39,392 nucleotides of DNA from Candidatus Omnitrophota bacterium (GTDB lineage: Bacteria; Omnitrophota; Gorgyraeia; Gorgyraeales; Gorgyraeaceae), in assembly GCA_026387235.1 (NCBI GenBank), contig JAPLMD010000045.1:1-39392 (forward strand), in the 5' to 3' direction. Positions 1 to 39,392 of this stretch are shown one piece after another (within the stretch, counting starts at the first letter, position 1; every line of letters starts with the position of its first letter). The notes below the pieces were generated by a model. That model was not told the DNA's origin, ran no database searches, and saw only the letters and a program-made list of their open reading frames with translations. Made by a program: the position numbers and the translations under genes.

Positions 1-4
1 GAAG

Positions 5-41
5 TTTTTTATACTGTCAAGACTACCTTCAGTATAAAAAA
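5..41. repeat. 12-bp perfect inverted repeat TTTTTTATACTG/CAGTATAAAAAA, possible bidirectional terminator
   Basis: Arms 5-16 and 30-41 are exact reverse complements; lies upstream of tmk. Confidence 0.6.
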
Positions 42-116
42 CGAGCCGTAAACCGTAGCGCGCGGCGAAACCATCTCTGCGCCGAACGGCCCCAGCCTGC
101 CACACAGGAATTAATT

Positions 117-734
117 ATGAAACGCGGGATATTCATAACATTCGAAGGACCTGAGGGAAGCGGCAAGACAACGCATTCCAGATTATTGTGCGATTTTTTG
201 CGCAAGAAGGGCTTTAAAGTTTTACATACGCGCGAGCCGGGCGGGACTTTGATCAGCGAAAAGATACGCAAGATATTGCTGGACCCCAAGAACAAAGGCA
301 TGGACGTGGCATGCGAAATGTTTTTATACATGGCAGCGAGAGCCCAGATAATAAAAGAGAAGATTTTACCTAGCCTTGAGCAGGGCAGGATAGTCGTGTG
401 CGACAGGTTTAGTGACGCTACTCTTGCTTACCAGGGATATGCCGGCAGCATGGATTTAGAGGTCATAAACAGCATAGCCGGCATTGTTACAAAAGGCCTG
501 AGCCCGGACATTACGTTTTTACTGGATATAGACGCTAAAGCCGGGCTTTTAAGAGCAGGCAGGTCCAAAGACAGGATGGAACGGAAATCTATTCTCTATC
601 ATAATAAAGTAAGGAATGGATATCTCTCGATCGCTAAAAAAGAGCAAAAAAGAGTAAAGGTCTTATCGTCAACCGGGGAAATAGGCCGGACTCAGGAAAA
701 AATTAGAAAGGCTGCCTTAAAGATATGTCATTAA
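117..734 (+). CDS. tmk: Thymidylate kinase
   Basis: P-loop FEGPEGSGKTTH, DRFSDATLAYQGY motif, 205 aa. Confidence 0.95.
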   Translation: MKRGIFITFEGPEGSGKTTHSRLLCDFLRKKGFKVLHTREPGGTLISEKIRKILLDPKNKGMDVACEMFLYMAARAQIIKEKILPSLEQGRIVVCDRFSDATLAYQGYAGSMDLEVINSIAGIVTKGLSPDITFLLDIDAKAGLLRAGRSKDRMERKSILYHNKVRNGYLSIAKKEQKRVKVLSSTGEIGRTQEKIRKAALKICH

Positions 735-1732
735 AAGATATAGTAGGCCAGGACAGGGCTGTAAGACTATTGCATGAGCTGATAAGCGAAGACCATGCGG
801 GCGGCTCGTATCTTTTTATCGGGCCCCGGGGCGTGGGAAAGCGTACCGTAAGCATAGAAGCTGCTAAGGCTATTAATTGCGAGAAAAAAGGATTGGACGC
901 GTGCGAGGAATGCGTTTCGTGCGGTAAAATAAATTCTTCAAATCATCCCGATGTATTTATAATACAAAAAGAAATAGGATCCAGTTTCATTAAAATAGAT
1001 AAGATAAGGAATATAATTTATCAAGCCGGCATGAAACCGTACGAAGCCGGGAAAAAGATTTTTATAATAACTAACGCTGAGGATATGAATGAAGAATCGC
1101 AGAATGCCCTTTTGAAGATTCTAGAAGAGCCCCGCGAAAACCAGATATTCATATTGACCTCTTCGCGCATATCCGGGATCCTGGCTACTGTTGTTTCCAG
1201 ATGCAAAACCGTGAAGTTTAATCTTTTGAGCCAGGTTCAAATTCAGAGGTTTCTTGTTGAAAGGCGCGGTTTTGAAGAAAGCAAAGCTATTTTATTTTCG
1301 CATATGGCGCTTGGCAGCCTAGGCAGGGCCATAGCTTTTAAAGAGAATGACGAGATTAGAGAAAGAGATAAAATGCTTAATGACTTTTTCTTCAAGAAAA
1401 GGGCTATATTCAGGGAAGAGGTGTGCGACGAGAAAAAATATGCAGACCTGGAAGAATCTCTCGGGATGCTTTTGTCCTGGTACAGGGATTTGCTTGTATC
1501 CAAATTTACTGAAGACAAAAATATTTTTCTTAACGTGGACAGGATGGAAGAGATATTTTCTTATTCAGCCGGGTTTTCTGCGGATAAGCTTGAAAAGGAT
1601 ATTTCCAGCGTTATGGATACCATAAATCATGTAAGGAGAAATGTAAATCCAAAGATGGCGCTTTTTAATATGGCGCTTGAATTATGGAGCCTATCCGGGA
1701 TGAAGGCCGGAGTTTCAAGGGCGGAATACTGA
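725..1732 (+). CDS. holB: DNA polymerase III delta' subunit (AAA+ clamp-loader family)
   Basis: GPRGVGKRT Walker A, Cys cluster CEECVSCGK, NALLKILEEP motif; follows tmk. Confidence 0.9.
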   Translation: MSLKDIVGQDRAVRLLHELISEDHAGGSYLFIGPRGVGKRTVSIEAAKAINCEKKGLDACEECVSCGKINSSNHPDVFIIQKEIGSSFIKIDKIRNIIYQAGMKPYEAGKKIFIITNAEDMNEESQNALLKILEEPRENQIFILTSSRISGILATVVSRCKTVKFNLLSQVQIQRFLVERRGFEESKAILFSHMALGSLGRAIAFKENDEIRERDKMLNDFFFKKRAIFREEVCDEKKYADLEESLGMLLSWYRDLLVSKFTEDKNIFLNVDRMEEIFSYSAGFSADKLEKDISSVMDTINHVRRNVNPKMALFNMALELWSLSGMKAGVSRAEY

Positions 1733-1801
1733 GCGGCCATAGCTTATTCACGTTTTTGAAAGGTGCGATTTTGCGGCCGCGAATGTAGAAAGGCGATAGA
1801 T

Positions 1802-2587
1802 ATGCACGGAATCATAGAGGTTAGAATAAGAGAGTCGGGCAGTGTAGTCCTGTATGACGCAAATGGCCTTGCGGCCAAGATAGGCGATTATATTATAATA
1901 GACGCTGAGCGCGGCCAGGATTACGGCCAGGTTATAAACATGCCGGAGAAGCTTTCCCAAGAAGAGCTGAAAAATCCTTTAAAAAAGATAATACGCGTTG
2001 CTACTCAGGAAGATATAAATCAGATAAATGAGAATAAGAAACGCACGAAGGACGCGTTTCAGATATGTTTAAAAAAGATACAGGAACGCAAACTGGACAT
2101 GAAGCTTATTGACGCGGAATATTCATTTGACGGCACAAAGCTCATTTTTTATTTTACTTCTGAAGACAGGGTTGATTTCAGGGAGCTGGTAAAAGACCTG
2201 GCGCATATTTTTAAAGTCCGCATAGAGCTGAAACAGATAGGCGTAAGAGATGAGGCCAAGATGATCGGCGGATTCGGGCATTGCGGGAGAGCGTTGTGCT
2301 GCGCTAGTTTCTTGAAAGGTTTTGACGCGGTTACGATAAGAATGGCAAAGGAACAAAATTTAGCTCTTAATCCCACGAAGATTTCGGGCGTGTGCGGCAG
2401 GCTCATGTGCTGTCTCTCTTATGAATACGAAAATTATAAGAAATACCTGAAAGGCCTGCCCAGGGAAGGCGAGAAGATAACTGTTCCCGAAGGCAAGGGC
2501 AAGGTTATAAGCGTAAATGCCTTAAAGCGGAAAGTGCTTGTTGAATTAGAAGAAGGAAAACAGATAGAATTGGATTATAACAAATGA
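1802..2587 (+). CDS. ricT: PSP1 domain protein (RicT/YaaT-like)
   Basis: FGHCGRALCCASFL and GVCGRLMCCLSYE Cys motifs typical of PSP1; ATG at 1802 (MHGIIEVRIRE) preferred over the track start. Confidence 0.85.
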   Translation: MHGIIEVRIRESGSVVLYDANGLAAKIGDYIIIDAERGQDYGQVINMPEKLSQEELKNPLKKIIRVATQEDINQINENKKRTKDAFQICLKKIQERKLDMKLIDAEYSFDGTKLIFYFTSEDRVDFRELVKDLAHIFKVRIELKQIGVRDEAKMIGGFGHCGRALCCASFLKGFDAVTIRMAKEQNLALNPTKISGVCGRLMCCLSYEYENYKKYLKGLPREGEKITVPEGKGKVISVNALKRKVLVELEEGKQIELDYNK

Positions 2588-4125
2588 ACAAATTTTATAT
2601 TACCACCCCATTATATTACGTAAACAGCACTCCTCATATAGGGCATTCTTATACAAATATAGCCTGCGATACGCTTGCCAGATACAAGAGGCTTATAGGC
2701 TATGAAGTTTTGTTTGCGACAGGCACTGACGAGCATGGCCAGAAGATAAAAGATGCCGCTGAATCAAAGGACATGGAGCCAAAGGCATTTGTGGATAGCA
2801 TCGTGCCTGTATTTGCGGATCTCTGGGAAAAATTGGATATATCCTACGATGATTTTATCCGGACTACGGATAAAAGGCACGAGGATGTCGTGAAAGATGT
2901 TCTCGGTATTCTTTACAAGAACGGAGATATTTATGAAGGCGAATACAGCGGCTGGTATTGCACGCCTTGTGAAAGTTTCTGGACAAAGGCCCAGCTGATA
3001 GATGAGCTATGTCCTGACTGTAAACGCAAGGTTGAAGAGATAAAAGAAAAGAATTTCTTTTTCAGGCTTTCTAAATATCAGAATTGGCTCATAGGTTATA
3101 TAAATTCACACGAGGATTTTATAAAGCCTGGCATAAGGAAAAATGAAATACTGAGCTTTCTTAAAAATCCTTTAAATGACCTTTGCGTATCCAGGCCGCG
3201 TTCGAGGCTTTCATGGGGTATTGATATTCCGTTCAGCAAAGATCATGTTACGTATGTATGGTTTGATGCCCTGATAAATTATATAAGTATCTGCGGTTAT
3301 AAGGATGATCCGGAGAAGTTTAAAAAATTTTGGCCGGCTGACATACATATGATAGGTAAAGATATTTTAAGGCCGCATACGGTTTACTGGCCCATAATGC
3401 TTCATGCGGTAGGCCTTGAGCCGCCTAAGACTGTATTTGCCCATGGCTGGTGGAAGATAGGCGGGGATAAGATGTCCAAGTCAAAAGGCAATGTCGTGGA
3501 TCCCATAGATATGGTTTCCAGGTTCGGAGTGGACGCGTATAGATTTTTTCTTCTGAAGGAGGTACAGTTTGGCGTGGATGGGTCATTTTCAGAAGAAGCG
3601 CTGATTGCCAGGATTAACAGCGATCTAGCGAATGACCTGGGAAACCTTTTGCACAGGGCCTTGTCAATGGTAGAAAAATATTTTGTGGGTATTGTGCCGG
3701 AAAGAAGAGATTTGAATCATTCAGACCAGATCACTATGGCGCTTATTAATAAATCAAACCTGCTGGATTCTGAAATCAAGAAAGGCATGGATAATATAGA
3801 TTTCAGTTATTGCCTTAATAGCATATGGGACGTGATAAATAGCGCTAACAAATTCATAGAGCAGAAAACGCCGTGGAAACTTTCAAAAGAAAATAAACAG
3901 GATGAGTTGAAGGATATGATGTACGACCTCTGCGAGGTTCTCAGGATGGTGTCGATAGCGCTGATGCCGTTCATGCCTGATACATCAGTTAAGATAGCCG
4001 GACAGCTTGGGCTTGATGAGGATATAGAAAAAAGAAGTTTTAGCGATTTAAAGTGGGGTTTATTGAAACCGGGCACAAAGATCAATAAGGGAGCACCACT
4101 ATTTCCCAGAATTGAAATATTATAA
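2584..4125 (+). CDS. metG: Methionyl-tRNA synthetase
   Basis: TTPLYYVNSTPHIGHSYT, KMSKSKGN, zinc Cys pairs. Confidence 0.97.
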   Translation: MNKFYITTPLYYVNSTPHIGHSYTNIACDTLARYKRLIGYEVLFATGTDEHGQKIKDAAESKDMEPKAFVDSIVPVFADLWEKLDISYDDFIRTTDKRHEDVVKDVLGILYKNGDIYEGEYSGWYCTPCESFWTKAQLIDELCPDCKRKVEEIKEKNFFFRLSKYQNWLIGYINSHEDFIKPGIRKNEILSFLKNPLNDLCVSRPRSRLSWGIDIPFSKDHVTYVWFDALINYISICGYKDDPEKFKKFWPADIHMIGKDILRPHTVYWPIMLHAVGLEPPKTVFAHGWWKIGGDKMSKSKGNVVDPIDMVSRFGVDAYRFFLLKEVQFGVDGSFSEEALIARINSDLANDLGNLLHRALSMVEKYFVGIVPERRDLNHSDQITMALINKSNLLDSEIKKGMDNIDFSYCLNSIWDVINSANKFIEQKTPWKLSKENKQDELKDMMYDLCEVLRMVSIALMPFMPDTSVKIAGQLGLDEDIEKRSFSDLKWGLLKPGTKINKGAPLFPRIEIL

Positions 4126-4153
4126 TTACACCTGGTAACTTAAGAGGTAAAAT

Positions 4154-5311
4154 ATGAAACGCATATACTTAGACCATAATGCGACAACGCCTGTGCATAA
4201 GGAGGTGTTGGACGCAATGATGCCGTATTTTGCGGAAGAATACGGGAATGCTTCAAGCGTATATTCAATGGGTCAGAAAGCGAGACATGCAGTAGATGAG
4301 GCAAGAGAGGTAATAGGAAATGCGCTGGGTACAGAGGCTGCTGATATTATATTTACTTCAGGAGGCACAGAGTCGGATAATTTTGCGATCAAGGGTGTTG
4401 CGATGGCGAATTTGAATAAAGGAAGGCACGTGATAACATCAAACACAGACCACCTGGCGGTTTTAGAACCTTGCAGATTTATAGAAAAAGAACTGGGTTT
4501 CGATGTCACGTATCTTCCTGTAGATAAGTATGGAGTAGTTGACCTTGATAAATTGAAAGATTCTATCAAAAAGGATACTGTTCTGATCTCTATCATGTTT
4601 GCTAATAATGAGACCGGCACAATTCAGCCTATAAAAGAAATCGCTAAAATAGCGCGCGAAAATAAGATATATTTTCATACAGATAGCGTGCAGGTTCTAG
4701 GGAAATTTCCGATAGACGTGGAAGAACTCGGGGTTGACATCTGTTCTTTCTCGGGCCATAAGGTTTACGGTCCCAAAGGGATAGGCGCCCTGTATCTCAG
4801 AAAAGGCGTGAAGATAACCCCCTTTCAGCACGGCGGACACCATGAGAGAAACAAAAGGGCGGGCACGGAAAACGTCCCGGGCATTGTTGGTTTTGCGAAA
4901 GCCGTTGAGATAGCCCGGAGGGATATGAAAAAAAATGACGCTCATTTAAAGAGACTTACAAAAAAGATGTGGGAAGGACTCAATAAAGAGCTAAAGGAGA
5001 TATATCTTAATGGTCATCCCGATAACCGGCTTTCGAGCACGCTTAACGTCAGTTTCAGATATATAGAAGGCGAATCAATGGTATTGAATTTTGACATGAA
5101 AGGTATATATGCTTCGACCGGCTCTGCCTGTACTTCCGGATCTCTCGAGCCGTCGCATGTTTTGACTGCAATGGGCGTTCCTCCTGATATGGCTCAAGGG
5201 TCTGTGAGATTTTCTTTTGGTTATGAGAATACAGAAGAGGATGTAGATTATTGCCTGGCTGAAATCCCGCCTATAGTAGAAAGACTTAGGAAAATGTCTC
5301 CTCTATGCTGA
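4154..5311 (+). CDS. Cysteine desulfurase (NifS/IscS family)
   Basis: YLDHNATTPVH, SGHKVYGPKGIG PLP lysine motif, active-site STGSACTSG. Confidence 0.95.
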   Translation: MKRIYLDHNATTPVHKEVLDAMMPYFAEEYGNASSVYSMGQKARHAVDEAREVIGNALGTEAADIIFTSGGTESDNFAIKGVAMANLNKGRHVITSNTDHLAVLEPCRFIEKELGFDVTYLPVDKYGVVDLDKLKDSIKKDTVLISIMFANNETGTIQPIKEIAKIARENKIYFHTDSVQVLGKFPIDVEELGVDICSFSGHKVYGPKGIGALYLRKGVKITPFQHGGHHERNKRAGTENVPGIVGFAKAVEIARRDMKKNDAHLKRLTKKMWEGLNKELKEIYLNGHPDNRLSSTLNVSFRYIEGESMVLNFDMKGIYASTGSACTSGSLEPSHVLTAMGVPPDMAQGSVRFSFGYENTEEDVDYCLAEIPPIVERLRKMSPLC

Positions 5312-6093
5312 TAGATACGCATTGTCATCTTGATTTTAAGGATTTCAATGGCGACAGGAATGATGTTTTAAAGCGCGCCAGGGATGCCGGCATAATATCT
5401 ATTATAAATGTCGGATCCAGTATGGAAGGGACACTCCGGTCCATACAGATCGCGGAAAATAATGATTTTATTTATGCTGCTATAGGCATTCATCCCCATG
5501 AAGCTGACAGTGTAAGCGAGAATGATATCAGGCTTTTAGCAGGGTTTCTTAATAAGCCGAAGGTCGTGGCGGTAGGCGAAATCGGGCTTGATTATTATAA
5601 AAATGTTTCGTCTAAAGAGAATCAAAAGAAATTATTTATCAGTCTTCTTAAAACCGCAAAAGACGCAAATCTCCCTTTGATAATACATAATCGCGAAGCT
5701 CACGCAGATATGGTCGACATTTTAAAAAATATCGCAGGCGGCTCAGTCAAGGGGGTGATGCATTGTTTTTCAGGAGACGAAACGTTTCTTAAAACATGCC
5801 TGGGCATGGGATTTTTTATATCTTTTACCTGCAATATTACCTATAAAAATGCCGGCAGGCTCAGGGAGATCGTGAAGCTGGTTCCTATGGACAGGCTCCT
5901 TCTTGAGACAGATGCGCCGTTTCTGGCGCCCCAGAATTTCAGGGGAAAACGTAATGAGCCTATGCATGTCAGGTATGCGGCAGAAGAGGTGGCAAAGATA
6001 AAGGGTTTGGATTTTGATAAAGTGGCAGATATAACTACAGACAATGCAATCAAACTTTTTAGTTTACCCCTCGCCAGAAAGCCCAGCCTGTGA
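5305..6093 (+). CDS. tatD: TatD family DNase
   Basis: LIDTHCHLDFKDF, GEIGLDYY, LETDAPFLAP. Confidence 0.95.
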   Translation: MLIDTHCHLDFKDFNGDRNDVLKRARDAGIISIINVGSSMEGTLRSIQIAENNDFIYAAIGIHPHEADSVSENDIRLLAGFLNKPKVVAVGEIGLDYYKNVSSKENQKKLFISLLKTAKDANLPLIIHNREAHADMVDILKNIAGGSVKGVMHCFSGDETFLKTCLGMGFFISFTCNITYKNAGRLREIVKLVPMDRLLLETDAPFLAPQNFRGKRNEPMHVRYAAEEVAKIKGLDFDKVADITTDNAIKLFSLPLARKPSL

Positions 6094-6173
6094 AGGCGGG
6101 GATGAATGGGGCTGGCTCGGGATTCGCTTGAGCGAATCCCGCAATAAAAGATACCACGGCTGTAAAGCCGTGG
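6081..6173. repeat. Cluster of three hairpins resembling an IS200/IS605-type or REP-like palindromic unit
   Basis: CCCAGCCTgtgaAGGCGGGG (one mismatch), CGGGATTCGCT-tg-AGCGAATCCCG (6118-6141), CCACGGCT-gtaa-AGCCGTGG (6154-6173). Confidence 0.6.
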
Positions 6174-6185
6174 AGCTTCACAAAA

Positions 6186-7217
6186 ATGTTAAAATTCATT
6201 AAACGCGAACGTATATATATCTGGATGGCTTTTTTTATAGTAATGGTGAATCTGCTTAGTTTCGGCCATCCGCACAAAAAAGATCAGGATAGCATAGATA
6301 GAAAGAGCATTTCAACGCAGACGTTTAAAGATATGGGAATCACGGAACAGAAGGTGAGATTATTTTTTGAATCCAAAAAACCAAGCGCGGTATTTTTTAA
6401 ATACAGCTTTTTTGCAGGATTTTTTATGCTCATGGCAGGCGTTATTATGAACATTATTTTTCTGTTTGGCAGAAAAGAGATAATTATGAATAAGATTCAT
6501 GAAAAAAAAATCATATCATGGGGGATTACGGATATATTTAAAGTCATTATTATAGTGATATTTTCAGGTTACGCGTTGAACGCAGCAGGCGCTGTTATTT
6601 TGAGGTCGGCCCATTTTAATATGGATATTAATTTGCGCATGATGCTCGGCACATTTTTTATAGATATGATTGCGGGGGTTGCGATATTGTATTTTATTCT
6701 TATGAAGTACAGGGAAAAATTATCCAGTCTTGGGATTGTGCTTACGGATTTTTATAAAAATGTTTTATCCGGCATTACCGCGTATATATTCATACTGCCT
6801 ATCCTAATCGTAGTCCTTATTTTATCCGTGCTGTTCCTGGATAAAATAGGATATAAAGCGCCTCCTCAACCTGTATTTGATATGTTTTTTGAAGAAAAAA
6901 GAAGTAACGTGATTTTGTTTTTGACAGTATTTGTTTCTGTATTGGGCCCTATAATAGAAGAGATATTTTTCAGAGGTTTTTTATATAGCGCCGTAAAAAA
7001 ACGTTTCGGGGTGCTCGTAGGCGTGTTATTAAGTGGCGCTTTATTCAGCATGCTGCATGTGAATATTGCGGGGTTTCTTCCTATAATGATATTAGGCGTT
7101 TTAATGGCATATTTGTATGAAGAAACAGGTTCCCTTGTCACATCTATATCTGTTCACATAGTGCATAATTCAATCATAGTGGGTTTTGTATTCTTTATAA
7201 AAGAATTGCTTAGATAA
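6186..7217 (+). CDS. CPBP family intramembrane metalloprotease
   Basis: GPIIEEIFFRGFLY (EExxxR) and later FSMLH and HIVHN motifs, multiple TM segments. Confidence 0.88.
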   Translation: MLKFIKRERIYIWMAFFIVMVNLLSFGHPHKKDQDSIDRKSISTQTFKDMGITEQKVRLFFESKKPSAVFFKYSFFAGFFMLMAGVIMNIIFLFGRKEIIMNKIHEKKIISWGITDIFKVIIIVIFSGYALNAAGAVILRSAHFNMDINLRMMLGTFFIDMIAGVAILYFILMKYREKLSSLGIVLTDFYKNVLSGITAYIFILPILIVVLILSVLFLDKIGYKAPPQPVFDMFFEEKRSNVILFLTVFVSVLGPIIEEIFFRGFLYSAVKKRFGVLVGVLLSGALFSMLHVNIAGFLPIMILGVLMAYLYEETGSLVTSISVHIVHNSIIVGFVFFIKELLR

Positions 7218-7267
7218 CCCCAAATGTTACAAGATGAGTCATACTTGTTTTGTAAGATTAGCGAGAG

Positions 7268-8371
7268 ATGAAGACAAAAGTAGCGATTGTAAGATGCAAA
7301 AATTACGATAGAATTGAAGTTGAGCAAGCTGTCTGGAAAGCTTTTGATCTATTAGGCGGGGCAGGCATTTTTGTAAAAAAAGGCGAAAAGGTACTTATTA
7401 AACCTAATATACTTTCGGCCCGGCCGCCTGAAGACGGGGTGTGCACGCACCCGGAAGTAATAAGAGCCGTTATTAAATCAGTCAGGGATTGCGGGGCTGT
7501 GCCTTTTATAGGTGATAACCCCGGAGGCTCAATAAGCCCTGCCAAAGCATACGAAGGTTCCGGATTAGCGTCTCTTGCAAAAGAAGAAGGTGTGGAGCTA
7601 AAAGAAGTAAAGGATATAAAAGTAGTTAACGGTATTCCTATAGCAGCTTACTTTTTTGAATGCGATAAGATTATAAATCTTCCGAAGATGAAGACGCACA
7701 GCCTGATGGGGCTTACAGGAGCTGTTAAAAACATGTATGGCGCTGTAGCTGGGCTTTATAAGAGCGAGCTTCATAAAAAATTCCCAAGCCCTGAAGAATT
7801 TGTGAAAGTTTTGGTTGATACGTTTGAGATAACAAGACCGGATTTAGTTTTAATGGACGGCGTTGTCGCGATGGATAGGCAGGGGCCTTCTTCAGGGAGA
7901 TTGAGATATCCCGGGCTTTTTGTGGCAGGGGAAGACAGCGTGGCTGTTGATTCTGTGTTTGCGGAATTAATAGGCATAAAGCCCCTTGATATTTTATCCA
8001 CAAAGGAAGCATATAAAAGGAAACTGGGAGAAGCTGATTTAAAAAATGTTGAAATATTGGGAGGAAGCATAAAAGAGAATTTGGTAAGTGATTTTAATAT
8101 CCCGGGAACGCCGGAATTAATAGCTATTCTTGGGCCTTGCGCTAAATTTGTAATGAGATTTATAAAATTCTGGCCCAGTATAGATGAGAGGCTTTGTAAA
8201 AAATGCATGATATGCCGGGACAGCTGCCCTGTGTCAGCTATAACTATAAATCCAAATAAATCAGTCATGGATTTAAAAAAATGTATCAGGTGCATGTGCT
8301 GCCACGAAGTTTGTCCGCATAAAGCAATAGAGTTAAAACGTAATTTCTTAGCAAAGGTTTTCGGGCTATGA
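7268..8371 (+). CDS. DUF362 domain protein with two C-terminal 4Fe-4S motifs
   Basis: KPNILSARPPEDGVCTHPEVI N-terminal motif; CKKCMICRDSCP and CIRCMCCHEVCP. Confidence 0.88.
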   Translation: MKTKVAIVRCKNYDRIEVEQAVWKAFDLLGGAGIFVKKGEKVLIKPNILSARPPEDGVCTHPEVIRAVIKSVRDCGAVPFIGDNPGGSISPAKAYEGSGLASLAKEEGVELKEVKDIKVVNGIPIAAYFFECDKIINLPKMKTHSLMGLTGAVKNMYGAVAGLYKSELHKKFPSPEEFVKVLVDTFEITRPDLVLMDGVVAMDRQGPSSGRLRYPGLFVAGEDSVAVDSVFAELIGIKPLDILSTKEAYKRKLGEADLKNVEILGGSIKENLVSDFNIPGTPELIAILGPCAKFVMRFIKFWPSIDERLCKKCMICRDSCPVSAITINPNKSVMDLKKCIRCMCCHEVCPHKAIELKRNFLAKVFGL

Positions 8372-9396
8372 TAGAACCTATTGAATGGAAAGATAATAAA
8401 ATAATTTTTATTGACCAGACAGAGTTGCCTGTAAGATTAAATTATGTGATGTGCGGGGATATCGATACATTATGCGAGGCAATAAAAAAACTTCGCATAC
8501 GGGGCGCTCCTTTAATAGGCGTGGCGGCCGGGTTGGGTTATGCGCTTAGCGCCATTAACTCAAAGGGAAAGACGTATCGCGGCCTAAAAAAAGATTTAGA
8601 TAGAGCCTCTAAGAAACTAAGGGCTACAAGGCCTACGGCAGTAAATCTATTCTGGGCTCTTGATAGAATGGAAAAAACCTTGGCTCACCTGTCAGGTGAG
8701 CCACATGGCTCACCTGACAGGTGGAAGAGGGCTATTTTAAAAGAGGCGTTGGATATTTTAGAAGAAGATAAAAAAATGTGCGCTGCTATCGGAAGAAACG
8801 GCGCCGGGTTGATAAAAAATGGAGACGTGATACTCACGCACTGTAATGCCGGGATTTTAGCTACGGCCGGACAGGGCACTGCTCTTTCAATAATCTACGA
8901 GGCTAAAAAACAGGGTAAAAGATTTAAGGTTTATGCCGACGAGACCAGGCCCCTGATGCAAGGTTCGCGCCTTACCATGTGGGAACTGATTAAGAATCGC
9001 ATAGACGCTACTCTCATATGCGACAATATGGCGGCTAGCGCAATAAAAAATAAAGGCGTCACAAAGATTATAGTGGGCGCGGATAGGATTGCGCGGAACG
9101 GCGACGCCGCGAATAAAATAGGCACATATGGCCTTGCGGTTCTCGCAAAGCACCATGGTATTCCTTTTTATATAGCAGCCCCGGGCTCTACCATAGATAG
9201 GAATATAAAATCAGGCAGAGATATCCCCATTGAAGAAAGAGGCAGGAAAGAAATTATTTATACGGGTTCAAAACAGACTGCGCCGCTTGATTCGAAGGTT
9301 TATAATCCCGCGTTTGACGTTACTCCTCACAGCCTGATAACTGCTATAATAACTGAAAAAGGTGTTTATGAAATTAAAAGATTTAGGAGAGTTTAA
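8368..9396 (+). CDS. mtnA: S-methyl-5-thioribose-1-phosphate isomerase family protein
   Basis: IRGAPLIGVAAG, LTHCNAGILATAGQGTAL, DETRPLMQGSRLT. Confidence 0.92.
   Translation: MIEPIEWKDNKIIFIDQTELPVRLNYVMCGDIDTLCEAIKKLRIRGAPLIGVAAGLGYALSAINSKGKTYRGLKKDLDRASKKLRATRPTAVNLFWALDRMEKTLAHLSGEPHGSPDRWKRAILKEALDILEEDKKMCAAIGRNGAGLIKNGDVILTHCNAGILATAGQGTALSIIYEAKKQGKRFKVYADETRPLMQGSRLTMWELIKNRIDATLICDNMAASAIKNKGVTKIIVGADRIARNGDAANKIGTYGLAVLAKHHGIPFYIAAPGSTIDRNIKSGRDIPIEERGRKEIIYTGSKQTAPLDSKVYNPAFDVTPHSLITAIITEKGVYEIKRFRRV
8682..8724. repeat. Palindromic element inserted in frame within mtnA
   Basis: CACCTGTCAGGTGAGCC-ACAT-GGCTCACCTGACAGGTG: 17-bp perfect arms (8686-8702/8707-8723); same family as 15692-15735. 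Confidence 0.88.
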
Positions 9397-10270
9397 TTTT
9401 ATAAATAGGATCAATAGAGCTATTAAATTGTCAGGCCGGGTTATAAAAGGCATAGGCGATGATGCGGCTGTTTTGAGGTACACAAAAGATAAATACATGC
9501 TTTTTACGGCTGACATGCTTGTAGAAGGAAAGCATTTTCATAAATGCGACAAGGCTGTGCTGGTAGGGAAAAAGGCCCTGTCTTGCAATATAAGCGACAT
9601 CGCGGCAATGGGAGGGTCGCCTAAATTTGCTGTTATTTCAGTAGGTTTTCCAGGTTCTCTGGATTTAAAATATGCAGATGAACTATATAAAGGCATAAGA
9701 AAAAGCGCAGATAGCTTCAAAGTTGATTTAGTGGGCGGAGATACGGTTGGTTCCGGTAAGATAATCATTAACATTGCCCTCATAGGAGAAGTTGAAAAAG
9801 AAAATTTAACATTAAGAAGCGGGGCAAAAGAGAATGACGCTATATTTGTTACCGGGAATATAGGCGGTTCGATAAAGCTTAAACATCTTAATTTTACTCC
9901 GCGGCTTGAAGAGGCAAGATTTTTAGTAAAAAATTTTAAGATTAATTCAATGATAGACGCGTCTGACGGGTTTTTGGCTGATCTGGGCCATATATTAGAA
10001 GAAAGCGATAAAGGCGCAGCGATCCTGGAAAAAGCAATACCTGTCTCTAAAAATGCGTCTAGGTTCGATTCGGCTATAAGAGACGGAGAGGATTTTGAAT
10101 TGATCTTTACGCTGCCTGAACGGCAAGCAGATAGGTTAGAAAACGCATGGTTGTTTAAAACAAGGCTTTCCAGGATCGGGCAGATATGCAATGGCCGTGA
10201 AGGACTTTCTCTTGTGAGAAAAAGCGGAAAATCAGAAAAAATTAAACCCGCCGGCTTTACTCACTTTTGA
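9368..10270 (+). CDS. thiL: Thiamine-monophosphate kinase
   Basis: GIGDDAAVL, TADMLVEGKHF, DISDIAAMGG-like (NISDIAAMGGSP). Confidence 0.9.
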   Translation: MKLKDLGEFNFINRINRAIKLSGRVIKGIGDDAAVLRYTKDKYMLFTADMLVEGKHFHKCDKAVLVGKKALSCNISDIAAMGGSPKFAVISVGFPGSLDLKYADELYKGIRKSADSFKVDLVGGDTVGSGKIIINIALIGEVEKENLTLRSGAKENDAIFVTGNIGGSIKLKHLNFTPRLEEARFLVKNFKINSMIDASDGFLADLGHILEESDKGAAILEKAIPVSKNASRFDSAIRDGEDFELIFTLPERQADRLENAWLFKTRLSRIGQICNGREGLSLVRKSGKSEKIKPAGFTHF

Positions 10271-10271
10271 T

Positions 10272-10691
10272 ATGATAACGAATAGCGCAAGTGAGACAAT
10301 ATTGGTTGGCGAGAAACTGGCTAAGACATTGAAGCCAGGGGATATGATTGCGCTTTCAGGAGATCTGGGGAGCGGCAAAACTACGTTTACAAAAGGCATT
10401 GGAAAAGGCCTTAGCATAAAAGATTCAAAACGTATAAACAGCCCGACGTTTGTTTTAATAAAGGAATACAATGGAAAAATTCCGCTGTACCACCTTGATC
10501 TGTACAGGCTGGATGATTTAAAAGAGATAGAAAATCTGGCCATAGAAGAATATATTTACGGGACCGGAGTTACTGTAATAGAATGGGCGGAGAAAATGAA
10601 GCATCTTTTGCCTAAAAAATATATATTGGTAAGATTTAAAATAAAAGGCGATAATAAAAGAGAGGTTGCGATTGAAGATTTTAGGGATTGA
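10272..10691 (+). CDS. tsaE: tRNA threonylcarbamoyladenosine biosynthesis ATPase TsaE
   Basis: LSGDLGSGKTTFTKGIGKGL, SPTFVLIKEY, HLDLYRL. Confidence 0.95.
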   Translation: MITNSASETILVGEKLAKTLKPGDMIALSGDLGSGKTTFTKGIGKGLSIKDSKRINSPTFVLIKEYNGKIPLYHLDLYRLDDLKEIENLAIEEYIYGTGVTVIEWAEKMKHLLPKKYILVRFKIKGDNKREVAIEDFRD

Positions 10692-11349
10692 TACAAGCTC
10701 AAAATTTTTGAACATTGCCTTGAGCGAAGATGAAGATATAATAAAAGAAGAATCTTATCTATTGGATAGAAAGCATGCCGGCCAGCTCGTGCCAAAAGTA
10801 ATGGGACTTCTGAAGAAATCCAGAGTGCCTATAAATAAGATAGATGCTTTTATAATAGGCCTTGGGCCGGGTTCGTTTACCGGATTAAGAATAGGCGTCA
10901 GCGCAATAAAAGGTTTCGGCATAGCTTCAGGAAAACCGTGCATCGGCGTGGCGAGCATGGACTCCATTGCCTGCAATGTAAGTGATAAAGATAAAGACGT
11001 TGTCCCTATAATAGACGCAAAAAGGGGGCAGGTTTATTCCGCTATTTACAGAAGGCAAGGCGGCCTGGTTGTGAGATTATCGGATTATATGGTATTGCCT
11101 ATAGATAAGTTGATGGCCAAGATAAAAACGCAGCCTGTTTTTTTAGGCGACGGCGTGTCTCTTTACAGGAATGATATATTGAGTATAAATAAAAAAGCGA
11201 TATTTTTAGAAGAAAAATACTGGTATCCAGGCGCGGGAAATCTTATCAAGCTGGGTTTCTCAAGAGTCAAAAAAGCAAAAAAAACCAATATGAATAAACT
11301 TACGCCTTTATACCTGTATCCTGAAGATTGCCAGGTGAAAAAAACATGA
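10666..11349 (+). CDS. tsaB: tRNA threonylcarbamoyladenosine biosynthesis protein TsaB (exact start uncertain; TTG at 10666 or 10672)
   Basis: LGIDTSSKFLNIAL, GLGPGSFTGLRIGVSAIKG. Confidence 0.92.
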   Translation: MRLKILGIDTSSKFLNIALSEDEDIIKEESYLLDRKHAGQLVPKVMGLLKKSRVPINKIDAFIIGLGPGSFTGLRIGVSAIKGFGIASGKPCIGVASMDSIACNVSDKDKDVVPIIDAKRGQVYSAIYRRQGGLVVRLSDYMVLPIDKLMAKIKTQPVFLGDGVSLYRNDILSINKKAIFLEEKYWYPGAGNLIKLGFSRVKKAKKTNMNKLTPLYLYPEDCQVKKT

Positions 11350-12458
11350 GATTTTACAGGCCTACATTTGCGGAAATAGATCTGGATGCTATCCGCCATA
11401 ATTTGGAGATAGTGAGTCATATTGTCAGGGATGATACGCAGATACTAGGGGTCGTAAAAGCAGACGCCTATGGCCATGGGATGATAGATGTCTCAAAGGC
11501 TATCGTGGATTACGTGGATTATTTTGGAGTTGCGTCTATTGACGAAGCAGCCAGCCTGCGCGAGATAGGCATAAAAAAGCCTATACTTGTGATAGGCGCT
11601 ATTTTGCCGGAGGAGATAGAAGGCGTTCTGAGGTTTAACTTGATTCAGACGGTTTCTGACCTGGATGTGCCTAAAAGGCTTTCCAAGCTTGCCGGGGCAA
11701 AAAATAAAACAGTAAAAGTGCACGTAAAAATAGATACCGGCATGGGCCGTCTCGGGTTTTGGCACGAGGAGGCAATAGATTTTATAAAGAAAATAGCCAG
11801 GTTGAAAAATATTATTATAGACGGTATTTTTACCCATTTTCCGAACGCGGAAGCAGACAAGGTTTTCACGCATAACCAGATAAAGAATTTCAAGCGCCTG
11901 GTAGAAGATTTGTGGGATAATAATATATACATACCTATAAAGCATACCGCAAACAGTATGGGCCTTATAGATTTTAAAGATAGCCACATGAACATGGTGA
12001 GACCCGGCCTCATGATGTACGGCATATATCCCAAGGAAAGCCTGATGAAGAATATACTTTTAAGGCCAGCGCTTACTTTGAAAACAAAGATTACTTATCT
12101 GAAATCAATGCCTAAGGGCCGCGGCATAAGTTATGGCATGACTTACGTGACTCGTAAACCTACAAAGATAGCTACGATACCCGTTGGCTATGGCGACGGA
12201 TATTCAAGGCATTTTTCAAATAAAGCCGAGGTTTTAATAAATGGCAGCCGCTGTCCTGTAGTAGGCAGGGTTTGCATGGATATGTGCATGGTAGATGTGG
12301 GGCATTTAAAAAATGTAAAAGTAGGCGATGATGTAATTCTTATAGGCAGTCAAGGTAAGGAGATTATAAGGGCGGAAGAATTAGCCGGGCTTATAAACAC
12401 CATACCTTACGAGGTATTGTGTAATATAGGCCATCGCGTTCCGCGGATATACAAATAG
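11346..12458 (+). CDS. alr: Alanine racemase
   Basis: VVKADAYGHG PLP lysine motif, CMDMCMVDV; ATG 11346 preferred. Confidence 0.95.
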   Translation: MRFYRPTFAEIDLDAIRHNLEIVSHIVRDDTQILGVVKADAYGHGMIDVSKAIVDYVDYFGVASIDEAASLREIGIKKPILVIGAILPEEIEGVLRFNLIQTVSDLDVPKRLSKLAGAKNKTVKVHVKIDTGMGRLGFWHEEAIDFIKKIARLKNIIIDGIFTHFPNAEADKVFTHNQIKNFKRLVEDLWDNNIYIPIKHTANSMGLIDFKDSHMNMVRPGLMMYGIYPKESLMKNILLRPALTLKTKITYLKSMPKGRGISYGMTYVTRKPTKIATIPVGYGDGYSRHFSNKAEVLINGSRCPVVGRVCMDMCMVDVGHLKNVKVGDDVILIGSQGKEIIRAEELAGLINTIPYEVLCNIGHRVPRIYK

Positions 12459-12469
12459 AGGAGGGATAT

Positions 12470-12943
12470 ATGTCTGAAGGCACTTTTTTAACGAGAGAAG
12501 GATGCGATAGGCTTAAAGAGGAATTAAAAATACTTAAAACTGTAAAGCGCAAAGAAATAGCAAACGCCCTTGAAAAAGCAAGGCAGATGGGAGATTTAAG
12601 CGAAAATGCGGAATACGATTCCGCGAAGCAGTCGCAGGCAATAAATGAAAAAAGGATTAACGAACTTGAGGAAAAGATTCTGACTGCCAGGATCCTGGAT
12701 AACGAAAGCATATCTTCGGATAAGGCATACATAGGCGCCAAGTTAAAATTAGTAGACATAGATTCAAAAGAAGAAATAAATTATATGTTGGTGACTGAGG
12801 ATGAGGCTGATTATGCGGAAGGCAAGATTTCTATTTCTTCTCCGGTGGGAAAGGCGATTTTGGGCTGTAAAACAGGCGATATAGTTAATATAAAAGTACC
12901 CGCGGGAACTTTGAGATATAAAATCATCTGTATATCCAGATAA
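12470..12943 (+). CDS. greA: Transcription elongation factor GreA
   Basis: LTREGCDRLKEELKIL, ARQMGDLSENAEYDSAK. Confidence 0.95.
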   Translation: MSEGTFLTREGCDRLKEELKILKTVKRKEIANALEKARQMGDLSENAEYDSAKQSQAINEKRINELEEKILTARILDNESISSDKAYIGAKLKLVDIDSKEEINYMLVTEDEADYAEGKISISSPVGKAILGCKTGDIVNIKVPAGTLRYKIICISR

Positions 12944-13032
12944 CAAAATTGTATTGAATTTTATCTGTTAAAATGAGATAATAAAAAGTCAATGGCTATA
13001 GATTTTAAACCAGCCATAGAAAAGGAGATGTC

Positions 13033-14007
13033 ATGCGTATTAGGAACGCTTGGTTTTTGGCAGCAGCGGCAGCAATGTTAACATTATCTTGCGTTGTTTC
13101 TTCGAATGCAGCTTCCCAGAAGGAAAATTTTGCAGCAAAGGTTAACGGCGCAGGAATTAAGGCAGTTACGTTAGATGCAGCGGTTAATAATTATATAGAA
13201 AACCAGAAAATGTTCGGGGTCATCGTAAAGGATGAGGAAAAGGATAAATTAAAAAAGGATATTCTTAACGAGCTTGTATCTGCGGAATTGTTATATCAGG
13301 CAAGCCAGAAGGCAGACCTGGGAGACCTGAGCAAAGATGCTGACAGCCAGCTGGAAAATATTAAAAAGGGCTTTGGTTCTGACCAGGAATTTCAGAAGGT
13401 CTTGAAGGAAAGAGGTATTGAGATAAAAGACCTGAAGGAAGACATTAAAAAAGGCATTTACATAAATGCGTACTTGGAAAAGAACATCTTTCCTAAATTA
13501 AGCCCTGTGACAGAAGATGAAAAAAAGCAGGAATATGAAACCAATAAAGATAAGTTAAATGTTCCTGATGAGGTAAAGGCGAGCCACGTGCTCATAAAAG
13601 TAGAAGAGAAGGCAACGCCGGAAGAAAAACAGAAGGCAAGAGAAAAGATAGATGCTTTAAGGGCCAGGGCGATGTCTGGCGAGGATTTTATGAAGCTTGC
13701 TAAAGAAAATTCACAAGACGGCTCAGCTTCTAACGGCGGAGACCTTGGCTATTTCAAAAAAGGCGATATGGTGAAGCCTTTTGAAGATACAGCTTTCGGC
13801 CTTGAAAAAGACCAGATAAGTCCTGTGATTGAGACTCAGTTTGGCTATCATGTGCTAAAGGTAACGGATAAAAAAGCTGCTCACACTTTAACATATGAAG
13901 AGGTTTCTAAAGATATAGAAAAATTTTTAATGAATAAACACAGGAGAGACGAGGTAAATAAAGCCGTAGAGTTGTTAAAGAAAGACGCCAAGATAGATAT
14001 AATGTAA
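13033..14007 (+). CDS. Exported parvulin-type peptidyl-prolyl isomerase (SurA/PrsA-like)
   Basis: N-terminal signal sequence; VKASHVLIKVEEKA...GGDLGYFKKGDMVKPFE...TQFGYHVLKV. Confidence 0.9.
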   Translation: MRIRNAWFLAAAAAMLTLSCVVSSNAASQKENFAAKVNGAGIKAVTLDAAVNNYIENQKMFGVIVKDEEKDKLKKDILNELVSAELLYQASQKADLGDLSKDADSQLENIKKGFGSDQEFQKVLKERGIEIKDLKEDIKKGIYINAYLEKNIFPKLSPVTEDEKKQEYETNKDKLNVPDEVKASHVLIKVEEKATPEEKQKAREKIDALRARAMSGEDFMKLAKENSQDGSASNGGDLGYFKKGDMVKPFEDTAFGLEKDQISPVIETQFGYHVLKVTDKKAAHTLTYEEVSKDIEKFLMNKHRRDEVNKAVELLKKDAKIDIM

Positions 14008-14033
14008 ATTAAACAATTAAAGCCGGAGTTATT

Positions 14034-15686
14034 ATGCGAAGCGATATTATCAAGAAAGGTATCTCTAAGGCAGGCAACAGAGCTCTTTTATACGCCACAG
14101 GCGCGTGCTGTAATGATCTGAAAAAACCTTTTATAGGCATAGCGTCCAGTTTTACAGATCTTATACCCGGCCATATGCATATGCGGACGCTGGAGCGTTC
14201 TATTGAAAACGGTGTTTACGCCGGCGGAGGCAAGCCTTTTATTTTCGGGATACCCGGTATATGCGATGGTATTGCGATGGGCCATTCAGGCATGAGATAT
14301 TCTCTTGCGTCCAGAGAACTGATAGCGGACATGGTAGAAACAATCGCAGGCGCGTATTTGCTCGACGGCCTTGTACTTTTAACCAATTGCGACAAGATTA
14401 CTCCTGGCATGTTAATGGCCAGCGCCAGGATGAATATACCGACTATTATTGTTACGGCAGGCCCGATGCTGACAGGCCATTATAAAGGAAGGCGGCTGGA
14501 TCTTGTAAGAGATACTTTTGAAGCTGTGGGAAAATTCAAAAAAGGCGAGATTTCAAAAGAAGATATGGATGAACTGGAGATGAATGCTTGTCCCGGGCCG
14601 GGTTCGTGCCAAGGCCTTTTTACAGCTAATACAATGAGCTGTCTTACAGAGACAATGGGCATGTCTTTAATAGGGTGCGGCACATCTCTCGCTGTATCCA
14701 GCAAAAAAATGAGAATAGCATTTGAGAGCGGAAAGAGGATAATCGAGCTTGTTTCAAGAAATGTAAAACCGCGCTATATCATGAATAAAAAAGCATTCCT
14801 GAACGCAATAATGGTGGATATGGCGCTTGGAGGATCTACAAATACGGTTTTGCACCTTACTGCAATAGCCAAAGAAGCAGGGGTTCAATTGCCGCTTGAC
14901 ATATTTGACAAGATAAGCAGGGCTACTCCCAAGATATCCGATTTAAGGCCCGGAGGAGAATATTTTCTGGAAGATCTGGAGGCTGCAGGAGGGATGCCCG
15001 GTGTTTTAAAAAGGCTTGAGACAAAATTAAGCGATAACCCTACTGTGAGCGGTTTATCAATAAAAGAAATCGCAAGGCTAAGCAGGGTCTTTAACGAAGA
15101 GGTCATAAGGCCTTTGGATAATCCTTATAAGGCAGAAGGCGGTATCGCTATATTAAAAGGTAACATTGCTCCGGAAGGTTGCGTTGTAAAACAGGGCGCA
15201 GTGAGCGAAGAGGCAATGTTTTTTAAAGGCAGCGCAAAGGTGTTTAACTCTGAAGAAGATTCAATGTCCGCTATCTTAGGCGGGAAGATTAAAAAAGGCG
15301 ACGTGATTGTAATCAGATATGAGGGCCCTGCCGGAGGGCCTGGCATGAGAGAAATGCTTTCTCCTACGTCGGCAATAGTAGGGATGGGTTTATCAAATGA
15401 CGTGGCGCTTATCACGGACGGAAGATTTTCAGGCGGAACAAGAGGGCCGTGCATAGGGCATGTTTCTCCGGAAGCCAGCAAAGGCGGCCCCATAGCCATA
15501 ATTAAAGATAGGGACGTTATTACGATAGATATAAAAAATAGGCGCATAGACGTGGATCTGTCCGAGCCTGAAATAGAAAAGCGTCTTAAAAGATGCAAGG
15601 CTCCTAAACCAAAGGTCACGAGCGGTTGGCTTTCAAGATACAGCCGAATGGTGTCGTCTGCGTCTAAAGGCGCGATATTAGAGTAA
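14034..15686 (+). CDS. ilvD: Dihydroxy-acid dehydratase
   Basis: [42 protein letters not shown]. Confidence 0.96.
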
Positions 15687-15691
15687 CCATG

Positions 15692-15735
15692 GTCCACCTG
15701 CCAGGTGAGCCAATTGGCTCACCTGGCAGGTGGAC
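15692..15735. repeat. 44-bp perfect palindrome filling the ilvD-ilvB gap
   Basis: GTCCACCTGCCAGGTGAGCCAATTGGCTCACCTGGCAGGTGGAC is its own reverse complement. Confidence 0.95.
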
Positions 15736-15747
15736 AAAGGTAAAAAT

Positions 15748-17421
15748 ATGAAAATGAACGGTGCGAAAATATTAATAGAATCTTTGAAAGGAGAAGGCGT
15801 TGAAATAATATTCGGCTATCCGGGCGGCCAGGTACTGCCTATATTTGATGCTTTATATGACGCTGATATGAAATTTATATTGACCAGGCACGAACAGGGC
15901 GCGGCTCATGCGGCAGACGGATATGCCCGCGCGACAGGAAAAGTCGGCGTGTGCCTTGCGACTTCCGGTCCGGGCGCCACGAATCTTACTACCGGCATTG
16001 CTAACGCATACATGGATTCTATACCAATGATAGCGATTACCGGACAGGTCAAGTCATTTCTTATCGGAAATGACGCGTTTCAGGAAGCAGATATTACAGG
16101 TGTTACGCGGTCAATAACAAAACATAATTATCTGGTCAAAGATGTTAAAGATCTCGCTAGGACTATACGCGAAGCTTTTTATATTGCTTCAAGCGGAAGG
16201 CCGGGGCCGGTTTTAATTGATATACCTTCGGATATTCAGCAGCAGGAGACAGAGTTTATATGGCCTAAGGAAATTGAAATCAGAAGTTATAAACCGACTT
16301 GTTTTGGCCATCCGGGCCAGATTAAAAAGGCAGCCAAGCTGATCGCCTCTGCTAAAAAGCCTCTTATCTATGCAGGCGGCGGAGTTATTACATCAGGCGC
16401 TTATCATGAATTAAGAAAACTGACAGAAAAACTCAATGCCCCTATTACGTGGACATTGATGGGAATAGGGTGTTTTCCTGCTACGCACAGGCTTTCTCTA
16501 GGCATGCTTGGCATGCACGGGACAGCTTACGCCAATCACGCTACTATGGAGGCAGATTTGATTATTGCCGTTGGCGCGCGTTTTGACGATAGGGTTACTG
16601 GACGCCTTGATAAATTCGCGCCTTACGCAAAGGTTATACATATTGATATTGACCCTACTTCCATAAGTAAAAATGTGAGAGTGGATATACCAATCGTGGG
16701 AGATGCAAAGAATATTTTAGGCCAATTGATAGAGGATATAAATAAGCTGCCCGATACATCTGAATGGCTTAAGACCGTTGAATCCTGGAGGAAAAGGTAT
16801 CCGCTTAAATATCATGATAAGAAAGATGTAATAAAACCGCAGTATGTAGTAGAGCAGATTTACGAGGTTACTAAAGGAAACGCTGTCATTACAACAGAGG
16901 TCGGTCAGAATCAGATGTGGGCTGCCCAGTGGTATAAATACGATTATCCGCGCACCTTTATTTCATCAGGCGGGCTGGGCACCATGGGATTCGGTTTTCC
17001 GGCTGCAATGGGCGCAAAAATAGGAATGCCCGATAAAATAGTCTTTGATATAGCAGGAGACGGTTCGATACAGATGAATATACAGGAGCTTGCTACCTGT
17101 GTTTGCAATAAGATAAACGTCAAGGTGGCGATATTAAATAATGGTTATCTCGGCATGGTAAGACAGTGGCAGGAGTTATTTTATAAAAAGAGATACTCCT
17201 ACACTACTTTAGCGAATCCTGATTTTGTGAAATTGGCTGAAAGTTACGGAGCGGCCGGCATACGCGTTACAAAAAAAGAAGATGTCCGCAAAGCGATTGA
17301 AAAGGCTATTTCTATAGATAACGTAGTGTTTATTGATTTCAAGGTAGAGGAAGAAGAAAACGTGTTTCCCATGGTTCCTGCAGGTGAGGCATTGAATAGA
17401 ATGATAGAGGGATTAGCGTGA
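15748..17421 (+). CDS. ilvB: Acetolactate synthase large subunit
   Basis: TPP enzyme: [48 protein letters not shown] 15748 preferred. Confidence 0.95.
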
Positions 17422-17894
17422 TGAGGCATACTATTTCTGTTTTAGTCGAAAATAAATTCGGAGTGCTCGCGCGCGTAGCAGGCTTATTCAGCGCGCGCGG
17501 TTATAATATAGCGTCTCTGGCAGTATCTGAGACCATGGATCCAACTATCTCCTGTATGACAATGGTAGTAGAGGCAGAGGACGAAAAGATATTGGAGCAG
17601 ATAAAAAAGCAGCTCAATAAGCTGATAGATGTTATCATTGTCACTGATTTTACCAAGAAAGGCCATGTTGACAGGGAACTTATACTGGTAAAAATAGGTT
17701 ATTCTGCAAAAGATAAGCCCAGATTGGACGCTGTTCTTAATAAAACAGGCGCAAAGGCGGTTCAGCGGCTAGATGATAATGCTATTATTGAGATGATGGG
17801 CGGCCAGGATGGAATTAAGGAATTACTGGACGGTTTGAAACAATTTGGGATAAAAGAATTGGTTAGAAGCGGGCGTATCGCAATATCTAAGTAG
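17418..17894 (+). CDS. ilvN: Acetolactate synthase small (regulatory) subunit
   Basis: ACT domain [30 protein letters not shown]. Confidence 0.95.
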
Positions 17895-17938
17895 GGCACG
17901 CTTTAGTGCGCCAAAACTTAAAACAATAGGAGGCGGTA

Positions 17939-18931
17939 ATGTTGAAGATCTATTATGATAAGGATGCGGATCTAGATATCCTTAAAGGTAAAAAGGTGGC
18001 TATTATAGGATATGGAATTCAAGGCAGAGGCCAGGCATTGAATTTACGAGACAGCGGCGTGGATGTAGTCGTGAGCGAATTGGAAGGTACGGATAATTAT
18101 AAACTTGCTGTGCAGGATGGTTTTAAGCCTGTGTCTGTCAGCGAAGCTGCGAAACTCGGAGATATAATACAGATACTTACTCAGGACCATGTGCAGGCGC
18201 AAGTATATAAAGAATATATAAAGCCTAACCTGAAAAAAGGAAAGGCATTATGTTTTTCTCACGGATTTAACATTCATTTTAAACAGATAAAACCTTCGAA
18301 GAATGTAGATGTATTTATGGTGGCTCCGAAAGGCCCCGGAGCATTGGTGAGAAAGATGTATGAAGAAGGCAAGGGTGTTCCTTCTTTAGTTGCGATATTC
18401 CAGGATGCGACAGGCAATGCATTAAAATTAGCTTTAGCTTACGCAAAGGGATTGGGCGCGACTAAGGCAGGCGTGATAGAAACGACTTTTAAAGAAGAGA
18501 CAGAGACAGATCTTTTCGGGGAACAGGCAGTTTTGTGCGGCGGGGCGAGTGAGTTGATAAAAGCGGGGTTTGATACATTGATAGAAGCAGGGTATCAGCC
18601 TGAGATCGCGTATTTTGAAGTATTACATGAATTAAAACTGATAACGGATCTTATTCAGGAAACAGGGATTGCAGGCATGAGGAGAAGAGTTTCTAATACC
18701 GCATGTTATGGGGATTTAACGCGCGGCAAAAGGGTTATTACAGAAAGAACCAGAAAAGAGATGAAAAAGATTTTAAAGGAAATCCAGAAAGGCAAATTTG
18801 CAAGGGAGTGGATAAGAGAGAATGAGGCAGGAAGGCCGAATTTTAACAAGCTGTTAAAAGAAGGCGATGAACATCAGATCGAGGCAGTGGGTAAGTCGCT
18901 CAGAGAAATGATGCCTTGGATGAAAAAATAA
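17939..18931 (+). CDS. ilvC: Ketol-acid reductoisomerase
   Basis: [37 protein letters not shown]. Confidence 0.96.
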
Positions 18932-18938
18932 AAGTATT

Positions 18939-20483
18939 ATGAAACGAATAATTATTTTTGACACAACTTTAAGAGACGGGGAGCAGTCGCCCGGGGCCAG
19001 CTTGGACGTGAATTCTAAAGTAGAAATAGCCATGCAGCTCGCGAGATTAGGCGTTGACGTTATTGAGGCTGGTTTTCCGATTGCTTCAAAAGGTGATTTC
19101 AACGCTGTTCACAAGGTGGCTGGTTCAGTAAAAGGCGTTTCGATCTGCGGGCTCGCAAGAGCCATTAAATCAGATATTGAGGTTTGCGCGAGAGCGGTTG
19201 CGCCTGCCAAGAGGCCGAGAATCCATATTTTTCTGGCTACTTCAAAAATTCACATGCAGTACAAGCTGAAGAAAGCTGAATCCGAGATATTAAAACTTGC
19301 GGTCTGGGCTGTAGAATACGGCCGTAAATTCTGCGATGACGTGGAGTTTTCTCCGGAAGACGCTTCGCGTTCAGACAGGGATTTTCTCTGTAAGGTAGTA
19401 GAATCTGTTATAAAAGCAGGCGCGAAAACAGTAAACATTCCTGATACCGTAGGCTATTCGATGCCCGTGGAATTCGGCAGTCTTATAAATACCATAAAAA
19501 CCAAAGTTTCAAATATAGATAAAGCTATTATCAGCGTCCACTGCCACAATGACTTAGGTCTCGGCGTAAGCAATTCGCTTTCCGCGATACAGAACGGGGC
19601 AGAGCAGATAGAATGCACCATAAACGGCATCGGAGAAAGGGCCGGCAATGCTTCCCTGGAAGAGATAGTAATGGCTCTTGATACCCGCAAGGACTTATTC
19701 GATGCAGGCACTTCAATAAATAAAAAAGAACTCTATAAGACCAGCCGTCTTGTCAGTAAGCTTACCGGTATCGTTGTTCAGCCGAATAAGGCAATAGTGG
19801 GTCAGAATGCTTTTGCCCACGAATCAGGTATTCATCAGGATGGCATATTAAAGAAACGTTCTACTTATGAAATAATAAGACCGCAGGATGTTGGTTTTGG
19901 CGGGACAAAACTTGTCCTGGGGAAACATTCTGGCAGGCATGCCTTTAATGAAAGATTGCGGAAACTTGGTTTTGAGCTGAATGAGGCGGAATTATTAAAG
20001 GCATTTGAACGTTTCAAGGCGCTTGCAGATAAGAAAAAAGAGATATTTAATGAAGATCTTTTGTCGATAGTCGAGGACGGCATAGTGTCTATCCCGGAGA
20101 CCTACCGTCTGGAGGATTTAAGCATAGTCAGCGGAAATAAAATCACCCCAAAAGCTACTATAGGCCTCACGAAAAGCGCAAAAGTATTTAAAAAGACTTC
20201 TTCTGGCGATGGCCCTGTGGACGCATGTTATAAAGCCATAGACGCGATAACGGGTTTAAAATGTAAGCTCCTGGACTACTCCTTAAAATCTATTACGGGC
20301 GGCAAGGACGCGCTGGGCGAAGTCACAGTCAGAATCAAATCTAATAAAGATGAAGTCTACGGCAGGGGCACCTCTACAGATATCATAGAGGCTAGCGCAA
20401 AGGCATACGTGAACGCGGTCAATAAATTGATTTTCAGCCGCTTGCGTAAAGCAAATCCTGAATCCGCAAAATTAAAATTGTAA
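18939..20483 (+). CDS. leuA: 2-isopropylmalate synthase
   Basis: [53 protein letters not shown]-terminal LeuA dimer domain. Confidence 0.95.
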
Positions 20484-20487
20484 AATA

Positions 20488-21384
20488 ATGAATATATACG
20501 GCGTTATCGGCTGGCCTGTAAAACATAGTTTATCGCCCGCAATGCATAATGCTGCGTTTAAAGAGTCAGGCATTAATGCTGAATACGAATTATTTCCTGT
20601 AAAGCCCGAAGAATTAGAAGATTTTATTCTTAACAGGAAAGATGTGGTTGGGTTTAATATAACCGTGCCGCATAAAATACGGGCAAAAGAGATTGTAGAT
20701 AATAATTTTTCTGGAAATAAGAATGCAAAATTAATAGAAGAAGATTTGTATTATGTCAAGCTGACAGGCGCTATAAACACTGTAAAAAGAAATGGCGGCA
20801 GCTTAGAGTATAGGAATACCGATGCGCCTGGTTTTTTAAGGGCATTAAGAGAAGATTTGAAATTTGATACAAAAAATAAAAGCGCTTTACTTATTGGATG
20901 CGGTGGAGCAGGCAGGGCAATTATAGCTGCTTTGAGCTGGAAAGGTATGAATTTAAATAAGATATATGTATACGAATTAAATAAAGGCCAGGTTGATGCC
21001 GCAAAAAATCATTTTTTAACATTATCAGAGAAATGGCAGGATATTTTAAAGAAAAAAATAGAGTTTATATCTTTGGAAGAAATAGCCGTGCAAATAAAAA
21101 AAAGCCAATTGTTAGTTAACGCATCTCCTATAGGCATGAAAGAAGGAGATTTGCCGGTTATAGATAAAAAATTGCTGCACAAAGATTTGTCTGTATACGA
21201 TGTAGTTTATAATAGAGAAACAGAGCTGGTTAAAGACGCAAAGTTGCTTGGCTTGCGCTGCGCAAGCGGCTTGGGAATGCTTTTATACCAGGGCGCTCAT
21301 GCTTTTGAATTCTGGACAGAAAAAAAAGCGCCGATAGAAGTCATGAGAAGAGCGCTTAAAAGCGCAATTGAAATAAACAAATAA
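20488..21384 (+). CDS. aroE: Shikimate dehydrogenase
   Basis: YGVIGWPVKHSLSPAMHNAAF, GFNITVPHK, LLIGCGGAGRAI. Confidence 0.95.
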   Translation: MNIYGVIGWPVKHSLSPAMHNAAFKESGINAEYELFPVKPEELEDFILNRKDVVGFNITVPHKIRAKEIVDNNFSGNKNAKLIEEDLYYVKLTGAINTVKRNGGSLEYRNTDAPGFLRALREDLKFDTKNKSALLIGCGGAGRAIIAALSWKGMNLNKIYVYELNKGQVDAAKNHFLTLSEKWQDILKKKIEFISLEEIAVQIKKSQLLVNASPIGMKEGDLPVIDKKLLHKDLSVYDVVYNRETELVKDAKLLGLRCASGLGMLLYQGAHAFEFWTEKKAPIEVMRRALKSAIEINK

Positions 21385-21402
21385 CAGATTGGAATTTTTA
21401 AT

Positions 21403-22167
21403 ATGACATTTGTGTTGATTTTTATATTTGGCGCAATTATCGGCAGTTTTCTTAACGTATGCATATACAGGATGCCCAGGAACGAATCATTGGTGTTTCC
21501 AGGTTCGAGATGCGTTTCATGCAAAAAGCCTATACCATGGTATGATAATATACCATTACTTAGTTATGTTTTGCTTAGAGGTAAATGCAGGTCTTGTAAG
21601 GCTAAGTTCTCTTCGCGGTATTTTTTTGTAGAATTGATAAGCGCTGTATGTTTTCCGATTTTATTTGTAAATTTTAAACTTAATTACATATTCTGGATTT
21701 ACAGCTTGCTGGTATTCAGCCTTATAGTTATTACGTTTATAGACCTGGAGTTTCAGTTGATACCGGACAGTATCAGTCTTGTAGGTATATTTGTCGGAAT
21801 TATCCTAAGCGTAATTTTTCCGGGATTACAAGGCGCTTTTACATGGCAAAGAAGTTTTTTAAATTCTATATTAGGCGTTATAGCAGGCGGCGGCTTGATA
21901 TATCTTACAGGTGTTTTAGGCCAGCTTGCCTTTAAAAAAGAAAGCATGGGTGGAGGCGATGTAAAACTCATGGCGATGCTGGGAGCATTTTTGGGCTGGA
22001 AGATGGCTGTATTAATTTTCTTTTTAGCGCCTTTTTTTGGCACGCCTATAGGAATTTATATGAAATATGTAAAGAAAGAGGATATAATACCTTATGGTCC
22101 GTATATTTCTTTAGCCAGCTTTGTGGCTATGGTATGGGGCCATAAAATTTTAAGCTTATTATTATAG
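21403..22167 (+). CDS. Prepilin peptidase (type IV)
   Basis: GSFLNVCIYRMPR, CVSCKKPIPWYDNIPLLSY...CRSCKAKFSSRY, GGGDVKLMAMLGAFLGWK. Confidence 0.93.
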   Translation: MTFVLIFIFGAIIGSFLNVCIYRMPRNESLVFPGSRCVSCKKPIPWYDNIPLLSYVLLRGKCRSCKAKFSSRYFFVELISAVCFPILFVNFKLNYIFWIYSLLVFSLIVITFIDLEFQLIPDSISLVGIFVGIILSVIFPGLQGAFTWQRSFLNSILGVIAGGGLIYLTGVLGQLAFKKESMGGGDVKLMAMLGAFLGWKMAVLIFFLAPFFGTPIGIYMKYVKKEDIIPYGPYISLASFVAMVWGHKILSLLL

Positions 22168-22179
22168 AGGAGGTATAAA

Positions 22180-23223
22180 ATGTTGAGATTTTTGACTGCA
22201 GGGGAATCGCATGGAGAGGCGCTGGTGGGCATATTGGAAGGCATGCCTGCTGGCTTAAAAATAAATACAAGCGGCATAGATAAAGAACTTAAAAGAAGGC
22301 AGGAGGGTTACGGGAGAGGCCAAAGGATGCAGATAGAGAGCGACCGGGCTAAGATACTTTCAGGCTTTATGAGAGGCGTCACAATAGGAAGCCCAATAGC
22401 TATTCTTATTGAAAATAAAGATTTTTGCATAGACAAATTGCCGGCTGTTAAAAACCCCAGGCCCGGGCATGCGGATATGGCAGGGATTCTTAAATATGGG
22501 TTTAATGACGCCAGATGCGTGCTTGAAAGGGCTTCCGCGAGAGAGACAGCTGCGAGGGTAGGTATTGGCGCGATTTGCAAGATTTTATTAGCTGAGTTTA
22601 ATATAAACATCCTGAGCCGCGTTATGATGATAGGCGGGGTTAAATCTGAGAAATTGATGAAAGAAAAAATAGATGAAGCCGCAAAATCAAAGGATACCCT
22701 GGGAGGTATATTTGAAGTAATAGTTAAAGGAGCGCCGCCTGGTTTAGGAAGTTATGCGCACTGGGACAGGCGCTTAGATGCGAGCATCGCGCAGGCAATT
22801 ATGTCCATACCCGCTGTCAAGGCAGTTGAGATAGGCAATGCCATTGAATGCAGCGCAAAGCCTGGTTCAGAAGTGCACGATGAAATTTTTTATTCCAAAG
22901 AAAAGAGCATTTACAGAAAAACCAACAACGCCGGAGGCGTGGAAGGCGGGATGTCAAACGGTGAAGATATAATAGCGCGCGGTTACATGAAACCAATAAG
23001 CACGTTGACGGATGGTTTGAATACTATAGATATCGATACAAAGAAGCAGGCAAAGGCCTCTGCGGAGAGGTCTGATGTGTGCGCTGTTTCTGCCGCAGGG
23101 GTGGTGGGAGAGGCAGTGCTGGCTTTTGTCATAGCTAAGGCATTTCTGGAAAAGTTTGGCAGGGATAGCGTTGCGGAAATAAAGAGAAATTATAAAGGGT
23201 ATGTAGACAGCCTAAAATTTTAG
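22180..23223 (+). CDS. aroC: Chorismate synthase
   Basis: LRFLTAGESHGEALVGILEGMPAGL, RPGHADMAGILKYG, RASARETAARV. Confidence 0.96.
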   Translation: MLRFLTAGESHGEALVGILEGMPAGLKINTSGIDKELKRRQEGYGRGQRMQIESDRAKILSGFMRGVTIGSPIAILIENKDFCIDKLPAVKNPRPGHADMAGILKYGFNDARCVLERASARETAARVGIGAICKILLAEFNINILSRVMMIGGVKSEKLMKEKIDEAAKSKDTLGGIFEVIVKGAPPGLGSYAHWDRRLDASIAQAIMSIPAVKAVEIGNAIECSAKPGSEVHDEIFYSKEKSIYRKTNNAGGVEGGMSNGEDIIARGYMKPISTLTDGLNTIDIDTKKQAKASAERSDVCAVSAAGVVGEAVLAFVIAKAFLEKFGRDSVAEIKRNYKGYVDSLKF

Positions 23224-23817
23224 AGTGAAAGACGAAGAGCAGTAGTCAGTATCGAAATCGTGTATCCTGTCAGTGTGTTTCCAGCCGAAACCAAGAGAGA
23301 CTTCTTTATTTAAATCATAGTTGAATTCAATCCCGATTTCATTTAATCCGGCAGAGCCTTTTTCCAGATTATATGAATACTCTTCAAATGACCTGAGGGA
23401 AAGTTTTTTATTAAGGGTTTTTCCCAAGACAGGAAATGCGAGCTCTAACTTCAAGGTTGTTTCTACAGACTGTTTTCCAGGGCTGAAAACCATGTAATCC
23501 AGAATTTCACCTGAAATAAACTGAAGAGATTCGCCGAGATAAAAGTATTCAAAAAAGCGCTTTTTCGTTTCAAAACCCGCGGTTATTTTTTCCCACGCCT
23601 TTGTTTTTATATTCCACTGCGCTTCCCCAAAACCGGATATTTCCACATTCAAAGGGTCGATATTTTTATAAAGAGATATGCGGTTTAAATAAATATTGCC
23701 GTCATCGCTTCTTACATCCTTAAGAAATTCATTTCTATCTTTTATATCCAGGGCGCAGGCAGGATCTAAAAATATTAATTGTATTAACAATAGGATTATT
23801 CCGGATAATGGTTTCAT
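23212..23817 (-). CDS. Hypothetical secreted, possibly outer-membrane beta-strand-rich protein
   Basis: 201-aa ORF with signal peptide MKPLSGIILLLIQLIFLDPACA, alternating strand pattern and C-terminal FTLKF; only substantial antisense ORF here not shadowing a known gene. Confidence 0.6.
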   Translation of the reverse strand: MKPLSGIILLLIQLIFLDPACALDIKDRNEFLKDVRSDDGNIYLNRISLYKNIDPLNVEISGFGEAQWNIKTKAWEKITAGFETKKRFFEYFYLGESLQFISGEILDYMVFSPGKQSVETTLKLELAFPVLGKTLNKKLSLRSFEEYSYNLEKGSAGLNEIGIEFNYDLNKEVSLGFGWKHTDRIHDFDTDYCSSSFTLKF

Positions 23818-23912
23818 TTAGCAAAAAAGTATAGCATATAACCCCGGCAAATACAAGGAATTTGACTATTATATGGTTATCTGTTATAGTTTATGGCTAT
23901 AGGAGTTATGTT

Positions 23913-24413
23913 ATGCGTAATATAATTTTAGTCGGTTTCATGGGCACAGGCAAGAGTGCCGCTGGAAGGCTATTGGCAGAAAAACTTAACATGGATTTTG
24001 TGGAATTAGACGAAATAATAGAGACAAGAGAAAAGATGTCTATAAAAGATATATTTGAAAAAAAAGGCGAGCCGTATTTCAGGCTGGTTGAGAAAGAGGT
24101 TGCGAAAAAAGCCAGCTCGCGAAAGAACATTATTATCTCTGCCGGAGGCGGGGCAATTGTAGATGAAGAGAATTTTAAGAATCTCAAGCAAAGCGGTACT
24201 ATAATTTGTCTCAAGGCATCGCCTGCTACTATTCTTAAAAGGACAAAAGGCCTGGAAAACAGGCCTCTTCTCAATATCCCGGATCCGAAAAAACAGATAG
24301 AAGAGCTTCTCAGAAAAAGAGAGGCTTATTACAATAAGGCGGATTTCAGCATAGAGACTGATAATCTAAGTGTAGATGAAGTAGTCATAGAGATAATAGC
24401 ACTTATAGCTTAG
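23913..24413 (+). CDS. aroK: Shikimate kinase
   Basis: IILVGFMGTGKSAAGRLLAEKL, FVELDEIIE, SAGGGAIVDEENF; ATG 23913 preferred. Confidence 0.94.
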   Translation: MRNIILVGFMGTGKSAAGRLLAEKLNMDFVELDEIIETREKMSIKDIFEKKGEPYFRLVEKEVAKKASSRKNIIISAGGGAIVDEENFKNLKQSGTIICLKASPATILKRTKGLENRPLLNIPDPKKQIEELLRKREAYYNKADFSIETDNLSVDEVVIEIIALIA

Positions 24414-24698
24414 CTGGCAGAGAAGTCTCGAGGACGCAAAATTTCCCCAGCGAGGAAATTTTGCTCCGTTTTCTCCCTCGCTCGTTTCGCCAAGCCAGGC
24501 AGGTTTTGAGAAAAGCCTTTTTTCTTCGAGCGGGCATGGTGCCTGCCGCCGAATAGGCGGCAGGCGAGCGAGAAGAAAAACGGAGAGAAGGCCGACCCGC
24601 TAGGGCGGGCAAACGTCTTTTCGAAAGCCTGCCTGGTTTGGCGAAACACCTTGCCCGCTCGGGACAAAAAGGCCTCTCGTCTTCTCTGCCAGCTAAGC
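24408..24698. mobile_element. ~290-bp foldback/MITE-like element with nested inverted repeats
   Basis: 18-bp perfect terminal repeats GCTTAGCTGGCAGAGAAG/CTTCTCTGCCAGCTAAGC; nested 20-nt arms 24484-24503/24628-24647 (one mismatch); hairpins 24436-24464 and 24541-24565. Confidence 0.75.
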
Positions 24699-24711
24699 AA
24701 AATATAATTTT

Positions 24712-25809
24712 ATGACAGATATAGAAAGATTGCTTATTCTTAATATGATAGATGGATTGGGAAGCGTTAGAACTAATAGTTTGTTTAAGCATTTTGGATC
24801 CATAGAAAAGATTTTTAAGGTAAACGAAGATGATTTGAAAGGCATAGAAGATATCGGACCTGTAATGGCTGCCAGAATTCCTCAAGCTATCAAGGAAATA
24901 AATTTAAATAAGGAACTGGACCTGATCAAAAAACACGGCGTAGAGGTCATTACTTTTTTAGACAAGGATTATCCTGAGAATCTGAAAAATATATATGACC
25001 CGCCTGTGGTTTTATATGTAAAAGGCAAGATTTTACCGGAGGACAAATTAGCTATTGCAATAGTTGGCTCAAGGCTCGCGTCTTTTTACGGCCTTCAGAC
25101 AGCTGAGAGGCTTGGTTTTGAATTAGCCTCGCATGGTATTACAGTAGTTTCAGGCCTCGCGAGGGGCATTGATTCAAGCGCTCATAAAGGCGCTTTAAAA
25201 GCCAGGAAAAGAACCATTGCTGTTTTGGGATCAGGCTTGGCTAATATCTATCCTGATGAGCATGTAAAGCTGGCTGAAAAAATCTCTGAATCAGGAGCTG
25301 TGATCAGTGAATTCCCAATGCTTACCAGGCCGGATAAGGGAAATTTTCCAAAAAGAAATAGAATAATAAGCGGGCTTTCTTTAGGCGTTGTGTGCGTGGA
25401 GGCAGCTGAGAAAAGCGGCGCGCTTATTACGTGCGACTGCGCCTTAGAACAGGGCCGTGAAGTTTTTGCAGTGCCTGGGAAAGTGGATTCAATGACTTCG
25501 AAAGGCACTAATAAACTTATAAAGCAAGGCGCTAAATTAGCTCAGGGAGCAGAAGATATTCTCGAAGAGCTAAATCTATCCGGCTTCGCCCGCCGCAGAA
25601 ACAATGGCGGGCGAAGTCAAATAGAAGGTTCTGCATTGGACAAAGATGAGAGTTTAGTATATACTTTATTATCCAGCGATCCTAAGTATATCGATGATAT
25701 ATGCCTGGAAAGCGGCATCGCGCTTAATAGAATCGCTAAAATATTATTAGACCTGGAGATTAAGAAGTTCGTAAAACAGCTGCCCGGAAAGAATTTTGTT
25801 AAAATTTAG
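24712..25809 (+). CDS. dprA: DNA processing protein DprA/Smf
   Basis: IVGSRLASFYGLQTAERLGFELASHGITVVSGLARGIDSSAHKGAL, FPKRNRIISGLS. Confidence 0.95.
   Translation: MTDIERLLILNMIDGLGSVRTNSLFKHFGSIEKIFKVNEDDLKGIEDIGPVMAARIPQAIKEINLNKELDLIKKHGVEVITFLDKDYPENLKNIYDPPVVLYVKGKILPEDKLAIAIVGSRLASFYGLQTAERLGFELASHGITVVSGLARGIDSSAHKGALKARKRTIAVLGSGLANIYPDEHVKLAEKISESGAVISEFPMLTRPDKGNFPKRNRIISGLSLGVVCVEAAEKSGALITCDCALEQGREVFAVPGKVDSMTSKGTNKLIKQGAKLAQGAEDILEELNLSGFARRRNNGGRSQIEGSALDKDESLVYTLLSSDPKYIDDICLESGIALNRIAKILLDLEIKKFVKQLPGKNFVKI
25584..25616. repeat. In-frame hairpin insertion in the dprA linker
   Basis: CTTCGCCCGCC-gcagaaacaat-GGCGGGCGAAG, 11-bp perfect arms, codes FARRRNNGGRS. Confidence 0.8.
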
Positions 25810-25823
25810 AATGGAGAATTGAG

Positions 25824-27830
25824 ATGGCAAAATCGCTTGTTATAGTAGAGTCGCCCGCAAAATCCAATACTATAAATAAAATACTCGGTAAAAATTTTAC
25901 CGTTACTTCTTCAATGGGCCATATAATGGATTTGCCTAAGTCAAAGATGGGCATAGACATAGAAAAGGACTTTACTCCTGAATACATAATGATACCTGGT
26001 AAGAAGAAGATAGTGGACACGTTGAAAAAAGCAGCAGCTGAAGCAGACGATATATTTTTGGCAACAGATCCTGACAGAGAAGGAGAGGCAATAAGTTGGC
26101 ATCTTGCAAATCTTCTAGGCAAGAAGAAAAAGATTCACAGGATCGCGTTCCATGAAATTACAAAGACTGCGATAGAAGCAGCTATTAATAAGCCCGGCAA
26201 TATAGATATGAACATGGTGGACGCTCAGCAGACAAGAAGGATTCTGGATAGGCTGGTGGGTTATAGCATCAGCCCGCTATTATGGAGAAAGGTTGGTAGA
26301 GGCCTTTCGGCAGGCAGGGTCCAGTCAGTTGCAGTGAGGCTTGTAGTGGACAGAGAGAATGAAATTCGTGTTTTTGTACCGGAAGAATACTGGGACATAG
26401 AGGCGGAGCTCAAAAAGAAGGACGTAGAAAATTCTAAATTTATTGCCAAGTTAGATAAGATAGAAGATAAAAAAATAGACCTTAAGAATCAAAGCAATTC
26501 TATGAGTCTGGTAGCTGAAATTGAAAAGGAAAAGTTTATAGTTGAGAAAGTTGAGAAAAAGGAAAAAAGAAAATACGCCCAGCCGCCTTTTATAACCTCC
26601 AAACTTCAGCAAGAGGCATTTTATAAACTCAGATTCCAGGCTGTTAAAACAATGAAGGTGGCGCAGCAATTATATGAAGGTTTGCCGATAGGGAGCGAGG
26701 GCAATGTAGGTCTTATAACTTACATGCGTACGGATGCCGTGAGAGTCTCAAAAGAATCGCAGGATTTCGCAATAAAATACATACTTGAAAAATATGGCGC
26801 TGAATTTGTGCCAAGCATGCCGAACGTATACAAAGCAAAGAAAAGCGCTCAGGAGGCGCATGAAGCAATAAGGCCTGCGCTGCCGCTGAGAGAGCCAAGC
26901 AGCATAAAGGAATTCCTCACGCTGGACCAGCATAAACTCTACACGTTGATATGGAATCGCTTTATATCCAGCCAGATGACGCCTGCTGTATTTAATGTGG
27001 TGAGCGTTGAGATAAAGGCGGGAAGATGTATTTTTAAAGCCAATGGTTCGCAAAAAGTATTCCAGGGTTTCAGCGTTGTTTATCAGGAAAATGAGGAAGA
27101 GAAAGAAGAAGAAAGATTGCTTCCTTTTTTAGAAGCAGGAGAAGTCTTGGACCTTCTAAAGCTGAATCCAAATCAGCACTTTACAAAGCCTCCTCCAAGA
27201 TATTCAGACGCGTCTCTTGTAAAGGCCCTTGAAGAAGATGGTATCGGAAGACCGAGCACGTACGCGCCTATCATTCAGACTATCATTGCCCGCAATTATG
27301 TAAAAAGAAAAGAAGGGTATTTCTGTCCTTCTGAACTGGGCATGGTGGTAACAGATCTTCTAATGAAAAGTTTTCCCAGGATTCTGGATATGGAATTTAC
27401 AGCCAAAATGGAAGAAGAGCTGGATGAGATAGAAGAAGGCAGAGAAAAGAGCGTAGAAGTTCTTAAAAGATTCTATACGCCTTTTGAAAAAGACGTGGAG
27501 CACGCGAAAGTAAATATGCGCAAGGTAAAAGGGGAAGCTGTAAAAACCTCAGAGATTTGCGAAAAATGCGGCAAGCCCATGGTTATAAAGTGGGGAAGGC
27601 TCGGAAGGTTTTTAAGCTGTTCCGATTTTCCTAACTGCAGGTTTGCTAAAGCCATACCTACGGGCGTGAAATGCCCTGAGCCTGACTGCGGCGGGATGCT
27701 CGTAGAGCGCCGCTCCAAAGGAGGCAGGCATTTTTACGGCTGTTCTAATTATCCAAAATGCCATCATATATCCCGCAGGCTTCCTTCCCAGAATAACGAA
27801 GATAGCGCGTTAGAGGGAGAAGATGCTTGA
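25824..27830 (+). CDS. topA: DNA topoisomerase I with C-terminal zinc ribbons
   Basis: LVIVESPAKSNTINKILG, TDPDREGEAISWHL, GLITYMRTD, CEKCGKPM...CSDFPNC, CPEPDCGG...CSNYPKC. Confidence 0.97.
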   Translation: MAKSLVIVESPAKSNTINKILGKNFTVTSSMGHIMDLPKSKMGIDIEKDFTPEYIMIPGKKKIVDTLKKAAAEADDIFLATDPDREGEAISWHLANLLGKKKKIHRIAFHEITKTAIEAAINKPGNIDMNMVDAQQTRRILDRLVGYSISPLLWRKVGRGLSAGRVQSVAVRLVVDRENEIRVFVPEEYWDIEAELKKKDVENSKFIAKLDKIEDKKIDLKNQSNSMSLVAEIEKEKFIVEKVEKKEKRKYAQPPFITSKLQQEAFYKLRFQAVKTMKVAQQLYEGLPIGSEGNVGLITYMRTDAVRVSKESQDFAIKYILEKYGAEFVPSMPNVYKAKKSAQEAHEAIRPALPLREPSSIKEFLTLDQHKLYTLIWNRFISSQMTPAVFNVVSVEIKAGRCIFKANGSQKVFQGFSVVYQENEEEKEEERLLPFLEAGEVLDLLKLNPNQHFTKPPPRYSDASLVKALEEDGIGRPSTYAPIIQTIIARNYVKRKEGYFCPSELGMVVTDLLMKSFPRILDMEFTAKMEEELDEIEEGREKSVEVLKRFYTPFEKDVEHAKVNMRKVKGEAVKTSEICEKCGKPMVIKWGRLGRFLSCSDFPNCRFAKAIPTGVKCPEPDCGGMLVERRSKGGRHFYGCSNYPKCHHISRRLPSQNNEDSALEGEDA

Positions 27831-28698
27831 TCGATATGTGCATAAATTCATCAATTATCTGCAGATTGAAAAAAACGCCTCGGATCATACCGTAACTAAC
27901 TATAAGATAGACCTCAGAGAATTCAGCGAATCAGTAAAAGATAAACCTATAGAGCAAATTACTCATCTGGACGTGAGACTTTTTCTAGCCAGGATGAAGG
28001 AGAAGAATTTTGCAAGGAGATCCGTAGCCAGAAAGATGGCTTGCCTCAGGAGTTTTTTTAAATTTCTTTACAGAGAAGGACTTATAAAAACCAATCCCAG
28101 CGTCAGCCTGTCAACGCCTAAGATAGAGAAGAAATTGCCTTTATTTTTAAACGTAGATGATGTTGCGAAACTCCTGGAATCCCCGGATTCTTCTGATGCT
28201 ATAGGCTTGCGCGACAGGGCTATTTTGGAGACGCTTTATTCGACAGGGATAAGAGTAAGTGAGCTTGCGGGCCTGGATAAAGAGGACATTGATTTTATAA
28301 GCGGGGTATTAAAGGTATACGGAAAAGGAAAAAAAGAAAGGCTCGCGCCTATAGGAGACAAGGCGTTGAGAGCTATAAGGGCTTATTTTGAAAAGATAGG
28401 AGTGAGCGATATAAATGAAAAGAAACCCGTATTTCTTAATAAAAGCAAAAGGCGCGTGAGCGACAGGGCTGTAAGAAGGATAGTTCATAAGTATATCCAT
28501 AAGACCAGCCTTAATGAGAATATTTCTCCTCACTCGTTAAGGCATTCTTTTGCCACTCATATGCTGGACAGGGGCGCGGATTTAAGATCAGTGCAGGAAC
28601 TTTTAGGCCATGCAAATCTTTCCACTACCCAGATATATACGCACGTAACTACTGAGAGATTGAAAGCAATCTACGATAAGGTTCACCCAAGGGCGTAA
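27823..28698 (+). CDS. Tyrosine recombinase XerC/XerD family
   Basis: LYSTGIRVSELAGL, SPHSLRHSFATHMLDRGADLRSVQELLGHANLSTTQIYTHV. Confidence 0.95.
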   Translation: MLDRYVHKFINYLQIEKNASDHTVTNYKIDLREFSESVKDKPIEQITHLDVRLFLARMKEKNFARRSVARKMACLRSFFKFLYREGLIKTNPSVSLSTPKIEKKLPLFLNVDDVAKLLESPDSSDAIGLRDRAILETLYSTGIRVSELAGLDKEDIDFISGVLKVYGKGKKERLAPIGDKALRAIRAYFEKIGVSDINEKKPVFLNKSKRRVSDRAVRRIVHKYIHKTSLNENISPHSLRHSFATHMLDRGADLRSVQELLGHANLSTTQIYTHVTTERLKAIYDKVHPRA

Positions 28699-28702
28699 AA
28701 TT

Positions 28703-29329
28703 ATGAAAAAGGCTGTTGTGTTATTATCAGGCGGCATGGATTCAGCCGTTACGCTTTTTATTGCTAAAAAAAATGGATACAAGGCAAGCTGCCTTACGTT
28801 TGATTATGGACAGCGGCATAAAAAAGAAATATTATTCGCAAAAAAAATAGCCGAGAGCGCGAAATCAACCTGCGTTATTTTGAAAATATCCCTTCCTTGG
28901 AAAAAAAGCGCGCTTCTGGATAAAAATATCAAGGTCCCTGAAAATAGAAAATTTTCAGGCAGAGATAATATCCCGCCTACTTATGTCCCTGCCAGAAATA
29001 CAATTTTTTTAAGTTTCGGCCTTTCTTATGCTGAAGCAATAGGAGCAAAAGCAGTCTTCATAGGCGCGAATGCAATAGATTTTTCAGGTTATCCTGACTG
29101 CAGGCCGGAATATTACAGGAAATTTAACGAACTTTTTAAGAAAGCTACAAAGGCAAGGGGCATAAAAATAGTTGTGCCGTTATTGCACAAAACAAAAGAA
29201 GACATAGTGAGGCTTGGCGCCGGATTAGGCGTAGATTTTAACCTAACTTGGTCCTGCTATAAAGGTGGGAGCAAACCTTGCGGCGTATGCGACGCGTGCA
29301 GGCTCCGCGCCAAAGGATTCTGTGATTAA
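28703..29329 (+). CDS. queC: 7-cyano-7-deazaguanine synthase
   Basis: VVLLSGGMDSAVTLFIAKK, FDYGQRHKKE, C-terminal TWSCYKGGSKPCGVCDACRLR. Confidence 0.95.
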   Translation: MKKAVVLLSGGMDSAVTLFIAKKNGYKASCLTFDYGQRHKKEILFAKKIAESAKSTCVILKISLPWKKSALLDKNIKVPENRKFSGRDNIPPTYVPARNTIFLSFGLSYAEAIGAKAVFIGANAIDFSGYPDCRPEYYRKFNELFKKATKARGIKIVVPLLHKTKEDIVRLGAGLGVDFNLTWSCYKGGSKPCGVCDACRLRAKGFCD

Positions 29330-29993
29330 GGCTAAAATAGCGGAAATATTCAGTTCGGTTCAGGGAGAAGGGCCTTACGTTGGCCAGGTTCAGACATTTG
29401 TCAGGTTTCATGGGTGCAATATAAATTGCGGATATTGCGATGAGGCCCGGAAAGATAAATTCAAGGAATATTCTTCGCAGGAACTTATAGGCGCTGTCAT
29501 AAAGGAAAATAACAAGGTAGTCTCTCTCACGGGCGGAGAACCGCTTTTATATGCGGGTTTTTTAACAGAAGTTCTGCCTTACTTGAAGAAAAAAGGTTTT
29601 ATCGTATATCTTGAAACTAATGGGATATTGAAAAATAAACTTTTGGAGATTATAGATTTTTTAGATATAATAAGCATGGATATAAAGCTTCCGTCTTCTA
29701 CGGGGCTTGGGGCTTATTGGAAAGCCCATGCAGGTTTTCTTGAAGAAGCTGTTAGAAAAAAGGTTTTTGTAAAAGCAGTTATTACAGATAAGACGTCGAT
29801 GTCTGATATAAAAAAGGCGGTATCTGTAATAAAAGGCATAAATAAGGACATATTTTTTATACTTCAGCCTGCGACTATAAATAATAAGATGCAGAAAATA
29901 AAATCTGCCGGCAGATTTTTAAACACGGCAAATTCTGCGTTGAATAACGTAAGATTAATACCTCAGGTTCACAGGATATTAGGTTTAAGATGA
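29322..29993 (+). CDS. queE: 7-carboxy-7-deazaguanine synthase (radical SAM)
   Basis: IAEIFSSVQGEGPYVGQVQTFVRFHGCNINCGYCD; GTG 29322 in frame and overlapping the queC stop. Confidence 0.93.
   Translation: MIKAKIAEIFSSVQGEGPYVGQVQTFVRFHGCNINCGYCDEARKDKFKEYSSQELIGAVIKENNKVVSLTGGEPLLYAGFLTEVLPYLKKKGFIVYLETNGILKNKLLEIIDFLDIISMDIKLPSSTGLGAYWKAHAGFLEEAVRKKVFVKAVITDKTSMSDIKKAVSVIKGINKDIFFILQPATINNKMQKIKSAGRFLNTANSALNNVRLIPQVHRILGLR
29900..29919. repeat. 20-bp perfect palindrome in queE
   Basis: AAAATCTGCCGGCAGATTTT. Confidence 0.7.
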
Positions 29994-30832
29994 TAAGAGC
30001 AATAGATTCTGGATTAATAAGAGATGCGGTAAAAGATTTGTTTATCAAGGCAAATACGTCTTTGAGGCAAGACATACTTTCTGGCCTGAAGCTTGCCAGG
30101 AAAAACGAAACCAGAGAAAAAGCCAGGTACGTTCTGGACATAATCATTAAAAATGCAGCTATTGCCAAAAAGAAGATGATGCCTATCTGCCAGGACACGG
30201 GCATGGCAGTTGTATATTTAAAGATAGGGCAATCTTTAATTGTAAAAGGAGATCTTAAAAAGGCGGTTAATAAAGGCGTGGCCCTTGCGTATAAAGAAGG
30301 TTATTTCAGGAATTCAATTGTAAATGACCCCCTGATAAGAAAAAATACAAATACAAACCTGCCTTCTATTATTTATACCGATATAGTTCCGGGGAATAAG
30401 ATTAACATAAAAGTTGTTGCGAAGGGTTTTGGCTGCGAGAATGTAAGTAAAACCAGGATGTTCAGGCCGACTGTTCCGATTTCAAGCATAGAGCAATTTA
30501 TCTTAGATGCCGTAAGAGATGCAGGTTCCAGGCCATGTCCGCCCGTATATATAGGTATAGGCATAGGCGGAACCCTTGATAAGGCAGTGTCTCTCTCAAA
30601 AGAAGCTATATTCAGGCCGCTTGGAAAAACCAATAAAGATAAACATATCGCAAGGCTTGAGAAAAGCATATTGAGAAAGGTTAATGATCTCAGAATCGGG
30701 CCGATAGGCGTTGCGGGTAATATTACAGCGCTTGGCGTGAGTATATTAACTTATCCTACGCACATAGCGGGACTGCCTGTAGCTATAAATATAAGCTGTC
30801 ACGCTACCCGTACCGCAGAAGCTACTATATGA
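29990..30832 (+). CDS. Class I fumarate hydratase alpha subunit
   Basis: PICQDTGMAVVYLKIGQ, GFGCENVSKTRMFRPT, GIGIGGTLDKAV. Confidence 0.93.
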   Translation: MIRAIDSGLIRDAVKDLFIKANTSLRQDILSGLKLARKNETREKARYVLDIIIKNAAIAKKKMMPICQDTGMAVVYLKIGQSLIVKGDLKKAVNKGVALAYKEGYFRNSIVNDPLIRKNTNTNLPSIIYTDIVPGNKINIKVVAKGFGCENVSKTRMFRPTVPISSIEQFILDAVRDAGSRPCPPVYIGIGIGGTLDKAVSLSKEAIFRPLGKTNKDKHIARLEKSILRKVNDLRIGPIGVAGNITALGVSILTYPTHIAGLPVAINISCHATRTAEATI

Positions 30833-31326
30833 GAAAAATATCTTTACCTCTTACTAGGGATGTTATAAAGACGCTCAGGCAGGGAGAGCAGGTTTTATTA
30901 AGCGGCTCTCTTTTAACTGCCAGAGACGCAGCGCATAAAAGGCTCGCAGATACTTTAAAATCAGGCAAGAAAATTCCAGTTTCATTAAAAGGCGAGACAA
31001 TATATTATACAGGGCCTACGCCTAAAAAAATCGGCGAAGTTATAGGTTCTTGCGGCCCTACTACAAGCTCCAGGATGGACCCTTTTACGCCTTTATTGTT
31101 AAAACACGGCCTTATGGGGATGATAGGTAAAGGCGAAAGGTCAGAAGAGGTAAATAGAGCGATAAGGAAACATGGAGCAGTGTATTTTATTACAATAGGC
31201 GGCGCAGGCGCGTATTTATCAGAAAAAGTGAAATCAGCGGAAGTTATAGCGTATAAAGATTTAGGGCCTGAGGCAATCTACAGATTAGAAGTAGAAGATT
31301 TCCCGGCAATAGTTAGCATATTATGA
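30829..31326 (+). CDS. Class I fumarate hydratase beta subunit
   Basis: [33 protein letters not shown]; overlaps alpha subunit. Confidence 0.93.
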
Positions 31327-31368
31327 AGCCCCTCGCCGCAGATATTTTGGTGTTATGGCAGCTCGGGG

Positions 31369-31391
31369 CGATTTTTACGAAGTAAAAATCG
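31369..31391 (+). promoter_or_regulatory. Hairpin directly upstream of the rph ribosome binding site
   Basis: CGATTTTTAC-gaa-GTAAAAATCG abuts GGAGG at the start of the rph leader. Confidence 0.5.
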
Positions 31392-31399
31392 GAGGTATT

Positions 31400-32116
31400 A
31401 TGAGGAATGATGGAAGGCGATTAGACGAGATGAGAAAAGTCAAGATAAAGAGGAATGTTCTTAAATTCGCAGAAGGTTCTTGCATGATAGAGATGGGCAA
31501 TACCAAGGTTATATGCAGCGCTTCTGTGGAAGATAAAGTCCCGCCATTTTTAAGAAATACCGGTTCAGGATGGATAACTGCGGAATACGGCATGCTTCCG
31601 CGTTCGTGTAAATCCAGAATAGATAGAGAAGCTTCGCGGGGCAAACAAAGCGGCAGGACACAGGAGATACAAAGATTAATAGGAAGAAGCATGCGTTCTA
31701 TCGCTGAGTTAAAAAAATTAGGCGAGAGGACTATCTGGATAGACTGCGACGTGATACAGGGAGACGGCGGCACGCGAACAGCCAGTGTTACGGGGAGCTT
31801 TATTGCCCTGGCAGACGCGCTTAGAAAATTGAAAAATGAGAAAATAATAAATTCAATACCCCTTGCGGACTATGTAGCTGCCATAAGCGTAGGAATCGTG
31901 AACGGCGAGAAATGCCTGGATCTTAATTACGAAGAGGATTCAGGCGCTGAAGTGGATATGAATATTATCATGACGGGTTCCGGGAAAATGGTAGAGGTTC
32001 AGGGCACAGCTGAGAAAAAACCTTTTTCCGCAAAGGATCTGAACGATCTTATAAACCTCGCGAAAAGCGGCGTAGATGATCTCATAGGCTTTCAGAAAAA
32101 ACTAATCAGATTATAA
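31400..32116 (+). CDS. rph: Ribonuclease PH
   Basis: [56 protein letters not shown] 31400 preferred with GGAGGT upstream. Confidence 0.95.
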
Positions 32117-32122
32117 TATAAA

Positions 32123-32725
32123 ATGGAACTAGTCGTTGCTACCAGAAATAAGGATAAGCTTAGAGAAATAAAAGCGCTTCTTAAAAGCTTTCCGGTCAAG
32201 GTTTTTTCGCTGGACTCATTCAAAGGCGTTCCCGAGATCATGGAAGATGGCAAGACCCTTGAAGATAATGCTATAAAAAAAGCAGTTCAGGTTTCAAAGT
32301 TTCTTAAAAAATTCGCAGTGGCGGATGATTCAGGGCTTGAGGTTGAATATTTAGACGGCGATCCCGGAGTATATTCTGCCAGGTTCTCAGGAAAAGGAGC
32401 TACTTATAAAAGCAATAACGAAAAACTCCTCAGGCTTTTAAGAGGCGTCCCTCTTGTCCGAAGAAAAGCCTGTTTTAAATGCGTAATAGCGGCAGCTGAT
32501 AAAGGCAGGGTTATTGGAATAGCTGAAGGGGTATGCAATGGAAAGATATCTTTTGTATCAAAAGGGGATAATGGTTTTGGATATGATCCGGTATTTATAC
32601 CTGATGGCTGCAAAAAAACCTTTGCCGAAATGGATCCTGCCTGGAAAAATAAGATAAGTCACAGAAGCAAGGCGCTTGTCAAAGCGAAAAAGATTATTTC
32701 AAAATATCTCTCACTTTATCTATAG
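32123..32725 (+). CDS. rdgB: Non-canonical purine NTP pyrophosphatase (RdgB/HAM1 family)
   Basis: VVATRNKDKLREIKALL, VADDSGLEVEYLDGDPGVYSARFSG, GFGYDPVFIPDG. Confidence 0.95.
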   Translation: MELVVATRNKDKLREIKALLKSFPVKVFSLDSFKGVPEIMEDGKTLEDNAIKKAVQVSKFLKKFAVADDSGLEVEYLDGDPGVYSARFSGKGATYKSNNEKLLRLLRGVPLVRRKACFKCVIAAADKGRVIGIAEGVCNGKISFVSKGDNGFGYDPVFIPDGCKKTFAEMDPAWKNKISHRSKALVKAKKIISKYLSLYL

Positions 32726-34040
32726 TTTTTTTAACCTTGTCAAAAATATTCCCCACGCCGATAGGATTCACAGTAAATACAGGCTCTTCCATGTTGCCTG
32801 TGATTTTAACGCTTCCCATAAACCAGCCAGCGCTTTCCAGCAGGATGCTGGATATCTTTGAAAGCCATGAGGATTCCAGTATTAGTTCTTTTTTCAAGCG
32901 TATCTTCACAGCGGCGTCTACTGTATTGTCGAATCCCAAGCTTCCCTTTATGTCCAATATCATTTCGTTGCTTACCAGCTTGAAATTATCAGTATAGAAA
33001 CTGCTATTTTTTATCTGGAATGAGCCGGATGTATAAGTAAAAACAACATTGTCTAATTTTGGGATAAACAAGACTGCGGCAACGCCTTTAAATAAGTTTG
33101 TTTCCCAGAGGTTAGCGTTCTTTATTTCAACCCATGATTTTCCATAAATGGAATTAGTAACTCCCATAATGCCTTTAAGCTTGATATTTGCGTTGCATGT
33201 GCCGCTTACTTCTTTTTTTACAATGGAAGATTTGGTGGAAAAATCATATACATCCATGTTGTTGATATTTGCGTTAATGGAAAAAGGCGGTATTGGATTA
33301 TCCATGTCCATGTAACTATCCATACGTAAAACGCCTTTATAAAAGTCAGAATAGAGATTGTATATGTATAATTTATCTCCTATGAGAACCAGGTCAGCGT
33401 CAATATTGCTTACTTGGTACTTATCTGTTTTTATAAAGGGCGCCAGAATTTTCCCGCGTATCTCTGTCTTGCCCTGGTTATTTATGATGCTTAGTTTTGC
33501 CGCGAGAAGTATTTTTGGAGAAGTAAATGCGATTTCCAGCAGATCCGTAGGCAATTCGTCTTTTTTAAGGTCAGGCTTTTTGCATAATCTCAGGGTGCCG
33601 TAGAGGGTCCCAAGGTCTTCTGCATAAGGCACATTTCTGAGCCTGAATTTTATAAAAAGGTCACTTGCTTTAAAACTATAGCTTCCTATGGCGTCGATCT
33701 GCGCTTTGAAATTTTTAGTCGGAGACAACTCGCTTCGGAACCTCAGTTTTTTTTCGAATATAAGGGCATTTATAGAAGGCTTTATTTTAAGTTCTTTGAA
33801 ATGATAAAGAGGATGTTCGTTTGTCACATTCCAGATTACCAAGTCTCTTATCGTCAGGCCGTTAAGGGTAAAATAGGATAATGAGCCTATTTCTGTTTTT
33901 CTTTTAAGAATAACGGAAAGCCTTTCCTGCAATAGAGGCCTTGCCATTGTGCAGAGGAAGATATTTAATGCGGATACTCCAAGCGCAACGAAACAAGCCG
34001 TTATTATAAGAAAGTTTAATAAAATTTTCTTTCTGCGCAT
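32694..34040 (-). CDS. AsmA-like membrane-anchored protein
   Basis: Single N-terminal TM then ERLSVILKRKTEIGSLSYFTLNGLTIRDLVIW; long beta-rich body. Confidence 0.65.
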   Translation of the reverse strand: MRRKKILLNFLIITACFVALGVSALNIFLCTMARPLLQERLSVILKRKTEIGSLSYFTLNGLTIRDLVIWNVTNEHPLYHFKELKIKPSINALIFEKKLRFRSELSPTKNFKAQIDAIGSYSFKASDLFIKFRLRNVPYAEDLGTLYGTLRLCKKPDLKKDELPTDLLEIAFTSPKILLAAKLSIINNQGKTEIRGKILAPFIKTDKYQVSNIDADLVLIGDKLYIYNLYSDFYKGVLRMDSYMDMDNPIPPFSINANINNMDVYDFSTKSSIVKKEVSGTCNANIKLKGIMGVTNSIYGKSWVEIKNANLWETNLFKGVAAVLFIPKLDNVVFTYTSGSFQIKNSSFYTDNFKLVSNEMILDIKGSLGFDNTVDAAVKIRLKKELILESSWLSKISSILLESAGWFMGSVKITGNMEEPVFTVNPIGVGNIFDKVKKTIDKVRDILK

Positions 34041-34131
34041 AGGCTATAAAAGATGGCACTTCAGCGGCTACAATCCTTCTATACGTCGGATTGATTAACG
34101 CCGCTTCAGTATCAAATTTCCTTCGGAAATT

Positions 34132-34208
34132 TGGCGTCCCTGGCCTGATTCGAACAGGCGACCCTCTGCTTAGAAGGCAGATGCTCTATCCAACTGAGCT
34201 ACAGGGAC
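34132..34208 (-). tRNA. tRNA-Arg (anticodon TCT), CCA encoded
   Basis: Minus strand GTCCCTGTAGCTCAGTTGGATAGAGCATCTGCCTTCTAAGCAGAGGGTCGCCTGTTCGAATCAGGCCAGGGACGCCA folds as a cloverleaf. Confidence 0.95.
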
Positions 34209-34216
34209 GAATAGAA

Positions 34217-34294
34217 TGGTCGGGGCGGCTGGACTCGAACCAGCGACCCCCTGCTCCCAAAGCAGGTGCTCTAAGCCAACTGAGCCACGCCCCG
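34217..34294 (-). tRNA. tRNA-Pro (anticodon TGG), CCA encoded
   Basis: Minus strand CGGGGCGTGGCTCAGTTGGC...CCTGCTTTGGGAGCAGG...GGTTCGAGTCCAGCCGCCCCGACCA. Confidence 0.95.
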
Positions 34295-34305
34295 TGTAAA
34301 TTTAA

Positions 34306-34334
34306 ATTTTATCAACTATGTCCATAAAAGTCAA
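34306..34334 (-). promoter_or_regulatory. Sigma70-like promoter for the tRNA-Pro/tRNA-Arg unit
   Basis: Minus strand TTGACT-N17-TAAAAT immediately upstream of tRNA-Pro. Confidence 0.65.
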
Positions 34335-34370
34335 TACATTATCCATCCAAAGGGTTCTTAAAAAATTTGC

Positions 34371-34399
34371 TTGTTAGATTGGTTTAATACAGATATAAT
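34371..34399 (+). promoter_or_regulatory. Sigma70-like promoter upstream of the AsmA-like gene
   Basis: TTGTTA-N17-TATAAT. Confidence 0.6.
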
Positions 34400-34423
34400 A
34401 TGGGGCAGTTTTAAGGATAAGAT

Positions 34424-35359
34424 ATGAAACATTTAATCAAAAAAAGATTATATATACTTGGCATATTTCTTATAGCGCTGGCTCTTTTCTTCGGCTACAA
34501 CTATGCTGCCGGCAATTTGAAATCATTTGTTACAGGCACCCTTGAAAAAAGCTTTGGCGCAAAGCTCTCCATAGCTCATATGAGAATAAGCTTTCCGCTC
34601 TGCCTGGAGCTAAAGGGCATAAAAATAAATGACACAGTAAATATTTCAAAGGTATATGTTTATCCGAGTCCTGAGTCTATGTTTCTGAAGAAGGTTTTTA
34701 TATTCTCAAACATAAGAATTGTGGATCCCGTTGTAAAAATAAAAAAAGGGGAAGACGATAATTTCGCAGGCTTCAATGCTTTAAAAAACGATACGTTCAA
34801 AGGCGCTCCAAGAGATTCAAAAACCTTGTTTTATGTTTTAAGGATAGATGTAGAAAACGGAACACTTATTTACGACCTTGGAAATGAGAATAAATTTGAA
34901 TTTGTTAAAATCAACGGAAATTTTAAGAGCCCGCATATATATATCGCAGGAAACAAGCCTTTTAGTTTTAAAGCAGCAGGCTTTATTAAAAATCATGGTT
35001 CAGATGTCCTGTCGCCTTTACGTATAGGAGGCTTAATAACGAGGGAGTCTATCATAAAAGCGAAACTTCAGGCTACTGATGTAGCGTTGGAGACTCTTGG
35101 AGAAGCATATCAGAATTATTTAAAAGATAGAGTCACAAACGGTAATCTGAATCTGGACACTAAAATTCTTATGTCAAAAAATGATTTAAAAGCGGATTGT
35201 TTTTGCAGAATAAATGATATAATATTGAAAGACGCGGCTCGTAGGATATCAACGCCTCTGGTAGCGAGTTTTATTTTAGGCCTTGATTTTAAAAATAAAG
35301 CAATAAAGATTGATAATCTTCAGACAAATCTATTGAGTTTACTTTTTAATAGATCCTGA
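34424..35359 (+). CDS. AsmA-like membrane-anchored protein (shorter paralog-type)
   Basis: N-terminal TM, LEKSFGAKLSIAHMRISFPLCLELKGIKI pattern, same architecture as 32694-34040. Confidence 0.6.
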   Translation: MKHLIKKRLYILGIFLIALALFFGYNYAAGNLKSFVTGTLEKSFGAKLSIAHMRISFPLCLELKGIKINDTVNISKVYVYPSPESMFLKKVFIFSNIRIVDPVVKIKKGEDDNFAGFNALKNDTFKGAPRDSKTLFYVLRIDVENGTLIYDLGNENKFEFVKINGNFKSPHIYIAGNKPFSFKAAGFIKNHGSDVLSPLRIGGLITRESIIKAKLQATDVALETLGEAYQNYLKDRVTNGNLNLDTKILMSKNDLKADCFCRINDIILKDAARRISTPLVASFILGLDFKNKAIKIDNLQTNLLSLLFNRS

Positions 35360-35367
35360 CCTTTTAC

Positions 35368-35446
35368 GGTGGGTGTAGCTCAGCTTGGATAGAGCACTAG
35401 ACTGTGGCTCTAGGTGTCGCGGGTTCAAATCCCGTCATCCACCCCA
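35368..35446 (+). tRNA. tRNA-His (anticodon GTG), with G-1 and encoded CCA
   Basis: GGTGGGTGTAGCTCAGCTTGGATAGAGCACTAGACTGTGGCTCTAGGTGTCGCGGGTTCAAATCCCGTCATCCACCCCA cloverleaf. Confidence 0.95.
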
Positions 35447-35483
35447 GTATATCCTATCTCTATATGGCACAATGAGTTAGGAC

Positions 35484-35518
35484 AAATCCCCGACGGGGCA
35501 ACCTGTCGGGGATTTTTT
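35484..35518 (+). terminator. Intrinsic terminator after tRNA-His
   Basis: AAATCCCCGAC-N10-GTCGGGGATTTTTT, 11-bp perfect stem plus U-run. Confidence 0.9.
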
Positions 35519-35640
35519 ATCTGTCGATGTTCCTAGGACTTAGGGCATTATTTCCGTAGGAGATTTTTGAAATATTTCATAACAAGATCATCGTCGGGAA
35601 AGAGAGTAATTTTGCTAGAGAATTTTAAAGAAATAGGCCA

Positions 35641-35756
35641 ATTCCTCTCTTAGTTTATGGGCGCTAGTTTATGGCATATTCACGCAATAACGCGCTTATT
35701 TCTGCTGTTGATTCTGCCATAAACTAAAGGTGAGGAATACTAAAGAAGAGAGAGGA
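35641..35756. repeat. Foldback region with 12-bp inverted repeat
   Basis: TAGTTTATGGCA (35665-35676)/TGCCATAAACTA (35715-35726); extra copy TAGTTTATGG at 35651; outer CCTCTCT/AGAGAGG. Confidence 0.65.
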
Positions 35757-35771
35757 GTGTAAACCTCGCAA

Positions 35772-35811
35772 TTAACCAACAGATTTTATAGATAGCGCTT
35801 TCGTTGGTTAA
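35772..35811. promoter_or_regulatory. Inverted repeat 1 upstream of the nucleotidyltransferase operon
   Basis: TTAACCAAC-N22-GTTGGTTAA. Confidence 0.65.
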
Positions 35812-35819
35812 CTTATTTC

Positions 35820-35848
35820 TTGACATTTGTTACCTAACAAGGCATACT
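35820..35848 (+). promoter_or_regulatory. Sigma70-like promoter
   Basis: TTGACA-N17-CATACT, inside/adjacent to the inverted repeat at 35828-35871. Confidence 0.7.
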
Positions 35849-35871
35849 ATTTAGTAGTATGTTAGGTAACA
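35828..35871. promoter_or_regulatory. Inverted repeat 2, probable operator
   Basis: TGTTACCTAAC-N22-GTTAGGTAACA, 11-bp perfect arms, ends at the RBS AGGAGG. Confidence 0.75.
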
Positions 35872-35883
35872 GGAGGAGTTAAA

Positions 35884-36201
35884 ATGGGTGTGATAAAAGG
35901 CGTATTGAAAGAAGAGCTTGAAAATTCCTTGCGCATGAAAAAGGAATATGAAAGGGCATTAAATGAATTGCCCAAAGGATGTATTGCTGAAAAAAAGATA
36001 AGAGGGCATAGTTATTGTTATTTAGCGCAGCGAGTTGGCAAAAAGGTAAAATATATCTATAAAGGAAAAATTTCAGAAGCTGAAAGAAATAAATATCAGG
36101 AAGCAAAAGTCTTAAGGGCTAAATATAGAAAATTACTGTCACGGGTTAAAAAGCAGGTCAAGTTTTTAAAAGGGACTCTTCGTGGAAAAGAATCAATATA
36201 A
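35884..36201 (+). CDS. Small basic protein, DUF6788-like, first gene of a two-gene operon
   Basis: 105 aa, RBS AGGAGG, GHSYCYLAQRVGKKVKYIYKGKIS core followed by basic helix. Confidence 0.75.
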   Translation: MGVIKGVLKEELENSLRMKKEYERALNELPKGCIAEKKIRGHSYCYLAQRVGKKVKYIYKGKISEAERNKYQEAKVLRAKYRKLLSRVKKQVKFLKGTLRGKESI

Positions 36202-36871
36202 ATTGTGCTTTGAGGTCTTAAGGCGTTTTAATAAAGCGGGTATTCTGGATGGCCTTATTTTAATAGGCAGCTGGTGCCTTTATTTTTATAAAGGCTATTT
36301 TGAAAATATTTCATATATAGATATAGCTACTATTAAAACAAGAGATATAGATTTTCTTGTGCCGATTCCCGCGAGAATCAAAAAAGAAGTGGATATACCG
36401 AAATTACTAGAAGACCTTGGTTTTGTAATAGAATTTAAAGGCAGTAAGGGCTATATAAAGCTGGATCATCCTGATCTTATAGTAGAGTTTTTAGTTCCGG
36501 AAAAAGGCAGAGGAAGCGACAAGCCATATAAACTTCCACAATTAGGTATGAATGCCACGCCTTTAAGATTTTTGAGTTTCTTGACAGATAATGTTATTCG
36601 CGTAAAAGTAGAAGACTTCTACATTAATGTGCCTCATCCTGCAAATTTTGCCTTGCATAAATTAATAATATTTAGTAGAAGGTCAAAAGAGGATAAAGCT
36701 TTAAAAGATAAGAATACGGCCATAGAAATTCTCAAAGCCCTTTTTAATAAGGAAGAAGTGCGAATAGTAAAATCTATATTTAACTCTATGCCTCAGAAAT
36801 GGCAGAAAAAGATTCTGGATAATCTTAAATCCATAGAGGAACCAGAAATAGCTAAAATTTTGATTGAATAG
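36182..36871 (+). CDS. Predicted nucleotidyltransferase (NTP_transf_8-like)
   Basis: LILIGSWCLYFYKGYF and TRDIDFLVP (G-S plus DxD pattern); GTG start overlaps upstream ORF by 20 nt. Confidence 0.75.
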   Translation: MEKNQYKLCFEVLRRFNKAGILDGLILIGSWCLYFYKGYFENISYIDIATIKTRDIDFLVPIPARIKKEVDIPKLLEDLGFVIEFKGSKGYIKLDHPDLIVEFLVPEKGRGSDKPYKLPQLGMNATPLRFLSFLTDNVIRVKVEDFYINVPHPANFALHKLIIFSRRSKEDKALKDKNTAIEILKALFNKEEVRIVKSIFNSMPQKWQKKILDNLKSIEEPEIAKILIE

Positions 36872-36933
36872 GGCATAGGATTAAGTATAATTAAGTTTAA
36901 AGCACTAAAAAAGGAAGAGGGGTTAAGTTTACA

Positions 36934-36960
36934 GTTCAAATCTCTTCAAGGACCCCAGTA
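36934..36960 (+). repeat. Degenerate copy of the tRNA-His 3' end, candidate attachment-site remnant
   Basis: GTTCAAATCTCTTCAAGGACCCCAGTA vs GTTCAAATCCCGTCATCCACCCCAGTA at 35423-35449, 22/27 identical. Confidence 0.5.
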
Positions 36961-36991
36961 ATATCGCTCTCCTCGTATAATGGGAGAGTTT

Positions 36992-37029
36992 AAAGGCTAT
37001 TGATCGGATATGGTCAATAGCCTTTTTGT
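36992..37029 (+). terminator. Intrinsic terminator
   Basis: AAAGGCTATTGA-N10-TCAATAGCCTTTTTGTTT, 12-bp perfect stem. Confidence 0.85.
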
Positions 37030-37213
37030 TTACCTGTTTATAGAGAGTGTTTTTATGATGAGCCCTTTCTGGGCAGCCTTAGCGGAATAACTAAAGCGGC
37101 CACAGTCTATCCGCGTTCTATCCCCCAAAGGGGTATGGGTGCGGTTTAAGGACGCGCAGTTTAAAATCTTCCTACACGACACAATAAAAACCCACGATTA
37201 TACCTCGGTACAA

Positions 37214-37242
37214 TTGATTTCATTTCGGAATTCCCCTAAAAT
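37214..37242 (+). promoter_or_regulatory. Promoter copy 1, within repeated box GGTACAATTGATTT
   Basis: TTGATT-N17-TAAAAT; duplicated at 38067-38095. Confidence 0.65.
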
Positions 37243-37271
37243 ATTATTGTAAAATAAAGGAGGTGAGAAAG

Positions 37272-37391
37272 ATGGCAAAGAAAAGTCGAGGGGGAAGAAT
37301 GACGGCGGCAAAACAACGGGCTGCAAAGACATCAGGTGGGAAAGGAAGAGTAAGGAATCGCAAAGCCGGCCGAAACATCATGAGCACCTAG
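37272..37391 (+). CDS. 39-aa highly basic small protein
   Basis: MAKKSRGGRMTAAKQRAAKTSGGKGRVRNRKAGRNIMST with GGAGGTG RBS and promoter; below ORF-track length cut-off. Confidence 0.6.
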   Translation: MAKKSRGGRMTAAKQRAAKTSGGKGRVRNRKAGRNIMST

Positions 37392-37448
37392 AGATAGTAG
37401 ATGTTCATGTCATCAGACAAAAAGCAAATATAGAGGAAGGAGGAATTT

Positions 37449-37613
37449 ATGTTAGGTTGGGCTGCTACATTTTTCGTTATTGCCATTGTTGCGGCACTGT
37501 TGGGGTTTACGGGGATCGCCGGTTCGGCCATAGAGATCGCTAAGATTTTGTTTTTCATATTTTTGATATTATCGATCGTCATTTTTATTTTTGGAAAAAG
37601 AAGGTCCGTATAA
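37449..37613 (+). CDS. DUF1328/YtjA-type (UPF0391) small membrane protein
   Basis: [62 protein letters not shown]; not in ORF track. Confidence 0.88.
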
Positions 37614-37847
37614 ATCTTTCACAAAAGCCGAAACAGGCACTGTTTGTAAACAATGATTAACGCAACAATTATAAAACACAATGAAGAAAGGTGTTTTATG
37701 ATTATTGAAGGTGGTTTTTGTTGTATTATTTATTTGTTGCGGCCTCGATCGTGAGCCAGCATTTTCGAACGAAACAGACTGCCGAAAAAATCCTCGAATA
37801 CTTCATATCTCTTCGATCAGGCAAATCCTCAATACGTTTCAAAGCGA

Positions 37848-37876
37848 CCGGTGCAAAAAATATAACCAGTTTTTAA
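37848..37876. repeat. ~30-bp motif copy A
   Basis: CCGGTGCAAAAAATATAACCAGTTTTTAA. Confidence 0.7.
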
Positions 37877-38066
37877 AAGATAGCACTTTGGTTTCTGCGG
37901 CTAAAAGCTATATTTATATTTTTTATATAATCAAAACCCGGATTGCTATGGTTTTTAAGATAGAATTATCTCTTGCCCGTGCAAAAATCTAAACCCTTAA
38001 TCCAATAATAATGTCTCGTCACCCCGCTTGACAGCGAAATTTATTGGGGTATATACCATGGTACAA

Positions 38067-38095
38067 TTGATTTATTTTTCTTCTTCCACTAAAAT
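38067..38095 (+). promoter_or_regulatory. Promoter copy 2, within repeated box GGTACAATTGATTT
   Basis: TTGATT-N17-TAAAAT, 8 nt before ATG 38104. Confidence 0.65.
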
Positions 38096-38103
38096 AATAA
38101 CAT

Positions 38104-38532
38104 ATGGAATATTTCTCAATGGTCACAAAATGGCTTTCCAACAAAGCTGCGCAACCATTCACGTGTTTCTTAGCATTTTTTATTATTTTGGTTTGGGGTC
38201 TATTTGGGCTGCCGCTTCATTTCAATGAAACATGGCAACTCATCATCAGTACTCTTGCGGCGATTATTTCTATCATCATGCTTTTTATCATTCAAAACAG
38301 CCAAAATCGTCACACCATTGCGATTCAGCTTAAACTTGACGAAATCATTCGTGCTACCAAAGGCGCTCATAACGAAATGATGGACATTGAAAAGCTCACA
38401 GATGAGGATTTGGCTAGGATTCAGAAAAAGTATGGCTTATTGGCTGAGAAAACCAAAGAAGACTTGAAAAAAGGTAAGCTCGACACTCACACGCACGACA
38501 TTAGCAAAATAATTATCGAAGAAAAAAGGTAG
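38104..38532 (+). CDS. Low-affinity iron permease family protein
   Basis: Two TM segments then FIIQNSQNRHTIAIQLKLDEIIRATKGAHNEMMDIE; start may be 38104 or 38119. Confidence 0.85.
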   Translation: MEYFSMVTKWLSNKAAQPFTCFLAFFIILVWGLFGLPLHFNETWQLIISTLAAIISIIMLFIIQNSQNRHTIAIQLKLDEIIRATKGAHNEMMDIEKLTDEDLARIQKKYGLLAEKTKEDLKKGKLDTHTHDISKIIIEEKR

Positions 38533-38698
38533 CTGCTTGCCACCTGTTATATTAACATTAAAATTGGGACAGCGCCCATTTTGTTTTTACCACCCCAGTA
38601 ATCCGCTATAAATTCTCTCTAAATCCAAAATATTCTTGATATATAAAAGTATTGAGTCTATAATTGATCTATGTAAATTAAAGAGGTTTCCTCTTGAA

Positions 38699-38725
38699 CC
38701 TGGTGCAAAAAATTTCCGGTTTTCA
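38699..38725. repeat. ~30-bp motif copy B (diverged)
   Basis: CCTGGTGCAAAAAATTTCCGGTTTTCA. Confidence 0.5.
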
Positions 38726-38777
38726 AAGATAATAAAAATGAGTTAGCGTTAAGCCACTATTAAGAAGGAGGTCAGAT

Positions 38778-39029
38778 ATGTTATATACACTAATGAAAAA
38801 TCTAACAGGGATATTTCTTATGTTAATATTTTTGAGCGGCTGTGTGGTTACTGCATCTTCCGGCTCACGGACCGAGTATGAAGATAAAATGAAAAAAATT
38901 GAAAAAGACTACAGGGAGATGAAAATAACTAAGGATGAGTATATCCAGCTCAAGAATCAAGCTAGTCAGCAGGGAAGTGTTGGGCAGAAAAGTGACTCAA
39001 TGAGTTCTGATCAAAGCCATCCTCAGTAA
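38778..39029 (+). CDS. Small putative lipoprotein
   Basis: Signal peptide with lipobox LSGC, charged coiled body; RBS AAGGAGG. Confidence 0.75.
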   Translation: MLYTLMKNLTGIFLMLIFLSGCVVTASSGSRTEYEDKMKKIEKDYREMKITKDEYIQLKNQASQQGSVGQKSDSMSSDQSHPQ

Positions 39030-39127
39030 AAATCGTAGAGAATGGCGAAAGCTACATCGTGCTTTTTACTCAACACATTGACAAAGAAAATAATATACTT
39101 TTCCCTATGGCGGACAAGGTACTGTGG

Positions 39128-39156
39128 CCGGTGCAAAAAATATCACCGGTTTTTAA
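39128..39156. repeat. ~30-bp motif copy C; forms hairpin CCGGTG-N10-CACCGG-TTTTT
   Basis: CCGGTGCAAAAAATATCACCGGTTTTTAA. Confidence 0.7.
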
Positions 39157-39309
39157 GAGCGATAAAAGCATAAGTAACGATATGTTCGTCTCTTCGTGGG
39201 AGACAAAAAGTAAATCTTCATCTGTCAAAGAGTTACGTCATTTCCAGTTAAAAAATACCGGCGTCCGGTGAGACGACCATAAACTGTGGTTGATGTTCAA
39301 GGAGACATT

Positions 39310-39392
39310 ATGACCGATAAAAAGCCGACGATTCTCTGTGTTGACGACGAACCGAAGAACCTCGAACTTCTCGAGGCGCTGCTCGTCCCGCG
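39310..39392 (+). CDS. Response regulator receiver domain, truncated by window end
   Basis: MTDKKPTILCVDDEPKNLELLEALLVP with GGAG RBS. Confidence 0.8.
   Translation, partial: MTDKKPTILCVDDEPKNLELLEALLVP

Follow-up and report, generated by a model that had tools for sequence, protein, structure and literature searches.

A Probable tRNA-His-anchored Cassette Array in Candidatus Omnitrophota and a Candidate Large Serine Recombinase/DUF2924 System

Introduction

The question raised by the locus described here is how a two-gene operon came to lie between the 3' end of a tRNA-His gene and an imperfect copy of that end, near the right-hand limit of a 39,392-nt stretch of DNA from Candidatus Omnitrophota (the window). 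Duplication of a tRNA 3' end is the footprint of tRNA-targeted genomic islands of the Islander/TIGER type, for which tyrosine integrases are usual, and a sequence-only reading of the window took the segment for a tRNA-anchored cargo without a visible integrase, either a remnant or a mobilized unit, and the degenerate tRNA end for a footprint of site-specific integration. In the analysis reported here the insertion and the small size of the cargo stood, but the segment does not appear as a lone remnant: tRNA-His is probably the anchor of an array of cassettes, of which positions 35447-36960 form the first. As a whole, the evidence favors a model in which a family of large serine recombinases paired with DUF2924 proteins joins tRNA ends to DNA that bears a common end module.

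Results

The Repeat and the Array in the Window

The anchor tRNA gene and the other features of the array are listed in Table I; the gene order Pro-Arg-DUF748-His is also present in members of the family. The recurrence of the last 24 nt of tRNA-His plus 3 nt, on which the sequence-only reading was founded, was confirmed, and the repeat was also found independently. The 27-mer at 35423-35449 has its sole near copy within the window at 36934-36960 (22 of 27 positions, the next best being 17/27), and this similarity is far above chance, since when the 3.9 kb of downstream DNA was resampled 300 times under a first-order Markov model the best value was 18/27, and 100 such resamplings of the whole window gave 19/27 at best. 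The repeat belongs to a longer conserved boundary, which runs on past 36960 and recurs in many related genomes; the degenerate tRNA end, previously read as an integration footprint, is an instance of this recurrent boundary type.

At the boundary, a core that resembles the tRNA 3' end, CACCCCAGTA, leads into a conserved left-end module. The module opens with a short hairpin; a second hairpin, of the terminator type and with a T run, comes next, then a conserved box, and finally TAGTTTATGG in direct and inverted copies. The arms of the TAGTTTATGG repeats vary among lineages yet remain complementary; a search of viral contigs for the exact TAGTTTATGGC...GCCATAAACTA dyad found none. In genome G016 a boundary with another upstream gene, helicase-like on inspection by eye, is preceded by the same right-end segment as that of cassette 1.

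The array holds at least two cassettes and probably three, the core of the probable third boundary lying at 38590-38602. Two copies of the 11-mer ACCCCAGTAAT are present in the 1.5-Mb genome, both within the window (36952 and 38592). The segment is AT-rich, with 34.6% GC compared with 41.4% in positions 1-35000. No clean two-sided empty site is obtainable, as contig C18 terminates within the array at 39392. In cassettes 2 and 3, similar stretches of the form GGTGCAAAAAAT...CCGGTTTTT lie between the small genes, at 37848-37884, 38699-38725, and 39129-39155, at least one of which is a short stem-loop, and GGTACAATTGATTT is found at ~37209 and ~38070, upstream of the DUF1328 gene and the iron permease gene, where it is possibly a shared promoter.

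Table I. Features of the tRNA-His locus and its array (window coordinates)
Feature	Position	Strand	Basis or remark
tRNA-His (GTG), array anchor	35369..35446	+	ARAGORN; Rfam tRNA, 61.5 bits
First attachment-type core: tRNA-His T-arm, acceptor 3' strand, and GTA	35423..35449	+	Repeat search
Left-end module, ~294 nt, common to cassettes and recombinase-bearing elements	35447..35740	+	Comparison with relatives
Terminator-type hairpin within the module, then T run	35484..35515	+	Inverted repeat and DNA fold
TAGTTTATGG direct repeats (35651, 35665) and inverted copy (ends 35726)	35651..35726	+	Repeat search, lineage comparison
Promoter-like TTGACA (35820); palindrome GTTACCTAACA (35829-35839) / TGTTAGGTAAC (35860-35870)	35820..35870	+	Read from sequence
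Small basic protein, 105 aa, putative antitoxin/partner	35884..36201	+	No Pfam family
NTP_transf_8 nucleotidyltransferase, 229 aa, GTG start, putative toxin/effector	36182..36871	+	PF12281, E 8e-23
Right-end segment of cassette 1 (D type)	36872..36951	+	Also at boundaries with a different upstream gene
Second attachment-type core, contains ACCCCAGTA, then AT	36934..36960	+	22/27 to tRNA-His 3' end
Second left-end module, truncated: two hairpins including the terminator only	36961..37040	+	Fold, module comparison
Cassette 2 cargo (probable): DUF1328 membrane protein (37449-37613), low-affinity iron permease (38104-38532)	37449..38532	+	Pfam
Third boundary (probable): CCACCCCAGTAAT, then decayed Y-type right-end segment	38590..38700	+	Sequence comparison
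Small lipoprotein	38778..39029	+	77% identity to a lipoprotein from the array at tRNA-Gln in congener G004

The Cargo Operon of Cassette 1

The cargo is as the sequence-only reading described it, a two-gene operon for a small basic protein and a nucleotidyltransferase, the gene for the latter overlapping the one that precedes it. In the predicted structure of the small protein a long helix is followed by a three-stranded sheet and a second long helix. Residues G29, S30, D55, D57, and E102 of the nucleotidyltransferase are invariant across 13 homologues, and the protein has some match in 62 of the 292 genomes of the class. Its model (pLDDT 88.5) resembles ANT(2'')-Ia and MenT1, with low TM-scores of 0.38-0.52 (by query length). 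Neither cargo protein has a match in PADLOC or PHROGs.

The operon is similar to the MenAT/AbiE toxin-antitoxin systems in consisting of two overlapping genes and in the likeness of the modelled enzyme to MenT1 and ANT(2'')-Ia, and it shares with them a nucleotidyltransferase fold, as modelled, together with a conserved GS...DxD and a third acidic residue. It differs from them in that the enzyme belongs to the NTP_transf_8 family, that its partner has no Pfam family, and that the TM-scores are low. The palindrome that overlaps the promoter-like region is a possible autoregulatory operator of the operon; the segment upstream of the operon is conserved in relatives whose operon sits elsewhere. 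The likeliest reading is a predicted autoregulated operon of the toxin-antitoxin type, and the cargo most likely has a stress or defence function in which the small basic protein would control or neutralise the nucleotidyltransferase.

Related operons are found in other settings. The homologue in G004 is 94% identical in nucleotide sequence but lies on another contig, without the module; in G037, which belongs to another family, a related operon behind tRNA-His ends in a perfect 24-nt copy of the tRNA end of the window. The cassette of G008 (L025, 555-1536) is mosaic in appearance, with a nucleotidyltransferase 94% identical to that of the window and a small gene nearer to that of G037, which suggests an exchange of partners.

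The Module in Related Genomes

The window sequence was used to search 79 related genomes, all of which are draft assemblies that break at such repeats; the sequences all come from one class, and shared ancestry adds to their similarity. In congeners G001, G004, and G007 the homology runs through the upstream flank and stops precisely at the tRNA-His 3' end, and the left-end module at this tRNA is present in the source genome (G000), G008, and G010 and absent from G001, G004, G005, and G007. The congeners are thus polymorphic at the tRNA end, as the sequence-only reading expected of an insertion there.

The fetched loci contain 64 module matches, 35 of which are not directly 3' of a tRNA, and a core of the CCCCA[G/A]T type directly precedes 25 of these 35. 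In one locus of G164 (L107) four modules stand in a row, the first at tRNA-His and the others at +2.75, +6.6, and +10.9 kb, and two or more modules are also present in L129, L098, L028, and L036. The cargo of the arrays in relatives includes MNT/HEPN pairs (PADLOC PDC-M05), an RmrA-like protein with a PemK/MazF toxin, and a ZnuA-type metal-transport protein. An array of the same design follows tRNA-Gln in G004, with an internal boundary that has a Gln-type end, GCAGCCACAGTAATC, and a second, similar copy of the module; farther along, it carries the lipoprotein that is 77% identical to the one in the window. This internal boundary surfaced solely through the module and not through matching of tRNA ends: when right ends were sought by the best tRNA-end match downstream of recombinase loci at other tRNAs, only the window and L107 were distinct. 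A perfect 26-nt repeat at a tRNA-Ser locus in L127 was rejected as an island end, as it coincides with a second tRNA-Ser(GCT) gene. In L032 (G012) and L060 (G015), both from members of the family, the tRNA-His is of a divergent, 74-nt type, and its place beside tRNA-Arg and tRNA-Pro is kept.

Since the module has a terminator-type hairpin directly 3' of the tRNA, it might be supposed that hairpin and terminator are simply the native end of the tRNA-His transcript and that the repeat at 36934-36960 is a chance or duplicated copy. However, 27 of the 46 tRNA-His genes inspected, those of congeners included, have no module match (a few of the 27 are at contig ends, and the loci were picked by homology, such that the fraction is not a population frequency), the module is also found 3' of tRNA-Glu, -Asp, -Asn, -Gln, and -Leu at recombinase sites, and unrelated cargo follows its internal copies. 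The occurrence at other tRNAs and the module-less tRNA-His genes largely refute the native-trailer explanation, which we regard as very improbable.

A Candidate Recombinase

No dedicated integrase was found in the window with Pfam, in agreement with the earlier statement that none is visible in the segment. The source genome has only two PF00589 matches, both strong and Xer-like, and every relative has matches of this size and kind; one of the two is the XerC-like gene at 27823-28698 of the window. The likely enzyme is a large serine recombinase rather than a tyrosine integrase, which a tRNA footprint would lead one to expect. In several relatives the gene for such a recombinase (Resolvase, Recombinase, and Zn_ribbon_recom domains) and a DUF2924 gene adjoin the boundary and point at the tRNA. 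DUF2924 is above the cut-off in 35 of the 292 genomes of the class, including the source genome, in which the recombinase and DUF2924 genes are located on contig C34 at tRNA-Glu, behind gyrA-like and gyrB-like genes (named by eye). This recombinase is at tRNA-Glu and not at tRNA-His, and the assembly contains no His-type recombinase. The tRNA-Glu island (G000:C34, L121:7833-12907) is followed by a gene for a DUF4143 ATPase and by an apparent rpoN gene that is split between two reading frames.

Among the 28 recombinase genes in the fetched loci, 18 have a tRNA whose 3' end faces them within 900 nt, mostly at 289-348 nt, and in 17 of these 18 cases the module lies between the two genes; the remaining 10 have no facing tRNA within this distance, several of them being at contig ends or inside arrays. 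The facing tRNAs are those for His, Glu, Gln, Asp, Asn, Ser, Leu, and Arg. A profile was built from the boundaries of recombinase-less loci with the tRNA letters excluded; its training set included six tRNA-His trailers without the module, which add noise. It matched in the gaps between tRNA and recombinase at the source genome's own tRNA-Glu (E 6e-14) and at tRNA-Asp (2e-13), -Asn (6e-10), -Leu (5e-8), and -Gln (5e-7), whereas the best match in the control, the reversed loci, had E = 2.

Outside Omnitrophota, the relatives of the recombinase mostly have no facing tRNA, and the association with tRNA ends is therefore not extended to them; in L182, L187, L189, L192, L210, and L214 the arrangement is another one, with a tRNA-Asn often ~1.2 kb or more upstream of the start of the recombinase gene. 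The tRNA-His end may also be used by a second type of element: in G007 (L041) a different serine recombinase (429 aa, cut by the contig end) follows tRNA-His, the same DNA is found directly after tRNA-His in G004 (L024), and in G190 (L104) a distantly related recombinase overlaps the tRNA-His region.

The length and similarity of the modules, two copies of which can be aligned in G004, would also fit a process in which the 290-nt module is a landing pad for RecA-type homologous exchange and the serine recombinase merely founded the locus, and mosaic cassettes such as that of G008, which joins a nucleotidyltransferase of the type in the source genome to a small gene of the G037 type, are consistent with this. 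Homologous exchange would, however, leave unexplained both the internal cores that match the tRNA at the head of the array, be it of the His or the Gln type, and the near-constant distance between recombinase and tRNA, and we consider it distinctly improbable.

Discussion

The sequences show directly a repeated tRNA end, a conserved module that recurs in arrays with different cargo, polymorphism within the genus, and copies of the module separating recombinase genes from tRNA genes. Together these features point to site-specific accretion of small units at tRNA ends. In the proposed mechanism, a unit would begin with a left-end module of ~290 nt, carry one to a few cargo genes, and close on a copy of the last bases of the tRNA (CACCCCAGTA), with the next unit starting at the tRNA-like right end of the preceding one. 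A large serine recombinase paired with DUF2924 would join the 3' end of the tRNA, by recombination, to the end that matches it on an incoming element, and the tRNA would remain intact and gain the terminator carried by the module. Units that lack a recombinase, including cassette 1, would be inserted, excised, or accreted in trans. We infer that these sites are substrates of the recombinase, that cassettes can move singly, and that DUF2924 has an auxiliary role. It should be recognized that, because the recombinase of the source genome is located at tRNA-Glu rather than tRNA-His, the enzyme serving the array in the window would be absent, lost, or unassembled. Cassette 1 may also be old or immobile, in view of a second core that matches at 22/27, a truncated second module, and a third boundary recognized from a short match; and, because the near-identical operon of G004 has no boundary elements, the operon can also move by another route.

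The degenerate repeats and truncated second module of the window are what would be expected if successive serine-recombinase islands or prophages had been stacked at one tRNA-His end and had decayed, leaving cargo between old att sites and single cassettes that are immobile today. Accretion of this type, as cis-mobilizable elements of the CIME kind, is documented in other bacteria (PMC5704250), and some recombinase-bearing elements are indeed larger, those in G164 and G202 having a methylase with phage relatives and terminase-type genes nearby. The recombinase-bearing locus L116 (G164:C26:103000-122999) also contains type III restriction-modification-like genes, a second methylase, and a terminase-like gene. 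Against such decay, many units have a complete module straight after the core, short, gene-sized cargo, and no visible remnants of recombinase or phage genes, and the cores are well kept in most arrays. Stacked remnants are, on balance, an unlikely explanation, although one that carries appreciable weight, and accretion of cassettes by the serine recombinase remains the preferred reading.

Integrons, the textbook single-gene cassette arrays, are based on a tyrosine recombinase; its gene lies by the first site, the cassettes are small, with one to a few genes and a repeated boundary site, and toxin-antitoxin cargo is common. The arrays described here are similar in having tandem cassettes with a repeated site, at several loci with at least two modules, at which recombination would likewise occur. 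They differ in that an IntI-type tyrosine recombinase is absent, the only PF00589 matches in the source genome being the two Xer-like ones, that the candidate enzyme is of the serine family and the anchor is a tRNA gene, and that the boundary core is tRNA-like, with no attC recognisable by eye. It is conceivable, although we would hold it only tentatively, that they represent a serine-recombinase counterpart of the integron across Omnitrophota, in which an enzyme partnered by DUF2924 uses the 3' end of a tRNA as its primary site, and captures and shuffles small cassettes with boundary cores that copy this end, the tRNA gene employed differing among lineages.

The SCC elements and the enterococcal cassette chromosome use Ccr large serine recombinases, insert at the 3' end of rlmH, and have very variable cargo, often including restriction-modification systems (PMC6222049). 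The present arrays share with them the use of a conserved gene's 3' end for insertion, variable cargo, and a large serine recombinase associated with the element type, which here is found in relatives and at the tRNA-Glu of the source genome, outside the window. In contrast to SCC, the anchors are tRNA genes of several isotypes rather than rlmH, a single recombinase with a DUF2924 partner occurs together with many small recombinase-less units, and there is a conserved end module of ~290 nt with a terminator and an inverted repeat.

CIMEs are recombinase-less units bounded by att-type sites that can stand in tandem at the 3' end of a gene (PMC5704250). Cassette 1 likewise has att-type flanks and neither recombinase nor transfer genes, but the units described here are gene-sized and share a common end module; no conjugation genes were noticed near these cassettes on incidental reading. 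The IMEs listed at tRNA ends in the same review use tyrosine integrases. In tRNA-targeted genomic islands and tycheposons, tRNA genes are integration sites at which the gene is reconstituted (PMC12884075). Unlike tycheposons and islands of the Islander/TIGER type, the present arrays have no tyrosine integrase near the tRNA end but, in relatives, a serine recombinase beside it, and several units are gathered on one tRNA. On defining features, the cassettes would fall outside each of the named families save the CIMEs, and membership of that family in the strict sense hinges on mobility. In its workings the accretion resembles that of SCC and CIMEs or of integrons, but the array is neither an SCC, for which the anchor is wrong, nor an integron, as there is no IntI. 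None of the full texts searched describes arrays of this kind; most subscription journals and bioRxiv were beyond reach, and an earlier description is possible.

Serine-recombinase IMEs have been described as disrupting dispensable genes (PMC5704250), whereas the recombinases considered here appear to use tRNA 3' ends and yet to spare the tRNA. If the proposed mechanism is correct, it would represent a second solution, beside integrons, for building arrays of gene-sized cassettes, one based on a serine recombinase and found in a little-known phylum with small genomes, and it would help to explain how defence and toxin-antitoxin genes are traded among these genomes.
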